From the NCBI GenBank assembly GCA_026419785.1, contig JAODTK010005526.1, forward strand, positions 1 through 64,000: a stretch of 64,000 bases of DNA, in the 5' to 3' direction. The notes below the pieces were generated by a model. The model ran no database searches. It had not been told where the DNA came from and saw nothing but the letters and a program-made list of their open reading frames with translations. This DNA is from Sclerodactyla briareus (lineage: Eukaryota > Echinodermata > Holothuroidea > Dendrochirotida > Sclerodactylidae). Positions 1-64,000 of the stretch are shown piece by piece (position 1 is the stretch's first letter; each line of letters opens with the position of its first letter). A program made the position numbers and the translations under genes.

Positions 1-559
1 GTGGAAACGTGAGTGGGGTACCGTTTTGAGGACACAACGCTCCAACGTCTTGACTTTGACTTTGTCCCTATAACAACGAGAACTTTGACCGACAACCAGA
101 CCCCACATCGAAACGGTCAACAGGGTTTCCAATATAGCATGCAGTTTTGCGGAGTAGCCTATGTATGAATGCCACGTTCCATTCCTGTCTCAACAGCAAA
201 GTCGAGCGCGTCTTTTCCAAAGTGGATCCTCTCCAATCCCCTCGGTGAGCAATTCCTGATACCACCGATGTGTAGAACTATTTTTCAAGCGGGAGCTCGC
301 CCGGCTGAACTTTCTGTTTGCCACTTTGACTTGTGTGTTTGCCCACTGGCCACAAAAGAGTAATATTTCTTCTGCACTCCAAGATCACGACTGGCCTAGT
401 GTGGGCGATGGTAACATGCTTGTTGAGCTCATTGCACAGAAGAATACAATTGCGATTAATTATATCCCCGCCAACACTGTAAGTGTTCGGGCTATTATGG
501 TTTTTGGGGTGTAGGCCGCCGTCTCCTTCCGCCGCCCGCCGCCTCCGGAAACTTTAGGC
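1..559. other. stretch with no recognised feature
   Basis: No gene, RNA or repeat could be supported here. The short open frames on both strands have no recognisable domain and look like chance frames. A small CG-rich patch of GCCGCC words lies near 520-545. Confidence 0.5.
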
Positions 560-1150
560 GTTAGCGCAATAACTCTTGAAACGCTCTATCCGAGTCGATC
601 TGAAACTTGTACCAATATCCGGGTCCTAGCAAATCTCGGACAAGTTTGAAAGTTGGCGTCACTGCATGTTTGCTGCCCTCTATTTTGCAGTTTGCTGAAA
701 CGAAAAAACAGAAGTTGGTCCATTTCACGATTGGAACTTGGTGGGTGGGGACAAGAAATGGTCCCGAAAACATGACAGTGACTCAGTCACCGGAGTCAAA
801 TTTGTTCGTTTTTTTTTGCGAAAATACAAAAGTTAGTACTTAATTAATACATGAACTGCTCAGTGGGGACAAAAGCAGATCCCGAAAACATGACAAGGTC
901 TTTCAAGGTAGCCAGCGGTAAATTTTTGCGTCTTATTATCAAGATTTTTCTCTTTGTCAATTCGAACGCAAACTTGGAGAATGTGATCTACAGTTGGTCT
1001 TGAACACAGGTAGGGCATTCCAAAGTCACCAGAGGTCAAAACCGTCAAATGGACATAAACTTCAATGAGCTTTCTTCAAACGAGGTTCACAAAGCCTTTC
1101 CTTGCGGATATACACTTCTGGGGGGCGGTTTAACCCGCCTCCAGCCTTAT
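560..1150 (+). repeat. diverged non-coding dispersed repeat (AACTTGGTGGG family)
   Basis: Contains degenerate units in which a 'gaacttggtgggtggggaca' type word is followed by 'cactcagtcaccggagtcaaa' and then a second unit ending 'aagtcaccagaggtcaaaa'. The same alternation of an AACTTGGTGGG word and a GGTCACTGGAGGTCA word recurs in better preserved form near 19.2, 22.1 and 56.7 kb, and in inverse orientation near 8.7 and 11.5 kb. I see no coding potential. It is probably the internal part of a non-autonomous mobile element. Confidence 0.45.
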
Positions 1151-1517
1151 GTATTTCATTGGTCACCGTGCATTCAAAGTCCCGCCCTTGGATGTATATT
1201 CAAAACTCAGTCAAACTGACCAAGCAACCAGCATAGCCTCAGTGTGTGCTTGTACGTACGTGAGTTGGCGCTCAGTGCCCAGAAGTAATCAGGAACCCAG
1301 TTCAATCATTATCTTTCAAACAACGATACTGTTAATCTAAGAACAATTGGATGCCTAATTATCTGGTGGGGGAGTCCCAACTGCATTTCTTATTGCCGTT
1401 ATGGCCTACAAAATCCGATTAAAAAATATCACCAGACGCTAAATTGTCCCACTACATCGGCCAACATCTTTTCGAACTCGCTCGATCCGACGTTACACAC
1501 AGTCTTATTAAGGATAA

Positions 1518-2300
1518 AGCCGCTTCAAGCACGCGGGCGGTCGGGCGTCTAAAAATCGCTCATCGTTATTTTTTCAATGAGCCGTTTCCATCAACGCGGG
1601 CGGGCGGGGGGTCGGGGGTGGGCGTTTTTCTGCGAGTCGGTCAGGTAGCGATTTTTTTCCGCCGGCCACGCGTGTCCGCGTGGTATTTTCGTAAAAAATT
1701 ATTCCGGGGATTTTCTTGCAATCTTACCGGCTTGGCCGGATAATGGAGAGTAAAGTACAATTTTATGTTCAAATAATGTTCCAAACAACATTATACTGTT
1801 TCAATCTCAACAATCCATCACTCAACACAATAATCAACACTAGGGATGAGATTTTTTCACAGATTGTCTCTATTTTAGAAACGGCCAGACATCCTATTTG
1901 AACTCATATTATATGGGTTTGAACCATTGATAGTCAAGTTTTGGTTCATTAATCTCCAACAACCTGTCAATGTGCAGTTTTTAATAGTGGGGCCGTAATC
2001 GTTGACATTTAGAACATAGGTTTTTCAGAAAGTAGAAACCGGTGTTTAGGTTTAAACACTAGTAGTCATCTCATCCGGTTGTTTCGATAAACTAATAATA
2101 TTAACAAACAATATAATAATAATAATAATAATCATAATAATAATAATAATAGTAGGCTACATCGGTTCTTATATAACGCATATACACACTCAAGTGAGAA
2201 GAGGTGCGTGACTCGGGAAAACGCCTCGCCTCTGCCCGCGTGCATGGAAACGGTCCTTCCAAACGCCCGCCCGCCCGCCCCGCGTGCATGGAACGCAGCT
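1518..2300 (+). mobile_element. GC-rich TIR non-autonomous element, copy A
   Basis: One of three copies of the same ~0.8-kb element. The left end begins AGCCGCTTCAAGCACGCGGG and the right end, read in reverse complement, begins AGCTGCGTTCCATGCACGCG, so the termini are inverted repeats rich in GCACGCGGGCGGGCGG. A second internal copy of the terminal word follows at about 1576-1620. The interior is AT-rich, contains an (AAT)n tract near 2109-2152 and the landmark words CCGGTGTTTAGGTTTAAACAC and TAGGCTACATCGGTTC, and has no credible open frame. It aligns along its length with 63015-63867 and, inverted, with 16932-18062. No clear target duplication is visible, so the superfamily is not assigned. 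Confidence 0.75.
2109..2152. repeat. (AAT)n microsatellite
   Basis: AT-rich trinucleotide tract inside GC-rich TIR element copy A. An equivalent ATT/AAT tract is present at the same relative place in the other two copies, so it belongs to the element and has expanded independently in each. Confidence 0.8.
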
Positions 2301-3900
2301 TTAGAGCTTGTCTATTGATTTAAGTGTAATGTGGGATTCTACTGTACAAATTTTCCATGACAGTCATCGTAGACTGGCGCACTAATCTGATTGGCATTCT
2401 AATATGTGACGCTTGTTTTGGTCAGATTGATTTAGTCTGCAAAATTCATTCATTTTGTTCGAAATTTTCGACAAGAAATTGGGGTGAAAATGCTAATTAA
2501 AAGGGGAAGGGGTAGTACATATCTAAAGTATCATTGCTTTTCGACGAGGCCCATGCTAAAACTTCGACTGCACGTGATCAAATAACAGTTCACTCGTTGG
2601 CTGGTAAAATAACATTGTGATCGTATTATTCGGTTTAAACATCAGTCTGGGTCGCCCCTTAAATGTCAAATTTATGGAGGATTCTCAATAGTCACGCTAA
2701 GATGGCCCTGTGCATAGTAGCGCTGTGTTCGGAGTATTGCGCATCAGCCAAAGGCGGGAAGTTAATTGAAATCGGTGTTTTGATCTGGAGGGGTCGTTCG
2801 GAGCGCTAAAAATACGGATGAAGTGGTTGGAAAAGATGCAGAAAAGTAGGGAAAACATGTCTCTCTTGCGTGGAGTTCCCCTTTAATTCAAACCGGGGGG
2901 CGCCAGGGTTTTACGATAGGGGGTCAGATATGCATTGATGTCTTACATGGGGGAGGGGTCTAAGTGGGAGGGGGTTTCCCTCCCCTTGCGATTTTTTGAG
3001 TCATTAATACTGCTTAGATGGGCAAAGTGGTTCCACATTTGATCACTTTGTAAGTGTATCTACGTCACGAGTTTTGACAAAACTCCATGATGTCTAGTAA
3101 AAAATGAAAATGCATTACAATTTTCCCAGGCAGGTCATATTTCATTCGACCACTGAATGACTCACCCCCGTGAAACTGAACCTACGTTCTGTACAGGAAC
3201 TTTTTTAGAAAAAATTGCTAATTATATGCTTAAGAGGGTGGTAAATGAATAAAAACAAAATGACCAATTGTTAGTTATGTTTTCGTAATGTCCAAATCGA
3301 ATCACTAACGGAAAAGCAATTAGAATCAGTCCCTAAATCATATATCCCCTTATATCGAGCTGCAAAGACAAGTGATATGTACTCCTTCACCCGTACACTC
3401 TCCAAAAAACATGCTGCGAAGTTCGCGAGTTAACATTGAGTCTTTCACCTAATCTTAACAACGGTGGCTCATAATGACACAAGATTGTTCTCAAAACAGT
3501 AAAGTAAACATACGCTACATTTGCAACTTATTATCATCAACAGTTTGGTCTGATTGAGTCTCTCGATGAGAACGAACATAAAAATCCTCAGTTGATAACG
3601 ATTTTTGACAGTTCACCTCACCCCCGACGAAAACATTTGCATTAAAACAACCTCTTGGTTCTTCCTGTCGATTTTATTTTTCGGCCCCAAACCCCATGTG
3701 GGGGGGGGCAAGCCTCCCCCCTTGCCCCCTCTCCCCCTCCCCCCCTGTGGCCCCCCTTATTACAAACATCGATGGGTTCTGACATTTGGAGTTCCTCGGT
3801 GGAAAAAATACGTAGACAACAATTATGAACACCAAATTTACATGTTCAGCTTATTGTTTATTCTACTACCCCAAGCCTACCGTTCTTGCAGATACAGGAT
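2301..3900. other. stretch with no recognised gene
   Basis: About 1.6 kb of moderately AT-rich sequence with short open frames only. Poly-G and poly-C runs lie near 3697-3757. An open frame at 3605-4003 (plus) is driven by this proline-rich homopolymer region and has no domain I recognise. Nothing is supported here. Confidence 0.5.
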
Positions 3901-4013
3901 TTCTGATTGGCTAATCCCAATCACCGTAGCTGATTTATGTCAGGATTTCCTACCAAACCCCAAGCTAATCCGTTATTGCGAATACCTGATTCTGATTGGC
4001 TAATCCCAATCAC
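3901..4013. repeat. direct repeat with palindromic CCAAT-type core
   Basis: The 24-bp word TTCTGATTGGCTAATCCCAA followed by TCAC occurs identically at 3901-3924 and 3990-4013, 89 bp apart. Each copy contains GATTGG and CCAATC in opposite orientation around a 5-6 nt centre, so each is a small hairpin or a paired CCAAT box. Whether this is a promoter element or a minisatellite relic cannot be told, because no transcript start is evident nearby. Confidence 0.6.
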
Positions 4014-5187
4014 ACGTGGCTGACTGTTTTTTTGTAATAATTCGTTTTTTGGCAATAACATCAGCTGGTCAGAGTAAACGCAACAGCGAATACGATTTTC
4101 TGTGTCTCAGTAACGAAGTACTTCTAACGCAATTGAAGGTTGCTGAGCCTTGGAAATTATGTTCACATGCGCAGATTCGGCTTTCTGTATACGAGCGCTT
4201 CAGAGTCGAGGGCGTGCTGCCCCAGATACAAGCGGCCGAAACGACGCGTCGCTCGTTGCATTGGTGAACGCCATGTTCACACATGGAGCTATTAATATTA
4301 ACGGGAGAAGGACTCAGAGCGCGTATAGTGTGCCCTGTCCAAATCCGCCAGAGAACCACAAACTCGAAGTGAGGCTGGCAAGGCACCCTCTTACGTGTGC
4401 CCAAGATCGTCAAACACAGTCGGTTTGTTTTACTCTCTAATCTGCGAATTCTTCGGGACAGAGACCCCCGAAAATACCGTCGTTGCTCCCTAGAAAAGGA
4501 TGATATTCATAGTGCAAGATTCTGCAACTTCTGCAGTGAGTGTTACCCTATCCCAGAATACGCGGGAAGTCAGACGATCTAGTATCGGAAGCACAGAAGC
4601 ACATGATTAAATTCGGGATACGATCGATTGCGTCTGGCAGAAGTCACCATCTAGGCGTAAAATAATGACATCACGGAGTGAACTATAGTCCTAAGAATGT
4701 GAAGCTCGAATTAAGGAGGCTGTCAAACGGACATATTCCAACTTCTGACGAATACGAACCATGTCGCCCTAATCACATGTCACTATAGCACTACTATATA
4801 GGGCGCTTCACAGGTTAGCAACAGGTTCCACACTGACCTTCGGTTTTGTATAGGAGCTTCATACAAACATCATGTCCGTGTGCTTGGGTCACACGCGTAG
4901 AACCCTCCGTGTTCGGCACGCGTGTTTGTATGCGTCTCCAATTGAATTCCGAACAGCACGTCACTGGCCACTCTTTGTGTATGGGTAATTATGCCATTTT
5001 CTTCTATCGAACTAAGCATAGTTACCCCTAGCTGCCTATTTAATGTGTAGAGATACAAAGAATAGACTAGAAATAAACTCGTCAATCGTTTGGGTAATGC
5101 TTGATTTGCGGGTTGTAGAATAGGAATCACTCCGCAGGTTTCGACGTTTACTGGTTAATAAACAGTCTCGAACTGAATTATCTTAAG
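4014..5187. other. stretch with no recognised gene
   Basis: Overlapping short frames on both strands at 4016-4440 and 4846-5130 show no domain and have no consistent support. No RNA gene or mobile element was recognised. Confidence 0.45.
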
Positions 5188-5372
5188 AACGGACTCGGGT
5201 CGGCTGCGCCTCGTCCGTTATTTACCTAAAATTCCGATTCTCGACTGTTATTCTCCAGTCAACGTCCTCCCAGATGTGCAGTTTATTCCTTAAATAGACT
5301 GCAACTGGGAGATTTTTACTGCGCTAACACAACACTCGAATACTCTTGCTCGATTTGGCTGCGTCTCGAGTA
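5188..5372. repeat. two related stem-loops
   Basis: A 32-nt hairpin at 5188-5219 has 7-bp arms AACGGAC/GTCCGTT around a TCGGCTGCGCCTCG core. A second 32-nt hairpin at 5341-5372 has arms TACTC/GAGTA around a TTGGCTGCGTCTCG core. The cores are clearly related while the outer arms have changed in step, which keeps the pairing. Confidence 0.5.
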
Positions 5373-6099
5373 ACCGCAGGTACTTTTTAAAAACGCGAAT
5401 TGTAAGGTCGCGTGAGCGTTTTTTAGAAACAGGGTGCGTTCGGAAGCGTTTTTGAAAAGGAGGGGGGAGGACAATCGAATGCAATGACATGGGGGGGGGG
5501 GGGGGTTTTTACTGTTTTCTTTCTTTCTGGCTCTTGCATTTTACAACAAACAACAACCATTCTTTTTCCTCAGTCTGCGCTGTTTTTATGGTGTTCCGTT
5601 TTCCATCTTTAAATTCTTTTATTGCCTTGGTTGCCTTACTTTATATGCATGGTCCAAGTCGTCTGAACTGGCCTAGAAACTTTCCTTTACAGGATTGTGG
5701 ACCAATTGCCTTTGTCAGCAGTCGTCCACCTCCCCCTGGATAACCATTGGCCGTGTGACCTAAGCCTGCTTAATCTTTTTTTGCTCTTCATTGTCCTTAG
5801 TTATTTACCGTTTATTTTGGGCGCTTATCTCGATCTGCTCTTCATCACGTTTGTTGTGGCTTTTTATTTTTTTGTATTCTTTCTATTTCCATTCTACTGT
5901 TCTTGTCTTTCTATTTTTTTTTAAAGGCTCTTTCTTATTCTCATTTTTTATTTGGCACTTCCCTCGTTATCGTGGTTGTCGCAGTTGGAAACACAAGAAG
6001 CACTAGAGCCCCTACCTCATTACTGGTCACAGTAGGTCGCCTATTCTTCAGAATCGTCGTTCTAAATATACAAATAATATCATTTTCTATCTCTCCAGT

Positions 6100-7067
6100 A
6101 AGCTTTCGCCCTGGCACTCATCATTTTCCCCTCAAGTTCGCTTTGCATCCTGGAATGCCCGGTCCTTCGTTGCCAAAACAATCCACTTCCTGCTGCGACT
6201 TTGTTATTTATTGCCCCCCAACTAGATGTTGGGCCATCACTGAAACTTGGCTCTCTGGCGGTAGCAGAGATGATCAGTCATTTGCCTACTATAAATTGCT
6301 TCCTTCTCACGTCGGGTTGGTAGATCGGGGTATAGCCATTTTGCTTCGTGATGGTCTCCATATTAACGTCAACGACATATGTATTTCAATCTTTTTTGAA
6401 TTATGGACCTAACCATCTCTTCTTCTGTCACGTCTTTTCGGCCTTGTTGTGCTATCAGACCCCCACCTAGCGAAAAGAACAACTTACTTCCTCACTGTCC
6501 CCTTTGATGAATTCTCTTCCCTCCTGGAAATTTGTGACTGTCGGCTCTAACACAGCGGTTACTGACCGGTGATTTCAATTCCCATGTTGATTGTTGTGCA
6601 ATGACCGTGATGCCGGGACGTTTCCTCACTTATTGGACACTTACAATCTGTTCAGCAACTATTCCGTGACCCCACGCATCCTTGTAATCACATGCTGGAC
6701 CTCCTCATTCCCAGGCAGAGGATGACGACCTGTAGTTGTCCTAGTGTACAGCATGGCTTACCATGAGACCACTAATGCAATCAAGTGTCGTCCTAACATC
6801 TTAACATCTGCCCGTTGCCGTCGCGTCCTTTACCGTGCTCGAAGCAAATAACGGCCCGTGCACTACATAATTTCAGCATTGATTTACGCTCACATCCAGA
6901 CTTTCGCTTCGCTCATGCCTCCTGCTATGGACCTAGATCCCTTGGTCCGTGAATATAACAACCTCCCTGACTAGTCATTCGACAGCCATGCACCATTGGT
7001 GCATGGAATTGTCATTCTTCGTCCTCACGTAACCTTGATATTCTGATACTCTCCGTGCTGGCCAAGA
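6100..7067 (+). mobile_element. CR1-like LINE, endonuclease half (left of insertion)
   Basis: Decayed non-LTR retrotransposon. Reading across frames, the translated sequence shows the hallmarks of an APE-type endonuclease: a start resembling LWNARSF near 6150, AITETWLSG near 6236-6260, a GIAILLRDGLHI segment near 6330-6365 and the catalytic-region motif LTGDFNSHVDCC at about 6562-6597. These come in the order expected for CR1/L2-type ORF2. Several frame slips separate them, so no long frame survives. The T-rich stretch 5500-6100 may be its 5' leader but is not diagnostic. The LINE is interrupted at 7067 by a foldback element and resumes at 12564 with the next part of the same protein. Confidence 0.8.
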
Positions 7068-7087
7068 GGGACAGCCCGAGTTCCCTA

Positions 7088-7516
7088 AAACCAAGGTTTT
7101 TTATTCATAATGTCCGTTTTTCATAAGAGGCCTTTTATATTCATAAGGCCTTTTTGTTCATAAGGCCCGTTTATTCATAATGGCCTAAAAGGTTCTTATT
7201 CATTAAGTCCGATATTCAATAATCAATACAAAGGTCCGATATTCATAATAGTGAAACGGGTCCGTTATCATATGTGAAAAAGGTCCGTTATTCATAGGGA
7301 AAAGGGTCCTTTATTCATAATAGAAAAAGGGTCCGTTATCATAATGAGAGAAAAGGTCCTATAGTTCATAATGGGAAAAAGGTCCGATATTCATAATAGG
7401 AAAAAAGTCCGTTGTTCATAATAGTAAAAAAGGGTCGATATTCATAATAGGAAACAAGGTCCGTTATTCAAATAGGACAAAAGTCCGTTATTCATAATAG
7501 GAAAAAAAAAAAAAAA
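7088..7516 (+). repeat. left arm tandem array of the foldback element
   Basis: About sixteen degenerate units of consensus GGTCCGTTATTCATAATAGG followed by an A-run, 22-27 bp each. Units nearest the terminus have an AAGGCC variant; the innermost units are the most uniform. It ends in a poly-A run at 7502-7516. Confidence 0.85.
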
Positions 7517-7544
7517 ACAAACACCGGACGAGGATCTGCCATGG

Positions 7545-8560
7545 CCGAGACCCCCCCCCCTCCTCCTCAACATTTCAAACTACAAGGATAATGATATATT
7601 CAGAGATACGAGGTGGAATTACAGCAGGGGGGGGGGGGGAGGGAGAAGAAGCCTGAAAAAGGAAGGAGCATAGAATGGGAAAACCATATTAATTATAATT
7701 GCATATATTGTATTGTTTTATAGTTACTATATATCGTATTTATATAGTTATATTATGTTATTTATATTATATTATATATATTAATATTATATTAATAGAT
7801 TATAGTATATTATATATAATTATATTATATTATAATTATATTATATTCTATTATATATATTATATTATATTAATTATATTATATTATATTATATTATATT
7901 ATTTAATTATATTATATTCTTTGTCTCGAATGTATATGTTTTTATAATTTATTGTAATCATGTATTACTAACCGTATTCCTATCCGTTTGTGTCGTTGAC
8001 AATTTACCTCTCCATAAGTCGGACAAACTCAAGCGGGATTATCCCCTCCCAACACCACAACCCACACTGAGTGGGTGACTATAAGTCCCAGTACGCCACT
8101 TCCCATATTTTGTCAGTAGAAGCAATTTCCTACTGAGGAAGGACGACGTGGCAGGTAGATCTAGCTAGGGATAGGGGCAGTGGCACATCAAACGCGAGTG
8201 CCTCCTCCGTGAATCGTATCTTTGGCTGCACATGTATGGGAACGAGAGTGAAATGACCCGGGCCGGCTACAGCATGTCTGAATGAAGTTTGGGTACCCTC
8301 TTGGCGTTTTTTCGTCTAAGTGGAGGGAAGCCGTCCTCCATCCCGTTTGAGGTTTGAATGTTGTACTAATAAGTAGCCTACTAGATCTGTGACGACATAC
8401 TCAAGGACAATAGGAAATATGCACTCTATATGACCAACTACATACAAACCATGTACCTCCTCCACTTTGTTTGCATTAAATCGTTTAACCACGTTTAATA
8501 ACTAGACCTGTGCAGGCGGGCAACCGCGACGTGCATTCATTTGCAAGACTTCGCCTTGCG
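7545..8560. other. foldback interior with AT-rich tract
   Basis: Contains a poly-C run at about 7551-7560, a poly-G run at 7627-7639 and, at about 7690-7940, an almost pure A/T tract of TATAT and TTATAT words. The rest is unassigned. The open frame over the AT tract (tyrosine- and isoleucine-rich) is a composition artefact. Confidence 0.6.
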
Positions 8561-9090
8561 GACCCTCGTTTTAGAGAAAGCCATATTATATTCATTTGCC
8601 ACCCGGTGACTTTGAGATGCTTCTAGCTACTGATATTCAACTATAGTCCACATTCTCCAAGTTTAGTTCAAATACGACAAAGCTGATGGGATTCATTTAA
8701 AATGATGGATAGTTTATGCAAATTTCGACCTCCCGTGACCTTGAATGACCTCGTGTCGAAATTCAGGAATAACAACAGTCCACATCCACCAAGTTTTGTT
8801 CAACTCGAAAGTTGAAAAAATGCGAGCGAGGCACATTGAACTCAGGTGACCGTGAAACACCGTAATGTTTTTCGCGACCAACTTTTGACCCCACCTACCA
8901 ATTCGTGGTTTTTTGAAACCGACCAACTCTGTGTTTTTGTGTACAACCTGCAAAATTGAGGGCAGAAGACATTCAGCACATGCCCACTTTCGAACTCACC
9001 CTAGATTTCACTAGGGACGGACCAAATGTGTACCAATTTTCGTGCCAATTGGATAAATTGTTGGAGAGTTATTGCCTACTAACGGCTGGA
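8560..9090 (-). repeat. diverged AACTTGGTGGG-family repeat, inverse orientation
   Basis: Words such as TCCACCAAGTTTTGTTCAA and GACCTCCCGTGACCTTGAATG are the reverse complements of the AACTTGGTGGA and GGTCACxGGAGGTC words of the family seen near 19 and 57 kb. At least two units of about 170 bp can be followed. Non-coding. It lies within the interior of the foldback element. Confidence 0.5.
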
Positions 9091-11339
9091 GTTTTCCGCT
9101 CGGCCGCGCGGCGGCGGTGGGCGGAGACGAAACGGGCGCGGCTACACACCAAACCCATAAATGGACTGCTTCCATTGTAGCTGTGTATCATCACGTGCAT
9201 CACGTTTCATTAATTTGACCTCTGACAGTGGCCTCGTGCGAAAAGCAATATGGGTTATCTGTTTTCATATGGTCCCCAACATGCCCAGTAGAACGATTAA
9301 GGCCGACATCTTTCTGTTGCACGGTTGTTCTTTTGTTTTGAATGTTTAGCGGTTTACAAGGTTGTAAAGACAATCGACTCTGTTCCTCCAGGTATTCCGG
9401 ATCTGACCCACAGAACAATGGATACTCGCTCCACATGGCAACCTGTACCGTGTCGGCGTGCCATTGGGGCGCATCGCGGGTTCATATTTACATTGAAAAT
9501 GTAATTCTCGAAATCGAAAAGCTAATGATCGTCAATTGTCCCTTGAACATCGTTACGGAGTTACGGCCCCCCCCCCCCCTCCACACCACCGGGATGCAGG
9601 GCTAAACCCCACGCGAGACCCCCTCTTGGCCGCCTTGTCCAGTGGTTAGTGTGAGGATTGGCCCCCTAGAATTAGAATATTATTTCGACAGAAGTGAAGA
9701 GCATATTGAAATTTAATTAGGTGCGTGAAGTTGTTTCTCAATCGTTCAATGCATAAGGTCTGTGTTCTTTTTGCAATGTTTTAAAGAGTTATAGCTCGCA
9801 TTCTGGCATGCAAGTTTTGTATCGGATTAGCCCGGCCGCTGGCAAGAGATGTTTTCACACATTTCCCACCACACGATTTATTTGCAAATGCAAGCGTTTT
9901 GAGATGCTAAAATTGCTACAGTATATCGGACTTGAATGAATAATATATAGGCTAATCGCAACTCGCTTGAAATTTTTCATATTCATTTCAGTTGCACAAT
10001 CGATTGTATCCCTCCCCCCGGGCACAAATTCTGAATCCGGTTAGGGAACTCAAAATTTGGAGAAATATAACGAATAATTTCGCAGAAAAGATGATGACGG
10101 AAGTCCCACGATCTTATTGAAAATACAGATTACAATTTCAAATTATATGGATGTAACGAATAGAGAGAAATACTTGCTTCCAAGGCCACAAAAAAAAAAA
10201 AGAATCGGGTTGTTCCCGTTTTGTGCCCAGGAAATGATATTTCTAGTAACTTAGGGTGTATCATAACCAAAAATTTCATGGACGCTATACGCGCGAACAC
10301 CTGTGGTGGCGCTCCGTGCTTAGATAGGTGACGGGAAATGCGATGGGTCAACCTCGCGCGTGCGGTTGTCCCTCAATTTATAAAAATGATGATTAAAAGA
10401 CCTCCAACAAAAGTTGTTCCAGTGTTGCAATAATTTCCGGTGATCTGGGGTATCGAACCCCAATTTTTGTTTCTGACACGCCACGCGCCACCCTGTGGTG
10501 ACGTTTCGCCCCTATTGAAAATTGTCACACACGGGTATGCATGGAATCGAACCTAACGCGAGACAGTTGGCATGCAATTTAGAACATAATGGATGTACAA
10601 ATCACTTAGTTCTAAGGCTATGAGAGGAAATTTGGTCTGATTAGGATTTGTGACCCATTAAATGCAACCGTGAAACTCATCCCCAAACAATTAATGTCAC
10701 CAGACGATAGTCCTACCTGCCTACATTCTAAATATGGTTCTTCTACATCTTTTCCGTTAACGTTTTCGTATTTACAATGCTTTAGCTTTGATCTCTGTTT
10801 GACCTTCGTGGAACCTGAAGGTGATCCGAAACAATAGGGATTACCTACACTACATGGGCAACCTACCTGCCAATTATGATCAATCTTCATCATTTGGTTG
10901 CACCCTTACGGGGTTACAACTTAGAAAGTTGTTTTTTTTCAGACATTGACATCTGATGACCTTCTAGGTATAGTATGGACATCGACTTTCCTAAACAATA
11001 TGGTACTCTTTACTCCAGCCTACATGACACTTATGCATTGGGCCCTCTAATCTTTGAATTTAGAAGTTATCGTGCTGACAGCGTTCCAAATGTTTGGTGT
11101 CCTGCTGACCCGTAGGTGACAATCAGATCCCGAACCCCCAACAATAGGAATAGGATTCTTCCTCCCCTCACCAAACAAGCAACCTAGCCTAATTTGAATT
11201 TCATAGACGTTTGGCGTTTTGGATATGTCCTCACTAGCAGAGTCCATACATACGCACTCACACATATACACGCCTGCGCGCAGTGGCAAGCACCAGACTT
11301 TTCGTCCTTGGTTGGGGGGGGAAGGGGCACAGACATTCT
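9091..11339. other. foldback interior, unassigned
   Basis: GC-rich patch (CGGCCGCGCGGCGGCGG) near 9102-9125, then a poly-C run near 9567-9580. A tRNA-like word at 9627-9660 and two TTCGA-containing words near 10450 and 10540 were considered as SINE remnants but are not convincing. No gene is supported. Confidence 0.4.
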
Positions 11340-11720
11340 CTAGGGAGGCACACGAATACTACTAAGGTAAGCCATATCTCACCAAGTTTCATGGAATCCG
11401 GCAAACTTCACATCGCATAATTAGGCAATTAGACACTTTGATTAACCTCCAGTAACCCTGAATCCATGATGAAAATTTCGGAGCTCAAGGTACACATACG
11501 ACCCCCCAGGGGGGGTTTCATGAAAATCAAGCAACTTCAAGATTTTTCATAAATTATGCCAAATTCTGTACGTTGATTGACCGCCATTGACCCCCGAAAT
11601 CTTTGTTAGAAAGTTTTGGGACGAAGGTATAACATATTCCACAGGTTCATGAATCCGCGACGAAACCGACGGAAACCTTTAATTTTCGCATATTAGTTCG
11701 CTTATTAGGTAATCCCTCCC
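11340..11720 (-). repeat. diverged AACTTGGTGGG-family repeat, inverse orientation
   Basis: CTCACCAAGTTTCATGGAAT, then AACCTCCAGTAACCCTGAATC, then GACCGCCATTGACCCC mark about two reverse-oriented units of the non-coding family. Together with 8560-9090 this shows that the foldback interior carries two separated blocks of the family in the same orientation. Confidence 0.55.
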
Positions 11721-12079
11721 TTATACTCTGCACCTATGTGCCAACCCGATCGAGTGACCATATCACCTACGGTTCACATCCGTAATCTCGATAACGACCT
11801 AAACAATAATCACACAATAGGCTAATTAACCTTACCATTAGTGACGTTTGTGCGCACAACCGTAATCAGATCGTGTTCACCTAACCCTGACCTACAAACG
11901 AAATCTCCTCACAATCGGTCTTATACCGTTTTTTGAGGAATACTGCTAACGAGGATATAGGACACAACAACACAACACACATATTACACACACATCAAGC
12001 ATACATACAACACACCCACACGACGAAGTGATCGGTAAGTCTCTTCCTGAACTTTGTTCAGGGCGAGACCCAAAACAAA

Positions 12080-12545
12080 GTGTGAATACGGACCTTTTCG
12101 CGATTATGAAAACGACCTCTTTTGCCAGGTTTGCTATTATGATAACGGACCCTTTTCGCTATTTGAATAACGGACCTTATTTGGTCTATTATGAATAACG
12201 ACCTCTTTTTTTGCTATTATGAAATATCGCGGACCTATTTTGCAATTATGAATTACGGACCCTTTGTGGCCTTATGATATCGGCACCTTTTTCACTATTA
12301 TAATCATCGGACGCTTTGTCTCTGTTATGTGAATAACGACCCTTTTTGATAATTATGAAAACGGACCTTTTTTTTTTGGTCATTATGAATATCGTACCTT
12401 ATGACAAAGACCCCTTTTTGTATTATAATATCGTACCTTTTTGTGTCCTTATAATAACGACCCTGTGTTTTTTTTTTTTTTTTCGAAATTTGCAACGTTT
12501 ATGAATAACGTCCTTTGAACAAAAGGCCTATGAATAAAGGCCCTT
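12080..12545 (-). repeat. right arm tandem array of the foldback element
   Basis: About sixteen degenerate units of consensus CTATTATGAATAACGGACC preceded by a T-run, the reverse complement of the units at 7088-7516. The outermost units again carry the GGCC variant (AAAGGCCTATGAATAAAGGCC), mirroring the left arm, so unit order is also inverted. A T-run at about 12470-12483 interrupts the array. Confidence 0.85.
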
Positions 12546-12563
12546 AGAACATCGGGCGGTCCC

Positions 12564-14556
12564 AGCCAAGAGAGAACGTCGTCGTCTTGAATGCAAGTGG
12601 CTGCAGTCCAGAATTGCTGTAGATAAGGAAATGTTACAGGTGAAACATTGTATCATTACAGAAGCCTCCTTCTAATTGAAAGCCGACTATCACACTGTCT
12701 TATCTCATCAGTCCGATCAAAATAAGCTTTTTCGTGTCATCATGACCCACGTCTCCCAATGCACAAAGATCGTTGCCTGTTCATTATGAAGCTGATGATT
12801 TGCCGCATCCCTCAATTAATTTTTTTTTGTGCAGTAAGGTCATGAAACTCCGTAGTGGTCTGAATCCTGTTTCTACACCGCTCCGCTCTAAGGCCTGCTA
12901 CTGAGTCTTGTATGACCAGCTTTACTAATGTTTCATGTGGTTTCTGAAGATGAGGTACGCCGCCCTCATCAAGCTCTGCACTATCAAGTCCTGCTCCTTG
13001 GATCCTCTAAACCTGCCACTTTCTCGATCTTTTCTTCATCTTGTTCTTCCTACTATTACTATGATCGTAAACCAACTCCTTGTCTTCCGTGTTTGTCCAT
13101 CTTTCACTGAAGCATGCTGTGTCACTCGATCCGCTGCTGCAAAAACCCGGCTGGATTCTGAGAGCTTCGCCACTACCCCCGATTTCACATCTTCGTCTTG
13201 CCTTTTCTTTGGAATGTTATTGAAGAGTGGCTTCGACAGCTGCAACGTTTAAATAATCTACTTGTTGAAAACCAGCTTCATCCCCTATGCATTCGGCTTA
13301 CCGTCCTTTTCATAACACCGAAAAGCATGCTGGTGTACAGAACGAACATCTTTGTGCGGAGCGGATAGGCGCAACCAAAGACTATCTGGGTTCCTGATCG
13401 AGGTGAGTGTGCATTCGGACACAATAGATCATTCTCAGCTGATCAATCGTTTTGCTGAGAGATACGTGTCCTGGTAAGGCGCGTAGTGGTTTGAAGCTAC
13501 TTGGCGGTCGAACTAGTCGTACTATGATAATACTATGTACGTCCTACCTTACTTGATTGTGATGTCATCAGGAATAGTAATTGGGCCTATTGTGTCATAC
13601 TCTTCAGGTGCTACTACAAGACATTGTTGAGCCCACCGTATCCAGTCGTCGCCTCTTGCACGCCCCTTAGATCGTGCAGCGCTGTGAATCAGATGGGAAG
13701 CATGTATAACCGAAATAAGATCTGTGCCGTTACAATATGATAGTGTGAATGACAAGAAGACGAGTTTGTGTTATTCTCGCCACCAGTAGTTCTTTTTGGC
13801 GTTCCTACCATCAATGACGGCAACTCTGTACTCGAACTGTATCTCAAGGTTAGGAGGAATCCCAATTTGGAAAATCATGGGGACTATGTTTTGAAAATGT
13901 TCTAGCCAGGCCTGCAAACGCTTTGTAAAGATGCTTGCACGGCATGAGAATGGATAGGGAACATTGTCAGTACCTCGATCAGAAAGACCCACACCATGCT
14001 GATACATGACTGTGTTCCTATGTTGTGTGCATATCAACCAAAATGCTCGGCAGGCTTCACTGGCTCACTATAAGGCAGAGAATGATGTTAAAATTCTTCT
14101 ACTCACGTACATAGAGCTGTCAACTGTATGGCTCCTGATTCCATCTCAGAGCTAGTTCAGCGGCACTGTTCCTCTAGAGCTTTAACGGTCAGATTAAGCA
14201 TCAGCTCAAATTCATGGCACGCTCGTCCACGAGTTCTTGGGGGATAGTGCGTTTGCTTCTGAGCCCTCACTATGGATTCATGCTCTTCAAAATCGATCGT
14301 CTGGCCCCGACTGTGGCTACTTTCAAAGCCGTATTAAACGGGACTCTTCAACCAGCAATATGGTCTGATAATCCTTTGTTCTGTCTTTGTGTGTGTTTCT
14401 CCACCTGGTTGGCTTCCTGTGGACTTTGCTGTGTCTTTTCTGTTTCATTCTTATGTTACTATTCGCCTTCCGTCCTGCTTATTAGGGCTGGAAAAGGCGA
14501 CGAGAGGATTTTTGCATAGGGCGCTCTACAAAGCCCAATTCTTATTATTATCTAAC
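12564..14556 (+). mobile_element. CR1-like LINE, reverse transcriptase half (right of insertion)
   Basis: Continuation of the LINE broken at 7067. Translated pieces in order: a basic AKRERRRLECKW linker at 12566-12600; a segment resembling KSCSLDPLPATFLDL near 12985-13035; HAVVTPLLKKPGLDSESFA near 13110-13170, followed by a diverged NYRPIS region; DVxxxxVIGPIV, matching the PQGS-LGP motif, near 13560-13595; KILLLTYIEL near 14080-14120; and a C-terminal APDSISELVQRH ... LAPTVATFKAVL stretch near 14130-14340. The 3' end has a GGGCGCTCTACAAA word and short ATT repeats at about 14520-14556, typical of CR1-type tails. Many frame slips are present; the YADD box is not clearly preserved. Length with the left half is about 3 kb plus leader. 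Confidence 0.8.
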
Positions 14557-16931
14557 TGTTTAGACGCGGAGCGCCACTCTAGGTTGGCGCGAATTCGTAC
14601 AAAGAACATTTTCGTTTTCAGACCTCCAGAGCGACGGAACGACATTGCGCAGACTCTATAGCCCACCAGTCGACATGTGTGATTGAGGTAAAAGCAGACA
14701 AAAAAAGGTTGGCATTGTGCTACTAAGATGATTTACCGAATAACACATGTTTTTTTATGACCTGTTCTACTCGGGCTTTGTTTCGCGTGGGATTCCAGGG
14801 TTCTACCAAACGGTCTCTGGGGGAATCGGAGGGAAAAGCCATAGGCGTACGGACCACTCGCATTTGCGAGAGAGAATTGGTACCCGAATTTTACAAGTCA
14901 GTCATTGGAAACTAACGGCGACGCGCGGAGCGCGTGAAAAAAAAAATTGCATGTTGTCCGGAATTTAACGAAAAGTCTGCAAAAATTCGAGCATTTTTTT
15001 TTCACTTGATCTTGCATGCCCAAATAGTCCACAGAATTCCGCCCCGAATTTTTCAGCTCAGAAAAATGGGGGCGGGGAGGAGTTCTGCCCAAGGGCTTCT
15101 GAAATAATCGAGTGAACAAAAATTATCGAAGCCATTACATCGCCTATTTAGGCATAATACGCCTGGAAGAAACGCGCCATTGCGCGCGAAAAATATATGC
15201 CACTCAGGTATTCGATTCAAAATTCAGAGCACTCGGATGAATACATGGGGGGGTCGAATTCAACTTCCTAACAAATCGGTTTCAAGGGGGCTGACCTCTG
15301 GCAAACCTGAGTTGACTTGTGCATGGGATCGGGAATTACGGCTCGACCGTCACCATGACTGCAATTTATCCTCATATTTAGTATCTTCAATTTAGGTTGG
15401 GTGAGGAATTTCGCCAAAAGTCCTAATTAATTTATCTTGGCTTTCGGTAATCGACTTGACGATCACGACAATTTCACGAGGCCTGTTTTCCGGAGCTGAG
15501 CTGCGAGAGGATGTTTTGAAGACGAGACCGAGCTGTCAGTAAAGGGATAGGCTAGATACAATGTTCGGTTAACGTTAGGATAAAATAGGGCTACACTCGT
15601 AAGACAGAGTTAGGCATGTACCATAGAGCAAAGTATGAACTAGAGTGACTGTTCGGCACGCCGCTTAAAGAAGAGCCTACACAACACAAAAACATCTATT
15701 ACGACTTCGTAGTACTGTCGGGCAAGCATAGGGATGTGACATGATATAGTGATTGAACAACGCCTTCTCACGAATGACGCAACCAGCCAACCTGTAGGAA
15801 GGTGGTTGGGTTGACTTGGTCCTTGCCCAGTCCTCCTTTGTGCGGTACGCTTCACAAACCTAACAATAGTCGTCCTTGTGATCCATATACTGCCTGTGCA
15901 AAATCACAGGACAAAGTGTCCTGGGGCTTCTCACATCTTCAATAGGAATTATCTCACCAACTTTGTAGTTCACTTCCTCGAAGTCATGTGTGTGTGACTG
16001 TTACTTTTGCTCTTCTTCCTGTGAAAATTGAGAGTTTATAGTAGAAACAAAATTGAGGCGAAATTAAAGTTCTGATCGTCTGCAACAGCGCCACGAATTC
16101 CAAGAAACGCCTGGAAACGTATGTGCCTATGGCGTAATAGATATGATAAATGAGTAGTCGACCTCACACATGTTATCGGATCCACTTGGTAAGGACACTT
16201 CCTTTTTAGTACGTTTACGCCAGTGAGTTCTACCAAGATATCATGAGAATAATTTTGGTGATTCAAGTCTCGGCAAAACTAGCGTATTGCGACACATTTG
16301 CTCATTCTGTTAAATCGACTCAACGTGTATGTTACTTAAATAAATTGTAGAGGTGGGCGTATCATACACGTACGGGATAAGTGAAATAGCTTTGCGCTGT
16401 GCATTTATAGCTACGGATATACAATATGACCATTGTAAAAATGACATTACAACGGTCTGCAGATGAAGGCAGTGATGTAGTATCACAGGCTATTCAGTAT
16501 CTAACTAAACAGTGTCCAGGAAATAACGCTGTTCAGTGTTGCCACCGCCGCTGACGAATCTTCGGACGTTCGAGTAACTCACCTACGCTTTGACCCCGAA
16601 CTGGGTACAAATGCCTACATAGGTGGTTCGGGCGCAATTTATTTCCACCTCATATAGGACTAGTACATGAGTATATCCCGTGACAATGGAAGTTGTCCTT
16701 GTTAATGGTCGAGCCTCAGTCCAAGAAGAGAATCGGGAACCAGGTCCTCACTAACACCGCACATGTTTGTGGAACAAAATTGCCTTCAACATCCTGCATG
16801 CATCTTCTGCTCATGCTATCAAATTTTGGGTAAAAAAAATTATTCTTCAAGCAGTTAATGTTGGTTATTGTTCTAATAATGTTTATGGTTCAGCGCAATT
16901 GTGCTCCGGGAATCATGCGCTTTATAGGTGA
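14557..16931. other. unassigned sequence with a short dispersed repeat
   Basis: The segment 14570-14640 (GGAGCGCCACTCTAGGTTGG and downstream) is related to 54332-54400 inside the hAT-like element at 54.3 kb, so a diverged copy of that element may lie here, but its ends are not found. A perfect palindrome ACGCGCGGAGCGCGT sits at 14931-14945. No gene is supported between 15200 and 16930. Confidence 0.4.
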
Positions 16932-18062
16932 AGCCGTGTTCCCATGCACGTGGCAGGCGGAGGGCACGCGGACAACCGAGGACCCGTTTCAATGCACGCG
17001 GGCGACCCGTTCATGCACGCGGGCGACCGTTTCCATTGCACGCGGGCAGGCGGGCGTTTTCTCAAATTACACCTTCCTACTATGTGCCGCTATATAGGAA
17101 CCGGTAGCCTACTTTATTATTGTATTTTGTTATTATGTTATTATCTATGTATTATTAGTGTGTTATTATTATTATATTACGATCAGGCCTACTAGTGTTT
17201 AGACCTAAACACCGGTGTTTAGTTCGTGAACCATTGTTCTAATATGTCAACGATAGAGCCTAAAATACGAATGTAAGGCCAAGTAAAAAAAAAAAGCGTT
17301 TCTCGTCCCCGCACAGCACGCTTTTTTTAGATACTGTCAAATCGTTTTTATTTTGACAACTTCACTTGATAAACTTCTTAAAAATAGGGTTTAAAGGAAA
17401 AAGCAATTACTACTGATGCCATGCTAACTATGTAAGGAACATTTTGGATTGGCTTTCATGTGGCACACTAGGGGTGTATAACTCCTCAGGGAAAAAAAAA
17501 AAAAAAGGAGCCTCATGCTTATTTCCAGAATGCTGTACCGCGATACAGTACTAAATATGGGTATCGGACTGTTCTGAGGGAAAAATAAAAGAAAAAAAAA
17601 AGGCCCTCGTACGCCCAACTTAGCAAAGTAGGACGGATTGAAACTATTTTTTTTCTTTTTTTACTTGGCCTAAAGCTCACAATTGCCATGGTTCCTAAAC
17701 ATGCAAATATGTGTTCAAATAGGTGTTATGGCATATAAAAATGAAGGGAATTTGTATACAGTGATCTATCAGACCGTGTTGAAAGTTGAACAGTCAGTTG
17801 AGAGTGTTGCTTAGAACATGACTTTGAATTATAACAGTGTTCTCTACTCTGCAATATCGGGCTATAAGCACAGTAAGATTGCAGGGAAATCCCCGGAGAT
17901 CGACTATGAAATACCAAAATACCACGCGGAAAAAAAATCCTACAGACCGATTCGAGAAAACCGCCAGCCCGACCCTCCCCCCCCCCCCCTAGCGGCATGG
18001 AACGTTGCTTCATTTGAAATAACGGTGAGAGCTGATTTACCCGCCTCGTGCATGGAGAGCAA
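16932..18062 (-). mobile_element. GC-rich TIR non-autonomous element, copy C (interrupted)
   Basis: Reverse-oriented copy of the element at 1518-2300. It opens with AGCCGTGTTCCCATGCACG and three successive ATGCACGCGGGCG words, then the family landmarks GGAACCGGTAGCCTAC, an (ATT)n tract at about 17115-17175 and TAAACACCGGTGTTTAG. After an inserted 394-bp MITE it resumes at 17674 with ACAATTG, AAATCCCCGG, AATACCACGCGG and a GC-rich tail ending CGTGCATGGAGAGC. The family order is fully preserved on both sides of the MITE. No open frame. Confidence 0.75.
17277..17670. mobile_element. PIF/Harbinger-like MITE inside copy C
   Basis: A 394-bp insertion with 15-bp perfect terminal inverted repeats GGCCAAGTAAAAAAA, flanked on both sides by TAA (17274-17276 and 17671-17673). 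A 3-bp TWA target duplication and a GGCC-starting terminus are characteristic of PIF/Harbinger elements. Copies A and B of the host element have an uninterrupted TTAAAA at the corresponding position, which serves as a paralogous empty site. The interior is AT-rich with several A- and T-runs and no coding capacity. Confidence 0.8.
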
Positions 18063-19119
18063 AAGTTAGATGTCTAGCTCAAATTATTCGTTGATATGAC
18101 AAACGACAACACAAAATAAATTTGTTTTCGCTTTGAAAGTGATAAAGGTAAAATCACTAAGCTTCCATTGATTCTACGGATGTTTGAATTGCCTGCAATT
18201 TAACTCCTTTTCGGGGGCTGTTTCGATTTTCGCCGTATGTTATCAGGGGGTTCACTTTTATATTGACTATGCGTAAGGAAGTGTGCTGAGGCACGAAACT
18301 CACAGTCCTGGTTACGGACTAGGTTGACGGGATTTGCAGTGCAGGAGTGAATACTGAGGCCTAGCCTAAGTCAAGATTTAGGCCTAGGCTAGGTTCTACT
18401 CGAGAGTTGATCGTTATCGGGAGTCGATCACTGCATATAAAATAGTGTGCAGGCACGCACTGATTTGAATGTAAACAATGTACCAATAGTCATCAAACTG
18501 AGCAATAGTCATCAAACTGTGCATGTCGGAGAGGCATCTTGCCTGCTCCGGCATGAGACCTCGTATGATGCCCACAAAGAGTTGAACAAGAGTTTCGCTT
18601 GGGTATGTCACCTTTGTGACTCTCAAACAATCACCCCCCTTACTTACAACCAATCCTGGAACTGTCCAACTGTTTGCGTAACTCGACTTACCTCCAGTCC
18701 CATGGACGGGACCCCCACGTCACCATATCCCCCTTGAACAATGATAGGAAGCAGACTGAGCACACCCATTCTAGACTGCATCACAAACCTAGGCCTAAGG
18801 TCATTCCTGCTAAAAGGGATAAAATCACTGCTGTTGTTATCAACTTCAAACAGCCTTGTCTCCACCAACAAGCGAGCAAGACTCCATACTTTTGAATGAT
18901 TTACCCATGTCGTTAGCTGCGAGACCAACTGTGTGACGTACGCGGCCAAGAAGTCTTCCCTATTGACTATCGTGTAATTAGGAAAGACCGTACACTCGGT
19001 ACGGACTCCCCTATTACCTTTGTGGTGACTTCAGTTGAGAGAAGGTGACTGGACTATACTTTCTCTGAAATCCAGAGCTGCTCACTCCGGTCCTGTGTTA
19101 GTCCTAAACAACATGAAAC
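18063..19119. other. stretch with no recognised gene
   Basis: Contains a palindromic cluster of AGGCCTAGCCTAAG and TAGGCCTAGGCTAGG words near 18356-18393. Open frames of 79 and 101 codons on the minus strand (18414-18653, 18644-18949) overlap plus-strand frames and show no family signature. No feature is supported. Confidence 0.4.
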
Positions 19120-19880
19120 AACATTTCAAGGTCACAGGAGGTCTAATAGCATCAATCATGGCAATTTTTCTAGCTTTGTCATATTTAAACAAAACTGATT
19201 AATGTGGACTACAGATGGACCTAACAACGGGTAGGGCATTCGAAGTCACTGGGGGTCAAAATATGGACATAAGTTAATGTGCTTCCCCTATACGAGGTCC
19301 ACAAAGGGGGTTCGGCAGGATACACGTCGGCAGACACAGTTTACCCGCCTGCACAGGCAAGACTTCACACAAACTGTATTCATGATCTATGGTGATGTGC
19401 TTTGCCACATAGGTATAGGATATTACATAGCTTGACCAGTTAGATTATTCCAGCATAAAAATATGCTAATCAAATAGTCATAATTTGCATGAAAAGAAGT
19501 TTGTTAGATTCTGGAATTTGGTGGGATTGGTTTGCCCCCAGTTCAAATATTTCTATCATTGATTCAGGGTCACTGGAGGTTGATGCCTGTTATAAACTTG
19601 TAAACAACTGTACAGGTATACAAAAATGTCAAGTTTGTCGGATTTGCATGAAACTGGGTATGGTTTACCTATAGCCCCCTAAAATGTTATCACACATTCA
19701 GCTCACTGGAGGTCAGTCACCAGTCTAATTGTGATATATGCAACTTTCGTTGGGATTTCAATAAATGTAATGAGTACAGTCAAATATGTTCTCTTTGGGT
19801 CGGCTGGTTGAATACTCGAAACATACTTAATGCCTCAATGGAAACAACCACTGATCGTGCCTGGACAAAGTTGAGAGAGT
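19120..19880 (+). repeat. AACTTGGTGGG-family non-coding repeat
   Basis: Several units of about 170-200 bp carry the words GGTCACAGGAGGTC, AGTCACTGGGGGTCAAAA, GGGTCACTGGAGGTTGATG and CTCACTGGAGGTCAGTCA, each preceded by TTTGCATGAAACTGGGTATGG-like text. The block ends with AACCACTGATCGTGCCTGGACAAAG, a module that also closes the related block at 57.5 kb (AACCACCGATCGCGCAACCAGGC) and occurs near 31.09 kb. Probably the tandem core of a non-autonomous mobile element. Confidence 0.6.
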
Positions 19881-20778
19881 GAATATTGCTCACTTAATTT
19901 GTTGGATGTGTGTGTCACATTGCTTGAGTTACAGTCTTCACTGATAAAGTGATGCTGCTAATGATGAAAATGTGTATGTGGGTGTCAGGGAGGGGCACAG
20001 ACCGAGCAGTTCACTGATCAAGCTAATAGCACGATTCAGATCAGCCATGGAACTGATGATGCTGAATGGCGAGTTTTAAATTAAAAACAAATGATCCTGA
20101 TGACTGATAATTACTAATTCCTTTTTCTGGTTTGTTCTCCACAGCTCTTTTGCTAGTGTTTCTCCAGTTTGAGCGTTTTTCACCTTTTTTAAGACAGATT
20201 TTTCCTGTTGGTAAGTATCAATACATGATAGAGTTTGTACACTTCATTCCAAATTCAAGCACCCATTGGATGATTGTCAGTAACGTAAGTGTAACATAGA
20301 TTGAAACAAGCCGCCCCTAGCACAGGTTTTCCAGGCCCAAGAAATGTTATAGGATCAATCAATAATTCAAGGCATAGCTGGAGTACTGTTCCCGGGGCAT
20401 TCCACAGTATTTTTCTGTTGCGGACCGGACATTTTGCACAATGAAAACATTAATTACTGAAATTAGATAATTTGCATGGCTGGGAGATGTAATTATTCCA
20501 AATCAGCTATCATGACATAACCATAAACATTTCTCATTTCAGTATAACATGAAGGTTATCTAATTCTACCCTTGTTAGGTGCATTGCGGAACGGACAGAA
20601 AATGGACATAGACAGTTTAGGGTTAAACAGTAAGCTGGAAATGACTCTGAATGTAGATAAGATAAGTGAGATTGTATGGAAAGGTACACTTGTGTCCTGT
20701 CTAACATCAAAATAGGAATGCAAATTCAAAGAAGTTACTCTTAAGATAGTAAAATTGAGTCAAGAAAAAAAAGATGTT

Positions 20779-20929
20779 ACGGACGGGAATTCCTCAAGTG
20801 CGGACGGAAAACATAGATTCCTGGAGGTCCCCCGTACGAATCGACAGGCAAATAGTGTATTAGAACTGACAGGGGGACTCCAGGAATCTATGTGTCCCGT
20901 CCGCACGTTTGAGGAATGTACCGTCCCGT
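20779..20929. repeat. large imperfect hairpin
   Basis: The arm at 20779-20833 (ACGGACGGGAATTCCTCAAG ... CATAGATTCCTGGAGG) is the reverse complement of 20872-20929 with few mismatches, leaving a loop of about 38 nt. Two of the GCGGACGGGA motifs of the surrounding cluster lie in each arm. It could be a miniature foldback insertion. Confidence 0.75.
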
Positions 20930-21082
20930 TCCCTCTTTTTTTTCTTCCCTTCCCCTTTCTCCTCTTTCCTCCTCTTTCCCTTGCCTTTTTTCCCTTCCTC
21001 TTTTTTTTCTTTTCTCCCCCTTCCCCCCTTTTTCCCTCCCCCCCCTCCCCTTTCCCCCCTCTCCTCCTTTCCCCCTTTCCCC
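20930..21082. repeat. polypyrimidine tract
   Basis: About 150 nt of almost pure C and T on the plus strand immediately after the hairpin. The two overlapping proline/phenylalanine-rich open frames across it are composition artefacts. Confidence 0.9.
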
Positions 21083-22029
21083 GGTCTAACTCACAGAATG
21101 AGACATGAGACTTAAACCTCAGGGTGATTTATGTAATCCCACAGTAGGGGCATTACTGGACGGTACAGTGCATACACTGTCCATGGAAATGTCTGTCCGC
21201 AACACTTAAAAATTTACACGGGCCTAATGAACGGTAACAGTAGAAAAAAACAGTGGCTCAGGAGGGTGTTCCATGGTGATGTGAAAGGAGAATTCTAGAA
21301 AACCCCAAAAATATGATTAGGTATGGGTTACATTGAAAAGGGGTGTGGAGTTGTTGCGGATGGGACTGTTAGTTTTTATTAACCAATAATTAGTGTTAAT
21401 TAGCCGTGAAAATAATGAATAAAAATGATGGTGATGAATATAAACTTTCAAGTAATGACAATTGTTTAAGGAACGGCTTTATGGAGAGTGGGAGTAAATA
21501 GGGTACCGTGCAATGCACTGCTTCGATTAAAAAAGCCCCGTACGCAACAGAAATGTCCCGTCCGCAACTATTTTGATGAATTATTCAGTATGGTGTTAAT
21601 TTGCAGAAAAAAAAAGAAAACACAGGTGGGAGTGTGATATGATAGTAAGAGAATCCTTAAGAAGGAGGTAATATTGGACTAATTGATGAAGTGATTGGCC
21701 AAAAAAACATTGAAATTTGTGGTGGACGATGGACCATTTTCACTTTTTGTCTTGCCGGAATGAAATTCAGAAGAGACTTAGTGGTCACTATGGTGTATGG
21801 GGGTGTTTGTGTATGTACACTTTCTTGTTAGCAGGATTCTACAAACCGTGAATTTTGTGTGTTGCACCAGGTGGTTTTACAAATCTGATGGATTTTGCGG
21901 CCAAAGTCAGTAATTACAGTTGGGTAATAAACTTAGTTTATGTAATTATTGTTGAAGCACGTTAGCAAGATTACGCAAGACCGGTATGTGCTGCAGTGAT
22001 GTAGTTTGGCATGATAGGACCTGGATGAC

Positions 22030-22450
22030 AGGTAGATAAAATGATAGAGTTTCAGCCTGAAATATGCTAATAAAGTGGTTTGTTTAATTTGCATATTTGA
22101 TGAGAATTTTTCCAATTTGGTCGGATTTTCACGAATCTCGGTGGCGTGTGGTCTAACATGGTTCCTGAGAAATTTATAAAGTGAAGTCGGGGTCATGGAG
22201 GTCCATAATGTGTCTAATTTGCATATTTATGCAATTTTGAAAGTTTGTGGGATTTTAAAAAATTTGGAAAGAGTGTGATACACCTTGATTCCAGATCGTT
22301 TGAAGGGACAGCTGGGGTCAGTAGAGGTCATTTATGTGCCTAATTTGCAATAATATATCCAATTTCCAACTTGGTAAGAATTTCGCAAAACTCAGTCGGT
22401 ATGGTTCGTTAACATTCTGGATCTGTGTGTTTGATGTTCATGGATTGATT
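22030..22450 (+). repeat. AACTTGGTGGG-family non-coding repeat
   Basis: Three units of roughly 120-130 bp with TTTGCATATTTATGCAATTTT-like text, a diverged AACTTGG word, and GGGGTCATGGAGGTCCATAATGTG / GGGGTCAGTAGAGGTCATTTATGTG closings, in the same orientation as the 19-kb block. No coding potential. Confidence 0.6.
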
Positions 22451-23659
22451 GAATCCCAATATATAATAGCTTCTATTAGATAAACGCACTGAGGAATGAG
22501 TAAACCATAGCCCCTGTCACAATTGTGCTGGTTTATAAGTTGCCCACAAGCAACCCTATCTTACCCACCAAATGGGTGGTTGATTAGACATCAATACCAT
22601 AAACTTTTTTTCCCCCTCTCTCTTGCCTGAGGACAAAATGAATGTGGAGTTTCCGCAAAGATATATTTTGGGACATTCTGGACTGCTGCGTGGGGATGTT
22701 TGCGGGTTGGTGGTGTGGGGAAGGAGGAGGGGGGGGGTGGGGGGTGCCGAGCAGGAGGCATGTCCTTGCGCTTGGAAAATAAAAGGGCAAGCATAGTGAC
22801 GGAAATGATTTTGAAAAGCAAAGAAGATTAGAAAATAAATTTAGACTTTAAAAATGATTTGTACAATTGAAGAAATTAGCACTCATAGGGGATCTTTTTC
22901 ATTTTTAATGTGCCCATTTTACTGTCCAATCCAATGTGCATGCCCCCCCCCCGGAAGTCATTGAAATCCTTGATAAGATACAGGCCAAGACTGCATGACT
23001 CATTGGAATGACTCTTTGGACTTCTTCTCTGCAAAGTCTTGAGCACACCGGAGAGGTGTCACAGCTCTCTCCACTTTTCGATCGCTAATCTTCTTCATCC
23101 TGGGTAACTCGGGTGGCAGCAGCAATGAACCAACTAATTCAATATGCTGTTTGGCATTCCTCCACCCTCGACTGTTTCGCACTATTCCGCGAATGTCCTC
23201 ATCGTCATCGTCTTTGGGATGCCTTTGCTATCGGTCTGCTTCCCTCTTCCTACAGCCTCCGCTTTTCAAGTCTAGATCACCAACTGTCTCTCACTAATCT
23301 CGATAGCCTCTTTCAACTCTTTCTCTGGCCGGCCTTGTCATAGGCACCTTGCCCCCATGAATTTATGCAATGCTTGTGCAATTACATGGCAGGGAAATTT
23401 ACAACGTCAATTTTAACAAAATTCATGTATGGATGTGGGATTGGGATACATTTGGGTGGTCAGTCTGGCCAGTTTGGCATAATGTTGTATAGAGAGAACC
23501 CCTTTATGGCTCCAATTGTTCACTCTTTGATGTTGTTGACCAAGCTTTGGTAATGTTCATTGACTGTTGAAGCAGACTGACCACAGAAAGGTCAAGCGTA
23601 TTGGTCAGTACCAAGCAAAATATGTCACTGTGAAAAGCTACAGTACTTATGCTATGAAC
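22451..23659. other. stretch with no recognised gene
   Basis: Contains a C/G homopolymer near 22726-22745 and another near 22945. Open frames at 23113-23343 (plus) and 23000-23182 (minus) overlap each other on opposite strands and carry no recognisable domain. Confidence 0.4.
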
Positions 23660-24656
23660 TGGGGTTGTGATTTTCGGGTAATATTCTGCCCGGGTCCCGT
23701 CCACAAAATTCGGGCGGGACACGGGTAACCGTATTTTAATGACCAAAAATCGTGAAACGATATTTCTGCTATCAACCTATCCTAATGTAGGTAAAGTAGT
23801 GTTAACAACTCAAGCCTAACGTTATCGCGATGTTGCACTGAGTTAGACATCGTTTTACATCAAAGGATATTGACAATTTAGAGGCCCAAGTTTTAGGTTT
23901 ATAATATAAAAGCTTACCCACATCATTCCCTTGGTTCTTACCGCTGACAATTTATAGCCTGGCATTTTAGTATCGATTGATGGCTGTTGGTTGTACTAAA
24001 CCAGGTTTCATTGTTCACGGTCCCGTAACTTTTCCTAAACAACTTGTTTTCCTGATCCGCTGGGCGCTCGTCACTTTCATGCGTGTGCAATACTTGTGGC
24101 GTCACAGCAGGCACAGGTGTTGAATTGTGCAGTGCGGAGTATACGTAGCAGTGTGATTAGTTGTGATGAAACGGACTAGTACAGGTCTGCTGGGAAGTGA
24201 GTGTCAGTGGCAGCGCTCTGAGGGAGCGCTTGTGAGATAGGAGAGGTTCACAACTAAAAGGTTTGTGTACAGATGTCGTAGTCTTGAGTTGCAGGGGCCC
24301 CATGACCCCATTGTCCGTCGTTTCGGTCACTTATTGTCGGCCTCAGAAGTAAGATGGTGCGACAGGGTGAGGGCACGCCGCTGCCGCGTCGCTAGTATGC
24401 AGGGCGGTTTGAGCCTATTATGTCTATGCCTGTGCTTCGCGAATGTCTGCTTTGTTTGCAGTATCGTATCGAGACAATTCCGTAATATTTAAAGTAAGAA
24501 AATGTGATAATTGTGAATGGAAAAAATATAGATTGTTTTATTGGCCTACTTTGCTTATTTTCACTATATTTTCGGGTATCTGGTAGTGGATTTTTATGCC
24601 CGGGTCCCGACACGATCGGGCGGGACCCCGTTGACCCGGGACTCGGTCCAGCCCTA
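23660..24656. mobile_element. hAT-like non-autonomous element
   Basis: The left end TGGGGTTGTGATTTTCGGGT and the reverse complement of the right end, TAGGGCTGGACCGAG, are related imperfect inverted repeats. Both subterminal regions carry CCCGGGTCCCG and CGGGCGGGAC words in inverted arrangement. Flanks CTATGAAC (23652-23659) and GTCTGAAC (24657-24664) agree at 6 of 8 positions, consistent with an old 8-bp hAT-type duplication. The interior has only short frames and no transposase signature. Confidence 0.6.
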
Positions 24657-26814
24657 GTCTGAACACGATCAGAATTTTTGAAATAGTCTTGATACTTTCA
24701 GCTTGTACGTGATTCTGTCTTCATTCAATTATAAATGGTTGGAGCTACCGCCTAGCGGTGCCAGTTTTGTCAGCAAAATTTTGTGTGTGCATGAATAGTT
24801 CATGCCCCACAAAAGTACGGTATTCGAAGGTCATTTAAAATTGGACAGATGAAAAAGAAACTTGGCGCATTTGTCAATTTTGGGAAATAACTCGGCTAGC
24901 ACTCTCTTTGAATACTGAATGATGAATGTGGTTTATAGGGAATAATATGTGCGCAAAAGCATATAATTCAGTGTTGACACTCAGTAGTTACATTGTTGCA
25001 GTACTAAGGCCTCCTATGAGGGAGCTCTAGATTTCACAATGGGGGACGCGTTCTGCAACAAAGACTAGTCATAGACAGTGAAGAGTTTTGGATTTTCCAA
25101 GAGACCCAATTAACAGTGGGTGTTTAAATGAGCGCACATTTTATGATGCCGTACAACTGTCGACATGGGGAATTATGGAATTCCATCAGTTTAGAGTAGT
25201 AAGGGTAACGTACCATAGATGCCAGGCAGCACCACACTGTGCCAACTTTCACACGTAGGACAATGTGTAAAAGTAGGTGATTTGTATCATAGATCCGCAT
25301 AGTACAACAGTGATTCATTGAAGTGGTACATGCGCACGTAAATTGACAGTACATCATAGTCCCGTCATGACATAAATTTAAGTCACTAATATTCTGGGGT
25401 CAGCACCACCTGGCTCTGACTTGTTGAGGAGAATCTGTGCCTTGTCCATTGTCTCCTATCTTTGAGAGTCATTCTAGATCAGGGGTTCCAATGAGGAGTA
25501 GGGGAATTCAAGATTTAGAGAGAAAAATAGTTCCCGTCAGTTTGAAAGTTTCATCCAAAAGCTTCCCAGGTGTGGCCCACTTCCTGTTTCTAATCATGGC
25601 AGGACTGCGAACAAAAAAAAGTTTCTGTGGGACTGCCTTTACTGAAAAGCCTGCAACTCTAACTGAGGGTTCGAGTCTGGAATGGTACTACTAGGGGGGA
25701 AAGGTAGTTATGCCAGAATCAAAGGGGTGAAACCGGTGGGAAAAGTTGGAACCTGCTCTGCTCTGGATAAGCAATTAGCTTGTATGCATGAAAAACTTTA
25801 CCCACTCTGGCTCAGAGCGGTATCTAAAAAATTCTAGGCCTATGGATTGCAAATTTGGGGAAGAGTCGTTGGCTTGTTAATTCTATATGACTGTCAGGCA
25901 AATAGGAAATGGTTTGGGGTTGTGGTCCACCTTGACAGAATGGACAAGTCAGCCATGAAGGGGGCATTAACTGGTTTAGCAGATTGCCAATTCCCAGTGG
26001 GAGTGGATTTATTTTTATATAAGGAATCGTAGTTACACACCGTGATTCCGTCCTTCACAGACACTTTCATCAGTGCAGTGATAGGAAGGCTTCTGCAGGA
26101 TTATATTATAACTTGTGAGAACAGTGCTGCAATCTTCCTCTATCTTGGAATTCGAGTGTGAAACAGGGCAGAAATATTATTTGGCTCACAAGGTTTCTTC
26201 TGAGAAATTCTAAATGTCCCCCAAAACAGGTCTTTCCTACATAATGTTCAGGATTCAATTGCCCACGTGGCTTCCCCTTTTGGGGGCTATTTGCAGTATT
26301 GACTATTGAGGGGGGCTAATAGCGCGGGGGCTCTAGCTTTATTCCTGAACGGAGTGAGAATACAGTAGATGTGAAAGTTTGTATTTGACATTGATAACGA
26401 AGAGTGAATAGGTAATACATAGAAATGGATGGATATACTGTAATTAGTGTCTGTAAGTCACAGTGTCAGTGTTGTATATACAGTATTCCAGATCCCATTC
26501 TAGAAAAGTTTGTTACCGGATTTCAAAGGTAATTGTTACATTGACTCTGTATACATGGTTTGTCATTGTATTACTGTGGTCCCCCTTCCCTCTCTCACAC
26601 ATGTACGACCATAGATACTTAAGGTTATTTGGCATGCATCATAGCAAGACACATTTTGTCTAGTGTAGAATACATCGACACACTGAATATTCTAGTAGAG
26701 GACCAACAAACACAATACATTGATAATTTGGCAATTCTCAATATCAAATGCACCCAAATATAACAGGTCATTGCTAGGCCATTCATATCTTTGTTGTATG
26801 ACTCCTCTCTTCAG
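24657..26814. other. stretch with no recognised gene; probable upstream or intronic DNA
   Basis: No domain-bearing frame, RNA gene or mobile element was recognised. It lies immediately upstream of the RRM exon and may be promoter or intron of that gene, but no promoter element could be supported. Confidence 0.4.
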
Positions 26815-27151
26815 TCCTATTTTTCCACAAACTCAAATCCGTGATGAGAAGCCGCAGCGCCCCATTCTATGGGATGACCCTTCGTCAACGCACCCATGGG
26901 GTACCAGCTAGCGGGAAAGATGGACCCAACAGCCAAGACCTAAAGGCCAAGCGGCCGTTTGTCTTTGTGGGGAACCTGAACCGGCGTTTGGTTACGGAGC
27001 AGGAGCTGATTCAGTATCTTGGCAAATACCGGCGAGATTCGCCGCTGCTCCCTCATGAAGGGTATGGCTTTCATCCAGTTCACGAATGATTACATGCCGG
27101 AAGGCCTGGTCAATGCAGAACATGGCCATTGTCCTGGGCTTCCGCCACTCG
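26815..27151 (+). CDS. exon encoding an hnRNP C/RALY-type RRM domain
   Basis: A splice acceptor (pyrimidine-rich tract ending TCTTCAG at 26814) precedes, and a donor CG|GTGAGG at 27151/27152 follows, an exon-sized open region. Translation gives KAKRPFVFVGNLN, whose FVFVGNLN (26958-26981) is an RNP2 motif, then VTEQELIQYLGKY, then HEGYGFIQFTNDYM (about 27054-27095) containing RNP1, then EGLVNAEHGH. This order and wording match the single RRM of hnRNP C, RALY and relatives, which bind U-rich RNA in the nucleus. Three small frame slips (near 27030, 27070 and 27128) are needed to read the domain through; as conservation is otherwise strong, assembly indels are as likely as pseudogene decay. The start is uncertain: an ATG at 26844 is in frame, or the exon continues from upstream. 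Only part of the gene is present here. Confidence 0.75.
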
Positions 27152-27334
27152 GTGAGGAATTGAGTGTTGTTATTTGAAATAAAATGTTAGCGCTTGCCAG
27201 GTTACCAAGGGGGGGGGGAAGAAGAAACCCTCCCATGCACCCAAAGTGACCAAAAAGAATAACACAAACAACTGTTTTTTTTTTTAGCTGAAACCCGCTA
27301 TGCTGGTTGAGCTATTGGATCTGCATGCACTCGC

Positions 27335-27431
27335 TTATCTATCTATCTATCTAGGTCTATCTATATATCTATCTATCTATCTATCTATCCATCCATCATC
27401 CATCCATCCATCCACCATCCATCCATCCTGG
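27335..27431. repeat. (ATCT)n and (ATCC)n microsatellite
   Basis: Tetranucleotide tract of ATCT changing to ATCC units, directly after the 5' module of the Helentron/HINE-like element. Copy 2 has an ATCT tract in the same place. Confidence 0.9.
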
Positions 27432-27459
27432 TGTGAACAATTGCCTTCTTGGCCTCCCA

Positions 27460-28730
27460 AAAGTCATTTCTGATGATGGATGTCGACAAACTTAGACAAA
27501 TCATTCATCGACTCTTGGGACATGTTTGACTTGTGAAGGTCAAGGTCAAAGACCAGGGGCAATATAGGCCATTATGTGTTAAAATTTCAAAAATGTAAGC
27601 TCCTCCACAAATTTTAATGCACAGTGCTGATGTTCGGTTCATTATGGAGGTCTAAAGGCCGTACCTTCGGGGTGTTAAGGATTTTTTGGTCGAGGCCCCA
27701 CTGGGCCCAAGAGCCCATTTTATGAAATTTCACCACAATAGTACTTGAAAGCAATTCCTCCCACACGATTATTTGATGTTATTCTAGGTTACATGTAATG
27801 CGTCCTTGGGGAGAGGGCTACCGGGGGTGTTCGGGAATTGTGCGCAGGACCACTTTGGGCCCTATGGCCAATTATATGAAATACCTAAAATCTTGTTCTC
27901 CTGCAAATTTTGTGACACAGTGCTGATGTTCAGTCGTTTTGGTGGTTACCAGCCATCTCTTTATATGTGGGGCCCTGGGGGGCCAATCATGTGGAATTTC
28001 GCAAAAAAAATGCTTCTCCGTTTTTACAAATCTCAGGCCCAGTGCTTGACATCGGTCATAATGTTGGTTTGACAGCTGTACCTTTGGGGTTGCTCAGGAA
28101 TTTTTGGGCTATCAGCCCATTTCATGAAGTTTAACACAGTGGTCTTGAAATGCAATATGTCCCACAAGCTTCAATTGATTTTCTTTTAAAGTTACAGAAA
28201 TGGTCCTTGGGTAGACTGCCCCATCTGGAATTTTGGGTCCAGGGCCCAGGTTTGGGCCCCAGGGCCCAATCATTGAACTTACTGCAAAATCTGTATCTCA
28301 TACAAAAATTCAGTTGCACAGTGCTGATGTTCGGCATAGTGATGGTCTAATAGACAAACTTTTGGGGGGTGTTGAGGATTATTTCTGTCCAAGGTCTGAC
28401 TCGGGCCCTAGGGCCAATTTCATGATATTTCACACAATGGTGTTCAAATTACATCTCATCACCCACACGCTTCAATGGTCTTCTTCAACGTTCATGTAAT
28501 GGTCTGTCAGGTAGAGGGCCATTTGGCTCATCCAGGAATTTGGGCCCAGGCCCAGTTTGGCCCCTAGGGGCCCATCTATGAAATACTGCGACAATATAGT
28601 ATTTCCTAAAATCTCGTTGAGCAGTGCCAAGGTGCGGTCAGAAGGGAATCCGTCTAATAGCCCATACCTTCATGTGCCCAGAGATTTGCATACTGCAGCT
28701 ATAGTGTGGTCAGACTGAGGAATTGAGTTT
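27460..28730 (+). repeat. tandem array of ~150-bp non-coding units
   Basis: Units alternate between two related types: one centred on GTCTAATAGCCGTACCTTCGG then GGTGTTCAGG, the other on GGTCCTTGGGTAGAGGGCC. All share GGGCCCAAGGGCCCAT-like palindromic G/C words and a CACAGTGCTGATGTTCGGTC word. About eight half-units can be followed. GGGCCC-rich text makes many short open frames that do not persist from unit to unit. Confidence 0.8.
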
Positions 28731-29409
28731 TAGGACATGGGTGTACAAGTGGAAGGGAAGATGATGAGAATAGGCAAAATCAATGAAGGAGATGACCCCC
28801 CACCTAAAATGTGCAATATTGTGAACACTTAAATATGATGATTAGATGAATTATGCTAATAGAATATTACAACATTGGGAATAAAAATGCAAAACATGAG
28901 AAGGACACCAAAAAACAAAAAACATTGCAAAAACCTACCACCCCTCCACCCTTCTTAAAGACAGAATGCAACGGTTTATTGCAGATGACAGTAGTAACTG
29001 CAAAGGTGCCTGTGTGAGATGGCAGGCAAAGTGTGGGGTATAGCCCAGAAATTTCACAAAATTCAGAGTAAAGTAATTTTAGAGTAGTCCCTCTAGGGCT
29101 CTGGTATTGATACAAAAAATAACCCTAAAAAAGGCAGTAGTAATATGAACATCAAGAGCATAGAGTATTAATTAGAATTCATTTGCCTATCCACCCGCTG
29201 AAAAAATAATAGGATTGAAAATCAGAAATGGAATAAGTGCCATTGTAATTCAGTATATAGATTAAGAAAATAGGAATGAGTGTGTTTGAACAATATACAG
29301 TGCCAATTGCAATCAGCAACTGGCCAACAATCCCCACTGCTTCCATAGCAAGTGTAAGACATGCTATACATTTAGGATTCATATAGAAACAATGATCAAT
29401 ATGGATATG

Positions 29410-29790
29410 AGTGAACCTTCCCACGAAAAATCTTGCCAACCCACTTCCTACCCGAAGTTTGTGTTGTTAAGCTCTGTATGAATAATGAGGACAAGTTACC
29501 CTCCCTCTGAAAAAGTTGGATCAAGTACAATTAGAAAAAAATACCCTTGACAAAACAATCGACCTCTACCCATCTGAGGCTGGGATAGGCTGGGATTGAG
29601 TTGACCCTGCCCCGAAAAACTTGTCACCCCATCCCCACACATGCAGAAGTATCTGTTTTAAGGATTGTATGAATATGAGACAAGGTACCCTCACTTTTGA
29701 TAATGTTGGATCAGTACAATAAAAACATACCCTGACAACATCCCCTTCTCCCCATCTGAGTCTGGGACAGGCAACTGTGCAGTAGCCTTC
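29410..29790. repeat. tandem pair of ~190-bp units
   Basis: Two direct copies, each containing GTATGAATA, GACAAG(G)TACCCTC, TTGGATCA and CCCATCTGAG(G/T)CTGGGA, repeat once with about 85 percent similarity by eye. The sequence is otherwise unassigned and lies in the presumed insertion within HINE copy 1. Confidence 0.7.
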
Positions 29791-30449
29791 ATTATACTAA
29801 AAAAAAAAAAGGAGACATTCTGTGCACATAGCCACAGACCCATGCTTCGCAGAAAATGACATATATATATAGTACAATTGCAACAATAACTAGTGTTTTC
29901 TCCACTCAGAGCTGGCTTGAAAAGAAGTCAACTTCTGGGGCTCAGAGGCCATTGCCCAAAAGCCCATGGCCATGGCCTTCAGGGCTTCCAGGCTCCGGTC
30001 ACCTCTTGCATTACTGGCTGCAACCCATTGCCAATGTGCAGCCTCCACCACTAATATCCAACCTCTGGGCTATTGTACACAACACCACATCTAATGTTAT
30101 GAGGAGGGAATAATAGCTTAAACATAACACAGAAACTACAATTCTAAATTTGGAAGAAGCTAAACTGCGATTACTTCTCATGGAACTAGCTGATTTGTCC
30201 TCGATGTTATCAGTATGATCTCGACCATAACACAAAGACTACTGTTAAGTAGCCATCAGTGTGTACCACAATTTCACCCATCATTCATTTTCTCTGCCCA
30301 GTAGGCCTATTCTTCTGATCTTACCTTGCTGTATTACAGCTTTTCAACACATGCAGAAGCCTTCCAGCCTCATCTAGAATTCCTGGTTATTTTGATCTTG
30401 GACAACTCACCTACCGTACTCTTCTCAAGAAGTGGCAAATGATATCAAT

Positions 30450-30620
30450 GCAGGGGTGTAACCTGTCCCGGGAACCACCATGTTACGTTTCCATCCAACA
30501 ACATCAGTGAATCCCCGGATCCGACCACTTTCTCAAACCTGGGAAGCAAAAGTCATGCCTCCATGTGTACTGTTTACAGCCGACCTGCCAAGACTTATTG
30601 TGAAACATTCCCCCGACAGA
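30450..30620 (+). repeat. dispersed repeat shared with 42.0 kb
   Basis: The run AACCTGTCCCGGGAACCACCATGTTAC, then GGATCCGACCACTTTCTC, is closely matched at 41995-42120 (AACCTGTCCCTGGGACCGCC, then GGATCCGACCACTTTCTC). Nothing identifies the family; similarity fades outside about 120 bp. Confidence 0.6.
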
Positions 30621-31384
30621 TACTTACATGTCCACTGCACACGAGCAATATTGGCAGGACAAAAAAAAAAAACCCAGGAAAGCCAGAAGTAATGGGGCAT
30701 GTTTTTCGTATGGGTTCAGCTATGAGCTGATTGATCAAATTAATGGCAACAAAGTTCGATGTAGGTGATCTAATCGGATTTTAGACACCAAACACCATAA
30801 TTAATGAGTACTTTGCCTATTCCATAGATTTTAATTGTGGATACGCCTCTTAGCAAGATACGCCATGACATAGGCTTGATGATGGAGTGACTTGCATATA
30901 ATCAAGATGGCAGGTTCATGGAATGACTAGATTTCACCATAAAATATGTGATAGGTGGACCAGTCAACAAAATTTACGATTGGCATTTCCAATGGGTGGG
31001 AATTCTCTCTCAGAGTTGTTAAAAAAACTAACCATCTTCCAACTCGACATGTAGAGTAGCTAGTCAATTGCTTCGTCTAATGGTAGAAACCACTGATTGC
31101 ACAAGCGGGCAAGACACTTGGGACAGATCACACGCCTTGTTCTCTCTCAATTGGTTATTTTCGATGGATGTTGACCGAACTGAGTAGCAATGTTAATTGA
31201 CTTCTAAGACAGCTGTGGCCTTATGAAGATCAGGGTCAAAAGGTTGTTACAGGACACGATAGGCAATTGTTTGAAATGCCTTCTTGACTTCGTGATCTCA
31301 AAACATATGACACATAATCTTTGAATTTGTTCTTGGTTCATTTGGTGCAGTTTGAGCTACCACACCATTGGTGCTCTTGTTCAG

Positions 31385-34337
31385 TTTGAAGCTGTTTATT
31401 TAGCCAATATCATAGCAGCATGTGTCTAGGGGCCCCATAAATTGTACTTATGTTGCGACTAGGGAGGATGAGGCAATTTATGAGGGTGCACTTCCTTGGA
31501 TGCCGACCTCAACCCCCCCCCATTCCCCACCCCGCCCCGAAACAAAATCTCCCGGTACGCCCCTGCAGTTGATGTATTCTGTTAGAGAGGAATCAGCTCC
31601 GTTGTGAGTTTGGACCTGCTATATACTACTCAGCTTTTACCAGGGAGGAAGGTCCCAATCCTACTGCCCTTTCTAGACGGTAAGTAACTCGAGGAAACCA
31701 TGGGCAGCAACCATGGGGGTAAGACAACTAGGGTGGTGTTCATGAGAGGGACATGGACCCCCAATATTCAGGAAGTCGCCTATCCTATTAACTTTTCTAC
31801 AGTGTTTTCGAAAGAGGGTCAATATTTCAACACAAAGTGCCACTATGAGTACAACCAGTGCTGTATGAGCTGCTGCCAACTTTTTTTTAAATGGGAAGTA
31901 GTTAGCTCATTGGGGGGGTTGGGCATCTTGAACATATCGAGTTTTATAGTAGTTTTAGCTTAATGCTCCGTGAACATCTAACAGACTCTGTATGATTAAC
32001 TTATATGGAGTGCCGAGCCTGAAATGGAGGGGGCAAGTTGCGAAACCCACTGTTGTGTTCCACTATTTTAACTTACAGGTTATAAAACCTTTGTGTAATT
32101 TGTTGTTGTCATGGGCTTGGGTGGGATTCTGGGCGCCTTGTATAGAAGAACAGGCTTGTTAAACTGACCCTGTCTACCAAAGAGGTAACAAGGAAGTGGC
32201 TTGAAAGGACTGTACAGCACAGTGGTTTATTGTGCTCCACTCAGTTCATTTGTTGGTTTGGACTTAACTTGCAAATTGTTAACGAGTTTGCAACCATGGC
32301 CTTGATTGCCGGAAGTGACATTCCCTGGGATTTCTGTTAGGCATTCAAACTCCATATCACATGTCAACTGTCCCCGTTTACCTTATATTTTTCCTTTTTT
32401 CCGGATTCTGGTGTGGTCTCGGTTTCCGGATGATTGAGCAAATTTGGTTCCCTGTTGAATGTGTACTAGTAGGAACCTATGTCGTTAGAGTGCAATGGAA
32501 ATGTTCATTCAGTTCCTTCTCCTGTTTTGAGCATAACTCGTAGGATCCTAATGGCAAGAAGTCTCCCTGGATCAGTTGTCCCCAGTTTTCCTGGCTTCAA
32601 AAGATCAGATACTGCATATAATGCACCTATCTTTACATGATTGTTGTTGTTTCGATTTTTTGACGGCCTGACCTGATTGATCAGCGGATTTGACGAGGTC
32701 CACAGGTTGCCATTTTGGAGTCCCTCATCTCCACAGTAACACGTCCACCATTTTTTCTTCATTTCTTCCTTGGGAGTTGAGTATTCCACAAGGTTTATCC
32801 TTAGGTGGCAGTTTATGATCGGTGAGGTCAAGTTATCACTCCATGGTTCTGCTTTAATAGCCAGGTGGGTCCACCGAAGTGGTTTTTTGCAGTTCGCAGA
32901 AAAGTGTTCAGATCCTGAGGTCACTGACATCAACCCAACCCATAGATACCTTGCTATTCAAAGGATTTGCATTTGTCTGGTCCGTGCAGCACTGAAGCTA
33001 TACCTCATTGTTTTATTTCTGGAGTCTGTTAATAATAATCAAATTGCCTGGTAGGTTTGATATCCTGATGGGGATTCAATAGAATAAATCTCTGTCCCCC
33101 CTAGGTGAGAGCCTGTCAGTCATTACGAACTCTTCCTCTGTCTTTTCTGGTGCTATATTCAAACATAGCCAACCGTGTTTATAACTGCATGGAGGACGGC
33201 ACACAACAGACACATCCTACAAAGAGTTGGTGTATTATGAGATATTAACACCACTGCACTGCCAAAAACACCCCAGGACCACTCGAGTCGACAATATTGA
33301 AACCAGAAGCATTTCAATTTGGCGAGGACTGCCTGAAGACTTGGGTATTAAACAGACACATGTCTATAACTCCACTCACTGCTGAATTGATTAGTGCAGT
33401 CGTGCAGTCTGTTACTTTACAGATTCAGGAACTGGTAAAGCCAATGTGCTGTTAGTAGAATTATGGACAGCGTGATTTTGTGTATTGGTGTCTTCTCCTC
33501 TGATTCCCATCTAGGAACCGAGCTTTTTATAGACATGCTCAACTAGTGATGGTTGGATAAGGTGCTCTGATTCGCAGATCCCACCCCATATAATGCTGAC
33601 ACAAATCCAACATGGCACTATGGAAGTCCTGAAGACTGGAAGCTCAAACTATATATAGGAAAAAATTGCGGTGCGCTGTCCTGGATTTGCAGTTAGGGAG
33701 AGTGCGCTCAAAGTGGACCTAATCAGACGTCAAAAAGTGTTTTGATGGGATGTATCGATAGCCATTGTCATCTACAACACCATCAACTACAGGACGTGGC
33801 ATCTGGGCTGTTTACCCTGAGGTCAACAACGAAAATTAACTTGCCCTATATACAAGCTAATTCTAACGTTGACATGATGTGTGGTTAATGTATACCTTTT
33901 CGATGTCACATCACATCGAAACAGTTTCTCATCTCAGTGTCATGCGTCGCGCCTTTATTCAGTGTTACCAGATGAGAAAAGAGAGGCCTCTTTAATGTTC
34001 CAATTTTGTCTGGCATTTGCAACCTTGCAGTGATTATTTGTTATTTAGTTCTGATAAACGAAATAAGCTCGTCAAGAAGGTTTGAAGGTTTTGAATATAT
34101 ACCTAATAACCTAATAACATAACCCTAAGTGTATGTGTCAGGTCATTTTGACCAGTCCAACCAGAGCTGAAGAGGTGCTGCTGGATAGCACTGAAGCTCT
34201 CTGCACTTTAATTATATAATTACGAAAATAACCTCCTTTTCCTTTTCCGATTTAGGATTGCGAATGATTCCCAACCCTCAGTCGCCCAAGATTCAGGAGT
34301 GAATCAGCAGTTTTGGGTACCCATTGGTTAATATACC
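31385..34337. other. stretch with no recognised gene
   Basis: Presumed intron or intergenic DNA between the RRM exon and the zinc-finger exons. The longest open frame, 142 codons on the minus strand at 32505-32933, has no recognisable domain. A poly-C patch lies near 31515-31535. Confidence 0.4.
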
Positions 34338-34450
34338 CAGGCCTCCCCAGAGGGCATAAAATTCATAAAATATGGTTTGAAAATGGGCAGGTACATAAAA
34401 TAGCATAAAATGAAGGGTAATCTAAAAATCATAAAATTTTGATAAAAATG
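34338..34450 (+). mobile_element. hAT-like left end (CAGGCCTCCC terminus)
   Basis: Starts CAGGCCTCCCCAGAGGGCAT and continues with repeated CATAAAAT words. The inverted counterpart GGGAGGCCTG closes at 40725 after a similar set of CATAAAAT and CATGAAAT words. CAGG-starting termini with subterminal repeats are typical of hAT elements. The flanking octamers (AATATACC and ATTTGTGG) do not match, so this may be the two ends of one 6.4-kb element or ends of two separate copies. Confidence 0.4.
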
Positions 34451-34626
34451 ATGTTTGGCTTATACATAAGCTTCTCATCCTTAGTCTCCTGAAATGTCAT
34501 TGTGTAGCTACATATGTACTACTCCACAATAGCTCACAGTTTGGATACAGCTTGTGCCTTTCAATTGGCGCTTGCATGTGTTATACATTGCACACTGTCA
34601 ATGTTCATGCAACAGTACTTAGTGTA

Positions 34627-34740
34627 GAGACCGGCACCTCCGGAACCGAGACCGAGACCACAACTTCGAGACCGAGACCATGAGCACAACTTTCGCGACC
34701 GAGACCAGCAAGGTCCGCGACCGAGATCGAGACCGAGACC
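34627..34740 (+). repeat. GAGACC tandem array
   Basis: Irregular repeats of GAGACC and CCGAGACCGAGACC. The arginine/serine-rich minus-strand frames over it are artefacts of the hexamer. A related array lies at 37483-37590. Confidence 0.8.
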
Positions 34741-37482
34741 CGATGTATCTATGTATAGGGCAACCACAATACAAAATTCCGAAACAAGTCGAACTTATTG
34801 TAGGCCTATTTACACCACATGCTCCATTATTGAATGAAGACAACCTCTGCTCATTGATACTATGCTTTTTTCGACGATCTGCAAACAAGTCCCAACTTCT
34901 TCTTCCCGTCAGTCTCCACAATGTACGAGGAATAGTCCACCCACTGAGCATAAATTAAGGGTGGTGCCATGTGATGATGTGAGCATGCACGCCCCAGCAT
35001 TCCCGTCCCCCCTCCCCCTCCCCCCCTCCCCAGTTCACCAAATTTCTTTGTGAATCCATAACCAAATAACACACCCCCATGGCCTCATCACATTTAAAAT
35101 AAACTGTAAAAATCAGATTGTGAAGACCACCGCAGGATGCGATGACTCTACGTCAGTCAACACTACTGAATATGGCACCGATACACAGTAAACAATTTCC
35201 ACTCTGCGATTTCCATGGATGAGCCCCTTCCTCTCCCACCTCTTCTCTGGCCTGGAGAATTTTTCTCTGCATCCTTCATGCAAGCATTCAAATACTACAA
35301 CACTTCCTAAACCAGGAAATTTTGATCATCTCTCTAAGTCTCTGGAGAATTAGCTTTCTATGTCGTAGGCATGCCCCCTCCCACCCCAGGACAACCTCTT
35401 TCCTTCATGCGGCCAGGTGGGGGCGCTATTGTTTCTCCATCCCCTCCTAGCCCATCCCTGATTCCAAATCAAACCAATAACTTACCCCTTCAAATCGTTC
35501 ATTACCATTAGCTTTTGTCGGTTTGTCCTATGATTGGATGCCCAATTTCATATACCATTTACTGTATCGTTCGGCCTCACAGGTTTCTACTTGTGGACCT
35601 TTCACCTCATACCTTCGTTTTTAAGGTGGTAATTTCTCAACTGATCAACGCTAGCACATACCCCCGGGACAACACAATGCACCCTGGGGCTAGGCATAGT
35701 ATAGTGTCAAGATTCCTCCTGCTTTTTTAAAGTCAAATTCTGTCTTTGTTTCTGCTTTTCGAGCACCAAATTCGGCTTTATCCTGCTTTTTTAAAAATGT
35801 CTTGACTATTGAGCACATGCCACACACTGAAGTTGAGCTAATCCTGTGCCAGCACGATGTACATTAGAACTGTGCAATTCGCACCGTGTTCTACAGTGAT
35901 GCCACTCGTTCCCTTGCAATACACATGAAATGTGATTCGGTATATTTAGAAATGGACAGTAATAAATCAAACTTGATAACAAGTAACACACGTACAATCA
36001 AATGTTCTTGATCTCATGGCAAGTCAGTTATCTGTGGCAGTTCCGCACTACCAACTTTCGGCCACAGTTTTTTTTGGCGATAAATGCAAAATTTGTACAT
36101 GTACATAAATGGCAAGCCACCGGGTTGTTACGTGTTCACGTAGCCTACTACTACAAATGGCCGGATGCCATGCTAAGCGGTTGCACTCACGTCACGCATA
36201 TCACAAACGTGCATACTTTCCGACTTCGGAAGAATGAAAACGATGTTTTACCATGGAATTAAATGGCCTGGTAAAGGTTACAGCAGCAACGATGTGGCTC
36301 GCGTGATTGCCTTTTTTCAATAAATTGTTTTTGTTGCATTTTTCAAGGAATTATTGTTAAATTTGAAGGTTTCTTCTTCTTCTTTCAAACAGAATCGTGC
36401 CTTTCCTCCGCGTTTATAACTCAAATACTACAGAATTCCGCGATTTTCGTGGATTTTCTGCGATGCAGAAAATTCTGCACTAGCCTAGTATTACTACCAT
36501 AGGCCTGAAGAGATCAAGTTCTTAAAAATACTCAATTGATGACATAGGCGGACTACGTCCTGACAAAGTAGCCAAAAAAGCATCCAAGGTACATGTAAAT
36601 AAGTGTACTGAGAACAACTCCTCATTCAAGGACTGTGTAGCGAATGTCAGATCAACTCTGCGAAATGGTACCAAATGTCTAAAGGTCAACCCAGTCTGGA
36701 AAATCGAAACAAATTCATGGTCACAGTTCATAACATTGATAATTGATAGTCCGCAATTCTTTGTTTCCCGCCGATTAGATACGGCAGGTAATAGAGAATT
36801 AATTACAATTACTGTTCCCCTCCTCACTAAATTGGTTAAACGGAAGTTAATGAATGAAATCACTAAAATATTCACCTCTCTTCTCTTCTACCAGGAATCA
36901 GGGAACAGTGCCTGCTGGAGTTTTTTATCGGGGTAGCATAGGTAACGGGGTTCCTAGTTTTAGGCCCCGCCGGGTTCTTTTTTATTCATTCATTTTCTTA
37001 TCATGGTTGCGGTTCAATATATTAGAGTTGGATAAGAATGAGGTTGATAGCCCTAACAATACGGCTTTGAAATCATGGAAGAACAGGAAATAGTCAGGTT
37101 TGAATGGACACTTAATAATTATTCGGAGCAATTTTATTGGCTAATGCCTAATATAGCCACTGTCAAATACAGGCATTCTCAAAGTGAAGCAACGTATATA
37201 TGTTGGCTAAGCAACATGCACGAATGAACCAGTTATGGCTTCTGAGTCCTTGCCTACTGTAGGCCTAATGTGCCTAGCTGTTGTGAATGCCAACACGTTG
37301 AAGATAGCAAAAACACATACTGGGCCCTGGGTATAGGCCCTGGCTGTTTCCACATTGGACCAGATGAAAGGCTCCCACTCACTTGCATAGTTCATAGCAA
37401 GCCCAAAACATGAATTGCAGGATGATTTTTTGCTGAACTAGAAATTATTCTGAAGAAAAAAGACTACAACATATTTTTGGCT
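34741..37482. other. stretch with no recognised gene
   Basis: Possible interior of an element bounded by the two GAGACC arrays. Open frames (for example 36522-36875 minus) carry no recognisable domain. C-rich runs lie near 35008-35030. Confidence 0.35.
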
Positions 37483-37590
37483 GGTCTCGCAAAGCGAGAC
37501 CGGAAGAATTTCCGAGACCGGAAGGGTCCGAGACCGAGACCCGAGACCACATGGGTTGTCGCGACCGATAACCGTCTCGAACACTACAAC
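37483..37590 (+). repeat. GAGACC array with perfect hairpin
   Basis: Opens with GGTCTCGCAAAGCGAGACC, an 8-bp perfect stem with a 3-nt loop, followed by CCGAGACCGGAAGGGTCCGA-type repeats and closing CCGTCTCGAACACTA. The left array opens TTAGTGTAGAGACCGG, so the outer words TAGTGT/ACACTA are inverted and may be hAT-type ends of one element (34619-37584). Confidence 0.55.
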
Positions 37591-37879
37591 ACTGAGGCCT
37601 ATAGAGATTTTTCAAATGAAAGCAATGTTCATCTGATGCCTGTTATGTGAACAAAAATACCATGAACCTCATGACCTACATCTAATTTCTAATTAATCTA
37701 ACTCACCCCACCCCTTCTCTCCTCTCCCTATTCTACCTCCCCCTTCCTGTCTACTAATGTCCCCTCTTAGATAAGTATCAAGTTATCCACCATCTTTTGA
37801 ATCACTGGCAGCTATTGAATTGTGAATTAATAGATTGAAGGATACAGCTGCTGGTGGGTATAACTCATATATAGTATAA

Positions 37880-38560
37880 AGCTTAACTGCCCATCCGCAA
37901 ATTGGTATTGCTCCTCTCCCATGCTTTCATGATAATGATGAAACTTGGTCACAAATGATACCAGTGAAGGGGTCATCGGGGTGTTTAAAAAATTGAAGTC
38001 AATGGTCATCTAGAGGTCAGTTTTGACCATTTTGTGTACAATAATGCCCAAGCTCTCCTGCAGATTAAGTTGGCTCCTTTGTTCATCATTGGGTCCATAC
38101 CTATAGGGGTTCACAGGGATTTCAACATCATTTCGGGGTTATTTTTGAACCCCCAAGGGTTATTTTGGGGGTCAAACGCCAAAACGCTTCATTCTTATGC
38201 CAGATTGCTTTGGTGATCATATTGGTGGTCAATGTCATCACTGACCTGTGGGGCATATGGCTTGTTTCAGAACTTGGGGCAAGGGTCCTTTAAAAGGGGT
38301 CACAAAGGGCATTTTGAGGGCAAAAGTCAAAATGATTCTCTTATTAGATTGATTTGGACTATTACTAGGATATCGTCAATTTCCTCACTGACCAATGGTA
38401 CATAATTGGGATGTTCTGAATTTTGGGGTCAGTGGTCATCTAGTTTTCACTTTGACCCTAATTGGATTATGGGGGTGAAAATGCAGAATACTGCTTCTCT
38501 CTCTAATAAGTTTGATAGTCATGGTACTGTTCTCAGTGCAATCACTGACCAGTGGTGCAC
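37880..38560 (+). repeat. tandem non-coding units of ~150-180 bp
   Basis: Three to four degenerate units with GTCAATG(G/T)CATC..CTGACC(A/T)GTGG, TTGGGGTCAGTGGTCATCTAG and AAAATGCTTC..CTCTTATTAGATT words. They resemble in style, but not in sequence, the tandem cores at 27.5 and 19.2 kb. Confidence 0.55.
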
Positions 38561-40589
38561 ACTGTTCCCGGACATCTCCCACCCGGACAATTTTAGTCCC
38601 TGACCGTAATTCTGACCACAAAAAACATTTCAATGAGGAGGAATTGACTGTTGGGAATTGTCCGGTCACGAGTGAGCTGGGTGTTCGGATTGATGTCAAT
38701 TGATTTCCAGTTGGTGAAAATGCCCCAAATCTTGCTGCTTTTACAGATGGAGTTGGCTTCCTTCATAGTTTGTCAGTCATATAATTGACTATTTGGTTCC
38801 TAAATTCAATGCAAAGTTGTCCTGTTGTATCATAGTTTCAAACTATTTGCTCCCTGTGTTTGGCATGCGGGAAAGGCCATCGGAGGCCAGGGTGTTGATT
38901 TGCAAATGTTATCATGTTATTATCACTCTAGCTATATAGATATAGTCAACTTCAAACTTGGTGTGTTTCAGGACATACTGTTGGTTGTGACTTTTTGATT
39001 TTCATCAAACGGTTTGCCACTTGGTAAACTTACAAATGGCTGACATAAACAATGTTTGGAACTACTGCAACCACAGGTGTGCTCTGGTTTCCTCGTCAGT
39101 ATCCCATGATATAGGGCATCGGTCGGTAGGCTTCTAAGTCAGTCCAAAACTTCATGAGTGAATAGTGACCTTATCTCAAATTCCAACTGCTTTTCCAAAA
39201 TGTGGGACAGGAGGCATGGCGGAAATTCCATCAATGGTTTTGCCACAACCTCCACACCCAATTTTGGTTGGTGTGATCACTAACACATTGGAATTTTGGA
39301 ATAGGCCTACTTCACTTTTATTTCAGACGATCAATGTTGAATTGCCAATATAATGGAAAGGACCACTTACTTTATGTGAACTTGTGGGAATTCCCTGGTT
39401 CAAGAGTGTCAAAGGTGATACCACCAGTGCATACTTTACTATTAGTAAAAAGAAATTCCAGAATTGGTGGCTCTGGTCTTTCTCATTAACGATCAACATG
39501 GTAGGGCATGTTCAGCGTAAAAGAGACTTTGACAGGACAGTCAAGTCAGGCATAAAAGGTCCTCAACTTTCTTTCATGAAGGTAGCAGTTTATTGATAAA
39601 AGATTAATTACATTCTGACAAGGTTTGAAGCTGTCCAACCATTAAAAGTTATTGATTCCATCCACCTCTCATATCCTTATCAGCACAAATGATGATGCAG
39701 ACTGCGTCAGATGTAATGTTTCCCTGATCGATAGTGTCAAAGACCATGAATAAGGACAGACAAATATGAAGTAGGTGTCCAGTGTGGCAAGTACCGATAT
39801 CTTACCGACAGTTGGGTCGTGAAACTTTCAGACATCCCATTTCCCTTCCCTTCAAGTTGTATGAAACACAACCCTCGCAGATACAGCATCGGTATGATGG
39901 ACACATGCAGTACTGTCCTGATCCCAAGAACGAAAAAGTGTTTGTGATTTGGTTTTTGCCAATCTTTTTTGTAGGCCACTGTAAAACAGAAGAGTTGGTA
40001 TGCCTTTCAAGGAGTGGTCACATGATGAAGAGGGGAAACAAAGTACCTCCGCATATTGGTATGGGTGATCTGATTGTTAAGTTTTTTGTTTTGAAAAGAA
40101 AGTTGCGGCTAACTTGGAAGAGAGAAATTCATGTATTGCAGTTCATGTTCCCTCACCATGTGCATAAATGCATTCTGGAAAGCCCATTGAGAAAGTGGAA
40201 ATGACAAGAGGACTATGCATCTGTTCAGGAAGTTACAAAATGGACAGCTTGGTATGCATGCATTATGCCACATGTCTTGTTATTTAGGTGGCTATAAGCA
40301 CTAAGCCAGTGTTAGCTGAGTGATCTTATAACGTGGAAGAACTGGCAGGAATAAATTACATAAAGGTTGCAATTTTATCACCATGACTGGGCTTGGACCG
40401 GTTTACAGTAACCTATTTCTCACAGGGTTGTTCTCAACAACATAGCAATCTACTATGCTCCTCCTATCGGTACCCAATACAACTTATGAAGGACGCCCTC
40501 TCCCCGACGGCCACGATACTAATCTGGCAATTTCACCACCCCCTGGAGATTTACTTGGCAACCCCTCCTCTCCCAAATTCCGGCTAGCA
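38561..40589. other. stretch with no recognised gene
   Basis: A 140-codon plus-strand frame (39782-40204) overlaps an 80-codon minus-strand frame and has no recognisable domain. A short inverted word CCGGACAATT/AATTGTCCGG lies near 38583-38665. Confidence 0.4.
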
Positions 40590-40725
40590 ATTTTACACTA
40601 AGTATGGCATAAAATGCGAAAAATTGCAAACAGTGGCATGAATAAGCATGAAATCTCCATAGAAAAATAGCATAAATTTATTCAAATAAATTTTCCCCCC
40701 CCCCAAAAACTTGCTGGGAGGCCTG
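40590..40725 (-). mobile_element. hAT-like right end (GGGAGGCCTG terminus)
   Basis: GGCATAAAATGCGAAAAATTG, further CATGAAAT and CATAAATTT words, a C-run and the terminus GCTGGGAGGCCTG. It is the inverted counterpart of the end at 34338. Confidence 0.4.
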
Positions 40726-42552
40726 ATTTGTGGGGTTATGACAACATTCATTCATTTATGACTGTGCACTGCGCGAAGGCAATCCTTCCGGTGTCTTATA
40801 ACAGTTATCTTGTGGAATTGGCACACATGTAAAGTTATTGCTACATAACCTTGATACTTTTGAGTCTAGCTAGCCCTACTGAATTTACTTTCGAATTATC
40901 ACAGCGACTAGCATGTAGCAAAATCATTCAACAAGTGATGAACTGAATGTTTGCACAATCATGGAAAATTGTAAGGGAAATTGTGAACAATACTGGAAAA
41001 ATGATCGAGATTGATTGGATGCTGCAACGAATGTAAGGAATGTTATCTAGGCTTTAACTGACATCCTACATCACTATTTGCATTATATCAATATTAAGTA
41101 TTCCACCGCTGTTCAAGGTGTTCAAACAACATTGAAGGTGCTTGAGCTTCTATTAGGGTTATAGAAATTATATGCAAAATTTCATAAGTGCTTCTATCAC
41201 GTCATGAACTCCTATGAGAATGAATATAGTATTATACATTATTTGTCAATTGAGATATTTTGCCAAATAAGAAGTCCAATGTTAGACAGCACCAAGACAA
41301 ATATTTGGATTGCCACAGTTACGATACTATGTGAATGGTTGAAGTACAATGTATGCTCCCTTGACCATAATACCACAAGAAGAATTGAAAGTTGAGTGCA
41401 GTTCCTAAAAGTTTCCACATGAAGACTCAAGTTTCTCTCATGTTTAAACTGGTGAAACAGTTTTACAAATTCTTAAGATTAAAAGAGTAATTACAGTGTA
41501 TATGAGTCGAAACATTGTCAAATGTGTAGGAACCAGAACCGTGAAAACAAATTCATAGAGAATGATTTGTCTGTATTCAACATTGGCAAAACTCACAGAC
41601 CTGTCTCTTACAAAAGTGCACAATATAAAAGCTGTCTTATGCAAGTGGGCAAATTACATGATGCACACCCAACATGGTCACCCAAATGCGAGTAATCGCC
41701 AAAGTCAAAGTGACTCACGTGAAGTCAATTCATAAGTGCTTGTAGTATTCAAAACCGAGTCTGGGATGTCTCATTCTACTCGGATTATGTAGGCAATAAT
41801 AGATGAACCTGGCTTAGTGGGTCATGTTAAAGAAGTTTTAGGTCATCTAATGACGGCTCAGGGGCTCTGGTTGATTCCACGGATTCAGGAAGGCAAGTAA
41901 GGCTCATCTTGGAACCCTGACCATATTGATGGTGGATGAACACTGGTTATACCTCACCTCCTCTTCTCAACTAATGCTCAGTTTATATACATGTAGAAGT
42001 AGAGGTGCAACCATTCCCAACCTGTCCCTGGGACCGCCATTTTACTCATCTCCCAAAAAGACGATTAGTGAACTTCAGGATCCGACCACTTTCTCGGAAC
42101 ATGGAGGAGCAGAAGATTCATGTCCGATGTAACTGCTCACGCCAACCAATGAGACTTGAAACAAACCTCAGACACTGAATGCATCAATCACGGCATTACG
42201 GCGGAACCATGTGGTGGAGACCGAGACCTCTCCCTTCGCTAGTACTGCAAATACAACCGCCTAGGGAGAAACACCCAGTGACTGCTGGAATGTTTGTTTG
42301 CAGCGTGTCACTGATGCCATTCTTCAGCCCAATGTACGTCAATGTACGAAAACGGCATGGGTGCATCGATGTGCAAGAATGGCATGACCCAACTTAGACA
42401 GAGACCCCACCCTGTCCGAGGTATAGGAGGTGCATCATACGATTGACAGGCGATATTCCAGGAATCAATCCAGCAATTTAACTTGGTCCTGTATCATTCT
42501 GCCTTTTTGGCAGCAAGTGAACAGTCTAATAATCGTATTTGTTTCTTTGCAG
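40726..42552. other. presumed intron or intergenic DNA
   Basis: No recognised gene. The dispersed repeat shared with 30.45 kb lies at 41995-42120. The final bases form a pyrimidine-rich tract leading into the acceptor at 42552. Confidence 0.45.
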
Positions 42553-42658
42553 ATGCCATATGTAGATCCCAAGGTCCTTCCAGTTTATCCGGGCTCAGCG
42601 CGGGCCCCCGTATCAGCAGATACCAACTACCAAACTGACGCATCCACCGGGAAAACTG
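42553..42658 (+). CDS. short linker exon upstream of a BCL11-like zinc finger
   Basis: A strong acceptor, TTTCTTTGCAG, ends at 42552. The only frame open through the following exon reads MPYVDPKVLPVYPG, then SARAPVSADTNYQTDASTGK. Two donors are possible: CTG|GTAATC at 42658/42659 and ATG|GTGAGT at 42674/42675. The second has the better consensus, but only the first leaves a single G that joins the next exon as GAA CCA, giving TGKT-EPANWTC. In vertebrate BCL11A a small exon of about 100 bp ends just before an EPSSYTC-type zinc-finger start, so length (106 bp) and junction both fit. The protein segment itself is low complexity and non-diagnostic; identification rests on the downstream exon. Confidence 0.6.
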
Positions 42659-44168
42659 GTAATCAGTGGAGATGGTGAGTCTCTCAGTAAAGCTGGGAAC
42701 AAACTGGAAGCAAACCTCAGGGGGCCATATTCCCTCAAGGAGTGGCCCACATGCTTTGCCATGAGGCAGGGGGCACTTTGTATGGCCCATAGGCAAATAC
42801 ATTGTTGACCTTAGCAACCCATGTGTGAGGTAGTAATGATATTGATATCGTGCTCAGTTTTGGGTTAGGATGATTTGTTCTTTCTTGTCTCAGTGAACCA
42901 TCCATAGCATGTAATCCATGTATATATGTGGTTACTCAGTGAGCAAAACCATCTCAGAATTTTTCCATTCCTGCTTTATCTCATGAAGCAGCAGCGGGAG
43001 AACACCAATCATGTTGCATTAAACCATCCAGTACACCGTACACGCAGGTAAGCCTAAATGATTGGCATCTGTCACGAGTGCCACATGAAGTTTTGATGAA
43101 CGCCAATGTATGACTCTATGGCTGTAATGCAGTAAAAAGCATGCCCCCCCCCCCCCGGGCACGGGAGGCATTGAAGCCTAATTGGGGGGCGAAGAGAATC
43201 AATCACATATCCTGATCTAGTGTTCCTCATTGGGCTGATTTGTATGACCTGACTGCAATATTTGATTTCCGGAAGGATCCCCAGATCCTCATCTTTAGAG
43301 GGTAGGAGCTGATGTAGTTTGTTGCTGTTAACACCAGATACAGATTTGTATGTCCCTGCTCATTCAACCTATGGGATAAAAACAACCGCATCTGGTGTTG
43401 CATTGTCTTGCACACTGTTCGTTCAATCTCGAACTGCTTGTGTACCCCTATGACCTTTACTGGAGCCATGAACTGGCTTATTGAGCAATGAAGACCAAAG
43501 TTCCTTGCAAGAGAGTACACCAGAAAAGTGGTGCAGTTCTGGTGACACTGACCAAGTCCATTGATGGGCACTGGAGCGTAACTAGTCTGATATCTGCGCA
43601 TGATATATGGTTGTGAAGCAGGCACGTAGCCAGCCTTTTCGAGTCAGAGAGGGCAAGACAATTTTTCCCGGTCTGAGCATGTCTCCCCTGCCGTCTCCCT
43701 CAGTTCACCGAAGTGGATGAGGGGGGTCAGTTAACCTCTGTGTGGGGGCATACCTCACCATACCCTCATTACCCATTACCTTCAGTGCCATTTTGGGTCC
43801 ACTTAGTTTAGCAATTATTCAATCTATTCCCAACTTTATTGGGTTTTTTGGTTTCCCACTTTTTCTATCTTTTCCGCCTTCCCTTCCTTCATTTCCCTTT
43901 TTTACCGTTAATTTTTCCTCTCGTTATTTTGTCTGGGGGGACCTGCCCCCCCCCACCCCACTGGCTACGCCACTGGTGTGGAGTGCTTTCATATAACAGC
44001 CTGTCAAATTTCACAGCCTTCTAAAGGCTCTGACTATTGACCATGGTGCTGCCAACAATGAGGCACCTTGATGAAAGTTAATGCTGAATCAGGTGGAATA
44101 TGCAGATGAACAAAAGTCCAGTTACTCTAATCTATTTCACTGCCTCAACTTATCCCTTATCGGCCCAC
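42659..44168. other. presumed intron with no recognised feature
   Basis: Lies between the linker exon and the zinc-finger exons. It holds a C-run near 43145-43160 and a T/C-rich tract near 43830-43965. A 132-codon minus-strand frame at 43227-43625 shows no domain. Confidence 0.5.
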
Positions 44169-44609
44169 ACCCCAATTATGCCATATATTGAGCATCTGGC
44201 AATTTCTCAGCCTACCGGTCTGGCAACCGCACCGTCTTTCTCATATCGCCAGACAAGGGACAGTAGGCTAATGAAACCATGTGCAAGCCACGCAACGTTA
44301 GGCTAGGCTCAGGCGAACGATACAATTGCGCGAGGCAGCGATCGAAAAAGAGAGAGGAAAATCCACCAACATCCCAACAATCAGAAAGGACACACTTCAA
44401 AAGCTACAAGCATGCCAGCGAAGAAACTTGAAGAAGTTGGTTTAGCTCAATTTGGGCGAAGTTAAAGATGAAGAATTGAGAGTTTTTCGAAAGCCAAAAT
44501 GCTTGACAAGCAGACACTTTGTCTGGCAAAATGAGAAGGACGATGGGGTTGCCAGACCAGTATGCTGTGAAATTGCCAGATTCTCAATATATTTGGCATA
44601 ACTAGGGGT
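44169..44609. mobile_element. MITE with ~85-bp inverted repeats
   Basis: The arm at 44169-44253 (ACCCCAATTATGCCATATAT, ATCTGGCAATTTCTCAGC, GGTCTGGCAACCGCACCGTC) is matched in reverse complement by 44520-44609 (ACCCCTAGTTATGCC, ATCTGGCAATTTCACAGC, GGTCTGGCAACCCCATCGTC). The centre of about 265 bp is unrelated and non-coding. No target duplication could be assigned, so the superfamily is open. Confidence 0.75.
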
Positions 44610-44799
44610 GCGGGTTCGATTAGGGGTAAGTATCCGTTGTTCACAGATTCACAACCACTTCTGCACTGTACCTCATGAGTATGAGTTCATGTAACTGACC
44701 AATACATAGGTCAATACTCAAGTACCAGTTATGAAATTTGTACTCAAGTATGGACTTGAGTAAGAATACACATCTCAGTGCTACAAGTCTGATCAGTAT

Positions 44800-44925
44800 T
44801 AACCATTTCCAAGCATTTGGACCAGTGCCTTTGCTAAGCAGGGTGGGAGTTGATAAAGCATGCTTCTGTAATGCATTGGACGGCCACATCCACATCTCTA
44901 ATAATGCGACATATCAGGACTAGGA
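44800..44925 (+). pseudogene. decayed tandem copy of the zinc-finger exon
   Basis: AACCATTTCCAAGCATTTGGACC, then GTGGGAGTTGATAAAGCATGC, then GGCCACATCCACATCTC parallels the zinc-finger exon 183 bp downstream (AACCAGCC..AATTGGACATG, CTGGGAGCTGATGAAGCATGC, ACCCAGATCTACATCCC). WEL-KHA of the finger helix is kept, but both zinc-binding cysteines of the WTCAFC hairpin are lost, so it cannot fold as a C2H2 finger. It is either a dead tandem duplicate or the relic of an alternative exon. Confidence 0.55.
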
Positions 44926-44976
44926 GCAACCAATACTCTGCTCGGATGACGTCCTATTTATTGCTCTTACCCCTAG

Positions 44977-45160
44977 AACCAGCCAATTGGACATGTGCTT
45001 TCTGTCATGCTGAGTGTGCCTCGGCCTGGGAGCTGATGAAGCATGCCTCAGTGCGCACCAGACCCAGATCTACATCCCGACGCACGCCGAGTACGAGCAA
45101 CAGAACAACAACGACAGCCTCAGCAGTAGTAACACCCCCCTCTCTAATCATGTATTCTTC
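44977..45160 (+). CDS. exon encoding a BCL11-type C2H2 zinc finger
   Basis: The acceptor TTATTGCTCTTACCCCTAG ends at 44976. With one G carried from the upstream exon the frame opens EPANWTCAFCHAECASAWEL, then MKHA: cysteines spaced C-x2-C, the signature SAW, and the first zinc histidine in MKHA. One small frame slip later the reading continues SAHQTQIYIPTHAEYEQQNN and DSLSSSNTPLSNH, supplying the second histidine. The pattern EP-x2-[YW]-TC-x2-C-x4-SAW-x-L-x2-HA..H-x3-IY is that of the first C2H2 finger of BCL11A/B (human EPSSYTC...SAWFLLQHAQ), nuclear transcription factors that act with chromatin remodelling partners. The 3' limit is uncertain: weak donors lie at 45126, 45129 and 45161. The paired C-terminal fingers of BCL11 are not in this window. 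The ~45110 slip-free serine/asparagine tail is plausible for this family. Confidence 0.7.
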
Positions 45161-48100
45161 GTAGGCACTTTATTCAAGAGCAGCTGTTAGTCTAATATAT
45201 CAGAACAAAATATATCATTTTTTACCCATCAGAGTGGCACATTGTATCGGCTTTAGCCAAAACTGTCAATGTATTGACAAATAGCTAACACTTTTTACGA
45301 ACGTTACTACCATCACTTCCCCTTGGCATGTCCTTGGCAGCCCACTAAACGAAATGGTTTCAAAAATTTTGGAAAACAACTATCAATATTATTTTGTGTG
45401 CTTTCTTCCCTACCCTATTTGAGTAACTTCACTGAGCTGTATAGACTAAGAAATATTTTCTTCAACATGTCAAATTTGCTGTTAAGTTGCAGTGTGCCAC
45501 CTTGACCGATACAGTTCAACTATCGGTATTAGAGGAGCCAGTGTCATTACTTTTGCTGGGGTAGCTATTGAGTCAAATATTGAGATGAATATTCTTTGCC
45601 TGTTTGCGCGATTCGTATCAAGGTTTGCCGATATTGAAATCACAATGGAAATTCAGTAAGATACAAATATGTCATTTTTGGTTATTTTAACTGGGACAGC
45701 TAGAAATGAAACCGAAGAGAACGGTTCCAGCATTCAAATGGTGAAAGAGTTGGAGTGGTACCTTGGGCTACCTGATAGGTAGTATATTTTGGTGGTTGGA
45801 AATTCCCTCTTACTCTAGGGAGGTTAAGACTAGTTACTTTCTTAGATAAACCAGGACGGGGGATACCAGCAAGAGCCCTGTCGGGGAGAAACATGAAAAG
45901 CATTGTTTCATAGGTTATCATAGCACAGTTAGCATTACTTTGCTTCTGTAGGTGGGTTTTGGGGGTGAACATGTTTCCATGGGGAGGGGGGGGGGGGGGA
46001 AGGTGCCCCACCTCCTCATCACTCAAGATTAAATCATCAATACAAATGTTTGGACTCCCATATTGACTTGACTGGTGCCCCATTATCTTTAATTGGAAAA
46101 ACGCTGAATGACATGAATGCGTTCATGTGTCATTACCCCTTTCAATGACATAGGCGACTCCAGTAGGTATCCCATATTCCTCTGCACCACACCATAGGCG
46201 ACTATAGTCAACATAGCAGTTTCGGGCAGAAATTGATAATTTGTGGTTTTTCAAACACCCCCTCCATTACAGCCACTATACAGTCAAATAGATCACCAGA
46301 ATTTCTTTTTAACCAGTATATACCATGGCAGGGGGTTATAATTCTAATGAGAGTGGCAACGTAACTCACCCATCATGTGTTGCTGGGTTGGGGGGACAGC
46401 ACCTGCCTCTGCAGAGGTAGATAAAATAAGGACACTATCGGTGGCACAAAAAAGTATTCAATTCTGAACAATCATGTTGACTCTGAAATTTTGATGGACT
46501 GCCTTTTCTGCCAAAATCACGGTGCAGTAAAAGATGTGGTGCTTGCAAATTTTGATGGACTGCATGGTCTCTGCCGAAATCATTTTGGAAAACTAAGACT
46601 TGAAAAGTGGCTTGTTTTTAAAAATGGGGATGTGCATTGTTGAACATTAACTGGCTTCCCCAAAGTCATGAAAGTTCAAAAACCCAATGTATGGTGTGTT
46701 CTTCAGTAACCCTGCTTACAGAATAGATTCAGATGTTGTTGCAATGGGATTATGAATTATTGAAATTGCTTGAAAGTTTTTTCCCCCCTTATACTAGCCT
46801 GGAATGTTTGGGGAGAGAGCGAACTTCTAACCTACCCGGGCTTTCAAGCAGTTGTTATCAGTTCTGTGCTAAAGACGGATGCAGTAACAGATGTGGTGCT
46901 TGGGCAGACTTGACTGGACATGAACTTTTTCAGCTTTGTATAGAACTGGCGTACCACAAATTGATGATTTAAATTATTTCTTGTGATTTCCGTCAAGTGG
47001 AATTGGATTGTTCATAACTTGTAGGAAAGTGCTGGAATTTTTTTCAGAATCTATACTAGTTGCATAATGCATTATAGATTGGAGTTCTTTTTTGTGGAGG
47101 TTGACCTCTGCAGTACGACTAAAACATGTTGGCTTATTTAATTTGGCAGTGAGTATTTTTCTCTATCATTGGGTTCCAAAGTCTGTAGTGCAATAACAGC
47201 TAACATAAAATGTTTTATGCCCGTTATGAGTTTGTCTCCTCTATAACAAAACAACTGTGTATATATATCCCAAAATTAAATTACTTTCGCTCTGTTTAGT
47301 TCATTCATTGCAAACCTTCAAAGCCCAAAAATGGTTAGGAAGTCAAGCAGTTTTTTTTTCCTCCTGGCATTTTCAGGGACTGGTGATGTTCCTGTGTTTT
47401 ATTCCCAGTATTTTTAGGTGGATGGAATACTGTGGGACCAAATTAATGAGTTACTTTAAGCTGAAATACATGCTGTTCGATCTGATTGGACTGTTTCGCT
47501 ATATACCGACCTATAGAAACATGCAATAAAAATGTGCATCTGTATCCCTCCCTGCCCACTTGGCAAAACCACCCATAGTTGTTTGCAATGTACACCTAAC
47601 ACTGGCACAATTGCAATAACCTCTTTTGCAGTAAACACAATAATATGCTCAAGTTATTTATTGGACCCTTCAGCTTGATGATCTGAACCAAGCTCAATGC
47701 TACTGTATGTCCAAATATGTAGTAGCATATTTAGCTGGATAGGCTGACAGTCATTCCCTCTTACCAATAATAGTCTTGAGTTCGTCATTGCATGCATCAT
47801 TTTTGTGTAGGTTTTTAGGTTGCATTAGGCATGCATACAGCAGTAAAAAAAAAAATATGGACATGATGGCTGCCCCCCTGCCTGCCATAGTTGAGCAACA
47901 ACACAATGAATCGCTGTGTTTATCTTTGGAAAGTGGAACTGGAAGTTGTGACAAGAAATACAAAACACAATCCTGCATTGCTAACAAAAACACAAATATA
48001 TCTCATCATCCAAAATATGACAAAATCTGTCTTATAAAAGTGTTTTTTGTTTTTTGTGTGTGTGAAAAAGTGGGCGATGTGCATTGTACTCGATTAGAGA

Positions 48101-49198
48101 CAGTTAAGCTGAGGGGCATCACCACACATCTGCTTCATAAGGTTGAAGATAAAACAGAATTGCAGATAGGTTCTGGAATCATTTTCTTTTTTGTTCAGTT
48201 GGATTTATTCTCAGTTTCGGATATGGAGCGTTGCATTTGTCGCTTTTATGGAGTTATTTAAAAATTAAGGTGTATTGCTGTTTTTATTTAACTTAGTAAT
48301 TTATCTATCCACCATTATTATACCCATATTTATCTTTGTATGCCGTTTTCTTGATTTATTCACTGATTATGCTTCGAAATTGGTGACCAAGTGTCTGGTC
48401 ACTCTTGGAGATCTACAGAACACGTTGGCCGTCTCTCTTTGTTCATTGATGCATCCAATCTACTGCTGTGCACGGAGGCTTTCACAGATTTTTCCTCCCC
48501 CATAAATGATGGCAAGTGCAGTTTTCTAAAAGTCTTGTTCTACAATCTTGCCTGACACATTTTGATGTACTAAAATATATTTTCAAACCCCTTGTACCTT
48601 CTGCAGTGAAAAAAATGCCAAAGATGCATTCTTCAGCTGAGCTTTCAGCCTGAATTTCTCCCAAGAGTCATGTCGTGGTTCATCATTCGCCACATTATAT
48701 TATTATCTATTTACAAGCTAATTATAAATAATATACCCAAAATTATTCGAATATCACAGCAGTGTGAAGACCATCTCCATATGGGATTCATAAAAGTTTG
48801 TCTCCTGTACTTGTAAAAACATTTTTTTCTTTGTTTTGTATTGTTCTCTTTATTAGTATAAATCCTGTTGAAAACAGGTAATCAGTATGTCTGGAAAAAT
48901 TGTTATTCCCGTTGGGAGTATCTGTGGCTTCGATGAGCGCCCATTCTTTAAGAAGTGGGTCATATCATGGCGGTTTATAGTGATTTAATTTAACCATCTG
49001 TGAAACATTCAAGTTTTGAAATTGACAATAGGAAATGTCACATGATTGGATACTAATTATTTCGAGGGGAATATATCAGGGCCCGTTATACTTCTGCATG
49101 CAGCTCCCTTGGTGATGGCAAACATTTCTCCAGTATTGTTAATATTGGGTTGGTTGGTGTATTTCATTTTGGAAAAAAAGTGTAGCAAAACGTTGGTT

Positions 49199-49269
<71 letters not shown>

Positions 49270-49372
49270 TATATATAATATATATACGAATACAGGAAAT
49301 ATAGCAGTATGACATCGTTAACTGCAATATTCGCTTGTTTCTCCTTTATTCTATATATATATATATATATAT
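49199..49372. repeat. (TA)n microsatellites
   Basis: Imperfect TATATA tract at 49199-49285 and a second, purer tract at 49352-49372. The tyrosine/isoleucine frames over them are artefacts. Confidence 0.95.
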
Positions 49373-52300
49373 AAGAAAAAAATTATGTAGTTTGGTTACA
49401 ACATTTTTTTGTGTGTTTTGCTGTAATAGCACAATATCGCAATTACCATGCCAAACCAATCCACGCTGGCCAATCACAACAACAGGTACATTGCCATTTG
49501 ATATATTCATGGCAAAATCAGCATCTTGCAATACAAGTGCCCATTGGGGTGGACAGAGTAATATTGATGCTATCTTGAACACATGCATTTGTATGATTGA
49601 AATATTAATTATATAACGTTTGGGGGATAAAAATTGCAAAATTGAGATCATTCAGGAAAATTTGGATAGTAGTTTGTGTGCCCTCTGTATACACCAACTG
49701 TGGGTCATGATAGAAAAAAAAAATACACATTTTCTTGTCATTGATCTGTGTGTATACTTCAATCTTCTAGTTTCTTTGGAAGTTAGGAAACCAATCTGCA
49801 TTTTTGGGGGAATTTAGAAATCTTGTTAAAATGGGTATTCCCCAGTCTTCTTGGGTATATAGGTGCGTAGGTATTTGCTTGCGGGTCACATACAGGGCAA
49901 CAGATGTACCATTAGTGTTCTTGTCCCCCAAAAAAAGTCCCAAAAAATTGCCTGTCTCAGGGCCACTGACATCTCCACGTGATAGCAGAACTGGGCAGCC
50001 TGGAGGCAATTTGAAAAGCCACAAATGTTTGTGATAACCACATGCCCAACAATTAGAAAAAACAACAACAACACATGTGGGCTCCTTTGATGAATCCAGG
50101 CAGCATAAAAATTGCAGCATTAAAGCAATATCTCACTTCAACCATTCGCAGCTGTCTCAAACATTGTGGTTGAAACAGAAGTTTGTTGTCTTGCCGGAGT
50201 GCCAAGTGCAATCTTGGATGAGCCAGAGTGGACATGTCTGTGTTAGGAAGTTAGGAAGTTAGGAATGTCAGCTTTGCTCAAATTCAGCAGCCTGCTTGCT
50301 TGCATGCTTTGATGCCATATGGTGGTTTTTATCAACAGAAATGTGAGGTATACAATGAGAGAGCATAGATGTGGAATTAGAAATACTTGACCAAAAGCCA
50401 TGTGAAGAAATTCTGCTTTTAATTGACCAATAATTTTGCTTGCTTGAATCGCTGGCCTCACATTGACGTTCCACTGAACTGTAAGGGTGGTTTAGTTTCG
50501 TTTGATTTAGTTTCGTTTGAATGTTTTTCAGGAAGGACTGGTTCTCCATTCACATCCATGTGATGACATGACTATATGGCTGCAGTAGGAAAAGAAAAGA
50601 AATGTTTCCCTAAATTTTTTAAGTGTTGCGAGAACTTTTAACATCACACTTTCCATAATTGATGCGAGTATTAGTAACAAGCAGCATTTTGCAGTTCAAC
50701 TGTAAACCTCCTCGGACTGTCCGGCATGTTGCAAGTGACTATTTCCTTAACAATTGTCTACCAGGAAGGGGAGGGGGGGGGGGGAGAGTAGTAAGCATGT
50801 TGAGAAGAAAGAGTTATATTTTGATATCCATGTTGTCCCAAAGAAACTTTTGCCCATTGAGATACCCAAGTTCCTGACCTAAATCCTGTGTTCAAACATG
50901 CTGTGGAACCTTCCAAGATCTCCAGGGAGAGAAAATGGGGGGGGGGGGGCAGGAATGATCGGTGCCTTTCAGCCAGAATCCTGAGGACTTCCTTGGCTTT
51001 ATTCCAAATCTGCGCAGATAACGCCTGTGGGTTTGAAACAATTCAATAAGTCTGAGATGCTAAATCAACTTGTTAAATCCATGCTAGTGCACTGTTATTG
51101 AATGTTGTTTACTTAGGGGGTTGTAGAATATGCATATTACAAGATGTTATCATAGGGGTGGAATGGTACTGCCTTAGACTTTGAAAGATGCCGAACTTAC
51201 TGGTGTGTTGTGGAGCATTACATACTTACTGCCTGAAGTAACCGAGACAAGGAGGTACTGCATACCATTATTAAAGGGGTAACTGGGGTTTAGCCACTGA
51301 CGGGCTCTTGTTCCTGGAATGCTCCACTAACGTGAATGAAATGTTGTGAACTCTGTGGTCCTATCCGCCTCCCTTTGTATTGTGTATCATGGGTCCGTTC
51401 TGTAACCTGTGGTCTATGTCGAACTGTAGATTGAGACGTGTTACATAGTCACATGGAACACTCAAGATATTAACAGATGAGACAAATTATTGTACAGAGG
51501 CTCATCACCTGCGTATTGTAAAATAATTATCACAGACTCACAGAATAAGAGAGAATATACAACATATGAGTGTGTAAATTGTCTTTCCTTCATTGACAAA
51601 TTGAGTCCGTTCTGATATATATTCCTCACATTGCTCTACATTACAGCAAATGTTGGTTCACATCATGACTGTTTAAGCTACAGGCCCCAACACAGAATTC
51701 TTGATCCAGGTTGTGAAATCTGTGCAGTCCATGACAGTGTGTTTGCATGTATGTGAATGTTTTGCATGTTAGGCATGCAAACAATAAAGTCATCCATACC
51801 TGGGCGGATGAAGCTCATAGTTGGTATATTTCCCATGATTAGTACATACGACCTTTATGGGTCAGGTCAGAGGTGTCACCAGCATCCGGTCTGGTAACCT
51901 TGTAAATATGATGCCCCAAGGATGCCTTAACTGATAGGGATAGGAATGAAATTTGGTGTAGCTTTCTGAGCATGTCATTTTTTGTGAAATATGGTATATA
52001 TATGCTACCCACCATGAGCTAGTAAATTATCCGATTTCTTGTGTCTGCTCGTATCTTTGGGCAATCAGCTTCCAGCAATGTCACCTGGAACTCCCCAAAC
52101 GTACGCTCAGTGGAGGAGAGCATCACTATCAGAATTCCGCTTGAGGGTTACAGCCATTGTGCAAGATTTGTTGTCAAAAACACCTAGCATGTGGCCAGTT
52201 TTACAGATCTGTTCTTCAGCCTGAAGTGTGATTCTGTGGCTCATTCATAGGAGAGCCCAGAGATAGACCTATTTAAAAGTCCACCAATAAATTAGCCGCA

Positions 52301-53504
52301 GTTGACACCAATTCTCCCCAGTCACCTCCTTCCAAAGGTGTTTGCCTCTCATTCAGCTGTGATACCATCAGCCCATGAAGACTGTTATAAATACCTAGGA
52401 CTTTGGGTTTGCTGAGTGGACATGCATTCCACTCTGTGATATGTTAGGGATGTCCCCATAGTGAGTGCCTCTCAAGTTGAGACTGAATTTGTGTGCCTTG
52501 AGGATATTTTCTAGTAGTGTCCATTTCAGTGGTTAGAATGATGCATGCTCGTCCGCCTGTGCCTGCACATCCGGGCTTGTGTTGAAACTCATCAGAACCA
52601 TGTATGAAATGGTTTGGGATACTGTTAGAACTACCTGACATAGCACCATCCAAGCAAGTTGGAGAACAATTGCTACGTCCCACAGGAAATAAAAAGAGGA
52701 AGACACAACCTGGTGCAGTTAGGGTCAACTATGATCTCAAAAACATCAAGGAAGATCTATATCTCGGATCAGACACTATAAAACAAATAGGCAGTATTTT
52801 AGTATTCCATATGTTACATACGTTACGTTGAATAGACGGACATTAACGCAATGTCACTTAATCGCCAGTAACTTGAAAACCAAAAGGAAAAACCCTTCCT
52901 AGCCTCTCATTTCCTATAACAGGGGTGGTATGGTACTATAAATAGCATTGCTGGGGAAGAAGGGTTGTGTGTGTGAACGCCTGTAACATGTTTAACGAAC
53001 ATTTGTTATACACATTTACATGTACCATTATATGAACAACTGCACAGCACTGTACTGTCATTGATACCTAATTAGGAGAGTTTGTATTGGTATTATGCAC
53101 ATGTACGTTGTTCTAAAATTGGAACCACTCAGTCCTCCCAATCTCTGAATAGTGAAAAATAATATTATAATATATTGAAGGAAAAAAAACATTTTCAGAT
53201 GTAAAATTTTCATTCAGCTATTGGAATCAGCAAATTTCTTAAACGATAGTAACAAACAGATTTTTTCTCCCTCGAATCAGTGGCGTCGTGCCCATTGTAG
53301 TGGTGTCGTCGCTTCGTCGAATATCCTCACTGTGATTCTCCCCATTTTTTTTTTTTTTCGCACGACGCCCCCGCCTCGAATTTCACAATTTCGATTAGTT
53401 TTCGCCGAATTCAAGGAAAATGTGTGTGTTGTGTATTCAGGAGTGTGTGAGTTTGACTGGAGAGATGTCTTTTTTCTTTTGTGAAAAAACCATCGAAAAT
53501 CTGA

Positions 53505-53590
53505 TGGACACGCGAACCCACACCACGTTCACCTACCACCACACACACCACACACACACGAACACACCACAAACACATACCAAACGGTCA
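53505..53590. repeat. CA-rich degenerate microsatellite
   Basis: Irregular ACACACC and ACCACAC repeats. The overlapping histidine/threonine-rich frame is not considered coding. Confidence 0.75.
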
Positions 53591-53974
53591 CCTTTTTCGA
53601 AGGCACCTCATTGCTGAACCATCAGGGCAACCTTGCCATGAGTACCCCTCGGGTGGGTGGTTCCTATTTTAACCACCGTATTTTGTTACTGCATAGCAAC
53701 CGTTTCTATATAGCAACCAGCACAGTAAACATGGCCTGCCTGGAAATGGAAAACTGAATAATTATCTCAACGTCACTCCGGGACGATGAAGATTAACAAG
53801 TGAGCTCTCCCTGTTAGTTGCGAGTCTCATGGCAATCATATCAATAGGTAGGTAATTTCAGTTTACCATGTTTCCAAGTGGAACTATTCAAGCCATTTCA
53901 ATCTCCAAATATCTTGAAAAAGTGAGAAATCGCATATTAGCAAAAGTCCCACCCTCCAAAATCATATTTTTTTG

Positions 53975-54264
53975 AGAATAACTCACTCGAAAGACAAGCT
54001 GGTAATTGAAAACGTTCAGCGCAGGGCCACTAGATAATTCACTTGGCTTTACCTTACCTTAGAGAGAGATTAGGGCGTCTCAGTAACTTCGATGAGCTTA
54101 GCTGACGGACGAATTCGAGGTTGATTTGATGCAGGGTTTAAAATGTTCATGGATTAGAAGGCCTTTCCTTTCCATATTCTTTTAGATTTCCAAAGTTACC
54201 ACAATTAGGGGTCAAGCTTCGTGGTAATCGCCGTAGATTGGACATTCGGAAATTATTCTCTTCC
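53975..54264 (+). mobile_element. second LINE fragment, RT C-terminal region (left piece)
   Basis: Translation across frame slips gives ENVQRRATR near 54015-54045, then RLGRLSNFDEL near 54065-54100, then KLRGNRRRLDIRKLFSS at about 54213-54264. This wording (VQRRATR..., ...RGDLI..., ...RLDIRKxFFSxRVxNEWNSLP) is the conserved tail of many CR1/jockey-type non-LTR reverse transcriptases. The reading is cut at 54264 and continues with QRVINEWNSL at 55925. Confidence 0.75.
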
Positions 54265-55918
54265 CAAGGCGGCGATTTGTGTGGCGGTGGGGGGTGGTGG
54301 CGGGGGGGACGACAGCTAAATACTATCTAAGAAGAGCGCCACCACAGGTTGGCGCGTGTCGTCAGAATTTTTTCGTTGGCAAGACCCCCTAGATGGCAGG
54401 AAACGGCATTCCCATGCCTCATGGGACAGTCAGCAGCATTCCGAACATGATAACAATATTTTTTTATTAAGGGAAGGTTTTCTCAAAAATTTCAAAGGTT
54501 TTGCGTTGGGTGCTGTGACATTCTGGAAAATACGATGCAGTGAGGTTTCAGTCATGAACGGATCAATCGAAATGGACAAAGCCACCACCACTACGTTCGC
54601 GCGAAGCGCTAGATTTGCAAGGATCCAATTTGACCAACAATCGACATTGCACTGACCACTCTCTGACCTATCACTTACGATAAGGCAGGCCTGAGCTTTT
54701 TACTTAGAGATTACGGCCCCCGTTTTTATCTTCTTTTCGGACCACAGGCGCATGGAGGCCTTTCAACTTGGAGCCAGACTTGTGTCCAATTGATATAAAC
54801 AAAGAAGTAAACCCGCAACTGCGCGCGAAGCGCTCGCGAATTTACACTTTTGGACATTCCAACTCCTAACGACAGCAATCTCTGGATATAAACTTGTCTC
54901 CACCAAAATGTTTAATCATGTCTCTGCACGAAAAATTGTTGGCGTTTCCTGGGCCGGAATCTTCGATGACTATGTTATGGGGTTCCACCGCACCGTGTGC
55001 CTGCCCCTGTAGTGCACCGTGCACGCACCAACTTTCAAAGAAGGGTCGCACCCATAAAGTGATTGCCGAATACTCTACTCTAAATTTGCAGATAGACATA
55101 TTTGCCACAACCAAATGATAGAGGTCCTGCCAGGTGGTAGACTTAACCTCATCGCCCCAACATTCTGCCCTTCAAAGACAACAGCGTTTACACTTTTGGG
55201 CAGTCCAGCAACATTAGGCAATATTGGACTCACTTTTGGACAGCTTTCTTACTTGAATTTTGAATCATGTCTTTCTGACCACGTAATTGTGCGTTCCTGG
55301 TGACTTTTCGATTGCCGCACGGTGCCCTCATAGTGACAGTATGTGCACAGCTAGGCACTCAACTTTCAACAAGTGGTCGACACCATGAATAAATAAAAAG
55401 CGCAGATCCGCCATGTGGTATAGCCCTACCACGTCGTCTCAAAACCCTTCACCTCGAGATAGCGATTTGTTTTTCACAACGTTCAATGAAGGTGAAGGAG
55501 GGACAACACCGTAAGCTGGTGAAGATAGTCTTATGTAAACGAAGGGATGGAGGAGAAACCTTCTTCTCATTGATAAATTGGAACAACCAGAAGTAATTTC
55601 AGGCATTTTTTGTTAAGAACATCATATGTCGCAGAAGGCACTAATAGTCTGAACATACCGACACAAGAAATATCTGCGCGCAGCGCGCAAAAAATTTCGC
55701 AAACAATGGGGGGGAGAATTCCCTCAACTAGATCATTTAGGTCATCTGCATTTTGTTAAACGTGGTTGTGATGGATTATGTCGGAGACAGTGTCAGCGAA
55801 TAGCAGTCGGGCTCAAATATTGGGGGAGGGGGACAAAATGCAGGCGCCCCCAAACCAAATATTGGGGGGGGGGGGACGGCCCGTCCCCTCCCCGTCCCCC
55901 CCCATGATCGCCGCCTTG
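54265..55918. mobile_element. hAT-like element inserted in the LINE fragment
   Basis: Both ends carry the 12-bp inverted repeat CAAGGCGGCGAT, followed inward by G-rich text (GGGGGGTGGTGGCGGGGGGG on the left, GGGGGGGGACGGGGAGGGGA on the right). Flanks CTCTTCC and CTTCTCC are similar and may be an eroded duplication of about 8 bp. The interior contains two GCGCGC palindromes (54821-54838, 55675-55689), a segment related to 14570-14640, and no transposase frame. Insertion is demonstrated by the interrupted LINE reading. Confidence 0.7.
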
Positions 55919-56060
55919 CTTCTCCAGAGAGTCATTAATGAGTGGAATAGCCTTCATGAAGATATTCTGTCTACGAGTGTGAATGCATTCAGAACAGTAT
56001 TGATTTTTTTGTCAGGAATTGTGGGCGAATTCTTTAGGCACCCGAGTTGTTTTCTCTTTG
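55919..56060 (+). mobile_element. second LINE fragment (right piece)
   Basis: Opens LLQRVINEWNSLHEDILSTS then VNAFRTVL, the final conserved block of CR1/jockey-type ORF2, in register with the piece ending at 54264. The remaining LINE 3' region is not delimited. Confidence 0.75.
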
Positions 56061-56315
56061 GGGATGTTGCGGCTCCAGGGTCTCTCATGAGGATTTTGTC
56101 CTTCCGACCATTTGTACACTAAGCTAAAATGAACTAGATCTCAGTGGAAAATTTGTGGTTTGTTAATTTTGTTTTTGTCACGAAAATAAACAATAAACTA
56201 TTCCACTTCAAAATTTGGCCGGTAATTTTGTTCTGTAAAAAGTTGTATTTTGTGACGTTTTATCTTATTGCCTAGCCTGAACAAAGTTACAGGAAGATCT
56301 TTGCGATCCACTCTG

Positions 56316-56390
56316 TCGGTGTGTGTGTGTATCGTGCGTTTGTGTGTGTGTGTATGTGTGTCCCACTTTCTCGTTAGTGGGATTTCTCTG

Positions 56391-56430
<40 letters not shown>
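56316..56430. repeat. (TG)n microsatellite and 40-nt poly-A run
   Basis: A TGTGTG tract at about 56316-56360 is followed by an uninterrupted run of 40 A at 56391-56430. The poly-A run could mark the tail of an unidentified retroposed sequence, but no body was recognised upstream. Confidence 0.9.
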
Positions 56431-56433
<3 letters not shown>

Positions 56434-56689
56434 GGAGTGGATCGATTTTTAGAAATTTCGTAAGTAGTATCGGGTGGGGGGATAGATTCTGGGCACCCAA
56501 GTCCGATTGAGTAGGGTATTTAGCCTATGTTATGTAAGTCAATTTTTAGGATCGTTAGCAAGATGACGTATGAACCGTAGGTGTTAGAGTGACTTGGTTC
56601 GGTACATATGTACAGGATATATACGGTAGATTAACGATTCGATTTAACGCGTAAAATATGCTAATTAGTCGTCTGGATTATTCATAATT

Positions 56690-57545
56690 CATGCGAAATT
56701 CGTCGTCGTATTCTCACGAAACTTGGTGAATATGGTCCTACCTCAGTCCCGATATTCTTAACAAAGATTCTGGAACATAGAGGGTCCCTCAATGTCACTT
56801 ATTTGGTAATTCATGCAAAATCCTGAAGTAACGTGGTTGGATGTTTTCAATGAAACCTGGGGATGCGTGGTTTCCTTTGTTCCAAATACTTTATCACATG
56901 GATTCCGGGTCACTGGAGGTCATTCACGTGTCTAATTGTCATATTTATGCGTAATTTCAAAGTTTCTAGATTTTCATGAAACTTGGTGGGTATGTCTCAC
57001 CCTTACTCTCCAACATTTTTATTCACTGGAGGTTATTCATTGTATCTATTTCCCATCGTTTATTTCCAATTTTCAAGTTTTCGATTCTCAGAGCTTGCTG
57101 GGTATAGTTTTACCATTTTGTCCCCAAAAATGTTTAACATTGTTGACTCGAGTCCCACTGGGGTTTATTCAGTGTGTATGATTTCTTCATTCATGTCAAT
57201 GTTCATGTTTGTTGAATTCCCATGGACACGTATTAATTGTGGTCCACCGTGGGATCCTGAATTTTAGTCAATGGAGTTGAGTATTTTCTCCAATTTGCCC
57301 TAATTCAGGCAATTTTAAGGCGCATTTTTCCACAAACTTATACGCCTTTGTTAGACATGGTTAATATCAGTCCTTATAACTTGAAATTGGTCACTGAGTA
57401 GCAGGCTGTTTCTGTTTAATACTAATACAATACCAAAATCTGAAAGCATCACATGGAATGACTTATAATTTTTGCATGGTTGACGGTATGGAATGAAACC
57501 ACCGATCGCGCAACCAGGCAGGACTGTGGGCATCGCCTCTTGGAA
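56690..57545 (+). repeat. AACTTGGTGGG-family non-coding repeat, best preserved block
   Basis: Clear units: TTCTCACGAAACTTGGTGAAT ATGGTCCTACC, GGGTCCCTCAATGTCACTTAT, TTTTCATGAAACTTGGTGGGT ATG, CACTGGAGGTCATTCACGTGTC, with period of about 155-190 bp and four to five units. It closes with GAAACCACCGATCGCGCAACC, shared with 19.84 kb. It gives the reference wording for the diverged blocks elsewhere. Confidence 0.7.
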
Positions 57546-58124
57546 GAATTTGGAATCAATCAATTCCATAATACACTTGAAAATATCTTTCCAAATGTGG
57601 AAATTGAGTGAAAATGAAAATTGCTCAAACAGGTCATTTTCACCCTAAATGTCACAGTTGAAATTTCATACAACTTGTGACGAAAATGTGTTTTTTGTGA
57701 CCCCCATTTTCGAGTGCCATTGCTGGACCACCCATCACTCATCTCAATATTTTTTTTCCAAGAGAGGGGTGTTCTCAATCTCCTTATACCCCCTCCCTCC
57801 GGAACATGTTCTATAATTAAAGAAAATCGAGATGGATGAACTTGAAAGTGTCAGATGTTTCGAGTTACTCCAATTCGTTGGGTTTTTTTAACAGTGAGGT
57901 GATCACAAAGTTTTCCAAAGTCCCTCCTGCGGAACCTCTGTGCCTCCTCTAGTGCTGCATGAACTGAATATAGCTGGCGACTCCATTGCCTGTCCTTGTT
58001 GGGGCCTGGTCGCCTTGTTCCCCCGTTCAGATAGCGCGTACCAGATTTGTCCTGGGAGGGGGTTGAGGGGTCGGAGCCCAAGGGAAGTGCGCCCTCATGA
58101 ATTGCCTCACCCTCCCCTAATTTT
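57546..58124. other. stretch with no recognised gene
   Basis: Short frames on both strands, no domain. A pair of oppositely oriented frames at 57851-58081 and 57940-58332 has no family signature. Confidence 0.4.
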
Positions 58125-58181
58125 TAGCTCAAACCAGCTAGGCTGGTTGAGCTATTGGAATCTGCATGTCACTCTACTACT

Positions 58182-58262
58182 ATCTATCTATCTACTTTAT
58201 CTATCTATCTATCTATCTATCTACATCGTATCATCTATCTATCTATCTATCTACTCTATCTA
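58182..58262. repeat. (ATCT)n microsatellite
   Basis: Interrupted ATCT tract inside HINE-like copy 2, at the same relative place as the tract in copy 1. Confidence 0.9.
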
Positions 58263-58299
58263 TCTAGCTTCTATTCTATCATCCAGTGTGTTTACAATT

Positions 58300-59720
58300 G
58301 CCTTTTTTGGCCCCCAACCAGTCATTCTGTGATGGATTGTCCGAGACCAAACTTGGACGCAATGTTTATATTACCTCCATGAACATATTTGACTTTGTGA
58401 AGGGTAAGGTCAAGGTCATTAAAGGGGCAGTATCGGCCATTATGTGTAAAATTTCCAAATGTATCTCCTCCTACAAATTTTGATGCCAGTGCTGATGTTC
58501 GGTCATAATGGATGTCTAACAGCCGTACCTTCGGGGTGTTCAGGATTTTGGGTCACAAGGTCCCACTTGGGCCCGAGGCCCATTGTCTGAAATTTCACAC
58601 AATAGTACATGAAATGCAACTTATCCGCAAGATTAAATTGATGTTCTTCAATTTAAATTTAATTGCTTTGGTGGAGGGCCTAGGGGGTGTTCAGAATTTT
58701 GGGCTTGAGGCCCAGTTTGGGCCCTATATATGATGTCCAATATATGAAATACTGCGAAATCTTGTATCTCTACATTTTGCTGCACAGTGCTTGATGTTCA
58801 GTCATAATTTTTGTCTAATAGCCGTACTGTCAGGGTGCCCAGGGATTTAGGTCCAAGGCCCAGTGGTGGCCCCTGTGGCCATCATGTAGAATTATGCAAA
58901 ATGCCTCTCGAATTTCATGCACAGTGTGACATTCGGTCATATTGATGGCATAACAGCCGTACCCTCTGGGGTGTTCAGGATTTTTTTTTATCTGAGGTCC
59001 CACTTGGCCCGTGGCCCATTTTATGAATTTCCACCAAACTGGTAACTTGAATCATCTCCTCTCACAAGATTCAATTGTATCTTCAGTAACAAGGTGTTCC
59101 TTGGGTAGAGGGCCATTGGGGGGTTTAGAGATTTTGGGCGCGAGGCCCAGTTGGGCTAGGGCCCATCATAGAAATACTGAAAATCTTGTATCTCCTACGA
59201 ACTTTGGTGCACAGTGCTCAGTTCAGTTATAATGCGCGGTCAATTGTCTACCTTCATGTGCCAGGAATTTAGGTCCCCGATGCCAGTGGGGCCCGAGGGA
59301 ACACATCCTGTGGAATTACGCAAAGCTTCTCATCTTACAAATTTTGTTGCACAGTACTGGCATCGGTCAAATGATGGTCTGAAAAGCCGTACCTTGGGTG
59401 TCAGGAATTTTGGTCCAAGGTCCTTCTGGGCCAGCCCCCCCCCCCCCCTGGGCCATTTTATTGATTTTCACACAATGGTACTTGAAATGCAGCTCCTTCC
59501 ACAAGCTTCAAGTGATTTTCTTCAAGGTAATATAACGGTCCTTAGGTAGAGTGCCATGGAGGTGGGGGGAAGTTGAGCCCAAGGGCCAATAATGAAATAC
59601 TGCAAAAATCTTGTATATCCTACAAATTCTGTGCACAGTGCGGATGTTCAGTCAATATGAAGGTCTAATAGATGTACCGTCAGGGGGTCCAGGGATTTAG
59701 GACCTATGGCACAGTTTCAC
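58300..59720 (+). repeat. tandem array of ~150-bp non-coding units, copy 2
   Basis: About nine half-units with AGCCGTACCTTCGGGGTGTT, GGGTAGAGGGCC, GGGCCC-rich and CACAGTGCTGATGTTCGGTC words, in the same alternation as at 27.5-28.7 kb. Confidence 0.8.
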
Positions 59721-59739
59721 GGTGGGCCCTGCAGCACAT

Positions 59740-60146
59740 TATAATATCTCGGTCTTATATAGCGCTTTTCACGTTGAACGCATGCTCAAAGCGCTTCAAA
59801 GATATTACCCCCTGCTCATAGTGACTTGTCCACCGGGCTATATAGCACGCACCTCTGCTTGTTCTCTCCCGAGCACCATTCCAGTATGCCACTTCATCGT
59901 GTCACCTGGGGGACTTCCCAATGGGCTGCCAATCGGCGCTCGCTACTCTTCAACAAGTACATCACAAGGTACCCACTTGGACGCGTGGGTGGCGCGGGAC
60001 ATTTTCAGGAGACAGCCTGTCCAAACAGCATGCGGAAAAGTCCTCGGGCTTCCAATGGGCTCCGACTTGCAATGAATAGTTTCGCAGTCTGGGGCTCTAC
60101 CGCCGGACTAATCCGCCTCGCCTCTCATTATGGGAATATATAGTCG
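59740..60146 (+). repeat. TATATAGCGCTTTTCA dispersed repeat
   Basis: Opens ATATCTCGGTCTTATATAGC GCTTTTCACG and continues CGCATGCTCAAAGCGCTTCA, an inverted pairing of AGCGCTTT/AAAGCGCT words. Similar text is a familiar dispersed non-coding repeat in animal genomes, by memory only. The 117- and 105-codon frames across it (59722-60143) are probably spurious. It appears to have been inserted into HINE-like copy 2, since copy 1 lacks it. Confidence 0.5.
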
Positions 60147-60320
60147 ATGCTAAGACAGCTTGGGCCATATGAAGATTATGGTCAAAAGTCACACATAGGA
60201 CAATAGGCAATTGTTTTGAAACTGCCACATCGGCCTCATGCTCTTGAACATTATCACATAAGTGTACATTCGTTTGGACATTTGTGCAGTTTGAGCTACA
60301 GCACCATTGGTGCTTCTAGT

Positions 60321-60659
60321 TTATTTTTTGGTATACTTACCGAGCAGGAGGATCAATCATATTCAAGGCTATAGCGGCGGTGCACCAGAAATTGTCAGCT
60401 GCGAATCCTCCACATGGTACACGGAATAGGCAATGCCTCTTTGCGGGTACCTTAAAAATTGTGGAGGGGAGGGTACATCACGCGCAGACGGCAAATTGCC
60501 TACCCTCGTTTGTCCCTATTCCAATCCCTTATGCTGATTGCCCAGCGAGAAGGCAAACAGGTCCAATTTTTTCCGAGTCTTTGGTATGACCGACCGGGAA
60601 TCGAACCCCGGTCTCCGGGTGAGCAGGCGCCGCTCGCCAATTGTGCCAACACTCGGTCA
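60321..60659 (-). mobile_element. tRNA-derived SINE
   Basis: On the minus strand a tRNA-like head (60659 down to 60587) has a perfect 7-bp acceptor stem TGACCGA/TCGGTCA, an A box TTGGCACAATTGG and a B box GGGTTCGATTCCC within a CCGGG/CCCGG T-arm. The anticodon arm does not pair well, so this is not a working tRNA. A body of about 230 bp follows, including CTGGGCAATCAGCATAAGGG, and ends in GGTAAGTATACC plus an A-rich tail (CAAAAAATAAA). Head, body and tail in this order define a tRNA-class SINE. It sits directly beyond the 3' end of HINE-like copy 2. Confidence 0.7.
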
Positions 60660-60990
60660 AATAAGTACAATTTATGGGCCTTAGGCACATGCTGCTGCAA
60701 TATGCGCTAAATAACAGCTGCAAAACTTTTACTGAACTGCAAAAAATAGTTTTTTGTGTTAAAAATTATGAATCACTTGGGTCATTGGGGGATCTGACTC
60801 CTTACCCCCCCCCCCCACCCACGTGGGTACGCCCCTGCCGCCGCTCTTTACCAACGAAGCATGCATGGGTTGAACATAATTGTTATGAACACTAAACAGA
60901 CCACTTGACTCCTTTCGAGCCATTACATTCTGGATCTACGAGTCAGGAAGTCCACCATTTCGCATCCCTGGCGTACTGAAAGTTGCGGCT
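60660..60990. other. stretch with no recognised feature
   Basis: Contains a C-run at about 60806-60816 and no gene. Confidence 0.4.
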
Positions 60991-61290
60991 AACATGCTGA
61001 ATCTTTCCTTTTTTTATCTTATTTTAAACGTGGCGAGGGTCGGTTTTCGCTGCGTGTTTGCACGTTTATGAATTTCATGGTACAGCCAGCAGATTGGACT
61101 GTCCAAGCATTCTGCTTTTTTTTATTTTTTTGACCTTTTATAGATTTTCGACATGCTGAACTTTTTATCAGAAAAACATTTTTGTTTTTCCCGTACTGTT
61201 GATTTTTTCGACTCTGCTGATGTTTTTTTTCGCATGCTGGAATTTGTTTACGACCTGCTGATTGTTTTTGCATTTGGTTTCAGCTGCTGG
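60991..61290. repeat. degenerate CTGCTGATTTTTT tandem array
   Basis: Around eight occurrences of an [AC]TGCTGA/G-type word followed by a T-run (for example ATGCTGAATC, ATGCTGAACTTTTT, CTGCTGATGTTTTTTTT, ATGCTGGAATTTG, CTGCTGATTGTTTTT), spaced about 20-30 bp. The lysine/glutamine-rich minus-strand frame across it is an artefact. Confidence 0.5.
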
Positions 61291-63014
61291 TAAGCAGCTC
61301 TACCAAGTCATCATGTCTCCTCCGTCCGCCGTTTGTTCGTTTCTCCGTTAGTTCGTTCTTCTCCTTCTGTTCGTCACGTTCATGTCGTAACTTCTGACCC
61401 GTACCTGCGATCAGGTTGAACTTGATGGGTTAGGATGGAGCTGTCACTGGCTAGGCTTGTTACATTTTTGTTTGCATATTGTGATTAGATGTTTAACTAA
61501 AATCAATTAATACCCACCACCCAATTTTTCTCACCCCCAAAGCCCTTCCCATTGAACTCTCTGTAGAGTGGTTTGGCTTATCCATCTCCCTCACTCCGGC
61601 TGGCTGCCTGTGTAAGCGGGGACTGTTCCTGTTTAATTTGTCTGTCAGACACTGAGCTGGCTGGAAATTCCAGGCATGGGGGGATAACATGCATTTCTTG
61701 GAAGATCCTGTCATCACCTTCGCATGGTGTGAGGTGTTGGCTAGACTTTCCATTGTGGATTCCGAGTGTGTTTTCCACTGTTCACTGTACAGGCCTAGGA
61801 GTTGGCTGGGACACATACAGTTTTGTGCTGGGCACTGCTAGCAAATATTAGGCTAATGTGGTAGACATGTTCCAAGCCATTCCAGTTATGACGGATGTCA
61901 GTAAAGGTCTATGGAAAAAACACCTCTTCCACATTTTGGGAGCATTCAATAAAAAATGTGGGCACTCAGTAAATATTCGTTCCGCTTCACCCTGCTCGTA
62001 TTTCTCCATTCTCGCCCCGAATTATGTCACGTGCACGACTCGAGGTCTCGGCCTGTGATGAGAATTATTAACCCTAAGGTCTGTTTCATTATGCCCTACT
62101 GTACTGTCCGACTATATTGGGCAGTAACGTACTTACACCCATCTCAGGAAATATTGACTCTCCTTGAATAAGATACTCCAAGGTAGGCTGTGTTAAAAGT
62201 TTATAGAATAGCGTGTATGTGGTGTACCAGCTTAGGTGCGATATGTAATCTTCCTATAAATCATGCGGTCCGCGCCGTCCACAGAAAATTGAAATTCATC
62301 ATGCGAGCGTGTCAATGTTGCATCCGACCCTATGAACGCTTTCCTTTCCGCTGATATGAAAGGTGCGGACTTGTGACGGAATTTGTTGGGAGCTGGGGGG
62401 GTAAGTCGAACCGCTCCTGATAATGGGTTTCAGGGCCAAAGGACACGGACGCTACGAAATTTGGTGGAATTTAGAGAACCCAATATTCTTAGAATTTGGA
62501 ATTGATTGGCCAAACCTTTAAGCAGGTTCCATATGTCGAGCAACAAAAGAGAATTCAGATGAACTCAATCGCTAGGCTTCGCAGTTTGCCCGACGGCAAG
62601 AATGACGCACCTAATTGATTTGGCCATTGCAAAGTGTTATTTTGGGGTTTGACTCTAATTCTTCAATTGGAAGGCCGACGATGTCGGTGAATGTTATTAG
62701 CTAATCAAGTTTGAATACGTTAATAAATGCTGTTCAAATGGAGTCAGCGATAACTAAAGGTAAATTGTCCGAAGATAGTTACCATCAATCTAAAAACCAA
62801 TAATATGTTTTTTGATTGTGTAGTTACTGAATGATTTCTTGGACGTTGTGAAAGAACTACATATAATCTACAGGAAACGGGGGATTGGAAAAACTTCATT
62901 GCTCCATGCTAATAATCCATTTTAATCGTAGGAAAGGAAACACAACCGCGCGCGCAAAGCGCGCAAACTTTCTTTCATTGTTTTGCAACAAAGGGGATGG
63001 ACCTAGCACATTCT
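61291..63014. other. stretch with no recognised gene
   Basis: Opposing frames at 61493-61851 have no recognisable domain. A palindrome GCGCGCGCAAAGCGCGC lies at about 62948-62964. Nothing else is supported. Confidence 0.4.
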
Positions 63015-63867
63015 AGCCGCGGTTTCCTGCACGCGGGCGGGCGGCGGGCGTACTAAAATCGATCATCGTATCAATGGAGCCGTTCATGCACGCGGTGGCT
63101 TGGGCGGGGCGGCGTTTACTCGAATCGTCATGTAGCGATTTTTTTCCGCCGGCCACGTGTATCGCATCAATTCCGGGGGATTTCCTGGCCCCAATCCTAC
63201 CGTCTTGAAGCCGGATAATGAAGAGTAGAGGACAATTTAGGGTCAAATAATGTTCAAAACGACATTCAATAACGGTTTCAACAGGAGGATGAGATTTTAT
63301 ACAGCTTGTGTCGATATTAAACGGCCAGGACCTATTTGAACAACATATTTAAAGGTTTATTTTCAATCCGATGATAGTCAATAGTGCTAATTAAATCTCC
63401 AAAACGGTCAATTGTGAAGTTTTAAGGGTGGGCCATAATTGGTTGACATTTTCAGAACAAGCGTTTTCCCAAAAATAAACACCGGTGTTAGGTTTAAACA
63501 CTGTATGCGTCACAGTGTTTGACAACAACCAACCAACGACAACAACGACAACAACGACACAACAACAACGACAACGACGGACAAACGACACGACAACCAA
63601 CGGAAGGACAACGGACAACAACGACAACAACAAGACAACGACAACAACAACATAACAATAATAACAATAATAACAATAATAATAATATAACAATATAATA
63701 ATAGTAGGCTACAGTCGGTTCTAATATAGCGAATATACACACTAAAGGTAAGAAGAGGTGCGTGACTCGAGGAAAACGGCCGCCCGCCCGCGTGCATGGA
63801 AACGGGTCTTCCAAAACGCCACCCCGCCCGCCCGCCCGCCCAGCCCGGCCTGCATGGAAACGCGGCT
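63015..63867 (+). mobile_element. GC-rich TIR non-autonomous element, copy B
   Basis: Left end AGCCGCGGTTTCCTGCACGC, with a second word GTTCATGCACGCGG at about 63083; right end CCTGCATGGAAACGCGGCT, with a second CGTGCATGGAAACGGG at 63791. The TIRs are longer and better preserved than in copy A. Landmarks shared with copies A and C: GATTTTTTTCCGCCGGCCACG, CCGGATAATGAAGAGTA, CACCGGTGTTAGGTTTAAACA and TAGTAGGCTACAGTCGGTTC. Its microsatellite has expanded as AAC rather than AAT. Non-coding. Confidence 0.8.
63522..63708. repeat. (AAC)n/(AAT)n microsatellite in copy B
   Basis: About 185 bp of CAACAA and CGACAA units passing into AATAAT units. It lies exactly where copies A and C have a shorter AAT tract. 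The valine/leucine/cysteine-rich minus-strand frames over it are artefacts. Confidence 0.9.
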
Positions 63868-64000
63868 CAAGCGGGCAAGGCAGTGAATCGGAAAGTAGCC
63901 AGAATGTGTGAATGTCAGCCCCAGAAGTGGGGGTGGGTGGACTCAGCTTTATTACCTCATTCAAAGATTATGTTAAGGAGCTATTTCGAAGTTTGGAAAA

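Follow-up and report, generated by a model that had tools for sequence, protein, structure and literature searches.

The window analysed here, a stretch of 64,000 nucleotides from Sclerodactyla briareus, carries an insertion of 5,496 bp (window 7068-12563) in which two minisatellite arms face each other. The element ends in GGGACAGCCCGA and GGGACCGCCCGA and is flanked by an 8-bp target duplication. The features are as follows:

7060..7067, no strand assigned: left target duplication, GGCCAAGA; in the other register GCCAAGAG, at 7061-7068
7068..7513, plus strand: left arm, with terminal motif GGGACAGCCCGA starting at 7068 (family form GGTGACAGYCCGATGTTCATAAGG)
7515..7547, plus strand: junction of ~33 bp, resembling (by eye, in the window) the start of the middle of short copies (AAACAAACACCGG..GGATCTGCC)
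7548..12105, plus strand: long-subfamily interior, which appears to be non-coding
12106..12563, minus strand: right arm, the core unit of the left arm inverted, with its own spacers and terminal motif TCGGGCGGTCCC finishing at 12563
12564..12571, no strand assigned: right target duplication, AGCCAAGA; in the other register GCCAAGAG, at 12565-12572

The two facing arrays described in the original prediction were recovered by two tools. Tandem Repeats Finder reported arrays on both sides, at 7098-7186 (17-bp period) and 7207-7507 (25-bp period) on the left and at 12130-12399 (25-26 bp period) on the right, and blastn matched 7277-7504 to 12372-12130 in inverted orientation (77.5% over 249 bp, E ~1e-28). 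The 19 inverted pairs listed in 6500-13200 were mostly arm against arm. In the left arm, outer units ~17 bp apart are followed by inner 25-26-bp units (GGTCCGTTATTCATAATAGGAAAAA). The unit length of ~25 bp given originally holds for the inner arrays (25-26 bp), but across the family 26 bp is the commonest (117 of 196 units), and uniform spacing does not extend to the outer part of each arm, where units are 14-18 bp apart. Both arms repeat a conserved 17-bp core, GGTCCGTTATTCATAAT, at a pitch of mostly 26 bp.

The 8-bp flanking duplication agrees at 7 of 8 positions, as first reported, and a shift of one base raises this to 8 of 8. Joining the flanks of the window copy yields a single continuous frame (...LAKRERRRLECKWLQSRIAVDKEML...), which by eye we take to be part of a LINE ORF. 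Pfam did not bear out the LINE identity: seven open flank pieces returned no LINE domain and one unrelated match below the cut-off.

A genome search with the termini disclosed many copies with the same ends, 8-bp duplications and differing interiors, in agreement with the original prediction. The 24-bp end gave 97 genome matches (up to 2 mismatches) and the array unit 577, with 0 in the control of each, and the left-end search gave at least 53 matches, with 40 of 287 candidates scored. These genome-wide matches of unit and end, with controls at 0, together with the inverted blastn match, rule out that the arms are chance minisatellites. Conserved inverted terminal motifs are present in the dispersed copies. 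The stretches retrieved for twelve of 29 other left-end loci lacked a complete copy, and a convincing right end was seen in one of the four fetched GGTTCG-type copies (L110 only).

With shifts of a few bases allowed in tests and controls alike, the flanks agree at 7 or 8 of 8 bases in 19 of 26 two-ended copies, compared with 4 of 362 mispaired controls. The first set of copies contributed 13 of 18 (mispaired, 3 of 306) and the long copies 6 of 8 (mispaired, 1 of 56). Agreement fell below 7 of 8 in five copies of the first set and two long copies; at L037 and L047, which are among these, poly-C or a gap adjoins the end. The long copies stand at pairwise distances of 0.19-0.26; all are old, and recent movement was not seen among them.

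Comparison of the interiors revealed several types. The short form comprises 17 copies of ~1 kb with a 132-bp middle common to all. The window copy is a member of a 5.2-kb subfamily: window 8052-11360 recurs nearly whole at nine other places with 77-80% identity, and the eight long stretches fetched consist of seven single copies of 5,155-5,322 bp, each with both ends, and a double copy of 9.9 kb. We considered and rejected derivation of the short middle from the long interior by deletion. In 6 of 10 long rows, the window row not among them, the best match begins with the first ~33 bp of the short middle; past this start the scores are 35-45, whereas the highest of 20 shuffles reached 53. The 2.8-kb copy C1992, by comparison, is a long form with an internal deletion and has an 8-of-8 target duplication (AAATAGAC). 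A third interior type is found in L105 (8.5 kb, both ends), with an apparent nested array copy inside.

The interior of the long subfamily looks non-coding. The window copy contains 78 stops in one reported frame, and its ten open pieces gave three weak domain matches, none over its cut-off, one of them to the transposase zinc finger PF14690 (E 0.019). The stops and the lack of a domain match over cut-off argue against a hidden transposase in the window copy. A domain scan of nine pieces of L105 and one of L106 gave two weak matches, both below cut-offs. No transposase was recognised in what was scanned: the window copy, the long subfamily and pieces of L105 and L106. The original observation that none is recognisable was upheld by open-frame and domain scans of the window copy and the long subfamily, and the transposase-bearing relative with the same termini that it anticipated was not found.

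Each copy is composed of two separately inherited arms, with the left terminus GGTGACAG and, reading inwards, the right terminus GGGGACCG. When 46 end sequences (19 two-ended copies and eight lone left ends) were placed in a tree (midpoint root, without support values), the left ends all fell together and the right ends all fell on the opposite side. The left-right arm distance is 0.305 within a copy and 0.307 between copies. Identical unit pairs number 0 of 446 across the arms of one copy, compared with 26% of 622 within an arm. Within an arm, arrays grow and become more uniform; exchange between arms is absent. The original prediction had suggested that one arm was copied from the other, and the unit variants do stand in mirrored order; by eye, the right-arm majority sequence has the same outer units as the left one, with two fewer. 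Nevertheless, the separate clades, the equal within- and between-copy distances and the 0 of 446 contradict copying for these copies, leaving conversion or hairpin templating of each element's arm from its partner hardly credible; a single event before the family spread may have occurred. The mirrored order of units is a trait that the family has inherited. A single strand of a 1,027-bp copy folds over its full length into a single long hairpin (-284.8 kcal/mol, for the real sequence alone), and the long inverted ends of tandem repeats able to pair that characterise foldback-type elements are present.

The element inserts as a whole with an 8-bp duplication, and the interiors are interchangeable. 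We conclude, with a probability of about 0.88, that the element is a non-autonomous foldback-type class II (cut-and-paste) DNA transposon on which a transposase would act in trans. Since no transposase was found between these ends, we infer the mobilisation in trans. The transposase supplied in this way would recognise the ends, probably via the repeated cores, which are predicted transposase-binding sites; it would then excise the element, and reinsertion would involve an 8-bp stagger. The interior, in which no gene was recognised, would travel as cargo; it measures 132 bp in short copies and ~4.3 kb in the form of the window copy.

Alternatively, the 5.2-kb long copies could be dead autonomous elements whose transposase has decayed, which we regard as improbable. 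The long copies are ~20% apart, several of them have minus-strand open frames of 118-204 aa near 1.4-2.2 kb (one copy has a frame of 204 aa), and the majority sequence of the long copies has a longest ORF of 160 aa, slightly over the 95% point of the shuffles (158). However, this ORF (349-829 of the majority sequence) overlies the array and the array edge, and the shuffles reach a maximum of 221. The minus-strand stretch is without codon-position bias, mismatch at positions 1, 2 and 3 being 0.202, 0.183 and 0.214 in L044, similar in L041 and L045, and 0.195, 0.199 and 0.265 in L043, and its translations are only 31-47% alike where the DNA is ~80% alike. Pfam on the three longest minus-strand open frames of the long copies gave no match.

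Membership in Merlin, with its IS1016/IS1595-type DDE transposase, GG starts and 8- or 9-bp duplications, is possible but doubtful. The ends here start with GG and the duplication is 8 bp, in agreement with the definition given in PMC8101967, an account that also places imperfect ends and internal tandem repeats on record for Merlin. On the other hand, PF12762 matched only once in the 319-Mb genome, and the 9.5 kb around this match hold approximately three diverged direct gene copies and no array units. KDZ/Zisupton likewise gave one short genome match, with array units absent from the surrounding 9.9 kb. A Mutator-like (MULE) source, as thought for most foldback elements, is quite unlikely: Mutator elements mostly give 9-bp duplications, against 8 bp here, and the genome search with PF10551 gave 0 matches (exon by exon, with four candidates scored). 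Membership in the Galileo-like P superfamily or in hAT, both able to make 8-bp duplications, is likewise possible but doubtful. The ends of P and hAT elements usually start with CA or similar, unlike the GG here, and the Galileo target GTANTAC was not seen by eye in the target duplications of the first copy set. In favour of P, Galileo is described as foldback-like, with end tandem repeats that carry extra transposase-binding sites and with 7- or 8-bp duplications (PMC4079207, PMC4168063). It is unlikely, though conceivable, that the arms are independently evolving arrays of a transposase-binding core, maintained as separate left and right recognition arrays, each with its own spacers, for a transposase superfamily that is undescribed or outside the usual profiles.

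With these copies, a foldback family that is well sampled and has clear 8-bp duplications is documented in a genome of 319 Mb. Foldback arms evolve here through growth and homogenisation within an arm, and left and right are distinct, without mutual copying. From the conserved 17-bp core and its freer spacers we predict a specific site of protein binding.

Compared by description, a resemblance to Drosophila foldback elements that concerns form and not sequence is plausible: FB also has inverted ends of short tandem repeats that flank variable middles, but its duplications are 9 bp and its repeat sequence is different. Sea urchin TU elements, set beside ours by description alone, share long inverted ends of short tandem repeats, 8-bp duplications and variable interiors; the TU unit, however, is ~15 bp. 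Merlin resembles the family in its GG ends, 8-9 bp duplications and, in some families covered by PMC8101967, internal tandem repeats, whereas the class is defined by its transposase and none was found between the ends here. Galileo, of the P superfamily in Drosophila, is likewise foldback-like, with end tandem repeats in some copies, many defective copies and 7-8 bp duplications as presented in PMC4168063; it differs in owning a THAP transposase, in its target motif GTANTAC and in tandem repeats of ~140 bp, which that source gives for one D. willistoni copy. Tetris/DAIBAM of the Drosophila virilis group is non-autonomous, its autonomous partner not found according to the account in PMC4079207. 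Its unit of ~220 bp and its only three complete copies set it apart from our family, but the same account describes tandem repeats within long inverted ends, no conserved ORF, 8-10 bp duplications and a shorter relative with common ends, all as seen here.

The facing arrays that the original prediction had placed in the window were recovered as the arms of a foldback-type insertion, and one strand of a 1,027-bp family copy is predicted to fold end to end into a hairpin.

Window, 7068-12563: two facing arrays with ends GGGACAGCCCGA and TCGGGCGGTCCC, complementary to each other at 77.5% over 249 bp.

The proposed 8-bp flanking duplication was found to match at 7 of 8 bases, or at 8/8 when the register was moved by one base. 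The element had also been said to interrupt a LINE; the joined flanks do form a single reading frame, which by eye we take for a LINE, while a Pfam scan of seven open pieces of the flank did not confirm that identity. AT-rich simple repeats lie at 7704-7953, within the element interior, and at 49199-49286. Short inverted similarities (75-79%) connect 56276-56361 and 56874-57005 to 11363-11475, 11515-11627, and 11977-12062, in the right part of the interior, and may represent a piece of some related repeat. At 27281-27935 and 58121-58803, also 58913-59411, lies a dispersed repeat ~0.7 kb long whose copies are 78% identical; additional incomplete copies occur around 59 kb.

Searches of the genome (319 Mb, 3,171 contigs) with the ends and array unit disclosed a dispersed family. 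The 25-bp unit occurred 577 times with at most two mismatches (reversed control, 0), and the left end as a DNA query gave at least 53 matches, window included, with 40 of 287 candidates scored. The family left end, GGTGACAGYCCGATGTTCATAAGG, matched 97 times with at most two mismatches (control, 0); 20 of these matches were right ends reading GGGGACCG. Both ends were present at 17 of 29 other fetched loci, spaced 807-1,335 bp apart, a sample biased to short copies because about 1.5 kb inward was fetched; the 12 loci excluded comprised three without the left motif and nine without a partner end in the fetched stretch. Flanking duplications extended to these copies: 7-8 of 8 bases matched in 13/18 copies, window copy included, compared with 3/306 mispaired flanks from different copies, and in 6/8 long copies compared with 1/56, a shift of a few bases being permitted in copies and controls alike. 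A 2.8-kb copy (C1992), representing the long form with an internal deletion, is flanked by AAATAGAC on both sides.

Between the shared ends the internal DNA varies, as anticipated. A 132-bp middle from one short copy was present in 17/17 short copies, query included, and was reached from 31 of 56 further ends selected from the 97 left-end matches after excluding those already examined. With 40 of 1,724 candidates scored, the window interior was found nearly whole at at least nine other loci (77-80% identity) and in two pieces at at least three more; in the same search, many other loci matched window ~8500-9160 at ~69-76%, and for this reason that part may harbour an older dispersed repeat. Of eight long stretches, seven each contained a single copy (5,155-5,322 bp) and the eighth a tandem pair, whose flanks, GCCAAATC and GCCAATC, align with a single gap.

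G000:C394:19200-29199 (L047): a pair of long interiors in head-to-tail order between a single outer pair of ends, which lie 9.9 kb apart.

Ten long-form rows were star-like, at distances of 0.19-0.26. A third interior type (L105) spans 8.5 kb between ends, its flanks, beside poly-C, being by eye at best 6/8 alike. Among GGTTCG-type copies, one (L110) measures 1.15 kb with flanks CCAGTTAG and CCAGTTAC when one C is assigned to the flank, and the three others fetched had no clear right end. Two very short copies (~450 bp; L107 in G000:C2278 and L108 in C2002) share both the insertion and its flanks, within a matching stretch of ~2 kb, and therefore reflect a duplicated segment or insertion into another repeat.

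The ten long rows were reduced to a majority sequence, whose longest ORF (160 aa) overlies the array and the array's edge and is marginal, given that 200 block shuffles gave a mean of 122, a 95% point of 158, and a maximum of 221 aa. In individual long copies the open frames reach 204 aa, and several of them run along the minus strand at around 1.4-2.2 kb. Codon-position bias was absent from these in three of four copies checked (the fourth, L043, gave 0.195, 0.199, and 0.265), their translations are 31-47% alike where the DNA is ~80% alike, and the three longest had no Pfam match; the long-form interior is therefore read as non-coding. In agreement with the prediction that no transposase was visible, none of ten pieces from the window copy exceeded a Pfam cut-off (one matched transposase zinc finger PF14690 weakly, at E 0.019), nor did nine pieces of L105 and one of another locus (L106).

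A transposase-bearing relative was likewise not found among the genome matches, which numbered zero for MULE and one each for PF12762 (Merlin type) and KDZ; around the latter two, the best array-unit score was 31, against 94 for a perfect match.

G000:C2120:477500-487000 (L048): the sole Merlin-type match, located among roughly three diverged gene copies in direct orientation, spaced 2 kb; array units are absent, and the gene may be domesticated.

The GG ends and 8-bp duplications of the family fit Merlin in the features that PMC8101967 includes in its description.

It had been proposed that one arm was copied from the other. In a tree of 19 copies with both ends (FastTree, midpoint root, no support values), left and right arms fell on opposite sides. 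Over the outer 190 bp, distances were 0.142 left-left and 0.200 right-right, and left-right distances were 0.305 within a copy versus 0.307 between copies. Among 196 units meeting a strict pattern, identical pairs made up 26% of 622 comparisons inside one arm, 3.8% of 2,795 between the same arm of different copies, and 0/446 between opposite arms of one copy. Together, tree, distances, and unit identities contradict such copying since the family spread, and show instead that arrays expand inside an arm without exchange between arms. Both arms keep the core GGTCCGTTATTCATAAT, although unit positions 1-6 belonged to the search pattern and their conservation is not independent; the commonest spacer letters of the two arms differ at positions 20-21.

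These observations establish that the element inserts as a unit and duplicates 8 bp of target, that copies have their ends in common and their interiors are interchangeable, and that arrays expand within an arm. A cut-and-paste transposase acting in trans would mobilise the copies, and would bind the repeated core of the arm arrays.

Text searches of open-licence literature brought up no paper that we recognised as describing this family, and we classify it as new within a known kind, the foldback elements. FB and TU are foldback elements of the same form. So are Galileo (PMC4168063) and Tetris (PMC4079207). Tandem repeats of the Galileo ends are described in PMC4079207 as containing additional transposase-binding sites, which by analogy offers a model for a core-binding transposase here.
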